Shown here: in pieces, positions 1 to 64,000 of the stretch | Position numbering within the stretch: position 1 is the first letter of the stretch | Layout of the letters: each line of letters opens with the position of its first letter | DNA from: Niabella soli DSM 19437 | GTDB lineage: Bacteria; Bacteroidota; Bacteroidia; Chitinophagales; Chitinophagaceae | DNA: 64,000 nucleotides | Direction of reading: 5' to 3' | NCBI RefSeq assembly: GCF_000243115.2 | Contig: NZ_CP007035.1 | Span: forward strand, 1,674,001 to 1,738,000 | Position numbers and translations under genes: made by a program | The notes under the pieces: generated by a model | What the model saw: the letters and a program-made list of their open reading frames with translations, nothing else | Databases searched by the model: none | What the model was told of the DNA's origin: nothing

Positions 1-42
1 TGTTCCAGGACCTTTAATAAAAACACCCGTTCATCGGATTTG

Positions 43-915
43 TTATGCTACTTCCATCATTTCGATACATTTTTTTAAACTACTTTCCCAGTAGGGTATA
101 TTAAGATGGAAGGTATCTTTAAAGGATGACTTATCCAGAACAGAATAAGAAGGCCGTTTTGCCGGAGTTGGAAAAGCGGAGGTTGGGATCGGGTGCACCT
201 CACAGCTACTGCTGGCAAGTTTTTTTATAGCAACGGCAAAATCGTACCAGGTGGTGGTGCCTTCATTTGTGTAATGATAAATACCCGCCACCCACTTGCC
301 TTTGGAGACCAGGTCCAGGATTGCCGCGGCCAGGTCGCGTGCATAAGTGGGCGACCCCTGCTGATCGCTCACTACATTAATAGCAGGTCGCTCACTCATC
401 AGCCGGAGCATTGTTTTTACAAAATTTTTCCCAAAGGAAGAATATACCCAGGCGGTGCGAATGATCACGGCATCGGTATGCGCCGCTGCCAATTGTTCTC
501 CCTTTAACTTGGTAGCTCCGTAAACGCTTACGGGGTTAGTGGCGGCATCCGGCCGGTAAGGCTGATGAGCCGTTCCATCAAATACATAATCCGTTGATAT
601 ATGAACCAGTTTTGTATTATGGGCCGTACAGGTCCTTGCCAGCAGCTCCACAGCATCGGCGTTTATCTGTGTTGCAATAACCGCGGCTGCAGCCTCTTCC
701 GCCTTGTCAACCGCTGTATAGGCGGCACAATTGATACAGTAATCCGGCTCAAAATCCCGGAAACAGCTTTCAACAGCTTCGGGATCGGTTATCGACATAT
801 TGGATCGATCCGTAAATTTAAAAACAAGAGCCGGGTATTGATGGCTCAAGGCGTTTAGCTCTGACCCCACCTGCCCGTTTGAACCCGTTACCAAAACTTT
901 TATTTGCTTATTCAT
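43..915 (-). CDS. rfbD: dTDP-4-dehydrorhamnose reductase
   Basis: Reduces dTDP-4-keto-L-rhamnose to dTDP-L-rhamnose with NAD(P)H in the cytoplasm, for surface polysaccharide. The 290-residue protein is an extended SDR: the Rossmann motif GSNGQVG lies near residues 10-16, STDYVFDG is in the middle, the catalytic YGATK (YxxxK) follows, and RTAWVY comes next. This matches RmlD in order and length. I start it at the ATG at 915 (MNKQIKVLVTG); an in-frame ATG at 954 would add 13 residues before the nucleotide-binding strand. It is the last gene of a minus-strand set with the UDP-sugar dehydrogenase and DegT aminotransferase. No rfbA, B or C is in the window, so the other rhamnose genes are elsewhere or just outside. 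Confidence 0.93.
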   Translation of the reverse strand: MNKQIKVLVTGSNGQVGSELNALSHQYPALVFKFTDRSNMSITDPEAVESCFRDFEPDYCINCAAYTAVDKAEEAAAAVIATQINADAVELLARTCTAHNTKLVHISTDYVFDGTAHQPYRPDAATNPVSVYGATKLKGEQLAAAHTDAVIIRTAWVYSSFGKNFVKTMLRLMSERPAINVVSDQQGSPTYARDLAAAILDLVSKGKWVAGIYHYTNEGTTTWYDFAVAIKKLASSSCEVHPIPTSAFPTPAKRPSYSVLDKSSFKDTFHLNIPYWESSLKKCIEMMEVA

Positions 916-1014
916 AGCAGAAATGCGAATTAATACATTGAAGATTTTTTTCAAACATTAAGAAGTTAAAAAATTTAAGGGAGAGCCCTTAGTCACCTTA
1001 ATTCCTTAATGGTT

Positions 1015-2304
1015 TTACAAACTAAAATAACTTCTCTTGCTGATCTTATTTCTATAGATCCCCTTTAGATCCGCGATCAACGCGTCCTCCTTCGTAATGC
1101 TACAAAAATAGTCTTCATCCAAGTGCAGGTATTGCCGGTGTGGTACGGTAATAATGACGGCATCATAATTATCCGAAACTCGTTCGGTCAGTCCAAATCC
1201 GAAGGCTTTTTCAAGCGCCCCGGAGGAGGCAAAGGGATCTTCCACATGCACCGCTATAGAATATTCTTTTAAAGCAGCTACCACATTTGCCACTTTGCTA
1301 TTGCGGATATCACTAATATTTTCCTTAAAAGTGGCCCCTTTTATTAGCACCGCCGCATCCGCTATATTCATACGTTTTTTAAGAATATGTTTTACCACTT
1401 TTGCCGCTACCTGTGCGGCCATCCGGTCGTTAATATTGCGTCCTGCCAGGATCACATCCGCATTATAGCCCAGTTGTTCTGCTTTATGCGTTAAATAGTA
1501 AGGATCCACATCAATACAATGCCCGCCTACCAAGCCCGGCTGAAAATTTAAAAAATTCCACTTGGTACGTGCAGCAGCCAGTACATCAAAAGTATTGATC
1601 CCCATTTTGTCGAAAATAAGCGAGAGCTCATTCATCAAAGCTATATTAAGATCGCGTTGCGTATTCTCAATAATTTTTGCGGCTTCCGCAACCTTTACCG
1701 ACGGCGCTTTATGCACCCCCGCGGTTACCACCAGTTTGTACACTTTTGCGATCTCATCAAGCGCTGTTGCATCACAACCCGAAACAACTTTCACTATTTG
1801 AGACAGGGTATGTGTTTTGTCTCCCGGATTGATCCGTTCGGGAGAGTAACCCGATTTAAAATCGGCGCCGTTCTTCAATCCGGCTATTTTTTCAATGACG
1901 GGTAAACAGTCTTCTTCGGTGCAACCCGGGTAAACCGTTGATTCAAAAACGACATAATCGCCTTTTTTCAAAGCGCGACCAACCGTTGCCGATGCACTTA
2001 ACAAAAAGCTAAGGTCCGGAACATGGAAGGCATCAACCGGAGTGGGAACCGCAACAATAAAAAAGCGGGCATGTTTCAGTGTCTCCGGTTCGTTCGTAAA
2101 AACAATATCCGCATTTTCAAAAGCGGCAGCATCCAGTTCATTGCTGGGATCTATCCCCTGCTTCATTAAATCGATCCGCTCTGGATTGATATCAAATCCG
2201 ATAACCTGGATTTTCCTGGCAAACGCCAAAGCGATCGGTAATCCCACATACCCCAGGCCAATAACGGCCAGCTTAGTTTCTTTATTAATCAGTTGCTGAT
2301 ACAA
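1015..2304 (-). CDS. UDP-N-acetylhexosamine/UDP-glucose 6-dehydrogenase family (TviB/WbpA-like)
   Basis: NAD-dependent nucleotide-sugar dehydrogenase that oxidises C6 of a UDP-hexose(amine) to the uronate, for capsule or O-antigen precursors. The N-terminal Rossmann motif GLGYVGLP is at about residues 17-24. The centre has SGYSPERINPGD, and the C-terminal half has GGHCIDVDPYYL, which holds the catalytic cysteine. The 429-residue length fits the TviB/WbpA branch better than UDP-glucose dehydrogenase Ugd, but the exact substrate cannot be read from sequence. The gene lies 9 bases after the DegT aminotransferase stop, so the two are co-transcribed. A dehydrogenase plus an aminotransferase suggests an amino-uronic or amino-deoxy sugar. 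Confidence 0.88.
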   Translation of the reverse strand: MYQQLINKETKLAVIGLGYVGLPIALAFARKIQVIGFDINPERIDLMKQGIDPSNELDAAAFENADIVFTNEPETLKHARFFIVAVPTPVDAFHVPDLSFLLSASATVGRALKKGDYVVFESTVYPGCTEEDCLPVIEKIAGLKNGADFKSGYSPERINPGDKTHTLSQIVKVVSGCDATALDEIAKVYKLVVTAGVHKAPSVKVAEAAKIIENTQRDLNIALMNELSLIFDKMGINTFDVLAAARTKWNFLNFQPGLVGGHCIDVDPYYLTHKAEQLGYNADVILAGRNINDRMAAQVAAKVVKHILKKRMNIADAAVLIKGATFKENISDIRNSKVANVVAALKEYSIAVHVEDPFASSGALEKAFGFGLTERVSDNYDAVIITVPHRQYLHLDEDYFCSITKEDALIADLKGIYRNKISKRSYFSL

Positions 2305-2313
2305 TGCTATCTC

Positions 2314-3438
2314 TTATAAAACCGATAATACTGATTTGGTGATGAACTCAAGTTGTTCGTTATCCATTTCTGTATGGATCGGCAACGAAAGGACCCGCTC
2401 GGTTAAATAAGTGGTAACGGGCAACTCCAGATCACCTACACCAAATTGTTTAAACATTCCCTGCTTGTGAGCAGGTACGGGGTAATAGATCATGGAGGGC
2501 ACGCCGGTGGCATCGAGCTTTTCCTTAAAGCCATCCCGATCCACCCCGTTTAAAAGAATGGTGTACTGGTGATATACGTGGTCTGTATTATCCGCCTTGT
2601 GGGGCGTAATTATTTTATCTGTTTGCGCAAAGGCCTTATCGTAATAGGCGGCCACTTGCTGGCGCGCCTGGCAATAGGCGTCGAGGTGCTGTAATTTGAT
2701 GTTCAGAATAGCTGCCTGTATGGTATCGAGGCGGCTGTTGCAGCCTACCATATCATGATAGTAGCGCCGCTGCTGGCCATGATTGGCGATCATCCGGAGC
2801 TTTTCGGCCAATGCCCCATCGTTGGTGAACAGTGCGCCGCCATCGCCAAAGGCGCCCAGGTTTTTACTGGGATAAAAGGAGGTGCAGCCAATATGCCCGA
2901 TAGTGCCGGTTTTTTTTGAACTGCCGTCAGCAAAATGAAAAGAGCATCCGATGGCCTGGGCATTATCTTCCACTACGTATAAATGATGCTTTTCTGCAAT
3001 TTTCATGATCGCCTCCATGTTGGCCGATTGCCCGTACAAGTGCACCGGGACAATTGCCTTTGTTTTGGGCGTGATGGCGCGCTCGATGGCCTCGGGATCG
3101 ATACAAAATGTTTTGGCATCCACCTCAACAAATACCGGGGTCAGTCTCAGCAAGGCAATCACTTCGGTAGTGGCAATAAAAGTGAAAGACGGCGTAATAA
3201 CTTCGTCACCCGGCTGCAGATCCAGCGCCATTAAGGCAATTTGCAGCGCGTCGGTGCCATTGGCACAAGGGATCACATGCTGCACATCCAGGTAAGCAGC
3301 CAGGTTATCGGAAAACGTTTTCACCGGTTTACCATTAATAAAAGCACTGCTTTCCATCACCTCCAGCACTGCCTTATCTACCTCACTCTTAATTTTCTGA
3401 TACTGCGACTGCGTATCCACCATTTGCAAAGGTTTCAT
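2314..3438 (-). CDS. DegT/DnrJ/EryC1/StrS family sugar aminotransferase
   Basis: PLP-dependent aminotransferase that installs an amino group on a keto nucleotide-sugar in the cytoplasm. The 374-residue protein shows CANGTDALQIAL, the cofactor region VEDNAQAIG, and the lysine that forms the PLP Schiff base in SFYPSKNLGAFGDGG. The C-terminal part has YHQYTILL and YYPVPAHKQ, typical of WecE/ArnB/WbpE relatives. The start chosen is the ATG at 3438 (MKPLQMVDTQ); an upstream ATG at 3459 would place the start almost on the promoter -7 element. It is the first gene of the minus-strand operon. Which amino sugar is made is unknown. Confidence 0.88.
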   Translation of the reverse strand: MKPLQMVDTQSQYQKIKSEVDKAVLEVMESSAFINGKPVKTFSDNLAAYLDVQHVIPCANGTDALQIALMALDLQPGDEVITPSFTFIATTEVIALLRLTPVFVEVDAKTFCIDPEAIERAITPKTKAIVPVHLYGQSANMEAIMKIAEKHHLYVVEDNAQAIGCSFHFADGSSKKTGTIGHIGCTSFYPSKNLGAFGDGGALFTNDGALAEKLRMIANHGQQRRYYHDMVGCNSRLDTIQAAILNIKLQHLDAYCQARQQVAAYYDKAFAQTDKIITPHKADNTDHVYHQYTILLNGVDRDGFKEKLDATGVPSMIYYPVPAHKQGMFKQFGVGDLELPVTTYLTERVLSLPIHTEMDNEQLEFITKSVLSVL

Positions 3439-3456
3439 GTTGATTCGTTTGGGCTG

Positions 3457-3464
3457 CAAAGGTA
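3457..3464 (-). promoter_or_regulatory. Candidate Bacteroidota -7 element for the DegT operon
   Basis: Read on the minus strand this is TACCTTTG, a perfect match to the Bacteroidota -7 consensus TAnnTTTG. It lies 18 bases upstream of the ATG at 3438. No convincing TTTG was found at the -33 spacing, so the call rests on the -7 box and its position. Confidence 0.5.
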
Positions 3465-3745
3465 GTTAAATTGGGCTTTTGTTTTGTCGCCAAGGCGGGA
3501 AGATACCGGGGGCATTTAAATGTTGTGAACTACATTTTCATTGCAGTAGCGCATGTCTTTTCTGTGTTTCAGCGTTTCTGTGGCTGATTCTTGCCACAGA
3601 AGCACAGAACCGCTGAGGGATTTCGCGGACCGTCCGGTTCATTCGTGCCTGCCCCCGCCCGAATGTGCCATTCGGTACAGGCGGGTATTAGTGGCAGCAT
3701 TTGAAGCAACGTGGTCGCCCTTCAAATACTTCGCGCCCTGGCGTC
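3465..3745. repeat. Non-coding spacer made of degenerate dispersed repeats
   Basis: This stretch between the divergent DegT operon and waaA looks non-coding. It contains ttctgtggc at 3576-3584 facing gccacagaa at 3593-3601, followed by cacagaaccgctgag, a member of the cacagag-type repeat family found again at 11700-11780 and about 32940. A second hairpin has ccgaatg-tgc-cattcgg near 3658-3676. Its right end runs into cttcgcgccctggcgtctttgcgg, which holds the -33 box of waaA. No protein is supported here although one reading frame is open. Confidence 0.6.
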
Positions 3746-3777
3746 TTTGCGGTTTAACCCCGGGAACGTTACATTTG
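3746..3777 (+). promoter_or_regulatory. waaA promoter, TTTG-N20-TACATTTG
   Basis: TTTG at 3746-3749 is followed after 20 bases by TACATTTG at 3770-3777, a full match to the Bacteroidota vegetative promoter (TTTG, 19-21 spacer, TAnnTTTG). Transcription should start near 3783-3785, only a few bases before the likely TTG start codon at 3790. The -33 box sits inside repeat-like sequence (gcgtctttgcgg). Confidence 0.7.
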
Positions 3778-3789
3778 CAAAAAAACAAT

Positions 3790-5040
3790 TTGACCGTTCT
3801 TCTTTATACTATTTTCATCCGCTTGTACCGGGCCGGCATCGGTATCGCAGCATTATTCAATCCAAAAGCAAAACTTTGGACAGCGGGCAGAAAAAATATT
3901 TTATCCCGCCTTCAGGCCGATTTTGCGGGCAATGCGGCTAAAGTGATATGGATGCATTGCGCTTCTTTAGGAGAGTTTGAACAGGGCCGCACCGTGCTGG
4001 AAGCACTGAAACAAAAATACCAGGATCACAAAATATTGCTTACCTTTTTTTCCCCTTCGGGATTTGAAGTGCGTAAAAATTACCCGGCTGCCGACTGGGT
4101 GTATTACCTGCCCCTGGATACCCGTTATAACGCTGCCACCTTTATAAAAACGGTCCGGCCGGCTTTGGCCATTTTTGTTAAATACGAATATTGGTATCAT
4201 TTTCTGAAAAACCTGAATCGGGAAAAAATACCCGTGCTTTTAATCTCGGCTATTTTCAGGGCAGATGCCATTTTCTTTAAACCGCAGGGCGCCTTTCACA
4301 GAAAGATGCTGCATTTTTTCAATCATATTTTTGTTCAAAATGCAGAAAGCAAAGAACGGTTGCGTGCCATCATCGGCGAAAATAAGATCACGGTGGCAGG
4401 CGATACCCGGTTCGACAGGGTAACTCAAATTGCCGCAGGCTTCGAACCGATACCCCTGATAGAATCTTTTATAGCACCCGGTAAATTTGTAATTGTTGCA
4501 GGAAGCACCTGGGTAGACGATGAATACAACTTGTCATATTTCAATAAATTAGACAATAATGATTCTATTTTAATAATAGCTCCCCATGAAATCGATCCGG
4601 CTCATATAAAACGAGTGAAAGGACTTTTCCCCGGCTCGGTATTATTTTCAGAATTGAAAGGAACTTCCTATTTAAAAAGCACCATCTTAATCATCGATAA
4701 TATAGGCATGCTTTCAAGATTATATTACTACGCCACTATAACCTATATAGGGGGGGGATTCAACCCGTCGGGTATTCACAATACCCTCGAAGCTGCTGTT
4801 TTTTCAAAACCAGTGCTGTTTGGCCCGAATTATCAAAAATTTTTAGAAGCAATAGAGTTAATTAAAAAAGAAGGTGCAATTAGCTATTATGATGATAAAG
4901 AATTATTTATAGAAATAGAAAAACTAAAAACACAACCCGGTTTATTAAACAGGTACAGCACTAACGCCGGAACATTTGTGAAAGAGCGCACAGGCGCTAC
5001 GGGTATTATCTGTAATTATATTCAGTTGAATTTTCGATAA
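3790..5040 (+). CDS. waaA: 3-deoxy-D-manno-octulosonic acid (Kdo) transferase
   Basis: Transfers Kdo from CMP-Kdo to lipid IVA at the inner face of the cytoplasmic membrane, an essential step of lipopolysaccharide core assembly. I start it at the TTG at 3790, giving 416 residues that begin TVLLYTIFIRLYRAG, where WaaA proteins normally begin with LLYxxxIRLY. The open frame continues upstream to 3553, but that part crosses the promoter and a repeat and is not WaaA-like. The N-terminal half shows WMHCASLGEFEQ with the catalytic glutamate region; the C-terminal GT-B half has GGGFNPSGIHNTLEAA. The gene ends 19 bases inside the convergent gene downstream. Confidence 0.92.
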   Translation: MTVLLYTIFIRLYRAGIGIAALFNPKAKLWTAGRKNILSRLQADFAGNAAKVIWMHCASLGEFEQGRTVLEALKQKYQDHKILLTFFSPSGFEVRKNYPAADWVYYLPLDTRYNAATFIKTVRPALAIFVKYEYWYHFLKNLNREKIPVLLISAIFRADAIFFKPQGAFHRKMLHFFNHIFVQNAESKERLRAIIGENKITVAGDTRFDRVTQIAAGFEPIPLIESFIAPGKFVIVAGSTWVDDEYNLSYFNKLDNNDSILIIAPHEIDPAHIKRVKGLFPGSVLFSELKGTSYLKSTILIIDNIGMLSRLYYYATITYIGGGFNPSGIHNTLEAAVFSKPVLFGPNYQKFLEAIELIKKEGAISYYDDKELFIEIEKLKTQPGLLNRYSTNAGTFVKERTGATGIICNYIQLNFR

Positions 5041-5762
5041 ACCAGCCGGTCAAAATACTCTACATCGCTGTTATTGACCCATCCCAATTTTGTTTTAAGC
5101 TCCCGCATCACCCAAAACTCAGCCTCCGCCAGTGTGCGGAAGTTATTAATCGTTTTCACCGAACGGTTATACATGATTTCATCCCCCCTGAAAAGATTTT
5201 TTACAAACCGGTCCTTGTCCCCCGCCGATACGTCCTTTGTGAGGTCATTTATAAGCTGCGGCGTCCGGGCTACAGGACCATCGGCCACAGCACTAACAGG
5301 CTCACGATTCGTGGCACTGTTCAACCTGCCATTATTTTGCTGTAAAAATAGCGTCGGTATTTCTTTAATAGTATATGGGCAATTGGCATTCAGTATATTA
5401 TTATAATTTATATCATTTTTAGGTTTAGAATCCTGAGTTACTTCTTTTTTATATAAACCGGCCTGGTGCTGTAACTCCAGCAATCGCAACTCTTCCTCAT
5501 CTGCATCGGCTTCATCTATCGCTTCCAATTGAAAATACTCATTCTCTACCCCATTATGATCCTTCCTTGTATATCCTTTGTTCACCGAGGGGGCATTGGG
5601 AATGAAAACCGCCACGTTGCTGGAGCCCAGCACGGCGGTTTCTTTCTTCTCTCCATTAATTTCACGTTGAATCATCTGTGTGGTGAGAAGCATTTGAGAG
5701 AGGGCCGCCTTATTTTTAAATTGTGTTCTTAATTTTTCTATTAGTGCTTCTATTCGCTGCAT
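5022..5762 (-). CDS. Conserved hypothetical protein
   Basis: A 246-residue protein I cannot assign to a named family. There is no signal peptide or membrane segment. The N-terminal 40 residues are helical and charged (MQRIEALIEKLRTQF). The middle is low-complexity and acidic (EAIDEADADEEELRLLELQ). The C-terminal 80 residues look folded, with DRFVKNLFRGDEIMYNRSVKTI, TLAEAEFWVMRELKTKLGW and FDRLVYRKFN. The middle plus C-terminal layout resembles uncharacterised Bacteroidota proteins found beside thymidine kinase genes, from memory and uncertain. I prefer the ATG at 5762 over the one at 5780. It is divergent from tdk and overlaps the waaA end by 19 bases. Confidence 0.65.
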   Translation of the reverse strand: MQRIEALIEKLRTQFKNKAALSQMLLTTQMIQREINGEKKETAVLGSSNVAVFIPNAPSVNKGYTRKDHNGVENEYFQLEAIDEADADEEELRLLELQHQAGLYKKEVTQDSKPKNDINYNNILNANCPYTIKEIPTLFLQQNNGRLNSATNREPVSAVADGPVARTPQLINDLTKDVSAGDKDRFVKNLFRGDEIMYNRSVKTINNFRTLAEAEFWVMRELKTKLGWVNNSDVEYFDRLVYRKFN

Positions 5763-5860
5763 TATCCTACTTTTGATCAAATATTTTATGGGCGCAATGT
5801 TAATGCAAAGTACCTACAAATAGCAGTCCAAAAATTGTTGCAATAATAATAAAAGCGAAC

Positions 5861-6430
5861 ATGTTTATAGAACCGAACCTTACGGGCGAGCGACGCGGAT
5901 GGATTGAAGTGATTTGCGGTTCCATGTTTAGCGGTAAAACCGAGGAACTGATCCGGCGGTTGAAGCGCGTGCAATTCGCCAATCTGAAAGCGGAAATATT
6001 TAAGCCCGCCATCGACACCCGCTATGATGAGGAAAATATTGTTTCCCACGATACGAGCATCATTCATTCTACTCCCGTCGACAATTCCCAAAAGATCCTG
6101 TTACTCGCCCAGGGGGCCGATGTTATTGGTATTGATGAAGCGCAATTCTTTGACCCCGAGCTTCCGGGCGTTTGCGACCAACTGGCCTACCAGGGCATCC
6201 GCGTTATTGTAGCCGGGCTTGATATGGATTATACCGGCAAGCCCTTTGGCCCGATGCCCGAGATACTGGCCCGAGCTGATTATATTACAAAATTGCATGC
6301 AATCTGTGTAAAATGCGGAAACATAGCTAATTACTCCTACCGCAAAATCCCGGACGAAGAGCAGGTTATGCTGGGGGCCATCGACGTTTATGAGCCCCGT
6401 TGCAGAAAATGTTATATTGATAAAGTCTAA
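5861..6430 (+). CDS. tdk: Thymidine kinase
   Basis: Phosphorylates thymidine to dTMP with ATP in the salvage pathway. The 189-residue protein is a type II (zinc-containing) thymidine kinase. The P-loop [15 protein letters not shown] is near residues 20-34, the catalytic region GIDEAQFF follows, then [13 protein letters not shown]. The zinc ribbon uses CVKCG and CRKC near the C-terminus. The gene is complete and of normal length. It is followed after 5 bases by ccmB and is probably transcribed with it. A TACTTTTG at 5768-5775 may be the -7 box. Confidence 0.96.
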
Positions 6431-6435
6431 AATAA

Positions 6436-7095
6436 GTGGCAAGACAAGGCGCTCCTATATTGGTTTTGATAAAAAAGGATTTGTTGCTGGAAATCAGGCA
6501 ACAATATAGCTTTTATGGCATATTGCTTTATATAATTTCTACCATATTTGTGCTTTTCCTGGTTATGGACGAGCCCGAAGGAAAGATCTGGAACGGTTTG
6601 TTTTGGGTGATCCAGTTGTTTATTTGTATTAACGCCGTTGCAAAAAGTTTTTTGCAGGAAAGCCGGGGGCGGATGCTCTACTTCTATTCCATCGCCTCCC
6701 CCGTTCATTTTGTTTTAGCCAAGCTATTATTCAATTCAGCCCTGATGCTGATTATGTCGTTCATCAGCCTGCTGCTCTTCTTTGCGTTTTTGGGAAACCC
6801 CATTCAAAAAGTGCTTCCCTTTACAGGGCTGGTTCTTTTGGGCGGCTGGAGCCTGAGCATGGTATTTACTTTTTTAGCAGCAATAGCAGCAAAAGCACAT
6901 CAAAATGCCGCTATCATGGCCATCCTCGGATTTCCGCTTATTGTTCCGCAGTTGATGCTTCTGCTAAAGATCACTTCGGGCACGTTTAACCCGGCTCTGC
7001 CTGTCTTATGGAATGATATTGCCCTTTTAATAGCGCTCGATTTATTGGTGGGCGTACTGGCGGTTATCCTTTTCCCGTTTTTGTGGCGGGACTGA
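6436..7095 (+). CDS. ccmB: Haem exporter membrane protein CcmB
   Basis: Membrane subunit of the CcmAB(CD) ABC system of cytochrome c maturation System I, which supports haem delivery to CcmE. The 219 residues hold about six hydrophobic segments beginning near residue 20 (YSFYGILLYIISTIFVLFL). The cytoplasmic N-terminus has LIKKDLLLEIRQQYS, typical of CcmB. The start codon appears to be GTG at 6436, 5 bases after the tdk stop. No ATPase gene ccmA is adjacent. ccmC and a CcmD-like gene follow after a 229-base gap that carries its own promoter. Confidence 0.88.
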   Translation: MARQGAPILVLIKKDLLLEIRQQYSFYGILLYIISTIFVLFLVMDEPEGKIWNGLFWVIQLFICINAVAKSFLQESRGRMLYFYSIASPVHFVLAKLLFNSALMLIMSFISLLLFFAFLGNPIQKVLPFTGLVLLGGWSLSMVFTFLAAIAAKAHQNAAIMAILGFPLIVPQLMLLLKITSGTFNPALPVLWNDIALLIALDLLVGVLAVILFPFLWRD

Positions 7096-7277
7096 TGATC
7101 GCATAAGAACCTATCACACTAACATACGTTTGCTTATTTTCTTAAAGACATTAGTTAAGGAATACGCTATTTGTTGTCAAAACAGAATTGCCAAAGGGTT
7201 TGACTTATATAATTTCTATTTTATACTCCTTTTAATTACTCATTTTTTAATTTTTATTTAATCATCAACTTTCCACT

Positions 7278-7285
7278 TACTTTTG
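7278..7285 (+). promoter_or_regulatory. Candidate -7 element for ccmC
   Basis: TACTTTTG, a perfect TAnnTTTG match, lies 40 bases before the ccmC ATG within an AT-rich gap (7096-7324). No good -33 TTTG is at 19-21 bases, so the promoter is a reasonable but weak call. Confidence 0.45.
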
Positions 7286-7324
7286 CGTTTGTAGATTTCT
7301 AACGAATACTGATAAGATTAGAAT

Positions 7325-8020
7325 ATGTATAAAAAGTGGTGGAAAATTTGCTGTGTCCTTCTCCTGGTTTTTGCTGTTATTGCCGGATTACTCGTTAAAA
7401 CCCCCAATCTTCCAGCCCTCGATGAAACCATCCGCAATGTATTTTATCATGTGGGCATGTGGAGTGCCATGATGGTCCTGTTCATCTGCTCTGTTGTACA
7501 TTCAATAAAATATCTCAGAACATCGGATTTGAAGTATGATATTCTTGCAAAAAATTACGCCTCGGTGGGCCTTTTTTTTGGACTGCTGGGGTATGCAACC
7601 GGGGCCGTTTGGGCCAGCTATACCTGGGCCGACCCTAACAACCCTGCTTTTGAATCCTTTGGCGCCGTAGCGCGTGATCCACGACTGATCGGCACCGCCG
7701 TAGCGCTGCTGATCTACTGTGCTTATTTTATATTAAGAAGCTCAGTATCCGATTTTGATAAAAGGGCTAAAGTAAGCGCTGTGTATAATGTTTTCGCATT
7801 TGCGATGCTGTTCCCCACCATTTTTATTATCCCCCGGATATTGCCCAGCCTGCACCCCGGCGGTGAAGGGAATCCCGCGCTTAACTTTAAAGACTCAAGT
7901 CCCATTATGCGCTTGGTACAGTACCCGGCATTTATTGGCTGGGCGTTGTTGGGCGTATGGATCGCTACCGTGAAGATCCGCATCAATTTATTAAAAGAAA
8001 AATCCCTGCTTAAAAAATGA
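7325..8020 (+). CDS. ccmC: Cytochrome c assembly protein CcmC (haem-handling WWD protein)
   Basis: Integral membrane protein that binds haem and loads it onto CcmE in cytochrome c maturation. The 231 residues hold six hydrophobic segments. Two histidines likely to ligate haem sit in NVFYHVGMW (after the first segment) and PSLHPGGEGNP. The tryptophan-rich loop between them reads GAVWASYTWADPN, the WWD-type motif in the form seen in Bacteroidota. The gene overlaps the CcmD-like gene by 4 bases (ATGA), so the two are translationally coupled. ccmE and ccmF do not follow; glutamate dehydrogenase does. Confidence 0.88.
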   Translation: MYKKWWKICCVLLLVFAVIAGLLVKTPNLPALDETIRNVFYHVGMWSAMMVLFICSVVHSIKYLRTSDLKYDILAKNYASVGLFFGLLGYATGAVWASYTWADPNNPAFESFGAVARDPRLIGTAVALLIYCAYFILRSSVSDFDKRAKVSAVYNVFAFAMLFPTIFIIPRILPSLHPGGEGNPALNFKDSSPIMRLVQYPAFIGWALLGVWIATVKIRINLLKEKSLLKK

Positions 8021-8235
8021 AAATGAAAACAAAAGGGTTATCCATATTCCTGTTATCCTTATTGCTGTTACCCAATCTTGTAATGGCGCAATCTTCAGTG
8101 GATTCATTAATGAGAAGCAGTGGCCGCATCTATGTGGTGGTAGCCGTATTGCTGATCATCCTGCTAGGCGTATTCTTTTACTTATTTGGGATAGAGCGCC
8201 GGCTAAAAAAGCTGGAGGAGCAACACAAAAATTAA
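8017..8235 (+). CDS. ccmD: CcmD family small membrane protein
   Basis: A 72-residue protein with an N-terminal hydrophobic segment ending in MAQSS (probable signal or first anchor), a second membrane segment at about residues 38-57, and a charged tail ERRLKKLEEQHKN. CcmD proteins are small single-anchor proteins that help release holo-CcmE from CcmABC. The position directly behind ccmC, overlapping by 4 bases, supports the call more than sequence does, because CcmD is poorly conserved. The extra N-terminal signal-like segment is a feature of the Bacteroidota form. Confidence 0.75.
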   Translation: MKMKTKGLSIFLLSLLLLPNLVMAQSSVDSLMRSSGRIYVVVAVLLIILLGVFFYLFGIERRLKKLEEQHKN

Positions 8236-8283
8236 GCCGCCCGGCCCCGTTTGCTTATTTGCTAAATTGAAAATACAAAAGCT

Positions 8284-9702
8284 ATGTCAGAAAACAATTA
8301 CAGTTTCTTTGGAGCTGTTGAAAAAAGCTTCCATAAAGCCGCCAAATTTACCAAATGGGATAAAGGCGTACTGGAACAGATCAATGCCTGCAATTCGGTT
8401 TACCGGATGCGTTTCCCCATAAAAAGAGAGAACGGCACTATCGAGGTTATTGAAGCCTACCGCGTGCAGCACTCGCACCACAAAACACCCTGCAAAGGAG
8501 GTATCCGTTTTTCCATACAGGTAAACCAGGACGAGGTGATGGCGCTTGCTGCCCTGATGACCTATAAATGCGCTATTGTAAATGTTCCTTTCGGTGGCGG
8601 CAAAGGCGGTATCAAAATCGATCCGAAAAATTATACGCCTTACGAATTGGAAAAAATAACCCGCCGGTATACTACTGAATTAATAAAGAAAAATTTTATC
8701 GGACCGGCAACGGACGTTCCGGCGCCCGACTATGGGACGGGTGAGCGGGAAATGGCCTGGATCGTGGACACTTACAGCGCTATGAAACCGCAGGAAATTG
8801 ACGCTGCTGGTTGCGTTACGGGTAAACCGGTAAGCCAGGGCGGCGTAAGAGGCCGCCGGGAAGCTACGGGCCTGGGGGTGTTCTTCGGCATCCGTGAAGT
8901 GTGCAATATGCACGATGAAATGGAAAAACTGGGCTTAACACCTGGTATTGCCGGCAAGCGGGTTATCGTGCAGGGACTGGGAAACGTAGGCTATCATTCC
9001 GCCAAATTCTTCCAGGAGTCTGGTGCAAAAGTGGTGGGCATTGCTGAATATGAAGGCGGCATTTATAATGCAGAAGGCCTCGATGTGGAGGAAGTGTTCC
9101 AGCATCGCAAACGTACCGGCTCTATCCTGAATTTTAAAAGCGCTACTAATTTTAAAAACTCGAAAGAGGCAATGGAACAGGAGTGCGATATCCTGATCCC
9201 GGCCGCACTTGAAAACGTAATTGATAAGGAAAACGCGCCGCGCATAAAAGCCCGGATCATCGGCGAAGCCGCCAACGGCCCCTTAACGCCCGAGGCCGAC
9301 GAGATCTTCTTAAAGAAAAACGTGCTGGTGGTGCCGGATATGTACCTCAACGCAGGCGGGGTTACGGTATCTTATTTTGAATGGCTAAAGAACCTGAGCC
9401 ACGTGCGGTATGGCCGTTTGGAAAAACGCTTTACAGAAAATGTAAACACGATGATCCTGGAAGAACTGGAAGGCCTTTCCGGAAAAAAGGTTGCCGAAAG
9501 CAACCGCAAAATGATCATGCACGGGGCGGATGAAATTGACCTGGTGCACAGCGGACTGGAGGAAACGATGATCACCGCCACGCGGGAGATTATGGAAGAA
9601 TGGCGGAATAACCCTGCCATCCCCGATATGCGCACAGCGGCTTATGTGGTGGCAATCAATAAAGTAGCTACTACGTATGCGGAGTTGGGGATTTTCCCAT
9701 AG
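8284..9702 (+). CDS. gdhA: Glu/Leu/Phe/Val dehydrogenase family protein, probably glutamate dehydrogenase
   Basis: Catalyses reversible oxidative deamination of glutamate to 2-oxoglutarate, linking carbon and nitrogen metabolism. The 472-residue protein has the substrate and catalytic segment KGGIRFS...[10 protein letters not shown] (catalytic lysine region), then [15 protein letters not shown]. The NAD(P) Rossmann motif [13 protein letters not shown] follows in the second half, then PAALENVI and [11 protein letters not shown]. Length and layout fit the family. Glutamate specificity is inferred. It stands alone downstream of ccmD and ends in a strong palindrome at 9711-9752. Confidence 0.88.
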
Positions 9703-9710
9703 CAAAGAAT

Positions 9711-9752
9711 GGCAAACCTGCGAGGTTTTTAAAAACCTCACAGGTCTTTGCC
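9711..9752. terminator. Palindromic hairpin after gdhA; copy of a dispersed repeat
   Basis: The arms acctgcgaggttttt (9715 onward) and aaaaacctcacaggt meet at 9730/9731 with a single mismatch. Outer arms ggcaaa and tttgcc extend the stem across a two-base bulge. It can serve as a terminator for gdhA. The right arm, aacctcacaggtctt, matches the right arm of the palindrome at 15428-15478 at 13 of 15 bases, so this is one member of a dispersed family. Confidence 0.65.
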
Positions 9753-9784
9753 TTAAAAAACTTCGTATTTTAAGTAAAATCCCG

Positions 9785-9792
9785 TACCTTTG
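9785..9792 (+). promoter_or_regulatory. -7 element for the DUF177-rpmF-plsX operon
   Basis: TACCTTTG matches TAnnTTTG and is followed by C, as is common in this phylum. It lies 30 bases before the ATG at 9823. A TTCG about 19 bases upstream is a weak -33 match. Confidence 0.5.
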
Positions 9793-9822
9793 CACTCCTA
9801 ATTAAATGGAGGCAGTTGAGTC

Positions 9823-10374
9823 ATGGCTTACAGAAGAGAGTATGATATAGCTTTTGTGGGTTTAAAACCTGGAGTTCATGAGTTCAATTATGCTATAACA
9901 GATCGGTTCTTTGAGGCATTTCAACAGCAGGACTTTGCAAATTGCAAAGGGCAGGTAAAACTTTCGCTTGATAAAAAAAGCAGTTTTATGATGCTGAAAT
10001 TTGAGATCGGGGGTACTTTGGACGTCGTTTGCGACCGGTGCAATAACACCATCGCGCTGGATCTTTGGGATGAATTTGTGATCACCGTAAAAATGGTGGA
10101 AGAACCGGAAGTGATGAATGACCAGGAAGAAGATCCGGACGTTTATTATATCAGCCGGGGCGAAAGTCATATAAACATAGAGAACTGGATCTATGAATTT
10201 ATCAATCTCAGCATCCCGATGCACAAGACCTGTGGTTTTGAAAATGCTGATGGCCCCCAATGTAACAAGGAGGCCTTGAAAATGCTGAATAAACTGGGCG
10301 CAGAAATTAAACCGGAAAAAGATACTAATCCGTTGTGGAAGGATCTGGAGAAGTTTAAAGGCCTGGACAATTAA
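9823..10374 (+). CDS. DUF177 / YceD family protein
   Basis: A 183-residue cytoplasmic protein of the DUF177 (YceD) family, which is nearly always encoded just before rpmF and has been linked to 23S rRNA processing or ribosome assembly in other organisms. The core shows FEIGGTLDVVCDRCNNTI, with a CxxC, and a later pair of cysteines in HKTCGFENADGPQC. DPDVYYISRGESHINIENWIYEFI is typical of the Bacteroidota form. The rpmF gene follows after 52 bases and plsX after that, the widely conserved order. Confidence 0.88.
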   Translation: MAYRREYDIAFVGLKPGVHEFNYAITDRFFEAFQQQDFANCKGQVKLSLDKKSSFMMLKFEIGGTLDVVCDRCNNTIALDLWDEFVITVKMVEEPEVMNDQEEDPDVYYISRGESHINIENWIYEFINLSIPMHKTCGFENADGPQCNKEALKMLNKLGAEIKPEKDTNPLWKDLEKFKGLDN

Positions 10375-10426
10375 GTTTGTAAATAAGAAAAGAAAAATAA
10401 TTTAGAACTATTTAATTTTATTAGTT

Positions 10427-10621
10427 ATGCCAAATCCGAAACGCAGGCACAGTCAGCAGAGAAGCGCAAAACGCAGAACGCACTATAAAGCAACTTCAAC
10501 TACATTAACTACCGATGCAAGTACGGGCGAAACCCACGTACGCCATCGTGCTTATGTAAATGAGGGAAAGCTAATTTACAAAGGGAAAGTAGTAGCAGAA
10601 AAAGCGCCTTCAAAAGCTTAA
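10427..10621 (+). CDS. rpmF: 50S ribosomal protein L32
   Basis: Small basic protein of the large ribosomal subunit, 64 residues. The N-terminus MPNPKRRHSQQRSAKRRTHYKA is the L32 signature. It has no CxxC pairs, so it is the zinc-free form. It sits between the DUF177 gene and plsX as in many bacteria. Confidence 0.97.
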   Translation: MPNPKRRHSQQRSAKRRTHYKATSTTLTTDASTGETHVRHRAYVNEGKLIYKGKVVAEKAPSKA

Positions 10622-10720
10622 AAAAAAGAGCTGACTCAGCTTTACTTAACTTGTTCATTCCAAATTCATTGACGACCTTTGGTTGGTAATGTATTTGGAA
10701 TTTTTAATTTTAGCCGGTAT

Positions 10721-11671
10721 ATGATGAATGTTGGAATTGATACTATGGGGGGCGATTTTGCGCCACAGGAAGCGTTACGCGGAGTAAAAAAATATCTGGA
10801 AGAAGATAAGAGCAATGGGATCAAGATCACCCTATTTGGAGACGCTGAGGCGATAAAAGAAATTATTGTTGCGGAAAACATTCCAACTGGTTCCATTGAA
10901 ATCGTGGCAACCACCCAGGTTATTGGGATGCACGAACATCCCACCAAAGCGTTAAAAGAAAAAACCGACTCTTCTATTGCCGCAGGATTTCAATACCTGG
11001 CCAAAGGCAAAACAGATGCGTTCATCAGTGCCGGGAATACAGGCGCCATGCTGGTGGGGGCTCTTTTTAATCTAAAAACGATCGAAGGGATTTTACGTCC
11101 CGTTATTTCATCCATTATCCCCAAACAAAACGGTGGTACGGGTTTGATCCTGGATGTGGGTTTAAATGCCGATTGCAAACCCGAACAGCTCAACCAGTTT
11201 GCCACCCTTGGTGCGGTTTATGCACGGCACGTGCTCGAAATAGAAAACCCTAAAGTGGGATTGATCAATGTAGGCGAAGAAGAAGGCAAAGGCAATATAT
11301 TAACACAAGGCACCTACCCGCTGTTAAAGGAAAATCAACAGATCAACTTTATCGGTAACATTGAGGGCCGTGATACCTTTAACGACAAAGCCGACGTAAT
11401 GGTATGCGATGGCTTTACGGGGAACATCATTCTAAAACTTGCCGAATCCATTTACGATATTTCAAAAAAGGAAGCGCCGGAAAGCGGCTACCTCAACCGT
11501 TTCAATTTTGAAATTTACGGCGGCACACCGGTGCTGGGCGTAGCACACCCGGTAATTGTAGGACACGGCATTTCCAAAGCCACTGCGTTCAGCAATATGA
11601 TCCGCGTAGCGGAGAAGATGCTTAAAACAGATGTGCTGCACAAATTAAAAGACGCTATACAGCCGCGTTAA
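10721..11671 (+). CDS. plsX: Phosphate acyltransferase PlsX
   Basis: Converts acyl-ACP to acyl-phosphate, the donor for PlsY in phospholipid synthesis, as a peripheral membrane enzyme. The 316 residues begin MMNVGIDTMGGDFAP, the PlsX N-terminal signature, which fixes the start at 10721 or 10724 instead of 10679. Later motifs are SAGNTGAMLVGALF, GEEEGKGN and CDGFTGNIILK. It is the third gene of the DUF177-rpmF-plsX operon. No fabH follows; pckA is convergent. Confidence 0.95.
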   Translation: MMNVGIDTMGGDFAPQEALRGVKKYLEEDKSNGIKITLFGDAEAIKEIIVAENIPTGSIEIVATTQVIGMHEHPTKALKEKTDSSIAAGFQYLAKGKTDAFISAGNTGAMLVGALFNLKTIEGILRPVISSIIPKQNGGTGLILDVGLNADCKPEQLNQFATLGAVYARHVLEIENPKVGLINVGEEEGKGNILTQGTYPLLKENQQINFIGNIEGRDTFNDKADVMVCDGFTGNIILKLAESIYDISKKEAPESGYLNRFNFEIYGGTPVLGVAHPVIVGHGISKATAFSNMIRVAEKMLKTDVLHKLKDAIQPR

Positions 11672-11689
11672 ATAACGCTTGTCAACCAC

Positions 11690-11800
11690 ACAAACAGAGT
11701 AGCCACAGAGGTCGCAGCGGTTTGGTAAAGTACTGTGCTCTCCGTGTAAGACCTCTGATTCCTCTGTGCCAGCCCGAAAGATTCATTCTGGCGGGGTTTT
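11690..11800. repeat. cacagag-type repeat between plsX and pckA
   Basis: The gap between two convergent genes holds cagaggtc at 11706-11713 facing gacctctg at 11750-11757, and cacagagg facing cctctgtg. This gives a long imperfect hairpin of the cacagag repeat family seen also at 3560-3630. It could terminate either gene, but there is no clean T tract directly after the stem. Confidence 0.5.
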
Positions 11801-11804
11801 ATTC

Positions 11805-13409
11805 CTACACTTTAGGTCCGGCTGCTGATACCGCTGCAGCAGCAACCGTTGCATATTTTTCAAAGTTCCGGGCAAACTGAAAGGCCAGTTGTTTTGCCTG
11901 CCGGTCGTATGCCGCCGGGTCTGCCCAGGTATTCCTTGGCGTTAATACCCGCTGCTCCACGCCCGGGCAGGTATCCGGGATCATCAATCCAAACACCGGA
12001 TCCTTATGATACTCTACGGTATCCAGTTCCCCGTTCAGCGCCGCCTGTATCATGGCCCGCGACCAGGCCAGCTTCATACGGGATCCCGTTCCGTAGGCGC
12101 CCCCCGTCCAGCCGGTATTCACCATCCATACTTTTACGCCATGCTTCGTCAGCTTTTCCCCCAGTAAAGCAGCATATTTTCCCGGGTGCAGCGGAAGGAA
12201 CGGAGCGCCAAAACAGGCACTGAACGTGGCTTTCGGCTCGGTTATTTCCGTTTCGGTGCCTGCTACCTTTGCCGTATACCCGCTGATAAAATAATACAAT
12301 GCCTGCTCTTTTGTTAAACGGGAAACCGGCGGTAAAATCCCGTAGGCATCACAGGTCAAAAAGAAAATATTGCGCGGTATACCCCCGGTTTCAGCAGGCA
12401 CACTATTTTCAACAAAATTTAGCGGATAGGCTACACGGGTATTCTCCGTAACGGATGCATCATCAAAATTGATCTGATTGGTACCGGGGTAAAACGTTAC
12501 GTTCTCTACCAGCGCCCCTGGTCTAATAGCATTATAAATTTCCGGCTCCTTTTCTTTGGAGAGATTGATGCATTTGGCATAACACCCACCCTCAAAATTA
12601 AAGACCTGTGTTTCATCCCATCCATGTTCATCATCGCCGATCAATCTGCGATCCGGATCTGTGCTCAGTGTCGTTTTCCCGGTGCCACTTAATCCGAAAA
12701 ACAAAGCCGTATCTCCCCTTGGGCCAGTATTGGCAGAACAGTGCATACTCAGTACCTTCCGGTTCTCCGGGAGGAGATAATTTAAGATAGAAAAAATACC
12801 TTTTTTTATCTCCCCGGTATAACTGCTGCCCGTGATCAAAATCATTTTATGTTTAAAGCTAACCACCGTGGCGTTGCCCTGCCGCACCCCACAGCGAACA
12901 GGATCCAGTTCCAGACCGGGCGCGGAAAGTATATGCCATTCAGGGCTGAAAGATTCAAGTTCCTGTTCTGTAGGACGCAGAAACAAATTATGGGCAAATA
13001 AATTCATCCAGGGCAATTCATTAACCACCCGGACGTTCAACCGGTATTCCGGCGCTGCGCAAGCATACGAATCGCGTATCCAAAGCTTATCCCGCGTGTT
13101 CAGGTATTGTTGTACGTCTGCAAGAATGATCTCAAAATATTTTTCTTCAATGGCATTATTAAAATTGCCCCAATCAACGGTATCCGAGGTTATAGCATCC
13201 TCTGCAATAAATTTATCCTTAGGCGATCTTCCGGTGAATTTACCGGTACTGATCACCAAGGCGCCGGTGTCATTCAATACGCCCATTTGCTGCTGCAGTG
13301 TTTCGTCAATCAGCTCCTCCGGCGTTAACTGGTAATAGATTTGGTTGTTCAAACTGAGCCCCATCTTCTTTAATTGTTTCAAGGGAATCTCCAATGGCTT
13401 TGTAAGCAT
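11805..13409 (-). CDS. pckA: Phosphoenolpyruvate carboxykinase (ATP)
   Basis: Interconverts oxaloacetate + ATP and PEP + CO2; a gluconeogenic enzyme that also works in the reverse, CO2-fixing direction in some Bacteroidota. The 534 residues carry GRSPKDKF near the N-terminus, HCSANTG, the kinase-1a P-loop GLSGTGKTTLS, the kinase-2 region IGDDEHGWDE and NTGWTGGAYG near the C-terminus. Start chosen at 13409 (MLTKPLEIPLKQL); ten residues further upstream are possible but not family-like. Complete and normal length against about 540 in E. coli. Confidence 0.96.
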   Translation of the reverse strand: MLTKPLEIPLKQLKKMGLSLNNQIYYQLTPEELIDETLQQQMGVLNDTGALVISTGKFTGRSPKDKFIAEDAITSDTVDWGNFNNAIEEKYFEIILADVQQYLNTRDKLWIRDSYACAAPEYRLNVRVVNELPWMNLFAHNLFLRPTEQELESFSPEWHILSAPGLELDPVRCGVRQGNATVVSFKHKMILITGSSYTGEIKKGIFSILNYLLPENRKVLSMHCSANTGPRGDTALFFGLSGTGKTTLSTDPDRRLIGDDEHGWDETQVFNFEGGCYAKCINLSKEKEPEIYNAIRPGALVENVTFYPGTNQINFDDASVTENTRVAYPLNFVENSVPAETGGIPRNIFFLTCDAYGILPPVSRLTKEQALYYFISGYTAKVAGTETEITEPKATFSACFGAPFLPLHPGKYAALLGEKLTKHGVKVWMVNTGWTGGAYGTGSRMKLAWSRAMIQAALNGELDTVEYHKDPVFGLMIPDTCPGVEQRVLTPRNTWADPAAYDRQAKQLAFQFARNFEKYATVAAAAVSAAGPKV

Positions 13410-13436
13410 AACGGGTTTATATTTTTGATTAGAACA

Positions 13437-13444
13437 CAAAAATA
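13437..13444 (-). promoter_or_regulatory. Possible -7 element for pckA
   Basis: On the minus strand this reads TATTTTTG, fitting TAnnTTTG, about 28 bases before the ATG at 13409. The surroundings are very AT-rich, so a chance match is possible, and no -33 box is evident. Confidence 0.3.
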
Positions 13445-13612
13445 TAATTTGAAAATATCTAAAAAAAATAATTTTAAAACCTTATTATTTTGATTTTTTC
13501 AAATACAATAAGGCTGTTTAATTAAAAATATTCAAAAATAAAATGTTAAACTAACAATTGTTAGCAATACATTACTGATTCCCAAATACTTGTAATTTGA
13601 ACGGCATATTTT

Positions 13613-13640
13613 TTTGTTTCCGTTCCGTTTCCTAACTTTG
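13613..13640 (+). promoter_or_regulatory. Candidate promoter of the SAM riboswitch / methionine operon
   Basis: TTTG at 13613-13616 and TAACTTTG at 13633-13640 resemble the Bacteroidota promoter, with a spacer of 16 bases instead of 19-21. The -7 box lies about 60 bases upstream of the riboswitch P1 stem. The position is right for the operon. Confidence 0.45.
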
Positions 13641-13701
13641 ATGCCCTCCCCTATTTTATGGGGTCAGAAGATCTTTAAATTTCTCCCGGCAATACCGGGA
13701 T

Positions 13702-13810
13702 CTTATCAAGAAAGGCAGAGGGTTTGGCCCAATGAAGCCTTGGCAACCTGCTACGTACAAGCGTGGCAAGGTGCCAATTCCACCTCCCGTAACCGCGGGG
13801 GAAAGATAAG
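13702..13810 (+). ncRNA. SAM-I (S-box) riboswitch
   Basis: Binds S-adenosylmethionine and controls the downstream methionine genes. P1 is cttatc at 13702-13707 pairing with gataag at 13805-13810. Between them are the S-box consensus blocks in order: aagaaaggcagagggtttggccc, aatgaagcc, ggcaacc, a variable P3 arm (tacgtacaagcgtggc region), aaggtgccaattcc, and cgcgggggaaagataag. The spacing and conserved bases match SAM-I class riboswitches. An intrinsic terminator lies 35 bases downstream, so SAM binding should favour termination before metY. Confidence 0.93.
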
Positions 13811-13844
13811 TCAGGCAGCTATTTTTAATCGTATTTACAATAAC

Positions 13845-13877
13845 AGCTCACCTGGGTTTATCCGGTGGGCTTTTTTT
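13845..13877 (+). terminator. Intrinsic terminator of the SAM riboswitch
   Basis: agctcacc at 13845-13852 pairs with ggtgggct at 13864-13871 (one G-U pair), with an 11-base loop and a run of seven T at 13871-13877. It is the expression platform for the SAM-I aptamer and implies regulation by premature termination. Confidence 0.8.
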
Positions 13878-13912
13878 ATGGCCATATCGCCTGCCGTGAT
13901 AATTTTTTGAAT

Positions 13913-14020
13913 ATGAAAAAAAACGCTGTTAAATTCGTGGTCCACATGACACAAGAAGCAACATACACTGTTCCTACCATTACTCCTGTAATGCGCTGCT
14001 GCATTTGCTGTATGCCTTAG
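13913..14020 (+). CDS. Cys-rich small ORF, candidate leader peptide
   Basis: An ATG-started frame of 35 codons ending in TAG at 14018-14020, between the riboswitch terminator and metY. The peptide starts MKKNAVKFVVHMTQEATY and ends MRCCICCMP, so four of its last seven residues are cysteine and two methionines flank them. An internal ATG at 13946 would give a 24-residue form. Directly at its end, gtatgcc (14010-14016) can pair with ggcatac (14022-14028), overlapping the Cys codons and stop. The run of Cys codons just before a hairpin, in front of sulfur amino acid genes, looks like a translational attenuator that senses cysteine or methionine charging. It could instead be a small metal-binding peptide. 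Function is inference; the frame itself is seen. Confidence 0.55.
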   Translation: MKKNAVKFVVHMTQEATYTVPTITPVMRCCICCMP

Positions 14021-14057
14021 CAGGCATACATTTACATTCACCCCTGGCGGGGGCATC
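14010..14057 (+). promoter_or_regulatory. Potential attenuator hairpins in the metY leader
   Basis: gtatgcc/ggcatac (14010-14016 with 14022-14028) forms a 7-base stem overlapping the stop of the Cys-rich small ORF. Downstream, cccc-tggc-gggg and gggg-cat-cccc (14041-14057 region) share the same G run and are mutually exclusive. These are the kind of alternative structures a ribosome stalled on the small ORF could switch. No T-rich tract follows, so translational control of metY would be more likely than termination. Confidence 0.35.
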
Positions 14058-14098
14058 CCCGGAATTTTTCAAGAAAATAGATTCTTCATCTTCATTAA

Positions 14099-15421
<1,323 letters not shown>

Positions 15422-15427
15422 GAATAA

Positions 15428-15478
15428 AAGACCTATAAGGTTGTAACATGCCCGCAGTGGCGGAACCTTATAGGTCTT
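15428..15478. repeat. Palindromic repeat between metY and metX
   Basis: aagacctataaggtt at 15428-15442 and aaccttataggtctt at 15464-15478 are perfect 15-base inverted arms around a 21-base centre. It is related to the gdhA palindrome at 9711-9752. It lies inside an operon, 7 bases after the metY stop and 24 before metX, so it could reduce readthrough or protect metY mRNA. Confidence 0.75.
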
Positions 15479-15501
15479 CATTGAATTTTGAAGTTACACA
15501 C

Positions 15502-16542
15502 ATGACCCAACAGGTTTTTACATACGACCAACCTTTTGCACTGGAAAGCGGTGCGGTGTTTCATAACCTCCGGCTGGCCTATACCACTTACGGAAGTATG
15601 AACGGGGATCGATCCAACATCATCTGGATCTTCCATGCGCTTACCGCCAACAGCAACCCGCATGAATGGTGGCCGGAAATGATCGGCGAAGAAAAGATTT
15701 TTGATCCCGCGCGTCACTTTATTATTTGTGTAAATATGCCCGGCAGTTGCTATGGCAGCAGCAGTCCGCTGGATACAAATCCTGAAACGGGCGTTCCTTA
15801 TTATCACAATTTTCCTTTTTTTACGATTCGGGATATGGCAGGCGCCTACCGGCTATTGCAAAAAGAGCTGGGCATTACTAAAATAAAGATCGGTATCGGG
15901 GGCAGCACCGGCGGACAGCAGTTGTTGGAATGGGCCGTACAGGACCCGGAACTGTTTGAACATATTATTCCACTGGCTACGAATGCGGTACATTCTCCCT
16001 GGGGTAAGGCATTCAACGCATCGCAACGCTTTGCCATTGAGGCCGACCAAACCTGGAAAAACAAGGCAGCGGACGCCGGATTAAAAGGCATGGAAGTAGC
16101 CCGCGGCATTGCCCTGCTTTCCTACCGTAATGCAACCGCCTACAACAAAACACAATCAGAGTCCTCCGAAGACACGCTTGAATCTTTCCGAAGCGAAAGT
16201 TACCAGCGGTACCAGGGGACCAAACTGGCCGCACGTTTTAACGCATTCAGCTACTATGTGCTAAGCAAAAGCATGGATAGTCATAACCTGGGGCGTGGAC
16301 GCGGCACGGTAATAAAGGCATTAGAAGCCATCCGGGCAGCCACTTTGGTGCTGGCGCTGGAAGGCGATCTGTTGTTCCCCCCGGAAGAACAGGATTTTTT
16401 AGCAGAGCATATCCCGGACGCCATAGTGCGGCATATCAGCACCGATTATGGCCACGACGGCTTCTTACTGGAATTTGAGCAAATATCGGAAGCGATCAAA
16501 AAATTTATCACACATCACGCTGCCAGCGTGATCACAAAATAA
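15502..16542 (+). CDS. metX: Homoserine O-acetyltransferase
   Basis: Acetylates homoserine with acetyl-CoA, giving the substrate for MetY. The 346-residue alpha/beta hydrolase has HALTANSNPHEWW (oxyanion area), the nucleophile motif GGSTGGQQLLEW (family GGSxGG), the acid in LEGDLLFPPEEQ, and the catalytic histidine in DYGHDGFLLE. The start is the ATG at 15502 (MTQQVFTYDQPFALESG); the frame opens earlier at 15448 but that part runs through the palindromic repeat. It forms an operon with metY and homoserine dehydrogenase. Confidence 0.93.
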   Translation: MTQQVFTYDQPFALESGAVFHNLRLAYTTYGSMNGDRSNIIWIFHALTANSNPHEWWPEMIGEEKIFDPARHFIICVNMPGSCYGSSSPLDTNPETGVPYYHNFPFFTIRDMAGAYRLLQKELGITKIKIGIGGSTGGQQLLEWAVQDPELFEHIIPLATNAVHSPWGKAFNASQRFAIEADQTWKNKAADAGLKGMEVARGIALLSYRNATAYNKTQSESSEDTLESFRSESYQRYQGTKLAARFNAFSYYVLSKSMDSHNLGRGRGTVIKALEAIRAATLVLALEGDLLFPPEEQDFLAEHIPDAIVRHISTDYGHDGFLLEFEQISEAIKKFITHHAASVITK

Positions 16543-16553
16543 AATATAAAATA

Positions 16554-17810
16554 ATGAGCGAACATAAAGAACTTGTGATCGGGTTATTTGGGTTTGGAGT
16601 AGTTGGGGAAGGACTTTATAAGGTATTACAGCAAACCCCCTCACTAAAAGCAGTTATAAAAAAAGCCTGTATTAAACACCCTGACAAAAAAAGAAACGCC
16701 CCCGGCAGTCTTTTTACAACTGACCGGAATGAGTTATTAAACGACAAAGACATCAACCTGATCGTAGAAGTGATTGATGATGCGAAAGCCGGTTTCGAGA
16801 TCGTAAGCACTGCATTAAAAAACGGGAAAGATGTGGTCAGCTCTTCGAAGAAAATGATCGCCGAAAACCTGGAAACCCTGTTGAAACTACAGCAGGAAAC
16901 GGGCAGTTCTTTACTGTATGAATCCGCTGCCTGCGCCTCCATTCCGGTTGTCCGCAACCTGGAAGAATATTACGACAACGACCTGCTGCACAGTATACGC
17001 GCGATTGTGAACGGTAGCACCAACTTCATCCTGACGAAGATCTTTGAAGAAAACCTTTCGTTCAGAGATGCGTTGCTGCTGGCACAACAGTTGGGCTTTG
17101 CGGAAAGCGACCCCACACTGGATGTAGAAGGCTTTGATGCCCTTAACAAATGGACCATCCTCTTATTACACGCATACGGGATCGTGGCGCATCCTGAAGA
17201 TATTTTGTTTAACGGCATTCAGAATATTGCAAAATCCGACGCCCAGGTGGCAAAAGCCCGCGGCCAGCAAATCAAATTAGTGGCCCAGGCCAAGAAGCTG
17301 ATCAATGGCGGTGTTGGGGCTTATGTATTGCCGCAATTTGTATCAACCGAAACACCGTTGTCTTTTGTAAAGAACGAATACAACGGCGTAGTTATCGAAA
17401 GCGGCTTTGCCGATCAGCAATTCTTCTATGGAAAAGGCGCCGGCAGTTTCCCCACTGCATCAGCAGTATTGAGCGATATTTCCGCGCTGCGTTATGAGTA
17501 TCGTTACGAGTATAAAAAATTATATCATCATCAACCGCACCAACTTAACGACGATATTTATCTAAAAGTATTTATAAGCTTTACAGATCTTGCTTTTGTA
17601 CCGAAAGAAGCATTTGAGTGGATCGAGGAATGGCATGCACAGGAAAGCCGTAAATATTTATCAGGCGTTATTGCATTGAAAAAATTAAAGGAACAGTCCT
17701 GGTGGAAAGAGAACGGCACTTCCTTAATTGTAGAAGCCGATGGTATTATTGAAGATATTGAAGAGCGCAAACTCAAAAAGAAAAGTCTGGAGCTGGCGGG
17801 GTTGTTGTAG
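16554..17810 (+). CDS. hom: Homoserine dehydrogenase
   Basis: Reduces aspartate semialdehyde to homoserine with NAD(P)H. The 418 residues open with the Rossmann motif GLFGFGVVGEGL, then SSKKMIAE, NGSTNFILTKIFE, and the substrate-binding segment GFAESDPTLDVEGFDALNKW. The C-terminal 90 residues occupy the place of an ACT domain but are divergent (EAFEWIEEWHAQESRKYL), so feedback control may differ. It is the third gene of the SAM-controlled operon, 11 bases after metX, making this set a self-contained route from aspartate semialdehyde to homocysteine. Confidence 0.92.
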   Translation: MSEHKELVIGLFGFGVVGEGLYKVLQQTPSLKAVIKKACIKHPDKKRNAPGSLFTTDRNELLNDKDINLIVEVIDDAKAGFEIVSTALKNGKDVVSSSKKMIAENLETLLKLQQETGSSLLYESAACASIPVVRNLEEYYDNDLLHSIRAIVNGSTNFILTKIFEENLSFRDALLLAQQLGFAESDPTLDVEGFDALNKWTILLLHAYGIVAHPEDILFNGIQNIAKSDAQVAKARGQQIKLVAQAKKLINGGVGAYVLPQFVSTETPLSFVKNEYNGVVIESGFADQQFFYGKGAGSFPTASAVLSDISALRYEYRYEYKKLYHHQPHQLNDDIYLKVFISFTDLAFVPKEAFEWIEEWHAQESRKYLSGVIALKKLKEQSWWKENGTSLIVEADGIIEDIEERKLKKKSLELAGLL

Positions 17811-17823
17811 TTCAACGTTTCAG

Positions 17824-17864
17824 GTTCAAGGTTCAATATTAGCGTCAAAGATTGAACCTTGAAC
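17824..17864. terminator. Bidirectional hairpin between hom and tsaD
   Basis: gttcaaggttcaat at 17824-17837 pairs with attgaaccttgaac at 17851-17864, perfect 14-base arms with a 13-base centre. It lies between two convergent genes and can end transcription from both sides. The sequence type (tandem ggttcaa) is a repeat-like spacer. Confidence 0.6.
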
Positions 17865-17871
17865 TTTGAGC

Positions 17872-18915
17872 TTAAAACCCTCTGGCCATAGACGGCACAT
17901 CCAACGTGGCAAAATCCTTTTCAAGGTACTTGTAATACCCGGTGATAGCGATCATGCCGGCGTTATCGGTACAATACTGAAAATCCGGGATAAACGTATT
18001 CCACCCTTTTTCAATGCCCATTTCTTTGAAGGCTTTGCGCAATCCGCTGTTGGCAGAAACACCTCCTGCAATGCAAAGATCTTTAATACCCAGGTCCCGG
18101 GCCGCTTTGCTGAGTTTATTCAGCAGGATAGTAATGATCCGGCTTTGAATGGAGGCACAGATATCCGCAAGGTTTTCGTCAATAAATTTTTTGCGCGCTT
18201 CTTCCGTTGCCGCAAATTCTTCTTTATAAACCTGCGCCGTTCCCGCATTCCGGAGGAAATATAAAATCGCTGTTTTTAATCCGCTAAAGCTGAAATTATA
18301 CCCAGGGATTTTGGGCTCGGGAAACCGGAAGCGGTTGGGATCACCGTCTTTTGCATATTTATCGATCAGCGGGCCACCAGGGTAAGGCAACCCCAATAGC
18401 TTCGCCGCCTTATCAAACGCCTCTCCCGCTGCATCATCAATGGTTTCACCAACGATCTCCATTCGTGTGGGCGCCAGGCATTTTACAATTTGTGTGTGCC
18501 CCCCGCTTACCGTGAGGCATAAAAAGGGGAAGGATGGTTTTTGATCCGGAATAAGATTGGCCAAAACATGCGCCTGCATGTGGTTCACGGCTATCAATGG
18601 CTTATCCATTGCCACCGATAATGATTTTGCAAACTGCCCCCCTACCAGCAGACTGCCGATCAAACCCGGCGCCTGGGTAAAAGCGATGGCATCAATATCC
18701 GTCAAAGGCAAGCCGCTTTCCTTTAAAGCAACATCCACCACCGGAACGATGTTTTGCATATGGGCACGGGAAGCCAGTTCAGGCACTACTCCTCCGTGCG
18801 CTGCGTGCACCGCCTGCGTAGCAATACGGTTGGACAATATAGCGCCATTGCTGCAAACTGCCGCCGATGTTTCGTCACAGCTCGATTCTATTGCCAGTAT
18901 GTTGATTTGCTTCAT
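17872..18915 (-). CDS. tsaD: tRNA N6-adenosine threonylcarbamoyltransferase
   Basis: Transfers threonylcarbamoyl from TC-AMP to A37 of ANN-decoding tRNAs with TsaB and TsaE. The 347 residues start ILAIESSCDETSAAV, the family signature. The metal-binding NHMQAHVLAN lies near residue 110, GGHTQIV follows, then FDKAAKLLGLPYPGGP, SFSGLKTA, and the second metal site region CIAGGVSANSGLR and DNAGMIA near the C-terminus. Complete and of usual length. Confidence 0.96.
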   Translation of the reverse strand: MKQINILAIESSCDETSAAVCSNGAILSNRIATQAVHAAHGGVVPELASRAHMQNIVPVVDVALKESGLPLTDIDAIAFTQAPGLIGSLLVGGQFAKSLSVAMDKPLIAVNHMQAHVLANLIPDQKPSFPFLCLTVSGGHTQIVKCLAPTRMEIVGETIDDAAGEAFDKAAKLLGLPYPGGPLIDKYAKDGDPNRFRFPEPKIPGYNFSFSGLKTAILYFLRNAGTAQVYKEEFAATEEARKKFIDENLADICASIQSRIITILLNKLSKAARDLGIKDLCIAGGVSANSGLRKAFKEMGIEKGWNTFIPDFQYCTDNAGMIAITGYYKYLEKDFATLDVPSMARGF

Positions 18916-18933
18916 TATAAATTACCCTTTTTT

Positions 18934-19021
18934 GATGCGGAACATGGAACGTACAATGCTTAATGCGAAACGCATAATGCAGCACGCCGCCCATTCACAA
19001 TTCACTATTGACTATTGACTG
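18934..19021. repeat. Spacer repeats (gcggaac / attgactattgac types)
   Basis: The left half holds taatgcgaaacgcataatgc, which shares gcgaaacgcataatgc (16 of 16) with 36812-36827. The right half, 18993-19020, is a cacaattcactattgactattgac stretch also seen at 36849-36878, 38097-38128, 47172-47192 (other strand) and 47332-47376. It lies between tsaD and the 3' end of the ABC permease gene, ending three bases from its stop codon. No gene is supported here. Confidence 0.65.
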
Positions 19022-19023
19022 AC

Positions 19024-20277
19024 CTAGCTCCTGATCGCTGCCACCGGATCCATTTTTGCGGCCTGCATTGCCGGAACAATCCCTGCAATGACCCCCACCA
19101 ATATACAGATCAAAAAAGTCCATATCATATTACCAACAGATATAAATACCGGAAAGTTCAGCGCTTTGCTCAGTATCTGCGCCAGTACGTACACCAGCAG
19201 CAACCCGATCGTTCCGCCCACCACGCATAAAAAAGCTGACTCCAGCAGGAACTCGGTAAGAATGATCTTCCGCTTCGCGCCCAATGCTTTTTTCAATCCG
19301 ATCTGGGCCGTACGTTCCTTTACCGTTACAAACATAATATTAGCCACCCCAAACAGTCCAACGATCAAACTAATACCCCCGATCACCGCCCCACCGATAT
19401 TCAGGCCCACAAAAGCGCCGGAAAGCTGGTCCCTCACATCATTAATATCATTCAAACTAAAGTTGTCTTCCTGCTTGGGGTTTAATTTATGTATCTCCCG
19501 CATGGTCACCATCAATTGATCCTTTAGTCCTTTACTGGAAACATTATCCCAGCCCTGCACCATAATTACCGGATCTGTTTTCAACTCGTTATAAATGGTC
19601 CTGCCAAACTGAAAGGGAATTACCACGCTCTGATCGAACCCCCAGCCCCCGATCATTTGTTTTCCCTGTTTTACGATAACGCCCGATACCAGTATCCTGC
19701 GGCCGGATATGGAAATGGTCTTATTTACGGCCAGCTCGGGGTTAGTAAATAATTTTTCGGCGATCTCGTTACCAATGACGCCAACATTGGTTCCATAACT
19801 AAATTCTGCATCGCTGATATAGCGCCCATAGGCCATCGCCAGTGGTTGCACTTTTATAAAATCTTCGTTAACGCTGTACACGTTAATACCGTTTAAAGTA
19901 AACCCCGAATACTCCACCTTATTATTAGCGGTACGCTGCAGGGCAAATGCAACATACCGGGCATTAGGCGTACGATCCTTTATTTGCTTTACCTCTTCAT
20001 ACCGGGGAACCGGACGGTTCACATATTTCCACCAGGGGTAATCGGGGCCGCCTTTATAATCCCATTTGTCTACATAAATCGTGTTAGACCCCAGTGAGTT
20101 GATCTCATTCTGGATATTCCGTTGCAGACTGTTCACCGTTGCCAGCACGCCGATAATGCAAAAGATGCCGATGGTAACACCAAAAAGCGACAGGAACGTA
20201 CGCAGCTTATTTTTCCATAGCTCCTGCATCGCCATGCGAAAACTATTGCCCACAATTTCTATCGTACGTCTGAACAT
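19024..20277 (-). CDS. ABC transporter permease (MacB/FtsX family)
   Basis: Membrane subunit of a MacB-type ABC system, which moves lipoproteins, peptides or toxic molecules from the periplasm through mechanotransmission. The 417 residues have one N-terminal membrane segment (about 22-45, FLSLFGVTIGIFCIIGVLATV), a periplasmic domain to about residue 280 (MacB-PCD type), and three C-terminal segments in the FtsX domain (GGISLIVGLFGVANIMFV, KKALGAKRKIILTEFLLESAF, final VGVIAGIVPAM). LGAKR and AAKMDPVAAIR are typical. No ATPase gene is adjacent, so the partner is elsewhere. A TATCTTTG at 20283-20290 (minus) may be its -7 box, 6 bases from the ATG. Confidence 0.88.
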   Translation of the reverse strand: MFRRTIEIVGNSFRMAMQELWKNKLRTFLSLFGVTIGIFCIIGVLATVNSLQRNIQNEINSLGSNTIYVDKWDYKGGPDYPWWKYVNRPVPRYEEVKQIKDRTPNARYVAFALQRTANNKVEYSGFTLNGINVYSVNEDFIKVQPLAMAYGRYISDAEFSYGTNVGVIGNEIAEKLFTNPELAVNKTISISGRRILVSGVIVKQGKQMIGGWGFDQSVVIPFQFGRTIYNELKTDPVIMVQGWDNVSSKGLKDQLMVTMREIHKLNPKQEDNFSLNDINDVRDQLSGAFVGLNIGGAVIGGISLIVGLFGVANIMFVTVKERTAQIGLKKALGAKRKIILTEFLLESAFLCVVGGTIGLLLVYVLAQILSKALNFPVFISVGNMIWTFLICILVGVIAGIVPAMQAAKMDPVAAIRS

Positions 20278-20365
20278 CCCGGCAAAGATAAATCAAACTT
20301 TAGCAGCAAATACAATCGGCACACATGCCTTTCGGGAGTGCCCACAAATAAAGTCGGTTATTTTT

Positions 20366-20396
20366 TTTGCCAAAAACATTCGTACCCTTACTTTTG
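20366..20396 (+). promoter_or_regulatory. Promoter of tRNA-Ser, TTTG-N19-TACTTTTG
   Basis: TTTG at 20366-20369 and TACTTTTG at 20389-20396 are separated by 19 bases, a full consensus match. The -7 box ends only 4 bases before the mature tRNA 5' end at 20401, so the primary transcript should have almost no leader. Confidence 0.75.
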
Positions 20397-20400
20397 CCGC

Positions 20401-20485
20401 GGAGAGCTGGCAGAGTGGTCGAATGCGGCGGTCTTGAAAACCGTTGACTGTAACAGGTCCGGGGGTTCGAATCCCTCGCTCTCCG
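20401..20485 (+). tRNA. tRNA-Ser (anticodon UGA)
   Basis: Class II tRNA of 85 bases. The acceptor stem ggagagc (20401-20407) pairs with gctctcc (20478-20484), with discriminator G at 20485. The anticodon loop cttgaaa has TGA at 20435-20437 between the stem halves gcggt and accgt. The T arm carries ggttcgaatcc, and a long variable arm follows the anticodon stem, as in serine tRNAs. CCA is not encoded. Confidence 0.97.
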
Positions 20486-20490
20486 CCGAA

Positions 20491-20517
20491 GGGGAACATT
20501 AATGTTCCCCTGTTTTT
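20491..20517 (+). terminator. Terminator of tRNA-Ser
   Basis: ggggaacattaatgttcccc at 20491-20510 is a perfect 20-base palindrome, followed by tgttttt. It begins 6 bases after the tRNA and should end its transcript. Confidence 0.85.
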
Positions 20518-20757
20518 ATAAGAGGATCTCCTTTTCTCTTTCCTTAACTAATTGCTGTTTGTTTTGGGATCAGATGAATAACTCCTCCACACCAAAACAA
20601 CTTTCAATCTATACAACCTCCTCCACATCATATTTTAGACTTTAAGTTAAAATGTCTGTAATTTCATTCCGGTGGCCGGCAGTTTGAACAATTAAAAATC
20701 CTTACTACTTTCTACCAGCCACCCACGTTTAAATATGCAGAACTGAAAGAATTAACT

Positions 20758-22164
20758 ATGCAATTATACAAGCCTACAAATAAGAATTCTTTTTTAAAAA
20801 GGATAAATAATGTATGGTGCCAATTAATAGGAAGCTCCGCAGATTTCACATTAGAGGCCAGGATATTCCATTCTATCAGCATTGGGTTAATTACCCTGGC
20901 GGTATTTTATGTTCCTTACAATTTGTTTGCCGGGCTTTATGTAGCGGCAGTTTCCGGTATATTGCTTGCTGGTTTTTTTTATTTTCAATATAATAATTCC
21001 AGGTTCCGGAATAAACCGCATAATAATACTATAGCTGCTTTAACGGGGATACTCATTTTTTCAGTCAATTATTTTTCAAATTCAGGTATTAACGGCTCTA
21101 CCGACCTGATATGGCCCTCGTATTTTGTATTGCTATTAGCCATCTCACCTTATCGTCAGCATTTATTATGGTTATTCGTTTATATTGTGTCCTTCTCTAT
21201 GCTGCATTTGATCGAATATCGCTATCCTTCTTTGGTAAAGCACCCCTTTGATCTGGGCAAGGGGGAATTTATTGACAGGATTACCGCATTTCCCATACCC
21301 ATTATTGCTATCACCATTATTATCGGCTTCTTAAAAAAGAGTTATGATAAAGAAAAAACTATCGTGGAAGAAGAGGCCAGGGCCATAGAACTGCGCAACG
21401 AACAGATTGTACAGCAAAAACAGGAGCTGGAGCAAATCAATACCGAAAAAAACAAACTCCTGTCCATCATCTCGCACGATCTGCGGGCGCCTTTTGCCAA
21501 TATACAGAATTACCTGTACCTGCTGAATGAAAACATGCTTGAGGGGCCCGAGCGTCAATTATTGGAAAACGAATTACTCAATGCCACCGACCAAACGATG
21601 GAAATGATCTCCAACCTGCTGTACTGGGCAAAATCACAAATGGAGGGCGTTACCACTAACCTGGCGGTGGTAGAACTGCTCCACCTGTTACAGAATACCC
21701 TGGAGATCGAAAAGACTCTGGCAGGGAAAAAGGCTATTACCCTGAACTATGAGATCGACACGGGAATAATGATAACTGCCGACCCCGATATGCTGCAGTT
21801 AGTGGTACGCAACCTGATCAATAATGCCATTAAATTTACCCCACAGGGTGGAGTAATCCATATTAATGCCCAGGTGCTGAATGCCCAGTGTAAAGTGAGT
21901 ATTAAAGATAATGGCTGGGGTGTCCCACAGGATAAAACTGATACGCTGTTTTCGATGACATCCGGATCCACATTTGGTACCAATAATGAAAAAGGGGTTG
22001 GCTTGGGTTTACCCCTTTGTAAAGAGTTCATGGAGCGACAGGGCGGTAGCATCGGTTTTGAAAGTACGCCTGGGCAAGGCTCTGACTTTTTTATTCTTAT
22101 TCCGCTGAGCATGCCGCCTGACGCCGATTCCAATTCTTCTTATTCGCCAATCTGCACCGGATAG
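20758..22164 (+). CDS. Membrane-bound sensor histidine kinase
   Basis: A 468-residue kinase of a two-component system. Residues about 37-190 hold six hydrophobic segments forming a membrane sensor without a recognisable periplasmic domain. A coiled coil follows at about 196-230 (EEEARAIELRNEQIVQQKQELEQI). The HisKA box LLSIISHDLRAPFANIQ places the phospho-histidine at about residue 240. The ATPase domain shows the N box LVVRNLINNAIKFTPQ, the G1 box DNGWGVP and the G2 box GVGLGLPLCKEF. No response regulator gene is adjacent, so this is an orphan kinase here. The signal is unknown. Confidence 0.9.
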   Translation: MQLYKPTNKNSFLKRINNVWCQLIGSSADFTLEARIFHSISIGLITLAVFYVPYNLFAGLYVAAVSGILLAGFFYFQYNNSRFRNKPHNNTIAALTGILIFSVNYFSNSGINGSTDLIWPSYFVLLLAISPYRQHLLWLFVYIVSFSMLHLIEYRYPSLVKHPFDLGKGEFIDRITAFPIPIIAITIIIGFLKKSYDKEKTIVEEEARAIELRNEQIVQQKQELEQINTEKNKLLSIISHDLRAPFANIQNYLYLLNENMLEGPERQLLENELLNATDQTMEMISNLLYWAKSQMEGVTTNLAVVELLHLLQNTLEIEKTLAGKKAITLNYEIDTGIMITADPDMLQLVVRNLINNAIKFTPQGGVIHINAQVLNAQCKVSIKDNGWGVPQDKTDTLFSMTSGSTFGTNNEKGVGLGLPLCKEFMERQGGSIGFESTPGQGSDFFILIPLSMPPDADSNSSYSPICTG

Positions 22165-22308
22165 ATTCCGGATACAGGATTTATACCAATCAGACTTTTA
22201 AATTACATCAACAGAAAGATATGTCAGGCTGAGGATGACAGCGTTTTTTAATGTCTAATTGGTATTATTCCTTAAAGTTTTTCTTTATAAACACTACCAG
22301 TGCATCCG

Positions 22309-23325
22309 TTAACCGCGTGGGCCATCATACTTCCTTTTCCATTGCAAACACCGGCGGTAGGCAAACCGAAGGCAATGTCCGATATTGCCGGGCCGCTCCA
22401 TATCCACAACTAACGCCTTCCGTTGCAGCATATGCAGGTCGGGCATAAAAGGCTGGTGCTGCTGGATCTTTTTTAATTGGGCAATTGCCATATCCCCAAA
22501 GGAGCAAATAGCCAGCATGCTGGTAAGAAACCGTCGTTTCCGTGGGGCAGGAACGGGAATACGGGCAATTTCAATTTCTAACTGATGCACCCGTTCCAAA
22601 AAATAAACGTGAAAGGCATGCGCATCTTTTATAGTTACCGGCAGCGTGCTTATATGCGCCTGCAGATCTTTCCAGATATCAAAAAGATCATTCGTAAGCT
22701 GGATAATACCCCCGATCAGGTACCAGCAATTTTTTTCCGCCTCCGAACTCTCCTGATCCAGGTAAAAGGGACAAAGCAGCACTGCATAGCCCCCTTTTTC
22801 AAGCGTGATACGTTCCAACTCAGCAGCGCTGAGCGTTGAATGAGCCTGCTGCAATGAATCGATCTGGGCTTTGAATAATTTTTGTACAATCACTTCGTAT
22901 TCCTTCTTATACCGCACCTGTTTTTTTAATTCCAGGTGTCCGTATAAAAAGGCACGTTCTTCCACACTTGCCGGCTGAAAGGTTTCGGGCGACCAGGAGA
23001 TGGCAGAAAGATTCTCGGAAGAAAGCGTCTGTTCATCTAAAAAATCATCAAAAGTAGTGCTGCAGATAAAATACAAAAGGATCCGTTCTTTTTCCTTTTG
23101 ACTGATCTTCTGCGCCCGCAAACCGGAGAAGGAATCAATGATCATCGGCAGATAAATGCTATAGGAAACTATGATCTTGCGAAAGGCCTGCTCACTAAGG
23201 CGGCCGCCCAGCTCTTCCTGTAAGTTATTTAAATAGCGCTGCGCCCACCGGGCCTCCTTCCGGCGGGTGAACAGGATATGCACTAATTTGAAAATAATAT
23301 TTCGGGCAAATTCAAAAAAATACAT
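22309..23325 (-). CDS. Class I isoprenoid synthase-like protein
   Basis: A 338-residue, mostly helical protein with no signal peptide. Two features point to the class I terpenoid synthase fold: an aspartate-rich motif FDDFLDE at residues 92-98 (DDxxD form) and a second metal-type motif TNDLFDIWKD at 211-220 (ND-xx-D-xxx-D). Both motifs bind Mg-diphosphate in isoprenyl diphosphate synthases, terpene cyclases and squalene/phytoene synthases. Overall similarity to any named enzyme is weak from reading alone. It is encoded 4 bases after a UbiA prenyltransferase gene, so the pair probably acts on one isoprenoid. Product unknown. Confidence 0.6.
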   Translation of the reverse strand: MYFFEFARNIIFKLVHILFTRRKEARWAQRYLNNLQEELGGRLSEQAFRKIIVSYSIYLPMIIDSFSGLRAQKISQKEKERILLYFICSTTFDDFLDEQTLSSENLSAISWSPETFQPASVEERAFLYGHLELKKQVRYKKEYEVIVQKLFKAQIDSLQQAHSTLSAAELERITLEKGGYAVLLCPFYLDQESSEAEKNCWYLIGGIIQLTNDLFDIWKDLQAHISTLPVTIKDAHAFHVYFLERVHQLEIEIARIPVPAPRKRRFLTSMLAICSFGDMAIAQLKKIQQHQPFMPDLHMLQRKALVVDMERPGNIGHCLRFAYRRCLQWKRKYDGPRG

Positions 23326-23329
23326 TATC

Positions 23330-24274
23330 CTATTTCAGGTTTATAAACAGGAAAAAAAGCATCGAAAGAATGCCGGTAAGCATTACCATTTTTATATTAC
23401 TGCTTAGCTGGTGGTATTCTTTAACGGTTGTTGCGTTCTTAAATATTTTTTTTGTAATGAACCCAAGAGGAACCAGCACCAGCAAGATTGAATAAAGAGA
23501 TAACAGGAATGGCTTCATTCCTATCTTCCATAATAAAGGCTGAAGCATTGCAATAACCAGCGTCAGGGCTATCACACTTATTCCGGCAATCTGGTGCACC
23601 TTTTTAGCGCCCAATATAATGGGCATGGTCCGGCAGCCGTACCGGCGGTCTCCCTGTTCGTCTTCCAGGTCCTTTACCACTTCCCTTACAAAGGTGATCA
23701 AAAAAGCAAACCCCGTATAAAGCAATGTCAATTGCAAAAGAGTGCCATAGGTACTTCCTGTAAGAAGGAAGGCCGGGCGCACGGGAACCAGCAATACGGG
23801 GATAGCCGATGCGGTAACAACCGCCACAATAAGGTTACCGATCAAAAAGCGCTTTTTGAACCAGGCCGAATAAAAAAAGAGCAGCAATTCACAAAGTATT
23901 ATACAGGCGAGCAGCAATAGTCGCTCCCGGGATGGAGCAACAAATACAACCAGCAGCATTGCGGCTGCGTTCATGAGAAAATACGCCAGCAGGGCCGCCC
24001 GTTTACTTATGGTGCGCGATATATATATTTTTTGAGGTTTATTAATCAGGTCCAACGGAAGATCATACCAATCATTAATAATGTATCCGGCCGCTGCAAT
24101 CAATTGGAAACTCAGGGCGATAATCAAAAAATCTTTTGGGCCGGACGCCGGCTGTATCCCATGCTGATCCAGCAACGGACGGATAATACAATATTCAAAC
24201 AACAACTGGGTTAAGAAAATAATCAGCAGGTTTGGCCATCGGATCAGTTTAAGAAAGCTGAATATCGTTTTCAT
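23330..24274 (-). CDS. UbiA family prenyltransferase
   Basis: Integral membrane enzyme that transfers a prenyl chain from its diphosphate to an acceptor. The 314 residues have eight or nine membrane segments. The first Mg-diphosphate motif is NDWYDLPLDLINKPQK (NDxxDxxxD) near residue 80; the second is the aspartate-rich stretch KDLEDEQGDRRYG near 200. Bacteroidota homologues are often named geranylgeranylglycerol-phosphate geranylgeranyltransferase, but the acceptor cannot be told from sequence. The ATG at 24274 (MKTIFSFLKLIRWPN) is preferred over 24322. It forms an operon with the downstream isoprenoid synthase-like gene. Confidence 0.82.
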   Translation of the reverse strand: MKTIFSFLKLIRWPNLLIIFLTQLLFEYCIIRPLLDQHGIQPASGPKDFLIIALSFQLIAAAGYIINDWYDLPLDLINKPQKIYISRTISKRAALLAYFLMNAAAMLLVVFVAPSRERLLLLACIILCELLLFFYSAWFKKRFLIGNLIVAVVTASAIPVLLVPVRPAFLLTGSTYGTLLQLTLLYTGFAFLITFVREVVKDLEDEQGDRRYGCRTMPIILGAKKVHQIAGISVIALTLVIAMLQPLLWKIGMKPFLLSLYSILLVLVPLGFITKKIFKNATTVKEYHQLSSNIKMVMLTGILSMLFFLFINLK

Positions 24275-24522
24275 GCATGAAAAATATTTTGGTTGCCCGG
24301 ATCGTTCCAATCGTACTATCATTAAACCCTGTCAAGACCGGCCCCCATCCATCAGCATCAAAAATAATGTATTTGCAGAAAATAAAAATGAATATCCCCC
24401 GGTTATTGCAAATAGTTTGGAGCCCAACGCTGGCCCCAGATATTGCTATAAGCCGCGCCGGGCAAAAGATCTCCCGTTTTAAAAAATAAACAGTAGCTTG
24501 CGGGGAACGATCGTATTTAAAT

Positions 24523-26235
24523 ATGAATAAACAAATCCTGCGCAGCAGCAATTGGTTTGGCCGTACCGGGAAAGATGGATTTATTTACCGGTCCTGGATG
24601 AAAAATAACGGCATCCCGGATCATGAATTTAAAAAACCGATCATCGGGATCTGTAATACCTGGAGTGAGCTGACGCCGTGTAATTCCCATTTCAGAGACC
24701 TGGCGGAATATGTGAAACGGGGCGTGCTGGAGGCCGGTGGCTTCCCGGTCGAGTTTCCCGTAATGTCGCTCGGCGAAACGCTGATGAAGCCCACCACCAT
24801 GCTTTTCCGCAACCTCGTAAGCATGGATGTGGAGGAAAGCATCCGGGGCAACCCCATTGATGGAGTGGTGCTGCTTTGTGGATGCGATAAGACAACCCCT
24901 GCATTAGTAATGGGAGCCTGTAGCGTGAACCTCCCCACCCTCGTGGTTTCAGGCGGGCCGATGCTTACAGGAAAACATAAGGGAAAAAGCATTGGCACCA
25001 GTGAGGTGTGGCGCCTGGCCGCAGGGCTGGAGGATGGCTCGGTTACTGAAGAACAATTACGCTCCATGGAAGGCGATCTTTGCCGCAGCCAGGGACATTG
25101 CGCGGTAATGGGCACAGCTTCTTCCATGGCATGTATGGTAGAGTCCCTTGGTTTATCGCTGCCGGGTAATGCCGCTATCCCCGCGGTGGACGCCCATCGA
25201 AAAGTATTGGCGCAGGCATCAGGCTATCGTATCGTGGAAATGGTAAAAGAAGACCTCACCTTATCCACCGTTCTTACAAGAAACGCATTCGAAAACGCCA
25301 TCATGACCAATGCGGCCATCGGCGGCTCTACTAATTTTATCATTCACCTCCTTGCCATTGCAGGCCGCATAGGGGTTTCTTTGGAACTAAGCGACTTTGA
25401 CACCTTATCTAAAAACATCCCGCTGATCGTAAACCTGCAACCATCAGGGCAATTTTTTATGGAGGACCTGTATTATGCCGGCGGACTGCAGGCGGTTTTA
25501 AAACAACTGGATGCCGTACTGCATAAAGATACACTTACCGTAAACGGAAAAAGTATTGCCGAAAATTATGCAGCGGCGGAATGTTATGATGACGCGGTGA
25601 TTGCACCGTTTCACAAACCCTTTTCCGACTTCACCGGACTGGCCGTATTAAAGGGAAACATTTGCGGGGACGGCGCTGTCATTAAACCTTCGGCTGCCAG
25701 CCCACAGCTTTTGCAGCATACAGGCCCCGCCGTGGTTTTTGAGAATATTGAGGATTATAAACAACGAATTAACAGTGAAGAGCTGGAAGTGGATGCCTCC
25801 AGCATTCTGGTATTAAAGAATGTAGGGCCAAAGGGATACCCCGGCATGCCCGAAGTAGGCAATATGACCCTGCCCAGGAAATTGTTGCAGCAAGGCATTA
25901 CCGATATGGTGCGGATCTCCGACGGACGCATGAGTGGCACAGGCTTTGGCACCGTGGTGCTGCACATTTCGCCCGAAGCCGCCACAGGAGGCAACTTCAG
26001 CGTTTTGAAGACCGGCGACATTATAACACTGGATGTGCCGGCCCGGACGATCCACGTGCACCTTAGCGATGAAGAGCTGGAGAAAAGAAGAGCAAAAGGA
26101 CAACCGCAAACAATGGAGGCGCCCCGGGGCTACGTACATCTTTATACCCAACATGTACAACAGGCACACCTGGGGGCTGATCTTGATTTTTTAACCGGAG
26201 GCAGTGGCAGCGAGGTTACCAAAGATTCTCATTGA
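24523..26235 (+). CDS. IlvD/Edd family dehydratase, probably sugar-acid dehydratase
   Basis: Iron-sulfur enzyme that removes water from a dihydroxy acid or aldonic acid to give a 2-keto acid. The 570 residues carry the cluster cysteines in GICNTWSELTPCN, LLCGCDKTTPALVMG and SQGHCAVMGTASSMACM. The C-terminal domain has GPKGYPGMPEVGNM and ISDGRMSGTGFGT. Dihydroxyacid dehydratase IlvD shares these, but the WFGRTGKDGFIYRSWMKNNG N-terminus and neighbours (SDR dehydrogenase, SMP-30 lactonase) favour a sugar-acid dehydratase such as arabinonate, xylonate or fuconate type. It starts a plus-strand operon, diverging from UbiA across a 248-base gap with no obvious feature. Confidence 0.87.
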   Translation: MNKQILRSSNWFGRTGKDGFIYRSWMKNNGIPDHEFKKPIIGICNTWSELTPCNSHFRDLAEYVKRGVLEAGGFPVEFPVMSLGETLMKPTTMLFRNLVSMDVEESIRGNPIDGVVLLCGCDKTTPALVMGACSVNLPTLVVSGGPMLTGKHKGKSIGTSEVWRLAAGLEDGSVTEEQLRSMEGDLCRSQGHCAVMGTASSMACMVESLGLSLPGNAAIPAVDAHRKVLAQASGYRIVEMVKEDLTLSTVLTRNAFENAIMTNAAIGGSTNFIIHLLAIAGRIGVSLELSDFDTLSKNIPLIVNLQPSGQFFMEDLYYAGGLQAVLKQLDAVLHKDTLTVNGKSIAENYAAAECYDDAVIAPFHKPFSDFTGLAVLKGNICGDGAVIKPSAASPQLLQHTGPAVVFENIEDYKQRINSEELEVDASSILVLKNVGPKGYPGMPEVGNMTLPRKLLQQGITDMVRISDGRMSGTGFGTVVLHISPEAATGGNFSVLKTGDIITLDVPARTIHVHLSDEELEKRRAKGQPQTMEAPRGYVHLYTQHVQQAHLGADLDFLTGGSGSEVTKDSH

Positions 26236-26399
26236 CACATACTCTTTTTAAGAGAACGGGTATTATAAATACTGCTGTCACGTTCACTACAAGAGGAACC
26301 TGTAGTACCGGGAAACGATAAACGCGGGTTATTCCTGTTTCACTCCGAATGGCTATAGGAATGACCTTTTACGATTCACTTAATACTAATAACACAAGC

Positions 26400-27161
26400 A
26401 TGAACTTTGAAGATAAAGTAGCGATCGTAACCGGTGCGGGACAAGGGATCGGATATGAGATCTGCAGACAACTGGCCGAACAGGGCGCCGGGGTTATTTT
26501 AAATGATGCGGTGCCGGGGTTGTCAGAAAAAGCAACAGCACAAATCAATCAGCAATATCCTGGCCGGGTACAGGCACTCCCCGGCGATTGCAGTGACCCC
26601 GCAATCATCAACCGGATGGTTCAGTACGCCATTGAAACCTTTGGGCAACTGGATATAGTAGTGGCCAATGCGGGAATCACCTTGTTTGGCAATTTTCTTG
26701 ATTATACGCCCGAAGCGTTTGCTAAAGTGATGCAGACCAATTTGGGAGGCTCTTTCTTCCTGGCGCAGGCCGCTGCAAATCAGATGAAAAAGCAACAGCA
26801 AGGCGGCTCCATTCTTTTTATGTCCTCCGTCACCGGTCACCTGGCACATAAAGGGCTGGTGGCCTATGGTATGAGCAAGGCCGCATTAGAAATGCTGGCG
26901 CGCAATTTAGTGATCGAATTATCGCAATACGGTATCAACATCAACAGCATCGCCCCTGGCGCAACGCTCACCGAACGTACCACCGCTGATAAAAATTATG
27001 AAAGGGTATGGAAAAAGATAACCCCCGGGGGCCGGCCGGCAACAGTGGGCGACATCGCCAACGCCGCATTGTTCCTTGTGCATGAGAACGCCAGACATAT
27101 CAATGGACAAAATATAGTTATCGACGGCGGATGGACAAGCGTTGGCATCCAGCCTGATTAA
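26400..27161 (+). CDS. SDR family oxidoreductase, probably sugar dehydrogenase
   Basis: NAD(P)-dependent short-chain dehydrogenase of 253 residues. The cofactor motif TGAGQGIG lies near residue 12, NAGIT near 90, and the catalytic serine-tyrosine-lysine set in MSSVTGHLAHKGLVAYGMSK (YxxxK). The C-terminus ends INGQNIVIDGGWTS, standard for classical SDRs. The start is the ATG at 26400 (MNFEDKVAIVTG). Lying between the dehydratase and a SMP-30 lactonase gene, it probably oxidises an aldose to its lactone. Its stop overlaps the ATG of the lactonase gene by one base (TAATG). Confidence 0.85.
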   Translation: MNFEDKVAIVTGAGQGIGYEICRQLAEQGAGVILNDAVPGLSEKATAQINQQYPGRVQALPGDCSDPAIINRMVQYAIETFGQLDIVVANAGITLFGNFLDYTPEAFAKVMQTNLGGSFFLAQAAANQMKKQQQGGSILFMSSVTGHLAHKGLVAYGMSKAALEMLARNLVIELSQYGININSIAPGATLTERTTADKNYERVWKKITPGGRPATVGDIANAALFLVHENARHINGQNIVIDGGWTSVGIQPD

Positions 27162-28066
27162 TGCTATTTACAATGATTGAAATTGCCTGTGAACATAAAA
27201 CACAATTAGGAGAAGGCCCTGTATGGGATGAACAAAAAAATATCCTTTATTGGGTAGACATTGCAAAGGGTATTATCCACGAGCTGAACGTTCTAAGCGG
27301 GAAGCACGCTTCATACACTATCGGGCAGCTTACGGGGGCGATCGCATTATGCAATAACAATGACCTGCTGGTAGCGGCACAAAAGGGCCCGGGTATTTTC
27401 AATACTCATAAACATTCTTTTATTCAACAGCCTCCGCCCTACCCGGCAACAACAGCAAATCGTTTTAACGATGGCAAATGCGATGCTGCAGGCCGTTTCT
27501 GGCTGGGAACAATGGCGCTGGATGAAAAAAAAGCGGCTGGCAGTCTTTTCTGCATGACTGAAGATTTTACCTTCAGGAAAATGCTTCCCCACCTGACTAT
27601 TCCCAATGGTATGGCATGGACGAGCGACAATAAAATCTTTTATTTTATCGACACTCCTGCTTTTGCTGTGATGGCCTATGATTTCGATTTAGCCACCGCA
27701 CAAATCTCCAATCCCCGCAAAGTGATCACCATAAAAGAAAAGGAAGGAGCCCCAGATGGCATGACGATCGACAAGGAAGGGATGTTATGGATCGCTCATT
27801 GGGACGGGTGGCAGGTTACGCGTTGGGATCCCGAAACCGGCGCACAACTATTGTCGGTACGGCTCCCCGTTGCCCGCGTCACTTCCTGCACTTTTGGAGG
27901 ACCTGCCTTATCCGATCTTTATATTACCACCGCCTGCGACCGGCTCAACCCCGATCAATACAACGCGCAGCCCCATGCCGGGGCCTTATTCGTGTGGAGT
28001 AATTCGGGGTTTACGGGAATGCCCGCAAACCGGTTTCAAACAAAACATGTTCTGCCGGCCATCTGA
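27161..28066 (+). CDS. SMP-30/gluconolactonase/LRE family protein
   Basis: Metal-dependent lactonase of the six-bladed propeller type, expected to open the aldonolactone made by the SDR. The 301 residues carry the metal ligands in LGEGPVWD (Glu), ANRFNDGKCDAAGRFWLGTM (Asn), IPNGMAWTSD (Asn) and GAPDGMTIDKEGMLWIAHWDG (Asp), the SMP-30 pattern. The ATG at 27161 overlaps the SDR stop; a second ATG at 27173 is also plausible. With the SDR and dehydratase it forms three steps of a non-phosphorylating sugar oxidation route. The aldolase and terminal dehydrogenase are absent here. Confidence 0.88.
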   Translation: MLFTMIEIACEHKTQLGEGPVWDEQKNILYWVDIAKGIIHELNVLSGKHASYTIGQLTGAIALCNNNDLLVAAQKGPGIFNTHKHSFIQQPPPYPATTANRFNDGKCDAAGRFWLGTMALDEKKAAGSLFCMTEDFTFRKMLPHLTIPNGMAWTSDNKIFYFIDTPAFAVMAYDFDLATAQISNPRKVITIKEKEGAPDGMTIDKEGMLWIAHWDGWQVTRWDPETGAQLLSVRLPVARVTSCTFGGPALSDLYITTACDRLNPDQYNAQPHAGALFVWSNSGFTGMPANRFQTKHVLPAI

Positions 28067-28527
28067 TATAAAAGGGGTTTCTGGTTAAAGCGGCACTTCT
28101 ATGCAGCATTCGGGGAATGTTAATAATAAAAAAATGGACATACTTGTTATTGGTATAGAGCATATCCATTGTAATCAAACCCGTAAAAAACCGTCTCAGA
28201 AGCACGTTGGTGGCTCATGTTCAACTAGCAACGGCACGATTGCACATCAAAATAGTGATATTGTCTTTTAGGGCATCAACAGCATCAGCAATTTCGAAGC
28301 TGCAAAAATAACCAATTTATTTCATAACTCAACAACCAGTGAGTTATGACTGTGCTTTTGAAGGCCGCTACTAAACAAAACCGAATCAACAGGCTGTTAC
28401 CCGGTAAAAAAATCAAACTTAAACCCTTTGAATTCATAAAAATACAATTGAACTCCAAAAGATTTTTAATTCTTCTAAAAATGTCAAATTTAAAAAACAA
28501 TGATCTTTGCCTGGTATTTGAAAAGAC
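28067..28527. other. Gene-free spacer upstream of the TetR gene
   Basis: About 460 AT-rich bases. I see no credible gene; a 61-codon frame at 28346-28531 is lysine-rich and has no family features. The only structure of note is the inverted repeat cataactc / gagttatg at 28323-28348. Confidence 0.5.
28323..28348. promoter_or_regulatory. Inverted repeat, possible operator of the TetR regulator
   Basis: cataactc (28323-28330) and gagttatg (28341-28348) are perfect 8-base arms separated by 10 bases. The site is 180 bases before the TetR-family gene. TetR operators are usually palindromes of about this overall span, so autoregulation is possible. Confidence 0.35.
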
Positions 28528-29199
28528 ATGAAAACGAGGAAAATTCAGGGACCGATAAGGGATAAGCAAAAAACCATGCAAAAGTTGCTACAGGCAGTGG
28601 GAGCTATTTTAAAGAGCGAAGGACATAAAGGACTAAAAGTGAGTAAGATAGCGGACCGGGCAAAAGTAGATAAAAAACTGATTTACAATTATTTTGGAAG
28701 CCTCAACGGATTGATCGACTGCTATCTCAAGGAGCACGATTTTTGGAAACGCACCGATCATGTTTTGAAGGCTAACCCCATCACGGATGTTACCCCCGGG
28801 CTGATGAGCGGTATCTTTAAAAACCAGTTTGATTTTTTAGAGCGTTCGAATGAAATGCAGAACATCATTCTTTGGGAGCTGAGTGAATACAACCGGCAGC
28901 TTTCCGAATTGGTGGATGAGCGGGAACGCTTTGGGGAAGGTATCTTTCAACTTTCGGATAAATATTTTGCCGGCACACCGGTGAATTTCCGTGCGGTTAA
29001 CGCATTACTCGTCGCAGCGGTGTATTATATTGTGTTGCATAAGCGGTACAATAAAAACACGTTCTGCAGTATTGATGTAACTACTCATGAAGGAAAAGAT
29101 CAAATTCTTAATGCGATTGACCAAATCATCAACTGGTGTTATACGGAGGCAGCAAAATCAAAAAAGGCAACCGGAAAAAAAATTAATCCGGCGTCGTAA
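28528..29199 (+). CDS. TetR/AcrR family transcriptional regulator
   Basis: A 223-residue repressor-type regulator. The N-terminal helix-turn-helix lies at about residues 15-60: LLQAVGAILKSEGHKGLKVSKIADRAKVDKKLIYNYFG, with the family's AxxxxVxxxxIYxYF pattern. The C-terminal ligand and dimer domain is helical and not assignable to a ligand. Its 3' end overlaps the convergent binding-protein gene by 17 bases. Likely targets are itself or the neighbouring minus-strand genes, but this is inference. Confidence 0.85.
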   Translation: MKTRKIQGPIRDKQKTMQKLLQAVGAILKSEGHKGLKVSKIADRAKVDKKLIYNYFGSLNGLIDCYLKEHDFWKRTDHVLKANPITDVTPGLMSGIFKNQFDFLERSNEMQNIILWELSEYNRQLSELVDERERFGEGIFQLSDKYFAGTPVNFRAVNALLVAAVYYIVLHKRYNKNTFCSIDVTTHEGKDQILNAIDQIINWCYTEAAKSKKATGKKINPAS

Positions 29200-30097
29200 A
29201 GCCGTATTTATGGTACACCGCTTTTGCGTCGGCAGTTTTTAGAAAATCAATAAAGTCTTTTGCAGCCTGTTTATGCGGTGCATTCTTTAATATGCCTGCC
29301 ATATAGGTTGCTGTTATGTTCTCTTTATCGGGGATCGCAACCAATGCAATGGGATGATCGATCAACTGCTGATAATACGCTTCAGAATACCAGACCGGTC
29401 CTGCATCGCATTTTTGATAAAGGATCCATAAAGGTGTTTGACGGTGATGGATCTGCGTTAACAGGGTCGTTCCTTTGCTTACCTTCTCCTTCATGATCGC
29501 ATTTTCCAGGGCTGCGCCGCCCGCTTTAACATAGGCCGCCACAATACGCTTTCCAATACCTTCAAATTCAGGATTGGGCATTGCTACTTTAACATCGCTC
29601 CTTGCCAGATCTTTTAAGCCTGCAACCCGTTTCGGGTTTCCCTTTGGTACCATTATGGCTAGTTTATTATACGCATACGCTATGGTGTCGGAAAAAGCAT
29701 TGGCCATTTGATCAATCCTTGTTTTGCCGGCCGTGTAAATATCCGGCTTTAGGGTTATCCTCATATTACCTACCGTTAAAGAGCCGCCTTCCACCTGCTT
29801 TGCAAGGATTCCGGGGGGAAGCGTTTCCGCAAATATCCGGGTATACTGCGGATGCTTTTTTTTAAATGCCGCCAGCAGCTCATCAATACACATAAATTGA
29901 TTGCCCGCAAAAAACAATACTAATTGCGGATCATTAATATCTCCGTACAGGTCCGGCACATTATCGATGCCGGGTACGGTAAATAGTACGTTGCTTTCGG
30001 GTGGCTTGTTCCAGGGCGGATCAAAGCGATGTTCCTGTGCGTTCAGGTCAACCAGGAAATTAAAACTCAATAACAACAGGATCAGGATTCTTTTCAT
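29183..30097 (-). CDS. Periplasmic substrate-binding protein, ModA-like
   Basis: A 304-residue exported protein with a signal peptide (ILILLLLSFNFLVDLNA, cleavage near AQ). The body follows the type II binding-protein pattern of ModA and sulfate binders: LVLFFAGNQFMCIDELLAAFKKKHP, a segment AYNKLAIMVPKGNPKRVAGLKDLARSDVKVAMPNPE, and a C-terminal DFIDFLKTADAKAVYHKYGF. No ABC permease or ATPase follows; instead a DsrE-family gene and a TsdA-like cytochrome gene come on the same strand upstream. It may bind an oxyanion for a redox system rather than for import. Ligand unknown. Confidence 0.75.
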   Translation of the reverse strand: MKRILILLLLSFNFLVDLNAQEHRFDPPWNKPPESNVLFTVPGIDNVPDLYGDINDPQLVLFFAGNQFMCIDELLAAFKKKHPQYTRIFAETLPPGILAKQVEGGSLTVGNMRITLKPDIYTAGKTRIDQMANAFSDTIAYAYNKLAIMVPKGNPKRVAGLKDLARSDVKVAMPNPEFEGIGKRIVAAYVKAGGAALENAIMKEKVSKGTTLLTQIHHRQTPLWILYQKCDAGPVWYSEAYYQQLIDHPIALVAIPDKENITATYMAGILKNAPHKQAAKDFIDFLKTADAKAVYHKYGFTTPD

Positions 30098-30149
30098 TTG
30101 TTTGTTTTTAAATGCAGCGCCGTTCTGAGACCGGCTGGAACATATTTGA

Positions 30150-30169
30150 TTAGCGCCGGATGGCGCTAA
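30150..30169. repeat. Short GC-rich hairpin between binding-protein and DsrE genes
   Basis: ttagcgcc (30150-30157) and ggcgctaa (30162-30169) are perfect arms around a four-base loop ggat. It is flanked by near-direct copies gccgttctga and cggttctgaa. Resembles the ggcgct-gta-agcgcc hairpin near 40670. Its position downstream of the DsrE gene suggests a terminator or a REP-like element. Confidence 0.5.
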
Positions 30170-30242
30170 AGCGGCGGTTCTGAAACGATTAGCAAACAGG
30201 AGCTTCCCGCCTTCACGTCTTCCCGGCTTCCATTGTCGTGCC

Positions 30243-30707
30243 TCAGGGCTTTATAACCGCCCATCCTTCTGCCTGACGGAGGATCAGTTCCCCGTTGCCG
30301 CTGGGCACTACCCCTATAAACGGATAGATCTGGGCTCTTTCAATTTTCCGCTCATGCAATGTATTGGCGCATTGCGCAACGATAACGCCGCGCTCCACCA
30401 GGCTTTTTAATGCGGCCTCATATTTACTCCCTTTAATGTAGGCATCGGTTCCGCCGCTAAACGCGATCAGCTCTGCCTGCAACTTCCCTTTCAGCCTTGG
30501 ATCTTCCAGGGCATTATTAAGATTCCGCAGTACTTTTTCAATGATCTTGGGATCGCCGTTATCCATTTGATAAATCACATGGTATACTTTCTTTGTTGCC
30601 TGCGCGCCGGTGACGGCGCTGTTTTTCTTCTCTATCGGGGTCAGCCCCTGTGCAGTAACAGCCATAGCCAAGCTAATTGTAAAAGCAAGCAGTAAAATTT
30701 TCTTCAT
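30243..30707 (-). CDS. DsrE family protein
   Basis: A 154-residue exported protein with a signal peptide (LLLAFTISLAMAVTAQG). The DsrE/DsrF-like fold is shown by YHVIYQMDNGDPKIIEKVLRNLNNAL, AELIAFSGGTDAYI and LVERGVIVAQCANTLHERKI, where the single conserved cysteine of VAQCANTL sits at the place of the active cysteine of sulfur-carrier DsrE proteins. The final IGVVPSGNGELILRQAEGWAVIKP is standard. Between a binding-protein gene and a thiosulfate dehydrogenase-like cytochrome gene, a role in periplasmic sulfur transfer is inferred. Confidence 0.83.
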   Translation of the reverse strand: MKKILLLAFTISLAMAVTAQGLTPIEKKNSAVTGAQATKKVYHVIYQMDNGDPKIIEKVLRNLNNALEDPRLKGKLQAELIAFSGGTDAYIKGSKYEAALKSLVERGVIVAQCANTLHERKIERAQIYPFIGVVPSGNGELILRQAEGWAVIKP

Positions 30708-30797
30708 TGTATTTAATTTAAAAGTTTATGACAAACGCCGTTTAAATTTTGCAAAAAATGCTAAGCAACTGTAATCAAAAAACCGCATCAACGTTTT

Positions 30798-31799
30798 TTA
30801 TTTATGCGGCACAGCAGCCTGCGCCAATTGTATCGGTCCATAAGGCCCATACTTGTGCTGATGCTCCGAAAAACTATCAACATAAGGACCATAGGGCATA
30901 TCTACCGGCTTCTTACTTAAAACAGGCCAGTCGGCGCTTTGATCAAACTTCGGCCTTGGCTGGCTGTTAATAAAAGCCGCCACATCCCAGGCCTCCGCAT
31001 CTGATAATTGCGGACTTTGATACGTGGTGCCCAGCGGCATATTATTTTTCACAAACCCGGCCATGCTCCCGATCCGGAATAAACCCGCGCCGTCATTAAA
31101 ACTGTTTTGGCCCCATAGCGGCGGATATACAAAACCCGTTTCATCGGCAGTGCGCGCGCCCGCCCCGTCTGCTCCATGACAGCGCGCGCAATTAGCCTCA
31201 TAAACAATGCGCCCTTTCAGGGGATCGGCCGCGCGATCCATTGGCTTCAGTTTTGCAAGAGAGGTACCTTTATAGATCTTTCCTTTGGGCACCCCTTCCC
31301 CCACCCATTTTATATAGGCATAAATGGCCTGCATTTCGGAAGAAGATTTATCCAGCGGTTTGCCATTCAGGCTTCTTTCAAAACAGTCATTGATCCGCAT
31401 ATAAATATCCTGTATCCCGTTATTACGTCCGCGGTAAAGCGGGTAGGTAGAAAAAACTTTGCCAAAGTTATTTCCAAAAGGAACGATCCCGCCATTCAGG
31501 TGGCAGTTCTGGCAGTTCATTCCATTGCTGATGGCAGCCACGGTCCCTTTGGGACCCAGGTAATGAGACGTGTTAGCAATTAACTGATAGCCGTAGGCAA
31601 TTTCTTTTCCGGTTGCGGTATAATCGGGGATCTGATAATGATTCCATCCCCACCAGATGGTATCCTTAGCTGTTGGCAGCCCGCCGGCAACTGTCTTGTG
31701 TTGCTCCTCTTTTTTATCATTGCCTTTACACCCGTTCTCAAACAATACAATGACTGCCAGGGATGTGAAAATTAAAGCCGGAACCAGGAATACTCGCAT
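30798..31799 (-). CDS. Dihaem cytochrome c, TsdA (thiosulfate dehydrogenase)-like
   Basis: A 333-residue exported cytochrome with two haem motifs. The first is NCQNCHLNGG (CxxCH) at about residue 100, followed by STYPLYRGRNN and RINDCFERSLNGKPL, the pattern of TsdA thiosulfate dehydrogenases, which join two thiosulfates to tetrathionate. The second is CARCHGADGAG. The N-terminus MRVFLVPALIFTSLAVIVLFENGC looks like a lipoprotein signal with the cysteine at 24, so it may be membrane-anchored. The ATG at 31799 is preferred over 31832. It belongs with the downstream DsrE and binding-protein genes. Substrate is inferred from family only. Confidence 0.78.
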   Translation of the reverse strand: MRVFLVPALIFTSLAVIVLFENGCKGNDKKEEQHKTVAGGLPTAKDTIWWGWNHYQIPDYTATGKEIAYGYQLIANTSHYLGPKGTVAAISNGMNCQNCHLNGGIVPFGNNFGKVFSTYPLYRGRNNGIQDIYMRINDCFERSLNGKPLDKSSSEMQAIYAYIKWVGEGVPKGKIYKGTSLAKLKPMDRAADPLKGRIVYEANCARCHGADGAGARTADETGFVYPPLWGQNSFNDGAGLFRIGSMAGFVKNNMPLGTTYQSPQLSDAEAWDVAAFINSQPRPKFDQSADWPVLSKKPVDMPYGPYVDSFSEHQHKYGPYGPIQLAQAAVPHK

Positions 31800-31819
31800 C
31801 TTGTTTTTTATTTCTATCA

Positions 31820-31827
31820 CAAATCTA
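31820..31827 (-). promoter_or_regulatory. -7 element for the TsdA-like gene
   Basis: On the minus strand this reads TAGATTTG, fitting TAnnTTTG, 20 bases before the ATG at 31799. This placement also favours 31799 over 31832 as the start, since the latter would lie upstream of the box. No clear -33 box. Confidence 0.45.
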
Positions 31828-31931
31828 CGCACAAAACTATCGTTTAAGTTATCAAGAAAAGCAATTGGCTATAACTTCAGGTTATCGCAATTTTCTATAA
31901 TATTCCTTGTCAAAAAGGGTGCTCATTCGTT

Positions 31932-32813
31932 TTATCCTTCCTGTTCCAGTTGTGCTTTATATTGCTGAACATTGGCTTTCACTGCATCGCCGACCGCCGG
32001 ATATTCAATATCCTTATATTTTTTCAGGGTTTCCAGCAGGATATGGGCCACCAGATACCGGCAAATATCTTTATCATCTGCAGGTAATGCATACCAGGGC
32101 GCCCTGTCGGTACTGGTATGTTTTATGGCTTCTTCGTAGCAATGCATATAGTCATCCCACCGTTCCCGTTCAGCCAGATCACCCACTGAAAATTTCCATT
32201 GATGTTTTCCTTTCTCCAGGCGCCGGAGTAAACGATCTCTCTGTTCCTTTTTACTCAGGTGCAAGAAGAATTTAAACAGGATCGTGCCATTGTCCACCAT
32301 GTGTTGCTCAAAATTATTGATCTGCTCAAAACGTTTTTTCCAGAAATTCTTTGGCAGATCGGCTACTGCAGTTATCCCAGGCATCCGTTCATTTAATAAA
32401 TATTCCGGGTGCACACGTGTTACCAATACATTCTCATAATGCGTGCGGTTGAATACACCGAACTTTCCTTTCTCCGGCAATGCAATGGCATGCCTCCATA
32501 AATAGTTGTGCTGCAGTTCCAGGGTAGTAGGCGTCTTAAAACTGTTCACGACCACGCCCCGGACGTTAAATTCCTTAAACACTTCCCTAACCAGGCTGTC
32601 TTTACCCGCCGCATCCATCCCCTGTAAACAAACCAGCACTGCATATTTGTTATGCGCATACATTTTATCCTGCAGGGCGCTTAGCTCAACACGTATTTTT
32701 TTTAGCCGGCTCTTTGCTTCTTCCGGGCTTATTTCATCCCCGATGCTGGTTGGATAGTTATCAAGCTTAAAATCCTTCCGGGCGGCAAATAACTTTTTTG
32801 CGTTTTTTTTCAT
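31932..32813 (-). CDS. Polyphosphate kinase 2 family protein
   Basis: Transfers phosphate between polyphosphate and nucleotides (NDP or NMP) in the cytoplasm. The 293 residues show the Walker A motif CLQGMDAAGKDSLV, the PPK2 motif FNRTHYENVLVTRVHPE (Walker B-like), and the lid region ERERWDDYMHCYEEAI, then WYALPADDK. One PPK2 domain is present, as in class I and III enzymes; the class cannot be settled here. Start chosen at the ATG at 32813 (MKKNAKKLFAARKDF), discarding 33 upstream residues. Neighbouring genes do not point to a pathway. Confidence 0.92.
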   Translation of the reverse strand: MKKNAKKLFAARKDFKLDNYPTSIGDEISPEEAKSRLKKIRVELSALQDKMYAHNKYAVLVCLQGMDAAGKDSLVREVFKEFNVRGVVVNSFKTPTTLELQHNYLWRHAIALPEKGKFGVFNRTHYENVLVTRVHPEYLLNERMPGITAVADLPKNFWKKRFEQINNFEQHMVDNGTILFKFFLHLSKKEQRDRLLRRLEKGKHQWKFSVGDLAERERWDDYMHCYEEAIKHTSTDRAPWYALPADDKDICRYLVAHILLETLKKYKDIEYPAVGDAVKANVQQYKAQLEQEG

Positions 32814-32929
32814 AAAGCGATCATTGATGATGGTTGAAGATAAAAAATATTTGTTAAGTTGCACGCAACGATACAAAGACTTTCCCGCGGCGATGCAGTG
32901 ATGCAGCGGCACGCGCGCAAATACATTAA

Positions 32930-32975
32930 GGGTTTAAACTCTGTGAAAATCCGCGGAATCTGTGAGAAAAAAATG
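32930..32975. repeat. Short ctctgtgaaaatccgcggaatctgtgag-type spacer repeat
   Basis: The gap between PPK2 and EamA genes carries two copies of a ctgtgaa/ctgtgag word around a ccgcgg centre, a sequence type related to the cacagag repeats of this genome. No gene is supported here. Confidence 0.35.
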
Positions 32976-33002
32976 TGTGCGCTCTTTAAGTAAACAAAAC
33001 TA

Positions 33003-33896
33003 TTATGCTTCCACAGCATCCGCCGTCTTCCTGTTATTCCGCTTTAATAAAACGGCGTGCAAAACAAGCGTAAGACTTATGATGGTAAAGCCGAGGTAGA
33101 AACCCTGGTTTAAGGTTTTGTTTTCCTTGAGAATTACAAAGGCCATTAATATGCCATAAAGCGGCTCCAGGTTATACGATAAACTTACGGTAAAAGCAGA
33201 CAGTTTTTTTAGCGCATTCATCGAAAACTGGAAGGCGATTACTGAACAGAACCAGGCCAATACCAGCAGCCATAAAAAATCAGTCAGCGACGGAAGCAGG
33301 GTAGCCACCGGAAAAACCTTCAGGTAAAACGGCATAATGGCAGACAAAGTGATCAATCCCCCCGTCATTTGCCAGGTTAATACCGTTTGCATATTGGTAC
33401 GTTTCATCGAAAATTTGAGAAGAATGGGAAAAAGCGCCGCAAAAAAAGATGAAATAAAACCCAGTATAATTCCCAGTTTGAACCGTGCATCAAAATGAAA
33501 AATGAGGTAGATCCCGAACACAGAGCATATTCCCAGTAATAATTCTTCCTTTTTTATCGGCTGACGCGTGAGCAATGGCTCAAGAATGGCGGAAAAGAAA
33601 CCGACGGCAGACAGGCAGACCAGGCCGATCGATACATTCCCATACTTAATAGAGGCGTAAAAGAGCACCCAATGGAGCGCAGAAACAAAACCGATCCCCC
33701 CGATCTTTAACGCCTCTTTTACAGGAATTTTTTCCAGTTTTCCGGTTACGCTCATCAGCACCCACAAGGTAACCGCGGTAATAAGCAGGCGGTACCAGAC
33801 CAAAAGGCCGGCATTCAACGAAATGAGCTCTCCCAGGATGCCCGTAAACCCCGCCAGTAAAACCGCTATATGTAGTTGTAAAAATGCTTTTTTCAT
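33003..33896 (-). CDS. EamA/DMT family transporter
   Basis: A 297-residue inner-membrane protein with ten hydrophobic segments in two EamA repeats, the layout of drug/metabolite exporters such as RhaT, YdcZ and YddG relatives. The first repeat starts LQLHIAVLLAGFTGILGE and contains ALHWVLFYASIKYGNVSIGLV; the second contains WLLVLAWFCSVIAFQFSMNALKKLSAF and VSLSYNLEPLYGILMAFVILKENK, both typical. The substrate cannot be inferred. It diverges from the arginine deiminase-like gene. Confidence 0.88.
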   Translation of the reverse strand: MKKAFLQLHIAVLLAGFTGILGELISLNAGLLVWYRLLITAVTLWVLMSVTGKLEKIPVKEALKIGGIGFVSALHWVLFYASIKYGNVSIGLVCLSAVGFFSAILEPLLTRQPIKKEELLLGICSVFGIYLIFHFDARFKLGIILGFISSFFAALFPILLKFSMKRTNMQTVLTWQMTGGLITLSAIMPFYLKVFPVATLLPSLTDFLWLLVLAWFCSVIAFQFSMNALKKLSAFTVSLSYNLEPLYGILMAFVILKENKTLNQGFYLGFTIISLTLVLHAVLLKRNNRKTADAVEA

Positions 33897-33921
33897 CCGG
33901 AGCGCAAGCTAATTAATTTAC

Positions 33922-33953
33922 TTTGCCGGCAAGCATTCATTCCTGTATTTTTG
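33922..33953 (+). promoter_or_regulatory. Promoter of the deiminase gene, TTTG-N20-TATTTTTG
   Basis: TTTG at 33922-33925 and TATTTTTG at 33946-33953, with a 20-base spacer, fully match the Bacteroidota promoter. The -7 box ends 41 bases before the ATG at 33995. It should drive both the deiminase gene and ctlX. Confidence 0.7.
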
Positions 33954-33994
33954 TCAATAACAAGCGTTAGCAACTTACAATAAAAAAAATATTG

Positions 33995-35425
33995 ATGAAA
34001 ATAAAAGTGAGTTCGGAGATCGGGTTATTGAAAAAAGTATTGGTGCACAGCCCGGACAGTGGCATTGGCAAAGTGATTCCCTCAAAAGCTCAGGACTGGC
34101 TTTTTGAAGATATTGTGCACCTGGATACCATACGGAGAAAAGAGTACGATTATTATACCAAGCTCCTGCTGTACTTTTTAGATCCTTTGTTGATCAAAGG
34201 GAAATTAAAAACGGTTGACGCGCCAAAGAACAATTATGATTTTTTTAAACCTGGTAAAAAGGGCTTTCATAATTCTCAAAACGTTATAGAGATACAGGTG
34301 CTGCTATCGGATATTCTCAAGGACAGCGCCATCAAACAAAAGCTGGTCGCCTCCGTATGCGCTATTGAGAACTGCTCCTATAAAACCCAGGAGGTCTTAT
34401 TGAAACAAGACGCGGAAGAGCTTGCAAAAATATTTATCAGTGGAACGGGGAATAACCTGGATATGTTATTCCCCCCCGTTCCCAATTTTATTTTTACAAG
34501 AGACATTGGGATTGTGATCAACGACCACATTTTACTGAACAAGCCGGCCAAAAAAGCCCGGCTACGCGAAGCCTTGCTGATGAAATATATTTTCTTTACC
34601 CATCCCTTATTTAAGGGGTATAAAGACAAGATCATTGAATTGGCCGATAGCCCGTACCATTTCCTGCTTCCCGTAGATGCAGACGAGTATAATGTTACCC
34701 TGGAAGGAGGTGACGTTATGGTAGTAAGCAGCAACCATGTTATCATAGGTATTAGTGAACGCACCAGCATGGCCGCGGCGCACCAGGTAGCTACCCAGCT
34801 TTTCAAAAAGAACATTGTTACAAAAGTTTCACTGGTGCAGATCCCCCGGAAAAGAGAATACATGCATATAGACACGATCTTTACGCAAATAAAAAAAGAC
34901 ATCTGGGTGATGCTCGGTTCTTTTTCAAAAAAGCGCACAAAGGCTGCATTGGGCGATGCCATTCTTAAAGCCATTGAAGAGCAGCAACCGGGAACGGCGA
35001 CCAGCATTATACAATTTAGAAAAAATGATATAACGAAACCCGTCTATTTCGACAGCCTGGAAGACCTGCTGGTTGATATCAGTAAAAAAGACCTGAAGGT
35101 AAAAGGGAAAGTAAAGATCATTCATTCCGGAAATGATGAATTCCCCTTCGACCTGCGGGAGCAGTGGACCGATAGCTGCAACCTGCTGGCGCTAAAGGAC
35201 GGTGTGGTTGTGGGTTACGACAGAAATGATAAAACCCTGGAAGCCTTCCGTAAAGAGGGTTTCAGCATTATTGACGTAAAAGAATTGTTACCGCAACTGG
35301 AAAACGGCACCCAAACAACCAACACGCTGAAAAATGTATTTATCACGATCCCCTCGGCAGAATTGTCGAGAGCCAGGGGGGGCTTCCATTGCATGAGCAT
35401 GCCCCTGCTCCGCGACGACAACTAA
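33995..35425 (+). CDS. Arginine deiminase family protein
   Basis: A 476-residue member of the guanidino-modifying enzyme fold. The active-site elements are visible: FTRD (Asp) in NFIFTRDIG, LEGGDVMV (Glu-Gly-Gly-Asp), the histidine in EYMHIDTIFTQ, and the nucleophile cysteine in RGGFHCMSMPLLR at the very C-terminus. True arginine deiminases hydrolyse arginine to citrulline and ammonia. This protein is longer than ArcA (about 410) and diverged at the N-terminus, so the substrate is not certain. The gene starts at 33995 or 33992 (ATGATG). It is followed after 24 bases by citrulline hydrolase ctlX, which supports arginine or a derivative as substrate. Confidence 0.85.
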   Translation: MKIKVSSEIGLLKKVLVHSPDSGIGKVIPSKAQDWLFEDIVHLDTIRRKEYDYYTKLLLYFLDPLLIKGKLKTVDAPKNNYDFFKPGKKGFHNSQNVIEIQVLLSDILKDSAIKQKLVASVCAIENCSYKTQEVLLKQDAEELAKIFISGTGNNLDMLFPPVPNFIFTRDIGIVINDHILLNKPAKKARLREALLMKYIFFTHPLFKGYKDKIIELADSPYHFLLPVDADEYNVTLEGGDVMVVSSNHVIIGISERTSMAAAHQVATQLFKKNIVTKVSLVQIPRKREYMHIDTIFTQIKKDIWVMLGSFSKKRTKAALGDAILKAIEEQQPGTATSIIQFRKNDITKPVYFDSLEDLLVDISKKDLKVKGKVKIIHSGNDEFPFDLREQWTDSCNLLALKDGVVVGYDRNDKTLEAFRKEGFSIIDVKELLPQLENGTQTTNTLKNVFITIPSAELSRARGGFHCMSMPLLRDDN

Positions 35426-35449
35426 TTACCAGCAATAACAGAAAACCAA

Positions 35450-36361
35450 ATGCAGACGACATCCCATTTACTAATGATACGGCCCATAGCCTTTGGGTTC
35501 AATAAAGAAACAGCCGTTAATAATTCCTTTCAGAAAGAAGGAACCGACTGGAACGTGAATGAAAAAGCACAACAGGAATTTGACCGGTTCGTTGAAGTAT
35601 TGAGAGCGCAGGACATTAATGTACTGGTGATACAGGACCAGCCGCTACCCTACACCCCCGATGCCATCTTTCCCAACAACTGGATGTCGCTGCACAGCGA
35701 CGGGCAAATGGTGCTGTACCCGATGTTTGCTCCCAACCGCCGTTCAGAACGTGGCAAAGGTGTTACCGATAAACTAAAGGAGCAGTTTACCGTGTACTCA
35801 ACTATTGATCTTACAGGATACGAAAAAGAGAACCGCTTCCTGGAAGGCACGGGCAGCATGGTTTTGGACCGCGTGCATCAAATTGCTTACGCCTGCTTAT
35901 CCCCCCGGACAGATAAAAAGGTATTGCTTGATTTTTGCGCGATGCTGGACTATAAACCGGTTTTGTTTCATGCGGTTGACAAAAGGGATGCGCCCATCTA
36001 TCACACCAATGTAATGATGTGCATTGCCGATACTTTTGCGATCATTGCAGATGAAACGATCCGCGATCCGGCAGAACGCGCTTCAGTCTTACAAATGCTT
36101 AAAGAAGCCGGCAAGGAAATTATACCGATCAGCATTGCCCAGATGGAACAATTTGCCGGAAATGCCTTACAGGTAAAAAACAATAGCGGTGAACCTTTTT
36201 TGATCATGTCCGACAGCGCGTATCATTCATTGACCCCGGAACAAATTAAAGTTATTGAGACCTTTAACCCGATCCTTCACGCTCCTTTGAACACTATTGA
36301 GCAGAATGGCGGCGGCAGCGCGCGTTGTATGATAGCTGAGATCTTTCTGCCCCGGCATTAA
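35450..36361 (+). CDS. ctlX: Citrulline utilisation hydrolase CtlX-like protein
   Basis: A 303-residue enzyme of the same guanidino/ureido hydrolase fold; characterised relatives hydrolyse citrulline to ornithine, CO2 and ammonia (citrulline ureidase). The N-terminus HLLMIRPIAFGFNKETAVNNSFQ is the CtlX signature. Then come TPDAIFPNNWMS, LEGTGSMVLDR, the histidine in IYHTNVMM, and the cysteine in NGGGSARCMIAEIFL at the C-terminus. Together with the upstream deiminase it would form a two-step arginine to ornithine route without carbamoyl phosphate. The name follows family resemblance. Confidence 0.85.
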   Translation: MQTTSHLLMIRPIAFGFNKETAVNNSFQKEGTDWNVNEKAQQEFDRFVEVLRAQDINVLVIQDQPLPYTPDAIFPNNWMSLHSDGQMVLYPMFAPNRRSERGKGVTDKLKEQFTVYSTIDLTGYEKENRFLEGTGSMVLDRVHQIAYACLSPRTDKKVLLDFCAMLDYKPVLFHAVDKRDAPIYHTNVMMCIADTFAIIADETIRDPAERASVLQMLKEAGKEIIPISIAQMEQFAGNALQVKNNSGEPFLIMSDSAYHSLTPEQIKVIETFNPILHAPLNTIEQNGGGSARCMIAEIFLPRH

Positions 36362-36393
36362 CCTTATGGTGGCTTACAAACTATCAATGGGAT

Positions 36394-36415
36394 AAAGAGC
36401 AGCTCTCTTTTTTTT
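36394..36415. terminator. Terminator after ctlX
   Basis: aaagag (36394-36399) and ctcttt (36405-36410) form a short stem with a five-base loop, followed by more T. It lies between convergent ctlX and rhaM and can serve ctlX. Confidence 0.55.
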
Positions 36416-36453
36416 CTGGCTCTCCCGTTTCTTTGTATTAAATATCTTATTGC

Positions 36454-36768
36454 TCAGGGTAAATAAAACACCTCTTTCAGCGGAACAGACACCGGAGAAT
36501 GGTCCGCATGGGTTTCCATAATATCCTTCATGTGATCCCACCATTTTTTCATCACGGGATGAGCAGGAAGCTGATCCAGGTTCGCCGGATCGGTTATCTT
36601 CATGGTCGCAAAAAGAATATTCGTTTCCCTATCCCAGAAAATAGAATAATCCGTTATACCCTGTTCTTTTAGCAGCGCACTCAATTCAGGCCAAATGGCT
36701 GCATGCCTTTTCTCATATTCCGATTCGAGGCCCTTAAAGAGTTTCATTTTAAATGCAAGTCGTTTCAT
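36454..36768 (-). CDS. rhaM: L-rhamnose mutarotase
   Basis: Interconverts alpha and beta anomers of L-rhamnose so that rhamnose isomerase or a dehydrogenase gets its preferred form. The 104-residue protein has the family layout: KMKLFKGLESEYEKRHAAIWPELSALLKEQGI with the catalytic histidine in KRHAAIWPEL, then DYSIFWDRETNILFATM and PVMKKWWDHMKDIM. No signal peptide, so cytoplasmic. It opens the pectin region and fits rhamnose released from rhamnogalacturonan. No other rhamnose catabolic gene (rhaA, B, D) is in the window. Confidence 0.92.
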   Translation of the reverse strand: MKRLAFKMKLFKGLESEYEKRHAAIWPELSALLKEQGITDYSIFWDRETNILFATMKITDPANLDQLPAHPVMKKWWDHMKDIMETHADHSPVSVPLKEVFYLP

Positions 36769-36801
36769 ATAATTATGTAGTGGTTTTGATTTTTGGAGCT
36801 A

Positions 36802-36880
36802 AATGCGGAACGCGAAACGCATAATGCCAAGCCCCGCGTAGACTATAAACTATTGTCCATTGTCTATTCACAATTCACTC
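36802..36880. repeat. Spacer repeats before the GH105 3' end
   Basis: Contains atgcggaacgcgaaacgcataatgc (sharing gcgaaacgcataatgc with 18965-18980) followed by actattgtccattgtctattcacaattcactc, the same composite arrangement as 18934-19021. The right end overlaps the stop codon (TGA, minus strand) of the GH105 gene, so the stop itself lies in repeat sequence. Confidence 0.6.
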
Positions 36881-37999
36881 CCCAGCCAGCCGATACACTT
36901 CCGTTCCCGCAAGCAGGAAACAGCCCAGTCCGTAGTCTTCAAAATCCGGTTTGCTATTATAGGTAACCGGCTGTCCGTCTTTAGGCTCTTTTCCCGTACC
37001 CTGCACATACCCCAATGAACCATCGGGGTGCACCGCGTCTTTAACCATTGCGTTCCATGCTTTGGTAAGCGCCGGCAGGTATTGCTTTTTGTCGAGGAGC
37101 CCGTTACGGACCCCCCAGGCAAACCCATAGGTGAACAATGCTGTCCCCGAAATTTCTTTCCCTCCAAAATGGTTCGTATCATGAAGGCTGACCGTCCACA
37201 TACCGGTAGCCTGCTGACACTGCAATAAAGCGGCGCCCATATCCTTAAAGTCCTGCAGGTATTCTGCATAATGCGCATCTGTTTTGGGAAGGGCATTCAA
37301 CACCCGTACCAGCGCTGCAAACACCCAGCCGTTGCCCCGGCTCCAATAACAGTTTGCTCCGTTCGGCTCCTTATAGGGTGGTACAAAATCTTTATCGCGC
37401 CACCACAGATGTTCTTCTTTATTATATAATCCCTTGCCGCCATGAACATTTTTCGTATAGGCATAGATCTGGTACATTTTATCAAAATAGCGGTGCTCCT
37501 TATAAAGCGCCCCCAGCTTTACATATACCGGCATTGCCATTTGTATGGCATCCACCCAACTCCAGTCATCGTTCTTATCAGACGCCACCATATTATCAAT
37601 ACTGGTTTTGATCGCTTTGATCCGCTCCGGCATTTTATCCAGTTTATAAAGATCGATATAAGTTTGCCCGCAACACTGATCGTCGGCATTCCTCGTGGTA
37701 ATGCCGCTGCGCAGCCCCCATTGATGTTTCGTACCCCAGTCTACCGCATAATCATAGTAGCTTTTCTGCCGGTCGATGGTATACAGAGCCATCAACCCCT
37801 CATAATAAACGGCGCGGGTCCATATATTGCTCGGGCGCTCTTTATTGGTAACGATCGGCTTTCCCGGATCAGGCCACTTATTCATAAAGTAGGCATTGCA
37901 CAGCCGCATTGTTTCGAGTATCTTTTTTTTGGATAAAGTACCTTGCGCATTGCCCGTAGTTGCGCTTAATAATAATACAAAAACCAACAATCGTTTCAT
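36875..37999 (-). CDS. Glycoside hydrolase family 105, unsaturated rhamnogalacturonyl hydrolase
   Basis: Removes the 4,5-unsaturated galacturonic residue from the end of oligosaccharides made by rhamnogalacturonan lyases. The 374 residues have a signal peptide (LLVFVLLLSATTGNAQ) and the alpha/alpha barrel of GH105/GH88. Seen motifs are NIWTRAVYYEGLMALY, DDQCCGQTYIDLYKLD (substrate Asp), NDDWSWVDAIQMAMPVY, YWSRGNGWVFAALVRVL (family WSRGNGW) and FTYGFAWGVRNGLL. Complete. It is divergent from the unassigned glycosidase at 38278 and is part of the pectin region. Confidence 0.92.
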   Translation of the reverse strand: MKRLLVFVLLLSATTGNAQGTLSKKKILETMRLCNAYFMNKWPDPGKPIVTNKERPSNIWTRAVYYEGLMALYTIDRQKSYYDYAVDWGTKHQWGLRSGITTRNADDQCCGQTYIDLYKLDKMPERIKAIKTSIDNMVASDKNDDWSWVDAIQMAMPVYVKLGALYKEHRYFDKMYQIYAYTKNVHGGKGLYNKEEHLWWRDKDFVPPYKEPNGANCYWSRGNGWVFAALVRVLNALPKTDAHYAEYLQDFKDMGAALLQCQQATGMWTVSLHDTNHFGGKEISGTALFTYGFAWGVRNGLLDKKQYLPALTKAWNAMVKDAVHPDGSLGYVQGTGKEPKDGQPVTYNSKPDFEDYGLGCFLLAGTEVYRLAGE

Positions 38000-38029
38000 A
38001 ATTTTTTCATTTTGGATGCTGAACTCCGG

Positions 38030-38130
38030 TTATAAGTCACTGGTTACTGGTTACCCTATTGCCAATCAGAAATCGAATATTCGGCATCATCGCAACCCAT
38101 TTACTATTAACCATTGACTATTCACTTCCT
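38030..38130. repeat. Spacer with gttactggttac and attgactattcac repeats
   Basis: Holds gtcactggttactggttac direct copies and, at 38097-38128, ccatttactattaaccattgactattcacttcc, a further member of the attgactattgac family. It lies between divergent GH105 and glycosidase genes. I see no gene and no clear promoter here. Confidence 0.5.
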
Positions 38131-38277
38131 CCAACACAATGATACATATTAATCCCGTCCCCCGCATCCTGTAGTGTCCTGCATCCGGGGCAGGATTGTG
38201 CAGGATTGTTGGTTGGCTGGAAGTTTTATCTTTATTGCCGGCGATTGATCTTTATAAAAAGCGTATTCCTTTATACA

Positions 38278-40422
38278 ATGAATTATTACCGATTATTTTT
38301 TTTGCTGCTCTTTTTAAATGGGGCAATAGCTGGTTTTGCACAGCCCGGAACTACAATTGACCGCAAAGCGCTGGTGGAGCGCCATACGATCAAAATAAAT
38401 AAGGCCGATACACTGGCATCTTTATCGGTCGGCAATGGAGGTTTTGCTTTTACTGTTGATGTAACCGGCCTGCAATCCTTTCCCAACGCCTATGAAAAAG
38501 GCGTTCCGCTGGGAACAGAGAGCGAGTGGGGCTGGCATGCTTTTCCCAATGTAAACAACTATCAATTCAAAGACGCGCTAAAGACTTACCATTTAAACGG
38601 GCGGGATGTACCCTACGCCGTTGAATGGGGCGGTGGCCCTGAGGCAAATCGAAAAGCTGCAAACTATTTCCGGCAAAATGTGCACCGCCTGCAACTGGGG
38701 AATATCGGGCTGGAAATTTTAAAAAAAGATGGCACCCTGGCAACTCTGGCAGATATACAAAACATACACCAGGAGCTGAACCTATGGACCGGCGCCATCA
38801 AATCTTATTTTACTATTGAAAAGGTACCCGTCACTGTTTTTACTTACGGGCACCAGAAGCAGGATGCCATTGCGGTAAAGATCAACTCCCCTTTGCTGCA
38901 ACAAAAAAGACTGCATATCCGCATCCGGCTGCCCTACCCCACCGGCAACTGGGCCGATATGGGTGATAACTGGAACAATGACGACAAGCACCATTCCGCT
39001 ATTATTGCTAAAAAAAACAACAGCGCTATCATCGAACATAGTTTAGACACCACCACGTATTATCTTTCTGCATTGTGGAAGGGCAAAGCCACATTCATTC
39101 AGAAACAGGCACATTATTATTTGCTGCAACCTGCAGCCGCAGGCAGTTTTGAATGTAGCATCCGTTTTGACCAACAGCGCAATACCATACCCCCTCCCAC
39201 TTTCAGCGCAACAGAACAAAACAGCGCGTTGCGCTGGCAACAATTCTGGACCAGCGGGGGCGCTATCGATTTTTCAGGCAGTACCGATCCCCGGGCGGCA
39301 GAACTGGAAAGAAGGATCGTATTGTCGCAATACCTTACAAAGATCCAGTGCGCCGGGGACTATCCGCCGCAGGAAACGGGTTTAACCTATAATAGCTGGT
39401 TCGGCAAACCCCATATGGAAATGCATTGGTGGCACGGTATTCATTTTGCATTATGGGGGCGACCCGAATTGCTGGAGAAAAGTTTATCCTGGTATGCACA
39501 CAATTCCGCCGGCGCAAGGGCCATCGCACAGCGGCAGGGATACAAAGGTGTACGATGGCAAAAGATGACCGACAACGAAGGGCGTGAAAGCCCTTCCTCT
39601 GTAGGCGCTTTCCTTATCTGGCAACAACCGCATTTTATTTATTTTGCCGAGCTCTGTTATCGCTCCCGTCCCGGCAATGAACTGCTCAACAAATACAAAG
39701 ACCTGGTCTTTGCTACGGCAGATTTCATGGCCTCATTTGCCGTATACGATTCAGTAAAACACCGCTATATTTTAGGCAAAGGGGTTATTCCCGCACAGGA
39801 GCGCTTTAAACCCGAACAAACCTTTAACCCCACCTACGAGCTGGTCTATTGGCATTGGGCATTAAGCACCGCTCAAAAATGGCGGGAACGGCTACACCTG
39901 CCGCGTGATAAACAATGGGACAAAGTGCTGCAAGGGTTATCACCCCTTCCCAAACAGGGGGATAAATACTTATTTACGGAAAGTGCCACGGATTCTTATA
40001 CCAACCCTGAATTCAGAACGGATCATCCTTCGGTGTTCGGCGCATGGGGCATGTTGCCGTATACTTCCCTGATGGACAAGCAGACAATGCGGCACACATT
40101 TGACTGGATCTGGAACAACTGGACCTGGAGAAAAACATGGGGCTGGGATTTCCCGATGACTGCCATGACGGCCACCCGGCTGGGTTTGCCCGGCAAAGCT
40201 ATTGATGCGTTGCTGATGAACATTCAAACGAATACCTACTTGCCCAACGGGCATAATTACCAGGACGGACGGCTGACTATTTACCTGCCGGGTAACGGAG
40301 GACTACTGGCTGCCATTGCCATGATGTGCGCGGGGTACGACCAGGCGACCACCCCCCTGCCAGGTATTCCCAAAAACGGGCAATGGAAGGTAAAAGTGGA
40401 AGGGCTCCGGAAAATGCCCTGA
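38278..40422 (+). CDS. Exported glycoside hydrolase, alpha/alpha-barrel type, family unresolved
   Basis: A 714-residue protein with a signal peptide (FFLLLFLNGAIAGFAQPG). The N-terminal 250 residues look like a beta-sandwich (SVGNGGFAFTVDVTGLQSF). The rest is helical with aromatic motifs: PPQETGLTYNSWFGKPHMEMHWWHGIHFALWGRPELL, GYKGVRWQKMTDNEGRESPSSVGAFLIWQQPHFIYF, and FNPTYELVYWHWALSTA. This order recalls GH65/GH37-type alpha/alpha barrel enzymes, but I cannot place it in a family. The catalytic acid could be the Glu of ESPSS or MEMHWW. The start is the ATG at 38278 (MNYYRLFFLLLF). It precedes susC by about 720 bases and probably acts on a pectin side-chain sugar. Confidence 0.7.
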   Translation: MNYYRLFFLLLFLNGAIAGFAQPGTTIDRKALVERHTIKINKADTLASLSVGNGGFAFTVDVTGLQSFPNAYEKGVPLGTESEWGWHAFPNVNNYQFKDALKTYHLNGRDVPYAVEWGGGPEANRKAANYFRQNVHRLQLGNIGLEILKKDGTLATLADIQNIHQELNLWTGAIKSYFTIEKVPVTVFTYGHQKQDAIAVKINSPLLQQKRLHIRIRLPYPTGNWADMGDNWNNDDKHHSAIIAKKNNSAIIEHSLDTTTYYLSALWKGKATFIQKQAHYYLLQPAAAGSFECSIRFDQQRNTIPPPTFSATEQNSALRWQQFWTSGGAIDFSGSTDPRAAELERRIVLSQYLTKIQCAGDYPPQETGLTYNSWFGKPHMEMHWWHGIHFALWGRPELLEKSLSWYAHNSAGARAIAQRQGYKGVRWQKMTDNEGRESPSSVGAFLIWQQPHFIYFAELCYRSRPGNELLNKYKDLVFATADFMASFAVYDSVKHRYILGKGVIPAQERFKPEQTFNPTYELVYWHWALSTAQKWRERLHLPRDKQWDKVLQGLSPLPKQGDKYLFTESATDSYTNPEFRTDHPSVFGAWGMLPYTSLMDKQTMRHTFDWIWNNWTWRKTWGWDFPMTAMTATRLGLPGKAIDALLMNIQTNTYLPNGHNYQDGRLTIYLPGNGGLLAAIAMMCAGYDQATTPLPGIPKNGQWKVKVEGLRKMP

Positions 40423-41033
40423 TTGCACGTATTGTTTAGCCGGTAATGCTTGGAGACGACATCAATTCCCCAAAGACTATTCACTTTTGCCACTATAGCC
40501 TGAAAAGCGATGCGGCGCGGTGCTTGTTGCTTTCCGCTCCAATTAAAAAATATCAAAGAAGAACGAGTTCATCTGGGGCTGACTAAAAAGTCCTCATTGT
40601 CATGCCCCCGATAGCCATCCATATGCGTCAAGATAAGGAACACGATTCAGGCGCTGTAAGCGCCGCGTGTTTATAGTATTCATGATCCTCTACGCAACGC
40701 ATCGGCTCTCCCGCCTCAGCGGGACCGTGTAAACACGGGCATCCTATGGGGCCTGAACAAATACCATTGCGATTGCTATAAACACAACGCTCCTAACGGT
40801 GCGGAAATGACTCAAAATACTGGTGTAGTTACAGTTCCGGCAGATTGAATGTCGTGCTTAGCTTGACGCGCATGCGATGGCCATCGGGATGATCCGGCGT
40901 CTAAATTTGCGAGTGCTTCTTAATAGATTCTGAAACAAGTTCAGAACGACAACGGGTTCTTAACGGGTTTTTTGGTCAGCCTCCCATCTTCTAATGTCTT
41001 TTGCGATAAACCGAAGGAAAATCAAATAAACCC
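40423..41033. repeat. Gene-free spacer with several dispersed repeats
   Basis: Between the glycosidase and susC genes. Items seen: ggcgct-gta-agcgcc hairpin at about 40670-40684; cccgcc-tca-gcggga near 40711; cgtgttt/aaacacg words; ctataaacacaacgctcctaacggtgc near 40776-40802, of the same type as 57691-57832; and ttctgaaacaagttcagaa at about 40927-40945. No reading frame with family features was found. Confidence 0.55.
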
Positions 41034-41053
41034 GTGACAAAAAAAATACGTTC

Positions 41054-41067
41054 CGCAAACGTTTGCG
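41054..41067. promoter_or_regulatory. LacI-type operator palindrome upstream of susC
   Basis: cgcaaac-gtttgcg is a perfect 14-base palindrome with the central CG of LacI/GalR family operators (AAACG-CGTTT type core). It lies 94 bases upstream of the susC ATG, where an operator for the PUL would be expected. No LacI-family gene is in the window. Confidence 0.55.
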
Positions 41068-41147
41068 CAGGACGGAGCAGGATGCATGATCGTTTTTACG
41101 AACGTACTTTAGATCCAACATTTTTTTTAATTCGTAATTGTAGCTAT

Positions 41148-44100
41148 ATGACACAGATGCTTAAATACAGACGTTTGTTCCTGCTTTTTATTTTCCTGCT
41201 TTTTTTAACCGCCCTGGTGCAGGCGCAGCACCCGGCAACCGTAACCGGGAAAGTAACAGACAATACCGGCCAGCCTATGGAGGGCGCCACCATCCAGGTA
41301 AAAGGGAGCGCCGCCACAACGATCAGCGATAAAGACGGTAATTTCAAAATAACTGTTCCTGCGCAGAATGCCGTTTTGCTTGTTACCAATGTTGGTTACG
41401 ACGATCAACAGGTTTCAGTGGGTAAACAAACCCAGCTAACGGTTTCCATGAAAGCTTCCACCAACTCCATGAACGAAATTGTTGTGATCGGTTACGGAAC
41501 TGCAAAACGCAGAGATGTAACCGGCGCAGTAAGTTCCATGAGCGGTAAGGGTATTGAAGAAAAACCCGTGACGCGTATCGACCAAGCAATGATCGGGCAA
41601 CTGGCAGGGGTACAGGTGCAACAACAAACGGGGATGCCTGGTCAGGGATTGAGCATTGTGGTCAGGGGCACCGGCTCGGTATCCAGCGGAACGGAGCCTC
41701 TTTATGTTGTGGACGGTTTCCCGTTGGATGTAGTGGCCAAAAACTCTGCCGGAGGCTTTACCTCTAACCCCCTGAACAATTTAAACCCGGACGATATTGA
41801 ATCCATACAGGTTTTAAAAGATGCCGCTGCCGCCGCCATATACGGATCGCGTGCGGCAAATGGGGTTGTAATGATCACCACAAAAAGAGGGCAGATCGGC
41901 AAGCCCAGGATCTCTGCAAATATTAATGGAGGATTCAGCCAGATCGCAAGAAAGCTCGACCTGCTGAGCGCGCAGGAATGGGTCGATATGGCAACCGAGC
42001 TTGCTAATGCCAAGTGGGTAGCATCGGGCACGGGCAGAACAGCCGATCAAACCAATGCTCAAAGAAGAACAATTTTAGGCTTGGCGCCAACCGCTAATAA
42101 CTACACCTACATGACAGATGATCGCTGGACCCAACCCGGGCATCCCGGTTTAACTTACGTTGACTGGCAGGACAAGGTATTTAGAAAAGCGCCCTTCCAG
42201 AATTATCAGTTGTCCGCCAGCGGCGGTACAGAATCGGTACGGTATTATTTCTCGGGCTCCTATCTGAACCAGGATGGTGTGTTGCTGAACTCCGGTTACA
42301 AAAATTATTCAGGAAGGGCCAACCTGGAAGTAAATCCCAGCAAAAGATTAAAAATGGGACTGAACCTGGCCCCCTCTTATGCCGAGACCAGAACACCCGG
42401 TGCAGAGGGAAAAGATAATATCCTGATGAAAATGTATTCGATGGCACCGATCGCTGAAGACACCTCAGGTCTCGCAACCGGCGCCGGAAAAAATAGTGTT
42501 TATGGATGGAGCTCGTCTTCTGTAAGCCCGGTCGCCTATTTGAATAATACGATCAACTTTTCAAAAACCAACCGCATTCTTGCTTCTGTATATGCAGATC
42601 TGCAAATTATACCAGGATTGAATGCGCGTACAACCGTCAACTACGACGACCAGAATCTAAACAGGAAAACCTACACTTCTGATTATGTAGCGGGTAATAT
42701 CACCAACTACCTGACGGCCCCGGGCAAGAGCTCCTCCGGCTCCTATAGCGGCAATAAAAAGCAGACATTTGTAAATGAAAATACCCTCAGCTACAACAAG
42801 ACCTTTGGCGATCATTCGCTTTCAGCAGTGGGCGGTTTTACTTACAACTATGTGCATCTGGAAACCTTTACCATCAGCACCGCCGGAGGCTTCGCCAATG
42901 ACATTGTAACCACGCTTAACGGAGCCATACCCAGCACCGCCGGTGTAACGGTAACCGGTAATACCACAGAGAGCAACAACTCCATGTTATCGTATTACGG
43001 AAGAGCCATCTACAATTATGCGGATAAATACATGTTGCAGGGTAGCATCCGCAGGGACGCGTCCTCCAGATTCGGTAAAGAATCCCGCTGGGGCACTTTC
43101 CCTGCGGCGGCGGCGTCCTGGCGTATCTCACAGGAACCCTTCATGAAGAATAGTTCATTGTTTAGCGACCTGAAACTACGGGCAAGCTGGGGCAAATCCG
43201 GCAGCTCCAATATCGGGGATTATGCCAACCAGCAAACCTTCTCCAATACCGCGTATAGTTTCGGCGGCTCTTCATCTGCCACCGCAGTCAGCGGCGTAAC
43301 GATAAGCGGCTTATCCGACCCCAAATTACATTGGGAAACTTCAAACACTTATAACCTCGGCATTGATGCGTCATTTTTAAAAAACAGGATCAACCTGATC
43401 GTAGACGCCTACCAGAAGAAAACAACCGATCAGTTTTTAAGATTGCCGGTTCTGGCAACTTCCGGCTTTACCGCCATGCTAACCAATTTTGGAGCCGTAA
43501 TGAACCAGGGCATTGAGTTTACTGTTAATTCGGTAAATATCCGCAAGGGCGATTTTCAATGGAGCACCAACGCCAATATCGCATTTAATAAAAACAAGGT
43601 AGTGGAACTAAATGGCGACGCCGCCGTAAATATTTCAGCAGCCTATAGCGGCAATCCTCCCTTTTTACTGGAAAAAGGTTTGCCGATGTTTTCCTATTAT
43701 CTGATCAAATCAAACGGCATCCTGACGGCCGATGACGTTGCCAATCCTAAAGTGGCGAAACTAACCGGGGAAACCGTTGGTGACATCAAATACTATGACA
43801 AGAACAGCGATGGCATTATTGATGCCAATGACCGGGTTATTGCCGGTCAGCCTACACCAAAATATACCTGGGGATTCACCAATACGTTCCGATATAAGGG
43901 CTTTGACCTGAATATACAGGCCTACGGCCAGCACGGCGGATCCATTTACTCCTTCCTGGGACGTGCCATCGACAATCCTGCTAACGGACGGCAAACCACG
44001 TTGGGCGTATGGAGCGACCGGTGGACAGCCGATAACCAGAATTATAATGCCCCTCGCGGAAAAATCAGTTATAGCTATACGATCCCGCTGTTTACGACAG

Positions 44101-44369
44101 ACTGGTTATACTCGTCTGATTTCTGGAGAATACAGAATATAACATTGGGATATAATTTAAAAAGTCTGATCAAGACAGGCGTCATGAGCGGCGCCCGTGT
44201 TTACGCAACGCTGCAGAATTATTTCGGAAAAGATAAATATAAGGGCGGCGGTAACCCCGAAGCACAAAACACTAACGTAAGCGGCGACAGCAATTTCCCC
44301 CTTCCGGGTGATTATGGATCGATGCCGCTGAATAAAACAGTCACTTTCGGGCTAAACCTTTCCTTCTAA
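41148..44369 (+). CDS. SusC/RagA family TonB-linked outer membrane protein
   Basis: Imports oligosaccharides through the outer membrane in a TonB-dependent way with its SusD partner. The 1073 residues have a signal peptide (LFLLFIFLLFLTALVQAQ), a carboxypeptidase-regulatory-like domain (TVTGKVTDNTGQPMEGATI, about 30-110), the plug with VVIGYGTAKRRDVTGAVSSM and PLYVVDGFPLD, GSRAANGVVMITTKRG, and a long beta-barrel ending in an aromatic FGLNLSF. I start at 41148 (MTQMLKYRR) or 41157; the frame extends upstream as GTG at 41034 but crosses the operator. No FecI/FecR-like anti-sigma segment precedes it. The susD gene follows after 20 bases. Confidence 0.96.
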   Translation: MTQMLKYRRLFLLFIFLLFLTALVQAQHPATVTGKVTDNTGQPMEGATIQVKGSAATTISDKDGNFKITVPAQNAVLLVTNVGYDDQQVSVGKQTQLTVSMKASTNSMNEIVVIGYGTAKRRDVTGAVSSMSGKGIEEKPVTRIDQAMIGQLAGVQVQQQTGMPGQGLSIVVRGTGSVSSGTEPLYVVDGFPLDVVAKNSAGGFTSNPLNNLNPDDIESIQVLKDAAAAAIYGSRAANGVVMITTKRGQIGKPRISANINGGFSQIARKLDLLSAQEWVDMATELANAKWVASGTGRTADQTNAQRRTILGLAPTANNYTYMTDDRWTQPGHPGLTYVDWQDKVFRKAPFQNYQLSASGGTESVRYYFSGSYLNQDGVLLNSGYKNYSGRANLEVNPSKRLKMGLNLAPSYAETRTPGAEGKDNILMKMYSMAPIAEDTSGLATGAGKNSVYGWSSSSVSPVAYLNNTINFSKTNRILASVYADLQIIPGLNARTTVNYDDQNLNRKTYTSDYVAGNITNYLTAPGKSSSGSYSGNKKQTFVNENTLSYNKTFGDHSLSAVGGFTYNYVHLETFTISTAGGFANDIVTTLNGAIPSTAGVTVTGNTTESNNSMLSYYGRAIYNYADKYMLQGSIRRDASSRFGKESRWGTFPAAAASWRISQEPFMKNSSLFSDLKLRASWGKSGSSNIGDYANQQTFSNTAYSFGGSSSATAVSGVTISGLSDPKLHWETSNTYNLGIDASFLKNRINLIVDAYQKKTTDQFLRLPVLATSGFTAMLTNFGAVMNQGIEFTVNSVNIRKGDFQWSTNANIAFNKNKVVELNGDAAVNISAAYSGNPPFLLEKGLPMFSYYLIKSNGILTADDVANPKVAKLTGETVGDIKYYDKNSDGIIDANDRVIAGQPTPKYTWGFTNTFRYKGFDLNIQAYGQHGGSIYSFLGRAIDNPANGRQTTLGVWSDRWTADNQNYNAPRGKISYSYTIPLFTTDWLYSSDFWRIQNITLGYNLKSLIKTGVMSGARVYATLQNYFGKDKYKGGGNPEAQNTNVSGDSNFPLPGDYGSMPLNKTVTFGLNLSF

Positions 44370-44389
44370 CTTTTTAAAATATATTCGAA

Positions 44390-45919
44390 ATGAAAAAATT
44401 TATATATAGCGCCATTTGTATTTCCAGCCTTTTGATCACGGCCTGCTCAAAGGACCTTACCCAGATACCGGTATCCAGTATTACCACCAATAATTTTTAC
44501 ACTAATGCAAATGATTTCACACAAGCGGTAACGGGCGCCTATAGTGGTTTAAAAGCCTATCCGGATCAGGCACTTTGGATGGGCGAGCTTCGCTCAGACG
44601 ATATTGCCGCAACATCAGACGGTAACCGCGACTGGCAGGGCATCAACAACTTCTCCCCTAACCTCACCACAACGGCATTTATTGTTAACGCCTGGAATAA
44701 CAATTTCAATGCAGTTTATAATGTTAACAATGTACTTGACGCGCTGGCAACAAAGGGGGATAAAATTGGCAATGATTCATTGAAAGCCCGTTTTACCGCT
44801 GAGTTACGTTTTCTCCGCGCTTTTTATTATTTCAACCTGGTAAAATTTTATGGAAAACTTCCCATTATCGATAAAGTGTATACCACCTACGAGGTGACCA
44901 CTATCGGCCGCAGCCCGGTATCAGAGGTATACAACTTTATAATTGCCGATCTTCAATACGCAATGGCCCATCTTCCTGTAAGCTATTCGGGCGCGAATAT
45001 AGGGCGAGCTACCAAATGGGCTGCTGAAGGCTTACTCGGATTGGTGTACCTGACAAAATCCGGACCGACGTATAATATTGAAGGTCCCGGCCTGAACAGC
45101 AACGAATACGATAAAGCCCTGGCGTTGTTTAATGATATCATAACTAACGGGGGGTTCAAGTTTGCAGCTAGCTATCCTTCTATCTTCTCTTATACTGCCG
45201 AAAATAATCCGGAAGTTTTATTCGACGTACAATTTATGTCTACCAGTAACGGGGCCGATTATCCCAGCCAGTTGGTTCCCGGCGCATACTGGACCGGACT
45301 GGGACTATCAAGTTATGACAATGGCTATGGAACCGCAACCTACAACGTATCAAGAAACCTGCTGAGCTCCTACCGGAACAGTGCAGGAACGGCAACTGAT
45401 ATAAGAGATACTTTTTCCATTAGACATGGATTTGCATTGTCAACTTCCACTCCTAATACATTGGACACTACCCGCCCTTTTATCAAAAAGTATATCGACG
45501 TAAGCCGGAGGGGCACCAACCGGGCCGATTGGCCGGTCAACTTTATTGTGATGCGCTACACTGATGTGCTAATGATGAAGGCCGAATGTATCCTGCATGG
45601 AGCTTCCGGCACGCAGGCCGATGTAAACAGCATTGTAGCACAGGTGCGGGCCAGGGCTGGCGTTCCGGCCCTTACAACGGATGTAACGCTGCCGCTGCTT
45701 ATGGAAGAAAGAAGAAGGGAATTTTTGGGAGAAGGGTTGCGCTGGAACGACCTGGTGCGCGAAGGGTTGGCCGTTACCACTATGAACGCATGGATAGCAA
45801 GCGACACCCTGTCAGCTACCATAAACCAGGTAATGCCCAATTATGTTATCTACCCCCTGCCGCAAGCAGAACTATTAACCGCTCCCGGATTATATACGCA
45901 AAACCCCGGATACAATTAA
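44390..45919 (+). CDS. SusD/RagB family nutrient-binding outer membrane lipoprotein
   Basis: Surface lipoprotein that captures glycans and forms the lid of the SusC channel. The 509 residues have a lipoprotein signal, SSLLITACSKD, with the acylated cysteine near residue 19. The TPR-like body shows LRSDDIAATSDG, NAWNNNFNAVYNVNNVLDAL, LKARFTAELRFLRAFYYFNLVKFYGKLPI and the C-terminal EERRREFLGEGLRWNDLVREG, all hallmarks of SusD. Paired with susC and followed by pectin-degrading genes, it probably binds pectin oligomers. Confidence 0.96.
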   Translation: MKKFIYSAICISSLLITACSKDLTQIPVSSITTNNFYTNANDFTQAVTGAYSGLKAYPDQALWMGELRSDDIAATSDGNRDWQGINNFSPNLTTTAFIVNAWNNNFNAVYNVNNVLDALATKGDKIGNDSLKARFTAELRFLRAFYYFNLVKFYGKLPIIDKVYTTYEVTTIGRSPVSEVYNFIIADLQYAMAHLPVSYSGANIGRATKWAAEGLLGLVYLTKSGPTYNIEGPGLNSNEYDKALALFNDIITNGGFKFAASYPSIFSYTAENNPEVLFDVQFMSTSNGADYPSQLVPGAYWTGLGLSSYDNGYGTATYNVSRNLLSSYRNSAGTATDIRDTFSIRHGFALSTSTPNTLDTTRPFIKKYIDVSRRGTNRADWPVNFIVMRYTDVLMMKAECILHGASGTQADVNSIVAQVRARAGVPALTTDVTLPLLMEERRREFLGEGLRWNDLVREGLAVTTMNAWIASDTLSATINQVMPNYVIYPLPQAELLTAPGLYTQNPGYN

Positions 45920-45945
45920 TTTCATAAACAATAGCTGTCAACATA

Positions 45946-47208
45946 ATGAAACAAACGATCCTTCCCCTTTTATTAGCCATTACATCCATTTCCTCCTTTG
46001 CACAACCCGTACTGGAAACAGGGCCGGGCATGCCTGCGGAATGGATCGACAAAGCTACGGGCCACAAAGTAGTGCGGTTGACCAATAATGGCCGCAACAA
46101 CCTTAGCTTTTATTTCCACAATAATCCATTTGTGGGTCATAACATGGTATATTACAGCAGCGCAAAAACAAATGCACCCCGCGCGGCCAAGGTAGAAACC
46201 TATAACGCCGTTGGCAACGACAAGCAATTATACCTGTTGAACCTGGAGAATCGTCAATCGGAACGGTTGACCAATCACCCCGCCCCCATGCTGGGAGAAA
46301 TCGTTTCAGCAAAAAGAAACGAGGCCTTTTACCAGGTAAAGGACAGTGTGTTTGCCGTGAACCTTTCCACAAAAAAAGAACGGTTGGTCTATGTTTTTCC
46401 GGAAGATTTTAAGGCCAGCATCACTACTATCAATGCGGATGGTACACTCCTGGCGGGGGCAAGAGCAACGGATGAAGAGAAACAGATATTCAAAAACAAT
46501 CCTAGCAAAAGCGATTACTTCAATAAAATTTACGAAGCAAAATTGCGCAGAACATTGTTTACGGTAAATATTAATACCGGCAAACTGGATAAAATATTTT
46601 CAGATACGGCCTGGCTGAATCACATTCAGTTTTCCCCAACCGACCCGGCTTTGTTAATGTTCTGCCATGAAGGTCCCTGGCATAAGGTAGATCGTATCTG
46701 GACAATTAATGTGAACTCTAAAGAGGTAAAACTAATACACAAAAGAACAATGCCGATGGAGATTGCAGGGCATGAATGGTTCAGCGCAGATGGCAAAAAG
46801 ATCTGGTTCGATCTGCAGCAACCGCGTGGCGCCACTTTTTTTGTAGGCGGGACCGACCTGGCAACCGGCACAGAAACCAAATACCAGTTGCAGCGAAATG
46901 AATGGTCGGTGCATTTTACCTCCTCTCCCGATGGAAAATTATTTGCCGGCGATGGGGGTGATCCGAATGCTGTTGCAAAAGCCCCGGATGGTAAATGGAT
47001 CTATCTGTTTACTCCAAACGGCGATCATTTTAACGCAGAAAAGCTGGTAAATATGAAACAGCATAATTATCACTTGGAACCGAATGTACACTTCACCCCA
47101 GACCAGCAATGGATCCTGTTCCGGGCAAATTTTGAAGGAAAGGAAGACATTTATGCAGTAGAGATAAAACCGTCAATGGTCAATAGTGAATCAATGTCGT
47201 TTCCTTAG
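45946..47208 (+). CDS. Oligogalacturonate lyase, polysaccharide lyase family 22
   Basis: Cleaves short oligogalacturonides, including unsaturated digalacturonate, to 4-deoxy-5-keto uronate. The 420 residues have a signal-like N-terminus (LPLLLAITSISSFAQP) and a beta-propeller with ETGPGMPAEWIDKATGHKVVRLT, PTDPALLMFCHEGPWHKVDRIWTI, AGHEWFSADGKKIWFDLQQPRG and KQHNYHLEPNVHFTPDQQWI. Family members coordinate Mn through histidines and a glutamine in these last blocks. The export signal is unusual, since classical PL22 enzymes are cytoplasmic. The final residues SMVNSESMSFP are encoded by a dispersed repeat, so the native C-terminus was probably altered. Confidence 0.88.
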   Translation: MKQTILPLLLAITSISSFAQPVLETGPGMPAEWIDKATGHKVVRLTNNGRNNLSFYFHNNPFVGHNMVYYSSAKTNAPRAAKVETYNAVGNDKQLYLLNLENRQSERLTNHPAPMLGEIVSAKRNEAFYQVKDSVFAVNLSTKKERLVYVFPEDFKASITTINADGTLLAGARATDEEKQIFKNNPSKSDYFNKIYEAKLRRTLFTVNINTGKLDKIFSDTAWLNHIQFSPTDPALLMFCHEGPWHKVDRIWTINVNSKEVKLIHKRTMPMEIAGHEWFSADGKKIWFDLQQPRGATFFVGGTDLATGTETKYQLQRNEWSVHFTSSPDGKLFAGDGGDPNAVAKAPDGKWIYLFTPNGDHFNAEKLVNMKQHNYHLEPNVHFTPDQQWILFRANFEGKEDIYAVEIKPSMVNSESMSFP

Positions 47209-47376
47209 GTGCGGATTCCCTGGGAATGTAGAATAAGGAATATTGAATAAAAAATGTAGAAGGGCATTAGTTTAGTATCATGCGATGCTCGTTCCTTTCT
47301 GAGGTTTTTTGATTGGAACAGAAAGCAGCAACCTATTGACTATTGACTATTAACTTTTCACCATTGACTTTTCACC
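47172..47376. repeat. attgactattgac-type repeats around the PL22 gene end
   Basis: gtcaatggtcaatagtgaatc at 47172-47192 is in the PL22 reading frame. A second block, 47332-47376, reads acctattgactattgactattaacttttcaccattgac in the other orientation just before the DUF4450 gene. Both belong to the family found at 18993, 36849 and 38097. The stretch between them (47209-47331) shows nothing else. Confidence 0.6.
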
Positions 47377-47388
47377 GAATAACATTGT

Positions 47389-50300
47389 ATGAAAAAATAT
47401 TTGTTTACCAGTATCATTTGCCTGGCGGGTCTTGCTGCCAGTGCGCAAACTGTGCCCAAACAAAAAGCCGGCGACTATATTGAAAATATTTCTTACAATG
47501 AAAGCAAACGCGGTACGCCGCGCAGTTTACAATATAAACCGGATGGCGATGCTTTTGTTTGCATAAACGGCAAAAACCGCTACACGCGGGCCTTATACGG
47601 AGGCCCGACCGCCTTTCGACTGGAAACCAGCGATCGTCCGGTATTTGCAGCGTTCTATGGCAACAATAGTCAGAACATCAGTTTCCACATCACTGTTCCC
47701 GGCCACAAACCCGTATCGCTGGATGCTGCAGCTTATTGTGAAGCGCGTTACAGCGCCGGAAGCCGCAGTTATCGTATTACTGATCCTTCATGGGGTAAAG
47801 GCACCTTGCAAATAGCGGCGCTGGCGCTGTATCAGGAAGACGGCGCCATCTGGGAAATAACTGCCACCGGCATGCCCAGGGGAAGTGCACTATTCATAGG
47901 CATGACAGGGATCAAAGCAAAAAAATTAAACCGCAATGGCGATATGGGAGCAGATCCGCCGGATTGTTTTGAAGCGCCGGACGATCCGCACTACACCAGT
48001 ACACAGCGCTGGGAGGTAACGGATCATTCAGCATATATAGTACTTTCCCAACAGCACTTAACAATGCCACCCCAAACAAGTGGCAAAACATTATTTACTG
48101 AAACCGAAAAAACACGGGCAGCGCTTGCCGCGCGTATACACATCAGCACCCCTGATCCTTTTATCAATACGATCGGTGGTACCTTAGTCACTGCCGCTGA
48201 TGGCATCTGGGATGGCACTACCTGGCTGCACGGCGCCATTGGCTGGCGCATGCCACTGACCGGCTGGCGTGCTGCCTATGCGGGAGATTTCCTTGGCTGG
48301 CATGACCGGGCGCGGATCCATTTTAATGCCTATGCGGCCAGCCAGGTAACCAATGTTCCCAACACCATCCCCCATCCCGCACAGGATACCGAGCTGCACC
48401 TGGCGCGTGCGGTAAAACGCTGGGGCACGCCTATGTACAGTAATGGCTATATCTGCCGCAACCCCAATCGTAATGATCAGATGCATCATTACGATATGAA
48501 CCTGAATTATATTGACGAGCTGCTGTGGCATCTGGAATGGACGGGCGATCTGGATTATGCGCGTACCATCTGGCCCGTGCTTACCCGTCACCTTGCCTGG
48601 GAAAAACTCAATTTTGATCCTGATGGCGATGGGCTCTATGATGCCTATGCCTGCATCTGGGCCAGCGATGCGCTGTATTACAATTCCGGCGCGGTCACCC
48701 ATTCTTCTGCTTTTAATTATCGCGCCAACAAACTGGCAGCACTCATCGCTCAGAAGATCGGGCAAGACCCCAAACCTTACCAGCAGGAGGCCGGTAAGAT
48801 CCTGGCAGCCATCAATGCCCGCCTTTGGATGAAGAATAAAGGGCACTGGGCCGAATACCAGGATTTCATGGGGTTAAAGCGGCTGCATGAAAACGCCGCA
48901 GTGTGGACGATCTATCATGCCATCGACTGTGGCGTAGCCGATCCGTTCCAGGCTTACCAGGCCACGCGGTATGTGGATACAGAGATCCCGCATATCCCGG
49001 TACGCGCCAAAGGCCTCACAGATGAGGGGTATGCTACGATCTCCACTACCAATTGGATGCCTTATGTCTGGAGCACAAATAACGTGGCTTTTGAAGAAGT
49101 GATGCATACTGCGCTGGCGTATTTTATTGCCGGCCGCAATGAAACGGGATTCAAATTATTAAAAAGTGCTGTTCTCGACGGCATGTACCTGGGTGACAGC
49201 CCGGGTAATATCGGGCAGGTCTCTTTTTATGATGCCGCGCGCGGTGAAAGCTATCGTGATTTCGGCGACGCGATTGGCGTAGCGTCGCGCGTGTTCATCC
49301 AGGGGCTTTTTGGTATTACACCGGATGCCCTCAACAATCGTTTGTTGATCCGGCCCGGCTTTCCAGCCTCCTGGGATCATGCAGCCATACAAACACCTGA
49401 TGTTTCCTTAAGCTACCAGCGCACGGAAAACAAAAAACAAAACAGCACAAGTATCGACACTTACCAAATCACCCGTAAGTTTACACATCCCCTAGAGCTT
49501 GAATTGCAGGTGCCCGCCCGGTGGGACCAGGTCAACGCTGTAACAGCCAATGGTCAACCGGTCAACTGGAAACGATCAAACGCCGTAGTGGGCTATCCGC
49601 TGATCGCTATTACCATCCCGGCTGTCAACGCCGCCGCCACTACTGAAATAACAATTACCTGGGGTGGCAAGCCCATAATTATTCCGCCCGTAACAGGCAA
49701 CAGAACGGCTTTTAAAGAAATAACACAGGGTGCCATGACCTGGTGGGGCGCGGTGCATCAGCAGGTGGAAACAAAAAAAGAGCCGGTCACGCCCTCATTC
49801 ATGAGCGTGATCAGCAACAAATGCACTCCTGTGATCATGGATGCTAACTGGAATGCATCGGTTACCGATATTTTCAGTCAGCAATATTTGTCGCCCCGAT
49901 CGCCTTATACCACTTTACAAATACCTACACAGGGCATCGGCGAATGGTGCCACCCGCTGCAAACGGCTACTATAAACGATTCCGGCTTACGCGCACAGGC
50001 ACGGGATAACCTGTTTAAAACAAGCATCGGCGTCCCTTTTCGCACGCCTGCAACCGGCAACAACATCAGCTTCACTTCGTTATGGGATAATTATCCCGAT
50101 AGTGTAAATGTTGCCTTATCGGGGAAGGCTACACATGCCTATCTGCTGTTAGCAGGAAGCACGAACCAGATGCAGAGCCATATCGCCAATGGAAGCATCT
50201 GCATCGAATATACCGATGGCAGTAAAAAGACAATTGAATTAATTAATCCCGAAAACTGGTGCCCCATTGAGCAGGATTATTTTGAAGACGGTTTAGCTTT

Positions 50301-50535
50301 TAAACTAAATGCGCCCCGTCCCTACCGGCTGCACTTAAAAACGGGCAGGGTCAGCAACAACCTGGGAAAAGACCTCAACATCCGCGGTGTTTATGGTCGC
50401 GGGATCGATGGCGGCGCGGGACAATTAATGGACATCCAACTGGACCCCGGAAGAACGTTGAAACAACTCACTTTAAAAACCCTTTCCAACGACGTGATCA
50501 TCGGCCTGATGAGCATCACGCTCCAACGTCCCTAG
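47389..50535 (+). CDS. DUF4450 domain protein, putative alpha/alpha-barrel glycosidase
   Basis: A 1048-residue exported protein (signal SIICLAGLAASAQ). The N-terminal part up to about residue 240 is beta-rich (NGKNRYTRALYGGPTAFRLETSDRPVFAAFYG), which I recognise as the DUF4450 region. The centre, about 260-640, is a helical barrel with DPFINTIGGTLVTAADGIWDG, HGAIGWRMPLTGWRAAYAGDFLGWHDR, GDLDYARTIWPVLTRHLAWEK, DPDGDGLYDAYACIWASDALYYNSGAVTHSSAFNYRA and WSTNNVAFEEVMHTALAYF. The C-terminus is beta-sandwich again (tail ends GLMSITLQRP). This is a GH78-like layout without a GH78 signature. It lies between PL22 and PL1 genes, so a pectin side-chain glycosidase is likely. Enzyme activity is unproven. 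Confidence 0.72.
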   Translation: MKKYLFTSIICLAGLAASAQTVPKQKAGDYIENISYNESKRGTPRSLQYKPDGDAFVCINGKNRYTRALYGGPTAFRLETSDRPVFAAFYGNNSQNISFHITVPGHKPVSLDAAAYCEARYSAGSRSYRITDPSWGKGTLQIAALALYQEDGAIWEITATGMPRGSALFIGMTGIKAKKLNRNGDMGADPPDCFEAPDDPHYTSTQRWEVTDHSAYIVLSQQHLTMPPQTSGKTLFTETEKTRAALAARIHISTPDPFINTIGGTLVTAADGIWDGTTWLHGAIGWRMPLTGWRAAYAGDFLGWHDRARIHFNAYAASQVTNVPNTIPHPAQDTELHLARAVKRWGTPMYSNGYICRNPNRNDQMHHYDMNLNYIDELLWHLEWTGDLDYARTIWPVLTRHLAWEKLNFDPDGDGLYDAYACIWASDALYYNSGAVTHSSAFNYRANKLAALIAQKIGQDPKPYQQEAGKILAAINARLWMKNKGHWAEYQDFMGLKRLHENAAVWTIYHAIDCGVADPFQAYQATRYVDTEIPHIPVRAKGLTDEGYATISTTNWMPYVWSTNNVAFEEVMHTALAYFIAGRNETGFKLLKSAVLDGMYLGDSPGNIGQVSFYDAARGESYRDFGDAIGVASRVFIQGLFGITPDALNNRLLIRPGFPASWDHAAIQTPDVSLSYQRTENKKQNSTSIDTYQITRKFTHPLELELQVPARWDQVNAVTANGQPVNWKRSNAVVGYPLIAITIPAVNAAATTEITITWGGKPIIIPPVTGNRTAFKEITQGAMTWWGAVHQQVETKKEPVTPSFMSVISNKCTPVIMDANWNASVTDIFSQQYLSPRSPYTTLQIPTQGIGEWCHPLQTATINDSGLRAQARDNLFKTSIGVPFRTPATGNNISFTSLWDNYPDSVNVALSGKATHAYLLLAGSTNQMQSHIANGSICIEYTDGSKKTIELINPENWCPIEQDYFEDGLAFKLNAPRPYRLHLKTGRVSNNLGKDLNIRGVYGRGIDGGAGQLMDIQLDPGRTLKQLTLKTLSNDVIIGLMSITLQRP

Positions 50536-50584
50536 AAAGGCGCCCTTACTATAAACCCGTATTCTTCACTCTAAACAAAACCAT

Positions 50585-52048
50585 ATGAATTCCAGATTTC
50601 TAAAAATTACCAGTGGAGCATCCCTCCTGGGTATTGTTCTTTTTGCCGGATCCTGTCAAAAACCGGACCTCGCTAAGGAAGGATCGTTAAACGCGGTCAG
50701 CAACCATAACGAAGCCAGGCTTACAGCCCTTGCAGAAGAACGAACGCCTGCCTTTCCGGATGCAGAAGGCTTTGGCCGGTTTGCCACCGGCGCCCGTGGT
50801 GCAGACAGCGCTTCTGTTTATGTTGTCACCAATCTTAACGACAGCGGGCCGGGATCCTTCAGAGATGCAGTAAGCAAGCCGGGCCGCTTTGTTGTGTTTG
50901 AGGTAACGGGCATTATCAGGTTAAAATCAAATGTAAGCGTGGCGGCCAATACTACCATTGCCGGCCAAACCGCGCCGGGCAAAGGCATTGTATTGTACGG
51001 GCGTAAAGTAACTTTTACGGGCGCCAATAACGCCATTGTGCGGAACATCCGCATCCGCCTGGGCGCCAACGACGGCGCTTCCCGCAGCGACGATGCATCG
51101 GGCGTAGCCAATGGGAAAAATATGATCTTCGATCACGTATCGTTCTCCTGGGGGCAGGATGAAGTGTTTTCTATCAACTGGGATAATAAAGGGTATGAGC
51201 CCGATAGCATCACCTTGCAAAATTGCATTGTAGCGCAGGGATTACATAAAGTGAATCATTCCGCAGGCGGGCTGATACAAACTGCCGGCAAGATCAGCAT
51301 TCTCAAAAGCCTTTACATAAGCAACAAAACCCGCAACCCTAAAGTAAAAGGCATTAATGAATTTGTAAACAATATTGTTTACGATTGGGGAAACTTGGGC
51401 AACCCAATGGGGCATACCGTTTCGGGTGACGGATATATCATGGGCGGATCGGCGGGAGTGTCGCAAGTAAATATTATCAATAATTATTTTATAGCGGGAC
51501 CGTTAACGCCCGACAGAGCAACTCCCTTTTCGAGAGGCACGGGTACTTTTTATTTGTATGCATCGGGGAATTACTTCGATCGTAATAAAAACGGCGTACT
51601 GGATGGCACGTTGGTGCCTGCCGATTCCGTAGGATATCCGGGCATTGAGCCGCAGAATTTTATGCCTAACCCGTATCCCTATCCGTTCAGCACACCAACA
51701 ATGACGGCAGCCGATGCTTTTAAATATGTAGCTAAAGAAGCCGGAGCAGCCTATCCGCATCGGGATGATGTGGACAAATTATTAATTGAAGAACTACGGT
51801 CGGCAGGATTGCAGGGATTGTATGTGTATACAGAATCGGATCTGCCGCTGGCCAATGGCGGACTGGGAGACTTTCCCGTTGCCGACCCGCATAAGGACGG
51901 TGATGGCGATGGCATACCGGACGTTTGGGAACGGCAACTGGGCCTGAATCCGGAAGTGAAAGATGCGCTATCGCGCAGTACCGCTGATCCCCGTTACCTT
52001 AATATTGAAGTGTACCTCAATACGCTGGCAACGCAAAAAGGCGTTTAA
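50585..52048 (+). CDS. Pectate lyase, PL1-like, surface lipoprotein
   Basis: Cuts homogalacturonan by beta-elimination. The 487 residues have a lipoprotein signal (LLGIVLFAGSCQKP, cysteine near 24). The right-handed beta-helix shows PAFPDAEGFGRFATGARGAD, VYVVTNLNDSGPGSFRDAV, VTGIIRLKSNVSVAANTTIAGQTAPGKGI, NAIVRNIRIRLG and NMIFDHVSFSWGQDEVFSI, the PL1-type pattern. A Ca-binding repeat HKDGDGDGIPDVWERQLGLNP near the C-terminus resembles thrombospondin type 3/dockerin-like loops. Probably outside-facing and the first step of pectin attack, feeding SusCD. Confidence 0.9.
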   Translation: MNSRFLKITSGASLLGIVLFAGSCQKPDLAKEGSLNAVSNHNEARLTALAEERTPAFPDAEGFGRFATGARGADSASVYVVTNLNDSGPGSFRDAVSKPGRFVVFEVTGIIRLKSNVSVAANTTIAGQTAPGKGIVLYGRKVTFTGANNAIVRNIRIRLGANDGASRSDDASGVANGKNMIFDHVSFSWGQDEVFSINWDNKGYEPDSITLQNCIVAQGLHKVNHSAGGLIQTAGKISILKSLYISNKTRNPKVKGINEFVNNIVYDWGNLGNPMGHTVSGDGYIMGGSAGVSQVNIINNYFIAGPLTPDRATPFSRGTGTFYLYASGNYFDRNKNGVLDGTLVPADSVGYPGIEPQNFMPNPYPYPFSTPTMTAADAFKYVAKEAGAAYPHRDDVDKLLIEELRSAGLQGLYVYTESDLPLANGGLGDFPVADPHKDGDGDGIPDVWERQLGLNPEVKDALSRSTADPRYLNIEVYLNTLATQKGV

Positions 52049-52175
52049 GGAAGGTCTCTTTACGCTGCATTAAATTTAAAACCATTAAGATGTAAAGATT
52101 CATTAAGTAAAAGAAATAGCTTTGTTATGTTTCATCTTAATGGTTTTTGAATCGTCTTTTCAATGCGCTTACAAT

Positions 52176-53537
52176 ATGAACAAAAAAAACTACGTATTGG
52201 TATTGATTTTATTGAACTGTCTGTTTTCAGCAAATGCGCAACCGCCGGGCCTTAGCAGCTATTCTGTTAAAACCCCATATGGCAATTGCAAAATCAATAC
52301 CCCGGATTTCAGCAAAAGCAAAAAACTGGTCATTACCGGTTTTGGCGCTGTTCCAGGCGATCAACAAAAAAACACGGCAGCCATCGCACGGGCAATCGCT
52401 ACAGCAAATAAACTGGGCGGGGGCATTGTGGTGATCCCCAAAGGGGAATGGCTTACGGGCAAGATCCATCTTAAAAGCAATGTAAATCTTCATCTTGAAA
52501 AAGGGGCTACTTTGCTATTTTCAGGAAACCCTCAGGATTATTTACCCGCGGTAGTTTCAAGTTGGGAGGGAATGGAATGTTACAACTACTCGCCGCTCAT
52601 TTATGTTTATGAATGTAAAAATGTGGCCATCACCGGTGAGGGAACGTTAAAGGCGCAAATGGCTACCTGGGAAAAATGGTTCGCACGGCCGCGGGCACAT
52701 ATGGAAAGCATTAAACGGCTCTATAACCTTGCCTGGAACCGGGCGCCGCTGGAGCAACGGCAGATGGTAAATGATACAGCACATCTGCGGCCGCAGTTCA
52801 TACAATTTAACCGCAGCGAAAATATTCTGCTGGAAGGCGTATCTGTTGTCAACAGTCCGTTCTGGACGATCCACCTGTACCTGTCCAAAAATATCAGGCT
52901 CCGCAATCTCAATGTTTACGCCCATGGACATAACAACGATGGAGTGGATCCTGAGATGAGCCAGAATGTATTGATTGAAAATTGTGTGTTTGACCAGGGC
53001 GATGACGCCATCGCCATCAAATCGGGAAGAAACCCGGAAGGCTGGCGGTTGAAAACGCCGTCAAAAAATATTGTCATCCGCAATTGCACGGTCAAAAACG
53101 GGCACCAGTTGGTAGCGATCGGCTCAGAGCTTTCAGGAGGTATAGAAAATGTTTTTATTGACCATTGCACAGTGCTTGACGGCGCGAAACTAAATCATCT
53201 GTTATTCATTAAAACCAATGAGCGTATGGGTGGCTATGTCAAAAACATTTATGCTTCCAATATCCGTAGCGGTAAGATCGACCTGGGCATACTGGGCATT
53301 GAAACCGATGTATTGTACCAATGGCGCGACCTGGTACCTACCTATGAAAAACGATTAACCCCTATCAAAGATATTTTTCTTACCAATATACATGCATCCG
53401 AAGTAAAGTTTATAGCCCGGGTGCTGGGGCAGAAAGCGCTGCCGGTTGAAACGGTATCGCTGAAAAATGTAACGGCCGGCAAAGTGCTGGAGAAAAATAC
53501 GATCACTGAAAATGTAAATAATTTTACCCGGTTATGA
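52176..53537 (+). CDS. Glycoside hydrolase family 28 (polygalacturonase-like)
   Basis: Hydrolyses alpha-1,4-galacturonosyl links or related rhamnogalacturonan links. The 453 residues have a signal peptide (LVLILLNCLFSANAQ) and the beta-helix with GHNNDGVDPEMSQNVLIENCVFDQGDDAIAIKSGRN, which carries the three catalytic Asp (D of NDGVD, and DD). The next motif is NGHQLVAIGSELSGG instead of GHG, and the RIK motif is replaced by LLFIKTNERMGG. These are subfamily changes and may alter linkage or exo/endo mode. The ATG at 52176 is preferred to 52122. The stop overlaps the next gene by 4 bases (ATGA). Confidence 0.9.
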   Translation: MNKKNYVLVLILLNCLFSANAQPPGLSSYSVKTPYGNCKINTPDFSKSKKLVITGFGAVPGDQQKNTAAIARAIATANKLGGGIVVIPKGEWLTGKIHLKSNVNLHLEKGATLLFSGNPQDYLPAVVSSWEGMECYNYSPLIYVYECKNVAITGEGTLKAQMATWEKWFARPRAHMESIKRLYNLAWNRAPLEQRQMVNDTAHLRPQFIQFNRSENILLEGVSVVNSPFWTIHLYLSKNIRLRNLNVYAHGHNNDGVDPEMSQNVLIENCVFDQGDDAIAIKSGRNPEGWRLKTPSKNIVIRNCTVKNGHQLVAIGSELSGGIENVFIDHCTVLDGAKLNHLLFIKTNERMGGYVKNIYASNIRSGKIDLGILGIETDVLYQWRDLVPTYEKRLTPIKDIFLTNIHASEVKFIARVLGQKALPVETVSLKNVTAGKVLEKNTITENVNNFTRL

Positions 53538-54607
53538 GCCCTATACAAACAAAGATTTTTTTTTGCCTGTTGTTCTTTCTATATGCAGCAGTAAACCTGT
53601 CCGCACAACCCGCGAAAAACAAAGTTTTAAAAATGGCAGCCGAACACAGAGGCCCCATTATTGATGCAGACAATCCTGATGTGCTGGCAAGTGCCAACCA
53701 GTCTGGCTTTGAAACCGGCCAGGTGATAAAACTGGATGGCATCTATCATATGTTCGTAAACGAAATGTTTGGGCGGGCGCATCTGGATATGCGGGTAGCG
53801 CACTGGATCAGTGCCGATGCCGTGCAGTGGAAGCGGCAGGCTACCATTGTAAACAGCATCCCCGGCAGAACGGCCACCAATCCGCGTTCTGAAGTATGGT
53901 TAAACACCATCATTTTTAATGAGACTGAAAATGCGTGGAATATATTCTACGTAGCCTACCGGGCCGGCGACAGTACTAAGGGAGAAATCTCCGGCAATGA
54001 TTACGCAGGCCATATCTGGCGCGCCCGTTCCGTTGTTCCCGGCAAAACGGGTATTGACGGGCCTTACGCCGATATGGGCATCGTATTGCAACCGGATGCA
54101 CAATCGCAGGCATGGGAAGGACAACAGGCCGTAGCCTCCTTCTTCCCCTATAAGGCCGGAAGGACCTGGTATGGTTTGTATGCAGGGCACAATCATATTC
54201 CCCGCGGGCCCTGGCCCATAGGAATGGCCTTTGCAGAAAAATTAAACGGCCCGTGGACCCGGCTTCCTGCGGAATTTAATCCATTGAAAATTGCAGATAC
54301 CTTTATTGAAAACCCGGTAGTATCGCGTTTGAAAGACGGGCGTTACCTGATGGTCTTTGATTCCTTTGGCGACCGCGAGATCGGTTACAGCCTTTCTGCT
54401 GATGGCGTACACTGGGATAAAGAAACACGGGTGAAAGTACAGTCGCCTGGCAATAGCTGGGCCGAGGCCGGCGACCATTCCATGCGCACGCCCCTTTGTG
54501 CTATTGAAGAAGCTGATGGCAATTTTACAGTGATCTATACAGCACTAAAGAAAATAAATAACCGGAAATTTTATGCTATTGGCAAATGTACGCTTGCCTG
54601 GAAATAA
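53534..54607 (+). CDS. Exported beta-propeller protein, GH43/GH117-like glycosidase candidate
   Basis: A 357-residue protein with a signal peptide (FFCLLFFLYAAVNLSAQP). Repeated blade motifs point to a five-bladed propeller of GH43/GH117/GH130-like type: GQVIKLDGIYHMFVNEM, RVAHWISADAVQWKRQATI, PRSEVWLNTIIFNETENAWNIFYVAYRAG, GHIWRARSVVPGK, FIENPVVSRLKDGRYLMVFDSFGDREIGYSLSADGVHWDKE and NFTVIYTALKKI. The acidic residues of ENPVV and DRE are candidates for catalysis. I cannot assign a family. Its start overlaps the GH28 stop, implying coupled expression and a shared substrate. Confidence 0.68.
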   Translation: MSPIQTKIFFCLLFFLYAAVNLSAQPAKNKVLKMAAEHRGPIIDADNPDVLASANQSGFETGQVIKLDGIYHMFVNEMFGRAHLDMRVAHWISADAVQWKRQATIVNSIPGRTATNPRSEVWLNTIIFNETENAWNIFYVAYRAGDSTKGEISGNDYAGHIWRARSVVPGKTGIDGPYADMGIVLQPDAQSQAWEGQQAVASFFPYKAGRTWYGLYAGHNHIPRGPWPIGMAFAEKLNGPWTRLPAEFNPLKIADTFIENPVVSRLKDGRYLMVFDSFGDREIGYSLSADGVHWDKETRVKVQSPGNSWAEAGDHSMRTPLCAIEEADGNFTVIYTALKKINNRKFYAIGKCTLAWK

Positions 54608-54626
54608 ACTATTCAAATAGTACACC

Positions 54627-55316
54627 ATGATAAAAAAGATCTTGTTAATGGTCCTGTTGCTGCTGCCTTTTGCGTTACCGGCGCAGGAAAAAAAGATGTC
54701 TGACAAAAAGCTCAACATCCTTACTTTGGGCGATAGTAACGGAACCTTTCCTTATAGCTGGCCGGTGCAGTTGCAACAGGCCCTGCCCAATGCTCAGGTA
54801 TTTAATATCAGTAAATCGGGCCGAACCATAGGTTTCCTGAACCTCAACGACAGCACCCTGAATTCGTTGCTGGTTATCGAAGAAAACCTGAAGAAGGCGG
54901 CAGCATTTACGCAAACCCGGCCCTTTGATTTTGTACTCCTCGAGCTGGGCACCAATGATGCCAAGGCTGTTTTTGCAGAGCGACAAAATGAAGTACCCGT
55001 AAACCTGGGCCGTCTGATTCAAAAAATAAAAAACTGTTCCTATCCCTCCATCAATAAAGCCCGCATTATTATTATAGCCCCGCCACCTTATGGCGCAAAA
55101 GCCCTTGCAACCGAAAAATATGCCAATGGTGATCAGCGGGTAAAGTCCATGAACGACAGCTTCAAAAAAATAGCCCGTCAAAATAACTGTTTTTTTGTAA
55201 GCGGGTACCGTACACCCGGGCTCAACATCAACACGATGACAGCAGACGGGCTGCACCTGGACGCCGCCGGGTCAAGAAAATTAATAGAGCCGGTGGTGGC
55301 GCTGATGACAAAATAA
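54627..55316 (+). CDS. SGNH/GDSL hydrolase family protein
   Basis: A 229-residue exported esterase-type protein (signal ILLMVLLLLPFALPAQ). Block I is LTLGDSNGTFPYSW with the nucleophile serine in GDSN, block III is LLELGTNDAKA, and block V is DGLHLDAAGSRKL with the catalytic Asp and His. Such enzymes in PULs usually remove acetyl groups from galacturonate or rhamnose residues. It follows the propeller gene by 20 bases. Length is short but complete for a single SGNH domain. Confidence 0.85.
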   Translation: MIKKILLMVLLLLPFALPAQEKKMSDKKLNILTLGDSNGTFPYSWPVQLQQALPNAQVFNISKSGRTIGFLNLNDSTLNSLLVIEENLKKAAAFTQTRPFDFVLLELGTNDAKAVFAERQNEVPVNLGRLIQKIKNCSYPSINKARIIIIAPPPYGAKALATEKYANGDQRVKSMNDSFKKIARQNNCFFVSGYRTPGLNINTMTADGLHLDAAGSRKLIEPVVALMTK

Positions 55317-55462
55317 TATCGGTTCAAACAAGAACCAGAAGAAGCGTAATTGCTGAAAAAAGCTCCCGCAGATCGCAGTGAAAAACGCTAGGGTCTTGTC
55401 ACAGCCATTCAATAAAGGTATTTGTATCTTTAAGCCATTTACACCTCTAAAAACAATTATCT

Positions 55463-56194
55463 ATGGAAAAGAATTTGTACCGGAGCGTGCGCTTTCTAAC
55501 GGCGTACGCCATCATTTCATCCCTGGGTTTTGCCTTTGCACTCCTCTCCTTTACTAATGACCGTCGCCTGTATGCCGATGAAATTACAGCAAAAAAAATC
55601 AACATAACCGGCGAGGACGGCAGTTTAAGATTAGTATTGAGCAATGAACACCGGCAACACCCGGGGCGCATGGATGGAAAAGATATTCCTGCAAGGCAAC
55701 GACCTGCGGGAATCATTTTTTTTAACACCCAGGGAGATGAATGCGGCGGCCTGGTTTTTGGCGTAGACAAAGAAAAAGGGAGGATACAAAATGAAATGGT
55801 TTTTACTATGGACAATTATCGTGACGATCAGGTAGTAATGTTACTCAATAGTGAAACGTATAAAGAGGGCAGGCCTGTTATTACCCGCGGGCTGGCTTTT
55901 AACGAGTACCCGGAGGGAACTTCGCTGATGACCCGGCATGATAAATTCCAGCAGTTGGAACATATAAAAGACACCGCCGAGAAAAACCGGAAAATAAAAA
56001 GCCTGATTGAAAAAGAAGGAGGCAAAAGACGGGTGTTTATCGGCCGCAATGCGGATCAGGCAACAGGCCTTTTTTTATTCGACAAACAAGGGAAGCCAAA
56101 AATGAAAATTTATATCGATGATTCAGGAGCCCCCAAAATGGAAATATTGGATGAGAACGGAAAAACAAAAGAAATGCTGGGGCAATTCCCATAA
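55463..56194 (+). CDS. Conserved hypothetical membrane-anchored protein
   Basis: A 243-residue protein I cannot assign. Residues about 10-30 form a hydrophobic anchor or uncleaved signal (FLTAYAIISSLGFAFALLSF). The rest is hydrophilic with repeated beta-type stretches that end in similar turns: ITGEDGSLRLVLSNE, RPAGIIFFNTQGDECGGLVF, RRVFIGRNADQATGLFLFDKQGKPKMKIYIDDSGAPKMEILDENGKTKE. These look like repeated strand-turn units with D/N-G turns. It lies between the SGNH hydrolase and the convergent acetylesterase gene, 147 bases after the former, and may not belong to the PUL. Confidence 0.6.
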   Translation: MEKNLYRSVRFLTAYAIISSLGFAFALLSFTNDRRLYADEITAKKINITGEDGSLRLVLSNEHRQHPGRMDGKDIPARQRPAGIIFFNTQGDECGGLVFGVDKEKGRIQNEMVFTMDNYRDDQVVMLLNSETYKEGRPVITRGLAFNEYPEGTSLMTRHDKFQQLEHIKDTAEKNRKIKSLIEKEGGKRRVFIGRNADQATGLFLFDKQGKPKMKIYIDDSGAPKMEILDENGKTKEMLGQFP

Positions 56195-56242
56195 TACACA
56201 ATCATCCTGATATTCATCACTGAAAGGGGATCGTTGACACAA

Positions 56243-57577
56243 CTAGTTCCCATCGGGCTTTGTAGCATCTTTGCCGGGGCTTTGCGGCCAGTAAAAGCTG
56301 GAATAAGCATCGGGCCTTGCCGGATCAAAAACAGGCTCTCCCGGCTTTATAAACTGCGCCAAACCAGGCACGGATTTTCTGACCCCGCTCAGGATCAGCT
56401 TTGCAACTTCATAAGCGCCAAACGGGCGAAAATGGGTATTGTCGGCAATCGCTTCTTTTCTATTGGGAAATGCACCGGCAGGGAAATGCGCAAAAGCCAG
56501 CAGTGATCCCTGCTCCCCCATTGCCTCAAACATCGTTTTGCTTAGCGCATTCAGATCAATCAATGCCACTCCTTTTTCTTTAGCCGTTAAGCGCCCCGCT
56601 GCAGGATAATCACCCAGGGTTTCCACGATCCGGCCGCTACTGTCGAAACGCCGCCGTTGTACGGATGTAACCACCACCGGGATACCGCCTTTCTTTTTTA
56701 CCGCATCAATAAAATATTCAAGATCTTTTTTATAGCTGGTAAAAGCACCAATGCCTTGTCCCTTCTGTTTTTGATCGTTATGACCAAATTCCACAAAAGC
56801 ATAATCGCCCGGCTTCATCAGGCTCAGCAATTTTTCAAAGCGCCGTGCTCCAATAAAGCTGCTCAGGGTTTCACCCGACTCCGCTAGGTTTACGATAGCC
56901 ACTTTGCCCGGCTGGAAAAAATAAGGGAACATCTGCCCCCAGGCAGAATAAGGCTCACTGGCGCCATCCACCACCGTTGAGTTCCCCGCCAGGAAAACAG
57001 ACACTGCTTTTTTATTGGGCGTAATTTCAATGGCGTTCACTTTAGGGCTGGTGCTGTTAAACTCCAGTGTCAGTTTATCATCCCAGTGCAGATAGGCATA
57101 TTCCCGCGGCTTAAGGCGTATTTTTTTGTTAGTCCCTGCAATCAGGCTGTCGCGGATATTTACGGTAAATTCAATAAGCTTGTGTTGTCCCTTTTTGGTT
57201 TGCAGCCGGTTCACAAACATCCGCCGGTTTTCCGCACGAACCGCTATATCTGCAGTACCCCGGTCATCTCCTGTCCAGACCTTTACATCATAGTTCCCTT
57301 CCGGTAGTTTTACTGAAAAATAAAAGGGTTGATCGCTGGTAAGGAAGCCGTCTGTTGGTGCAGCTTTCCCTACTGATGTATTACTCATTACTGTAGTGCC
57401 CAGGTCAATGCCATAGCCCGTTTGCGGGTTATAAACGGTTTCCGGCAACACTTTATTATATCCTTTTCCGGTTTTGCCTTTGCCAAAATCAAACTTATAG
57501 GTTTGTGCATATAATTGTGGTACCAGCAAATTGCCGTTAACACCAAACAGCAAAAAGAAATAGAATAATTTTTTCAT
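56243..57577 (-). CDS. Rhamnogalacturonan acetylesterase (CE12-like)
   Basis: Removes acetyl groups from galacturonate of rhamnogalacturonan so that lyases and hydrolases can act. The 444 residues have a signal peptide (FYFFLLFGVNGNLLVPQLYAQ). The first 170 residues are a beta-sandwich module (YKFDFGKGKTGKGYNKV) common in Bacteroidota CE12 proteins. The SGNH domain follows: block I VFLAGNSTVVDG with the nucleophile serine, FVEFGHNDQKQKG (block III), and DNTHFRPFGAYEVAKLI with the catalytic Asp/His. The GNST form instead of GDST is, from memory, usual in this subfamily. The ATG at 57577 is preferred over 57652. Confidence 0.9.
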   Translation of the reverse strand: MKKLFYFFLLFGVNGNLLVPQLYAQTYKFDFGKGKTGKGYNKVLPETVYNPQTGYGIDLGTTVMSNTSVGKAAPTDGFLTSDQPFYFSVKLPEGNYDVKVWTGDDRGTADIAVRAENRRMFVNRLQTKKGQHKLIEFTVNIRDSLIAGTNKKIRLKPREYAYLHWDDKLTLEFNSTSPKVNAIEITPNKKAVSVFLAGNSTVVDGASEPYSAWGQMFPYFFQPGKVAIVNLAESGETLSSFIGARRFEKLLSLMKPGDYAFVEFGHNDQKQKGQGIGAFTSYKKDLEYFIDAVKKKGGIPVVVTSVQRRRFDSSGRIVETLGDYPAAGRLTAKEKGVALIDLNALSKTMFEAMGEQGSLLAFAHFPAGAFPNRKEAIADNTHFRPFGAYEVAKLILSGVRKSVPGLAQFIKPGEPVFDPARPDAYSSFYWPQSPGKDATKPDGN

Positions 57578-57910
57578 TTTTATTGGTTTCCGTTTTATAA
57601 AAATATCTTTATTAATCAAGCGTTGAGCACCGGGCGTCCCTGCAGGCCGCAACTGCGTTCGTCACCTATTCATCAAAACATAGTTCTATTGCTCCGTCAG
57701 GAGCACCGTTTTTATAGCAGGTTGGATATAGAAGATCAGGGCTCCATCGGAGCCTCGTGTTTACGCGGCGCCTAACGGAGCCGCCGCCCTAAACGATACA
57801 CATTCTACAAACACTGTGTTCCTGACGGAGCCAAATTGAAACAGAATGACAGAGCTCTTTAATAACATCACCCGATTGAACCCTATGCTATTTTCGCTAC
57901 TATTCCTCAT
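57578..57910. repeat. Spacer with GC-rich ggctcc-ggagcc hairpins
   Basis: No gene is seen here. gctcc-gtca-ggagc at 57691-57704, ggctcc-atc-ggagcc at 57740-57754, ggcgcctaacggagccgcc at about 57766-57784 and gttcctgacggagcc at 57818-57832 are four related inverted units in 140 bases. They alternate with cgtgttta/aaacac words, as in the 40650-40805 spacer. They form a REP-like cluster between the GH115 and acetylesterase genes. Confidence 0.6.
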
Positions 57911-60271
57911 CTACCAAACCTTTACCTGATCTACTATAACCCCCTCATCCAACGCTTTAATGAGTACTGTATGTTTGCCCGCTTTTGTTAGCCTGTGGCG
58001 GGTGGTGCGCCGGGCCTGATTATTCAACACGTTCTCCTTCCATTCTTCACTGCGGCCCTGTGTGGCATAATCCACTGCCTGCGCCGGGCCATCGTCAACG
58101 CGGATCGAATAACGGATCGTTTTGCCCGCAACCGGATGATTGGGCGCCAGATCCGTTTCTATTCGAATTGAATCTGTAGCAGCCGCGGTAAAACTGTAAA
58201 CTACAGCGCTTCCTTTTGACAGGTTTATGGCGCCGCGCTGATAGCCCAGGCCATAAGCTATGGGCTTCCCGCCCGTAAAACTTTCATACGTCTTTCCGTT
58301 AAATAAAAAACGGGGCGCTTTATTTTCGATCAGGGCGGTTTCGGATCTTATATGCGGCAACTTTTCATACTCAACTAATTTCCTGGGGTCAAAGCTCATA
58401 ACCCCCTTCCACTTGCCATCTTCCAATGCATTGTATTGCTGTGTCAGCGCAATGATCGTTTCAAAGGCCTTGTCGCTCATAGCCCAGTCCACCACCGCAT
58501 GTCGCGCGAGTTGGCCGTATAACAATTTTTTATTCATTTCCGCTGCACTGCGCACGGGGTATTCAATCAACTCAAACCAGCTATTCCTTTTTTCACGCGG
58601 TATCTTTTTAGCAAGCCGCATCACTTTGTCTTCAATAGCATCATACTCTTTTATCCGCAGATTAATTTCCGTTTCGCTCCATGGAAGATCAGCGATCAAC
58701 TTATAGCCCGGGTTCGTTTCTTCGGTTCGGGTGCCGCCCATAAACTCAGGTTTATGAATATAGGCCAGGCGATAATATTCATTCATCACCGGCACTAATT
58801 CCTTCGCTGTGGCTTCGCCAAATCCGCGGTTCAGCCAGGTAGACAAATGCTGCTCCAGACCGGCTTCATTGTTTTCTATCGAACCGATATTCCAAGCCAT
58901 GTCCATGTACAACTCAATCAGGTACTCACCAGGTTTAATATCACCCACATTCAGCATCCACAACCGCTTTGCGCCTTTATCATACGCCTGTTTCATTTGC
59001 GTATACAATTGTGCGGGGTGATTCGTAGCCAGCCAGAGGTAATCATGCGGGCGTCCCCAATAGGAAATATGATAATACACGCCGCTGCCTCCTTTTCTTG
59101 CGCGTTCCTGTTCATTGGGAAAGTGCGTCATATAACCATAATTATCATCGCACCAGATAAGTGTTACATCATCCGGCAGCTCTAAGCCATCGTTATACAC
59201 CTCTAATACTTCTTTATAGGGAACAAACACCTGCGGTACTTTTGTTATGTCGGGATTTACATATTGCCTCAATAGTTCGCGTTCATCCTTCAGCACTTCG
59301 GTTAATACTTTTTTGTGCTCCGCCAGTGTTTTTACGCCCTGCATCATGCCATCGTGCTTACCGCGCAAACCTACGGTATAAATATTATCAGCGCCCTTCA
59401 ACGCCTGCAGCCGCTCCGTCCAGTAGGTTAGCATGGCGTCTTTGTTGGTAACATAATTATAATCGCCTTTTCCATAAATATCCCATTCGGTAACGCTGTT
59501 ACGCATCAGCGGCTCGCAGTGCGAAGTACCAACGATAATGCCATATTTATCTGCTGCTTCCTTGTTGCCCTTTGTTAAATAAAAAGGGACCGTTACCTCG
59601 TGCATCGCCGGCCAGATCAGGTTCGCTCTTAAGCGCAGCAATAATTCAAAAATCTTCGAATAGGTTTTGGGACCAATAGCGCCTTTTGTTTTTCCAACGG
59701 CAGGCAGGCCCGGTTCAAAATGCTGACTGGCCCAGGGCAACAAACCAAAATCTTCGTCGTTAAGAAATATGCCCCGGTAGGTAACGGAAGGGTATTCCAT
59801 CCGGCTATACCCGTTTTTTAAACTAAAGGAAGTTTTCTTTTCAGGGTGCGCATCGGCCCACCATTCCCAGGGCGATACACCAATTAACCTGGACAGTTCC
59901 AGTATACCATAGGCCGTACCCCGTTTATCACTACCAAGAATATATAGCTTGCCGTTTTGCACTACCAGCACGAACCCTTCACTGTGCAGGCGTAATAACT
60001 CCAACTGCTTTTTTGCAATACCCCTTTCCGCTTCGCTATTATTTCCAATTGTTCCGATAAATACCTGCGCATTACCTCCTTTTACCATACGCCCGTCAAA
60101 CACCTTCTTATAATCGCTTCCAAACAATTCAAGTGCTGTATATACTACTGCCGCCTCGTTCCGGTTGATGGATACGGTCAGATTTGTATGATTGTGAAAA
60201 ACAATATCAGCACAAGCGACGAGCGGAAAGGCAAGCGCGGCCAGCATAACCGCGATTCGTTTTTTATACAT
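57911..60271 (-). CDS. Glycoside hydrolase family 115
   Basis: GH115 enzymes are alpha-glucuronidases acting on glucuronate side groups of polymers such as xylan and arabinogalactan. The 786 residues have a signal peptide (VMLAALAFPLVACAD). Visible blocks are GKLYILGSDKRGTAYGILELSRLIGVSPWEWWAD, YPSVTYRGIFLNDEDFGLLPWA, RANLIWPAMHEV, GTSHCEPLMRN, DDVTLIWCDDNYGYMTHFPN and HISYWGRPHDYLWLATNHP, all typical of GH115. The C-terminal 170 residues are a beta domain (RRTTRHRLTKAGKHTVLIKALDEG). It is followed on the same strand by the acetylesterase gene, and the GH2 gene lies 17 bases upstream. Confidence 0.93.
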   Translation of the reverse strand: MYKKRIAVMLAALAFPLVACADIVFHNHTNLTVSINRNEAAVVYTALELFGSDYKKVFDGRMVKGGNAQVFIGTIGNNSEAERGIAKKQLELLRLHSEGFVLVVQNGKLYILGSDKRGTAYGILELSRLIGVSPWEWWADAHPEKKTSFSLKNGYSRMEYPSVTYRGIFLNDEDFGLLPWASQHFEPGLPAVGKTKGAIGPKTYSKIFELLLRLRANLIWPAMHEVTVPFYLTKGNKEAADKYGIIVGTSHCEPLMRNSVTEWDIYGKGDYNYVTNKDAMLTYWTERLQALKGADNIYTVGLRGKHDGMMQGVKTLAEHKKVLTEVLKDERELLRQYVNPDITKVPQVFVPYKEVLEVYNDGLELPDDVTLIWCDDNYGYMTHFPNEQERARKGGSGVYYHISYWGRPHDYLWLATNHPAQLYTQMKQAYDKGAKRLWMLNVGDIKPGEYLIELYMDMAWNIGSIENNEAGLEQHLSTWLNRGFGEATAKELVPVMNEYYRLAYIHKPEFMGGTRTEETNPGYKLIADLPWSETEINLRIKEYDAIEDKVMRLAKKIPREKRNSWFELIEYPVRSAAEMNKKLLYGQLARHAVVDWAMSDKAFETIIALTQQYNALEDGKWKGVMSFDPRKLVEYEKLPHIRSETALIENKAPRFLFNGKTYESFTGGKPIAYGLGYQRGAINLSKGSAVVYSFTAAATDSIRIETDLAPNHPVAGKTIRYSIRVDDGPAQAVDYATQGRSEEWKENVLNNQARRTTRHRLTKAGKHTVLIKALDEGVIVDQVKVW

Positions 60272-60288
60272 GATTTATGCTCCCGGTT

Positions 60289-62691
60289 TTATTTTGTAAT
60301 AAATTTCTTTTCTGCAGGCTTCAATCCATCTGCGGACACCTTGATGCTGACCTGCCCTGGCCGCTGACCAGACCGCAGGATCGCTAAGGCAAAACCGTTA
60401 TACAATTGTCTGTGACCTCCATCAAACAATTCATTGCTGAACTGATCGCCATTATCCACAGCGATCAGCTTTGCAGCGCCCGCTACTTTGAAATGCACTT
60501 CCGCCGGGCTGGCGGTATACACACGGCGGCCTTTACTATCCACCGCATATACTTTTACATATTGCAGATCCATACCATCAGCCTTCCAATTCGTATGTTC
60601 CGCTTCAATTTTCAGCCCCACGGCCTTGCCGGCAGTTTCCAGTTCGTGGCGCGCCACTTCTCTCCCGTTTTTTCGGGCAACCGCTGTTATTTTCCCCGGG
60701 GAATAGGGTATATTCTGCCAGAGGATCATATTGTGCTTATCAACTGTGGTGTTATTTTTTTGCACGCCGAAAGACTTTCCATTTACGAATAACTCCACTT
60801 CGTCTGCATTGGTATAGGTAAAGACGTTATACTTTTTCCCGGCCTCCCAATTCCAATGGGAGAACGACGCTTTTTTACCTACTACAATCTCATTCCATGT
60901 TACGGTATCCGCATCGTTACTCATTACAGCGATACGGACCAGGGGGTTGTCGGAAAAAATACTTTTAATCAGGTAGGCTTGCGGGTTGGGTTGCAGCGTA
61001 TGATCAAAATAGGAATAGTTCCATCCTTTCTTTGGCCACTTGTTCGATTCTCCCCAATATTCGATTGCGCCCCAATAAGCCAGTCCTACCATCCGTTCCC
61101 GGTCCATACCATAAAACGGGGCAACCAGTTCATTGGTGGTGGCTTCACTCTGGTAGATGATCATATTGGGTGCGTGTTTCAGGTAATCGGGGTAATTCAG
61201 CCACCGGTAATTAAAGCTCGAAACATCCGTAACGGTGGCCAGTTCCGGAGGAACAATTTTTGTATTAAAATCCGGGTCGTTCTTACCCACGCCGCCCGCC
61301 CGTGCGGGAAACATTGCGACTGTAGTTTTACGGGTGGAATCATAACGTTTGGCCAGCACATTCATTAGACGATAAGTAGTAACGCCCCAATCGCCTGTCG
61401 GGAGCCCGGCAAGGTCTTCGCGCATCTGCAGCTCGTTTCCAAAGGACCACAGGATCACCGACGGGTGGTTCCTGTCCCGCCTGATCCACTCCATTTCATT
61501 TTCAAACCATAATGCAGTCCAGGGCTTTCGTCCGGCCCAGTAATCTTTATTGCTCCATTTATCATAAAGCTCATCCACAATTAAAATACCTTTTTCATCA
61601 GCCAGCCGCAGGAAAGCTTCAGAATAAGGGTTGTGCGAGGTACGGATACTATTAAAGCCAAAGGCTTTCAGTTGATCCATCTGCCGGGCAATAGCCGTTT
61701 CATAGGCCGCAACGCCCACCGCACCCAGGTCGTGATGATTCGCGATCCCTTTAAGAAAAACTTTTTTACCATTTAACCTGAACCCAAATTCTTTAGAGAA
61801 TTCGATGGTGCGGATGCCAAATTTTTGCTCAGCGGCATCGATGGGTTTTCCATCCAGCGTTAACGTCACAACCGCGGTATAGAGATCAGGCGTTTCGCAG
61901 GACCACAATTGCGGTGCAGGAATAGCGACGGCCGGCAACGGCACTTCAACTGTTTTAAGTTTATTGCGCTGCGGTGCTATGGCAGTAGTAACCGCCACCT
62001 GTTTCCCGTCGGGTGCCAGGATGGCCGCCCGGATAGCAAGGTTATAATTTTTATTCGTAATGCCATCCAATGCTACCTGTACGTTAACGGTTGCCTTTTG
62101 TGACGTGATGGCGGGCGTAGTAATGTAAACTCCATGACGGGCAACGGCTATTTCATTTTTAACAATAAGATGCACATCCCTGAAAAGCCCGCCGCCCGTG
62201 TACCAGCGGGAAGCGCCTTTATCGCCGGTGGACGCGCGCACTGCTACCACATTATCGCCGTCGTACCTAAGCAGCTTTGAAATATCCGTCTCAAAACCAA
62301 GGTACCCATAATCGGTACCGCCTATTTTTTCACCGTTCAGCCAGGCGTCGCCTGTAAGCATGATGCCTTCAAAATCGAGCAATACTTTTTTGCCTTTCCA
62401 GGCAGGATCGGCTTTAAATGTTTTGCGGTACCAGCCGGTGCTCATTTCTTTAAACCCACGGGCTCCACCGGCGGCCTCCACCCAGGGCTGGTTGATCTGG
62501 AAATCATGCGGCAGATCCAATGCTTTCCAGCCGGCATCATCATAGCCCGGTTTTTCGGCATCCTTAGCGTCACCAAAATGAAACCTCCATCCAAAATTGA
62601 ACAACTGGTTGATACGCGTCTCCTGCTGGGCCGGAAGGTTTACCGCGGCCAGCAAAGCAATGATAAAAAATGCAACTGATCTTCTGAACAT
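60289..62691 (-). CDS. Glycoside hydrolase family 2, beta-galactosidase-like
   Basis: An 800-residue exported enzyme (signal FIIALLAAVNLPAQQ). The order is the GH2 sugar-binding jelly roll (FNFGWRFHFGDAKDAEKPGYDDAGWKALDLPHDF), the immunoglobulin-like domain, the barrel with NHHDLGAVGVA and IRTSHNPYSEAF, then the acid/base glutamate in ILWSFGNELQMR and the nucleophile glutamate in MIIYQSEATTNE. C-terminal beta domains include YTNADEVELFVNGKSFG (DUF4982-like) and a last bacterial Ig-like module. Specificity (beta-galactosidase or beta-glucuronidase) is not decided by sequence; galactan side chains of rhamnogalacturonan would fit. Confidence 0.9.
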   Translation of the reverse strand: MFRRSVAFFIIALLAAVNLPAQQETRINQLFNFGWRFHFGDAKDAEKPGYDDAGWKALDLPHDFQINQPWVEAAGGARGFKEMSTGWYRKTFKADPAWKGKKVLLDFEGIMLTGDAWLNGEKIGGTDYGYLGFETDISKLLRYDGDNVVAVRASTGDKGASRWYTGGGLFRDVHLIVKNEIAVARHGVYITTPAITSQKATVNVQVALDGITNKNYNLAIRAAILAPDGKQVAVTTAIAPQRNKLKTVEVPLPAVAIPAPQLWSCETPDLYTAVVTLTLDGKPIDAAEQKFGIRTIEFSKEFGFRLNGKKVFLKGIANHHDLGAVGVAAYETAIARQMDQLKAFGFNSIRTSHNPYSEAFLRLADEKGILIVDELYDKWSNKDYWAGRKPWTALWFENEMEWIRRDRNHPSVILWSFGNELQMREDLAGLPTGDWGVTTYRLMNVLAKRYDSTRKTTVAMFPARAGGVGKNDPDFNTKIVPPELATVTDVSSFNYRWLNYPDYLKHAPNMIIYQSEATTNELVAPFYGMDRERMVGLAYWGAIEYWGESNKWPKKGWNYSYFDHTLQPNPQAYLIKSIFSDNPLVRIAVMSNDADTVTWNEIVVGKKASFSHWNWEAGKKYNVFTYTNADEVELFVNGKSFGVQKNNTTVDKHNMILWQNIPYSPGKITAVARKNGREVARHELETAGKAVGLKIEAEHTNWKADGMDLQYVKVYAVDSKGRRVYTASPAEVHFKVAGAAKLIAVDNGDQFSNELFDGGHRQLYNGFALAILRSGQRPGQVSIKVSADGLKPAEKKFITK

Positions 62692-62714
62692 GCTATTCGT
62701 TGTTTATATTATTG

Positions 62715-64000
62715 CTAAAACGTTACAATTATCTTTTTCCCATGCGGATCAAAATCAAACAGTATTTTATTGGCCAAAACCCGGGGAATCAATTTCTCGT
62801 CTCCCTGGTAAATGATGGGGCTCTTTATATTTCTTTTTTCAATTACAGCGGTCAGGGGTTCGGTATAAAGGGATTGATCCAGCTTTAGTTCGGGCAGGAT
62901 CGTAAGTCCGTTGGGTATTTTCCTAACCTCATAGGTTATGGCTTTTTGCTCCTGGCTATAGGCCGCCACCTCCCTAAACGTGCCTACCCATATTTTATCT
63001 TCCAACGCTTTTACTTTTTTTAAATGATCCCAAAAGATGGCCGTATCGCTGAAATGATCGTAGCCATAGGTCAGCCCATGCGTCATCGTTACGCCCCAGG
63101 CGCCGTTGGCAAGCAGTTCATTAATCTTTTTTTCAAGATTTTCCTTTGTACTTTTTCCGCCGACCGAAAATTGCAAAAGACGGGTAGCGATCCGGCCCCG
63201 GCCGGCCAGCGCAACACCTTCCGAAGTTTTTGTATTATTCGGATAAGCAAAAGTCCGCGGAGTGGCCCCAGTATTCAGGCCTATGACACTATCATTTTTA
63301 GCAATATCTGTCGCAATTTCTTTTAATAAAAATTTACCAAAATTACGATGCTCCCACCCATGATTGGATATTTCGTGGCCGTGCACCGACATTTGTTTAA
63401 GCTGCTCCCAGGATACGCGCGGCTTTCCGCCTGCCGCCGTCGTATCTTCAATGGATCTGCCATTTACAAAAAAAGTAGCTTTAAAACCCAGCCTGTCGAA
63501 AGCCGGAGCCGCAAGCGTAGCCTGCTCCAGCAACCCATCATCAAAAGTATAGCTGATTGCACAGGTTTTGTCATTGCGATATTTTGCAATATGAAAACCA
63601 GTCCCATCTAACCAGAGTATTTTAGCCAATAGTTTGTACATTTCTTCCCCCAGGTATTCGGCCGATTTTTCGGTAAAATGCGTGCGATCCTGCTGCAGGG
63701 CGCCTTCAGACATGTCCACAAAATAGGCGTTGGGATCTTCTTCAGCAATCCGTCTCATCGCCTCATCCACAAGGGGCTTAAAATGACGGTTAGCATAGGG
63801 TATAGAACCGAAAACAAAGGGCAGGTGCGAATAATCCTTACCCGTCCTTTCAGTCAGATGCTTTCTTACATATGCAATGATAGCACCCAGGTTCTCATAA
63901 TATTTTCGATCGTAACGATCATCACTTTCGCCCTGGTGCCAAAGAAAAGCATCTACCTGGTAACCTCTTTTAAGTTTCGACAAAGTGCTGTCAATCGCTG
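62715..64000 (-). CDS. Sialate O-acetylesterase-like domain fused to polysaccharide deacetylase domain (5' partial)
   Basis: The gene runs off the window at 64000, so the N-terminus is missing; in-frame codons continue past the TTG at 63983 (AIDSTLSKLKRGYQV). The first part carries DAFLWHQGESD and later MSEGALQQDRTHFTEKSAEYLGEEMY, the GQGESx and DxxH blocks of SASA-type carbohydrate esterases. From about 140 residues on comes a NodB-type deacetylase with the metal Asp pair in AISYTFDDGLLEQ, the two His in HGHEISNHGWEHR, RTFAYPNN, and a tail of unknown fold. So two ester/amide-removing domains act in one protein, probably exported and aimed at acetylated pectin or a related glycan. It is first in the minus-strand set with GH2, GH115 and the acetylesterase. 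Confidence 0.8.
   Translation of the reverse strand, partial: AIDSTLSKLKRGYQVDAFLWHQGESDDRYDRKYYENLGAIIAYVRKHLTERTGKDYSHLPFVFGSIPYANRHFKPLVDEAMRRIAEEDPNAYFVDMSEGALQQDRTHFTEKSAEYLGEEMYKLLAKILWLDGTGFHIAKYRNDKTCAISYTFDDGLLEQATLAAPAFDRLGFKATFFVNGRSIEDTTAAGGKPRVSWEQLKQMSVHGHEISNHGWEHRNFGKFLLKEIATDIAKNDSVIGLNTGATPRTFAYPNNTKTSEGVALAGRGRIATRLLQFSVGGKSTKENLEKKINELLANGAWGVTMTHGLTYGYDHFSDTAIFWDHLKKVKALEDKIWVGTFREVAAYSQEQKAITYEVRKIPNGLTILPELKLDQSLYTEPLTAVIEKRNIKSPIIYQGDEKLIPRVLANKILFDFDPHGKKIIVTF

Follow-up and report, generated by a model that had tools for sequence, protein, structure and literature searches.

The window, the whole 64,000 nt stretch of Niabella soli DNA analysed here, contains a SAM-I (S-box) riboswitch in front of the genes metY, metX and hom. 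Between the riboswitch and metY lies a short open reading frame with cysteine codons packed just before its stop. What does such a frame do behind a riboswitch? A preliminary description proposed that the riboswitch senses SAM and that a ribosome stalling on this frame senses cysteine or methionine supply. The features of the region are listed in Table 1.

Table 1. Features of the metY leader region; positions are counted from the first letter of the window.
Feature	Position	Strand	Evidence or description
Niabella soli genome (G000)			4.7 Mb, single contig
SAM-I (S-box) riboswitch aptamer	13700..13812	+	Rfam RF00162, 86.7 bits, E 3.5e-19
S-box intrinsic terminator (predicted)	13845..13877	+	stem 13845-13871, T run to 13877
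Promoter-like site P2	13906..13937	+	TTTG 13906-13909, 20 nt, TAAATTCG 13930-13937
35-codon frame noted earlier	13913..14020	+	translation MKKNAVKFVVHMTQEATYTVPTITPVMRCCICCMP, then stop
Likely leader peptide, 24 aa, MTQEATYTVPTITPVMRCCICCMP, then stop	13946..14020	+	stop TAG 14018-14020; ends MRCCICCMP
Arg-Cys-Cys-Ile-Cys-Cys codons CGC TGC TGC ATT TGC TGT, putative stall sites	13994..14011	+	sequence
Hairpin H1, TGTATGCCT-TAGC-AGGCATACA, stop codon in loop	14009..14030	+	perfect 9-bp stem 14009-14017/14022-14030
Two alternative stems with common G run 14049-14053	14041..14069	+	second stem 14048-14061, then GAATTTTT
Leader spacer as far as metY start	14021..14110	+	
metY, O-acetylhomoserine/O-acetylserine sulfhydrylase	14111..15421	+	TIGR01326 665.6 bits, cut-off 495.1
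metX-like homoserine O-acetyltransferase	15448..16542	+	TIGR01392 329.1 bits (cut-off 500); NF001209 294.3 (cut-off 331)
hom, homoserine dehydrogenase	16554..17810	+	NF004976 296.1 bits, cut-off 205

The upstream module is, as judged from its sequence, an ordinary S-box with its own terminator. The aptamer matches the complete covariance model (model positions 1-108) at 86.7 bits against a gathering threshold of 44.4. The adjoining expression platform (13840-13880) folds at -14.8 kcal/mol with a z-score of -3.86, and none of 200 shuffles is equally stable. Downstream, the MetX-like acetyltransferase scores under the curated cut-offs of both models that it matches. The closest named metY, among the 80 best matches, is that of Niabella pedocola, which is 93% identical. 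The S-box, fold and HMM matches agree with the placement given in the preliminary description, i.e., a frame after the S-box and its terminator hairpin and before metY-metX-hom. The 35-codon Cys-rich frame ending in MRCCICCMP is present as described there, and the stem noted over its last codons is a perfect 9 bp that also covers the stop. The end assigned to the element, 14057, falls inside the second downstream stem; the spacer continues to metY at 14111.

The start had been placed at ATG 13913. This needs correction, as a promoter-like pair straddles this ATG and the leader probably starts at ATG 13946. The TTTG of P2 is located just 5' of ATG 13913 and the TAAATTCG box lies in codons 6-9 of the 35-codon frame, so RNA from P2 would not contain ATG 13913. 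That ATG, between the two boxes, could be readable only on transcripts that come through from the S-box promoter. The Bacteroidota promoter has a TTTG element at a given spacing from a TAnnTTTG box, and P2 fits this pattern at 9 of 10 scored positions (spacing 20). For flavobacteria the TAnnTTTG box is placed at -12 to -5 (PMC9723704). A sigma-70 promoter scan, which does not cover the Bacteroidota promoter type, found no site in the leader region. Among 35 related leaders that have the Cys-Met-Pro ending (MP-type leaders; two genomes are counted twice), a promoter-like score of at least 9 is found in 27 (dinucleotide shuffles mean 2.0, maximum 5) and the full score of 10/10 in 10 (shuffles 0.05). 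An in-frame ATG is present 5-28 nt after the best promoter-like box in 32 of the 35; two have it at 39 nt and one is without. Peptides read from these promoter-linked ATGs are 14 to 33 aa, and the Niabella pedocola homologue (L199), MKQSATYPILNITPVMCCCICCMP, has 24 aa, equal in length to the window peptide. If transcribed from the predicted P2, the leader RNA would be almost leaderless.

Similar frames recur before metY and cysH. A Cys-run leader was taken to be an ORF of 8-75 aa that begins with ATG, lies in the 400 nt preceding the gene and includes CC and three or more Cys among its final 16 residues; this rule was set after examples had been seen and itself selects for Cys. Such a leader precedes 43 of the 80 best-matching metY loci of named genomes, a set that partly overlaps the other genomes analysed (antisense 6; shuffles mean 0.91, maximum 3), and 37 of the 80 are without one by the rule. 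Before metY in other families of the class the count is 13/20 (antisense 0; shuffles mean 0.35, maximum 2), and before cysH in the same family it is 33 of 50 loci (antisense 2; shuffles mean 1.22, maximum 4). The 50 cysH loci represent 47 genomes, with G126, G018 and G087 present twice and a leader in all six of their rows, these 47 being part of the 88 genomes with cysH; counted by genome, 30 of 47 have the leader, one of them (L327/L401) doubtful. Where an S-box precedes metY, 17 of 30 loci have a Cys-run leader (antisense 4; shuffles mean 0.36, maximum 2), and where it precedes metX, one of six. The contrast groups show the leader at 1/69 S-box loci before metB-like genes and at 0/16 before hom. 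The metB-like class was defined by an identity rule together with 28-36% identity to MetY in the rows examined, and the one protein of the 69 scanned with HMMs falls among cystathionine gamma-synthase/lyase models, under their curated cut-offs. As a family the leaders exceed chance, which is a group-level statistic and not one for the single window frame.

Two other searches were not informative. The 35-aa frame used as a peptide query gave matches in 45 of 147 genomes at E ≤ 1, and besides the window only G047 was below 0.01. Matches of short low-complexity peptides are uninformative, and synteny with S-box, metY and cysH was therefore used instead. A phylum-wide Cys-Cys-ATGCC-hairpin pattern was found in 20 of 395 genomes and was judged to be mostly loop-sequence chance, its contexts being examined in G000 and G022.

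The presence of a leader before metY tracks the room available downstream of the S-box. An Rfam scan of the 80 best named metY loci located an S-box in 59, within 700 nt of metY in 53. A leader is present at 1 of the 16 loci with an S-box-metY gap of at most 214 nt and at 33 of the 37 with a gap of 232-637 nt. One of the four leaderless wide-gap exceptions (L267) has a leader just beyond the 400-nt limit, as does L266, which has a gap of 720 nt. Six metY loci have a leader without an S-box match in the stretch examined (that of L202 spans only 276 nt upstream) and three have the S-box far upstream; with 9 of 43 named metY leaders thus without an S-box within 700 nt, the leader also occurs independently of the S-box. 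The S-box core motif is absent for most cysH leaders in a motif scan of 900 nt, and 18 of the 80 metY loci lack both a nearby S-box and a leader as defined by the rule. Leader and S-box are often together yet separable. A search of related genomes, which had been suggested as a check, gives a mixed outcome: the leader frame behind an S-box does recur, but some relatives keep the S-box without a Cys frame, e.g., Echinicola L253, Algoriphagus L261, L265 and L278. The S-box-only relatives, mostly with a short gap, look as if they lack the whole leader module.

There are two ARRANGEMENTS of S-box and leader, a Chitinophagaceae type and a type found elsewhere. The usual order in Chitinophagaceae is S-box, terminator, P2-like site, leader and metY. 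A terminator-like site is present in the first 110 nt at 15 of 23 S-box-to-metY loci with a gap >270 nt (shuffles 1.4). Since most Chitinophagaceae leaders have their own promoter-like site after the S-box terminator, the two layers may act side by side as well as in series. From loci not labelled as this family, 13 with both elements were chosen, belonging to Cyclobacteriaceae, other Cytophagales, Cesiribacter, Pontibacter, Bernardetia and unclassified Bacteroidetes. The leader AUG is 1-11 nt past the aptamer in 12 of these and 62 nt past it in Bernardetia (L267). At the class level the AUG is 2-15 nt past the aptamer in 7 of 9 S-box loci, one of which (L418) has only two Cys; L410 and L419 do not fit. 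With an AUG 1-15 nt from the aptamer there is no room for a terminator between them, and SAM would gate translation of the leader. The chances appear about even that in Bacteroidia the frame controlled by SAM-I can be a Cys leader, with SAM gating leader translation and cysteine gating the effect of the leader, and with Chitinophagaceae partly parallel. If this fusion of the two sensors is correct, one transcript would express sulfhydrylation genes only when SAM and cysteine are both low. In Chitinophagaceae, including the window, a terminator and a second promoter between the sensors would make the circuit partly parallel.

The Cys codons vary synonymously, with 208 TGT and 88 TGC in the last 17 codons of 56 metY leaders, among which at least three genomes appear twice (L208/G103, L218/G107, L236/G023). 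The codon before the last Cys is also Cys in 32 of the 35 MP-type leaders, with commonest-base fractions of 0.91, 0.97 and 0.77, the third base being T in 77%. Cys is found at codon -3 in 26 of the 35 and at codon -4 likewise in 26, and columns -7 and -8, which precede the Cys run, show no conservation; the leaders are anchored on the last Cys codon, which by itself fixes the Cys, Met and Pro columns there. Choosing leaders by their Cys content builds in part of the Cys conservation, but not the TGT/TGC variation or the control counts. A comparison of codon conservation with structure had been advised in the preliminary description. It favors coding in that the Cys codons change synonymously, but RNA and coding constraint are inseparable where the last Cys codon and Met-Pro overlap H1. 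We infer that the Cys codons, and not a function of the peptide, are what is sensed.

Hairpin H1 recurs among the leaders. Its region in the window (13985-14035) has a z-score of -1.97, with 8 of 200 shuffles equally stable. Of 56 leaders, 38 have a hairpin of at least 6 bp close to the final Cys codon (14.0 in shuffles on average, maximum 21); most non-MP leaders are without H1. The arms are mostly TATGCC/GGCATA, but one genome (L208/G103) has an altered set of pairs, GTATGT/ACATAC, and G116, inspected by eye, shows altered pairs too. H1 is conserved mostly as sequence, with little covariation. No consensus structure emerged from RNAalifold modeling of 39 MP-type leaders (0.0 kcal/mol), probably due to gaps. 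In two leaders (the window and L220) the 5' arm of H1 can be paired by eye with the G run further downstream; this pairing is not general. The stems sharing one G run, which had been noted earlier, are found in the window and in several relatives; as a general feature of the leaders they were not sustained, as they are not uniform.

The spacers between leader and gene have a biased composition. C minus G is 0.134 in MP-type leaders, 0.116 in other metY leaders and 0.127 in cysH leaders, compared with control values of 0.031 for the 84 leaders between an S-box and metB or hom and 0.007 for the stretches preceding 43 long ORFs of the window. Mann-Whitney comparisons of the spacers with the S-box controls give p values of 1.7e-10, 1.4e-5 and 1.7e-7. 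This C-rich, G-poor composition is a property of the leaders as a group and not of the window spacer alone. A rho gene is present in the Niabella soli genome (636.2 bits).

Four other explanations of the frame have to be weighed. The least probable is that a random Cys-containing ORF happens to lie in an S-box leader. Short ORFs are indeed common, with 156 of at least 20 aa overlapping 11000-21000, but Cys-run frames are far fewer in shuffles and antisense, their presence tracks gap length, and they are nearly absent before metB-like genes and hom. It is also very unlikely, if slightly less so, that the peptide itself acts, e.g., as a small, Cys-rich protein that binds metals or thiols and is produced beside metY. 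The recurring CCxCC-like pattern would suit such a protein, as would a Cys content of 33% in the last 16 residues of 56 leaders, which comes partly from the selection rule. The lack of conservation upstream of the Cys run and the varying number and spacing of Cys argue against it; in addition, none of eight peptides compared with NCBIfam and six with Pfam reached a family cut-off, the one weak NCBIfam match having an E of 0.11.

The other two explanations accept a leader and differ in how it would work. In a classical attenuator the stem at 14048-14061 with its T tract would be the terminator, the preceding stem the antiterminator, and ribosome position would choose between them. The two window stems are mutually exclusive, and the second, with its tail GAATTTTT, has the look of a weak terminator; a later stem with a T tract is clear in L211, G007 and L218. 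Terminator-like sites are found in 7 of 36 MP-type leaders (shuffles 1.15, maximum 2), but in 0/20 other metY leaders and 0/28 cysH leaders, counts that rule out a uniform intrinsic terminator as a general property. The window stem region folded in isolation is no more stable than shuffles (z 0.29), and no consistent pairing between H1 and downstream stems is seen in the stem lists of the leaders. This makes the classical attenuator improbable, although it is the strongest of the four. The terminator scan also scores H1 itself as terminator-like. Of the control spacers from S-box to metB or hom, 23/84 are terminator-like (shuffles 3.6), presumably the S-box terminators themselves. Somewhat less probable again is translational control, in which a stalled ribosome or H1 would alter access to the metY start or re-initiation and transcription would not be terminated. 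It fits a stop codon located in the H1 loop and a distance of 80-113 nt between leader stop and metY in 33 of 36 MP-type leaders, yet a spacer of about 90 nt is long for re-initiation, and the window fold leaves the 26 nt immediately 5' of metY unpaired, so that no sequestering structure is seen.

The explanation favored here, with a probability of about 0.75, is a cis-acting leader peptide that mediates, through the ribosome, a cysteine-responsive attenuation of metY-metX-hom stacked on the S-box. SAM would close the S-box terminator on transcripts from the upstream promoter, and the leader ORF would be carried both by read-through RNA from that promoter and by P2 RNA. When Cys-tRNA is scarce, a ribosome would stall on the terminal Cys codons and shield the RNA just downstream, and metY would be transcribed. 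When cysteine is plentiful, the ribosome would reach the stop and leave, and the exposed C-rich, G-poor spacer would let Rho terminate. Rho is the better general candidate, as the leaders are mostly without a terminator and the G-run stems are not general. It need not be used in the window, where there is a terminator-like stem; in Niabella soli the second stem and U tract may help or replace Rho. The low G content of the spacer might also have no role beyond leaving the metY start accessible. What we infer from these features is that P2 is transcribed, that the leader is translated, that ribosomes stall and Rho acts, and in which direction the response goes. MetY uses sulfide to make homocysteine, the route to SAM, and CysH supplies reduced sulfur; a joint brake by SAM and cysteine is therefore sensible.

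Of the second, cysteine-sensing layer proposed in the preliminary description, recurrence, the relation to gap length, synonymous variation at the Cys positions and the association with metY and cysH are in favor. The picture differs in that the layers may be partly parallel, that leaders are also found without an S-box, and that the G-run stems are not general. Against it stand the cysH of the same genome and some metY loci that keep the S-box, which are without a leader. A second putative cysteine-sensing control layer behind the S-box is well supported by the comparison of genomes.

Cys leaders are found before several kinds of genes. The CysH of L163 matches NF002537, phosphoadenylyl-sulfate reductase, at 266 bits (cut-off 154), and the cysH leader stands behind an S-box in two genomes (L163, L196). 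One leader precedes a metX (L048), others precede SusC/TonB-like receptors (L156, L192 and L162 of Niabella soli) as well as a porin-like gene (L108, L116). The assignments to SusC/TonB and porin are readings of the sequence, and the SusC-like fragment had no NCBIfam match at E ≤ 1e-60. Both S-boxes found in the Niabella soli genome precede Cys leaders. The second (L162, G000:C1:3554894-3556347; also L441) is followed by a 40-codon frame ending in RMQLCCC and a stop, and then by the SusC/TonB-like gene. Met/Cys-rich leaders like this one precede the receptor-like genes in L156 and L192. In L108 and L116 an S-box and a terminator-like stem are accompanied by a frame with a Cys run (in L108, ACPCLCCPHACCCCN) approximately 280 nt before the porin-like gene. 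A survey of Niabella soli, in which 50 of 59 and 30 of 71 matches were read, yielded as convincing only the metY leader and the SusC/TonB-like leader (L441/L162). Two intergenic Cys frames were unconvincing: L331, of 30 aa and with no gene found downstream of it, and L440, of 8 aa. The Niabella soli cysH has no Cys leader in the 900 nt upstream nor elsewhere on the same strand in a 3.5-kb stretch. Likewise no Cys leader was found behind S-boxes before three metH-like genes (L123, L145 and L198, where the S-box is directly 5' of the gene), one cobA-like gene and the cysH of L191, all named from sequence.

Some further metY leaders have features of their own. Upstream of metY in L412, L413 and L420 there are frames that alternate Met and Cys (MHRMHHCMCMCCMCM and similar), which suggests that some of these may sense methionine besides cysteine. 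L425 and L426 (genus g108) have related Met-/Cys-rich frames ending in KMMQMCIPHCYCQK and KMPMCIPIYCCRK, approximately 340 nt before metY-like genes, with no S-box match in the stretch examined. A common element with a core like ACCGAGTGACGGGTATGG is present between leader stop and metY in L252, L266, L268, L271 and L274. The arms around this core seem, by eye, to covary (TAGC/GCTA, GTAAC/GTTAC, CTAAGC/GCTTAG). Rfam at the gathering threshold gives only the S-box in these five loci.

If the leader reading is correct, one operon would be under a two-input device for SAM and cysteine, made up of a metabolite riboswitch together with a leader peptide for an amino acid. Cysteine attenuation would be extended to Bacteroidota, with candidate cysteine control of metY and cysH there, and the recurrent short elements in Niabella pedocola, Terrimonas ferruginea and Cesiribacter andamanensis would be material for tests of Rho-dependent attenuation. 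An S-box by itself does not account for the Cys frame, as S-box units stand before metB-like genes and hom without such a frame. In the open-access literature, which leaves most subscription papers outside, no cysteine leader was found in Bacteroidota and none combined with an S-box; the absence of a description of this kind, remarked on earlier, agrees with that search. Leader-peptide attenuation, or small ORFs reminiscent of it, has been suspected in Flavobacterium psychrophilum (PMC9723704) and Bacteroides thetaiotaomicron (PMC7366714), and the passages concerned name neither a cysteine leader nor a combination with an S-box.

Cysteine leader peptides in Actinobacteria were reportedly described by Canestrari et al. 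in 2020, according to papers that cite the work. Leader ORFs with Cys codons precede cys operons in Mycobacterium and Propionibacterium acnes and cbs in Bifidobacterium longum (Seliverstov et al. 2005, PMC1262725). As presented there, they share with the present leaders a short ORF, a Cys run near the stop, sulfur genes downstream, the lack of a conserved terminator, poly-pyrimidine motifs in the spacer and a proposal of Rho; for the mycobacterial cys leaders the authors call the Rho prediction weak (PMC1262725). The mycobacterial leader start is described as leaderless, and the Niabella leader would be nearly so if P2 is used. The present leaders differ in that they belong to another phylum, have metY, cysH and a SusC/TonB-like receptor as targets, have an S-box at many loci and, in Chitinophagaceae, carry hairpin H1 at the stop codon. 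The same paper names the tna operon of E. coli among attenuation systems (PMC1262725).

The uORFC-8-2 motif before cysS in Rhodobacterales (PMC8632094) is similar in having a leader ORF with conserved tandem Cys codons (UGC and UGU) that lie within a stem. It is unlike the present leaders in that a U run is taken as an intrinsic terminator in all cases, in that it stands before cysS, and in that the passage on it names no riboswitch (PMC8632094). The present leaders do not have its combination of two stems, intrinsic terminator and cysS, as their target here is metY and terminators are not general. A further comparison concerns how a ribosome held on a leader would act on Rho. The leader peptide of the E. 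coli tna operon is Rho-dependent, and stalling at tnaC needs tryptophan and the nascent peptide. As in that operon, a ribosome paused at the leader's end would keep Rho from loading on the RNA that immediately follows, but in Niabella the stalling would come from a lack of Cys-tRNA.
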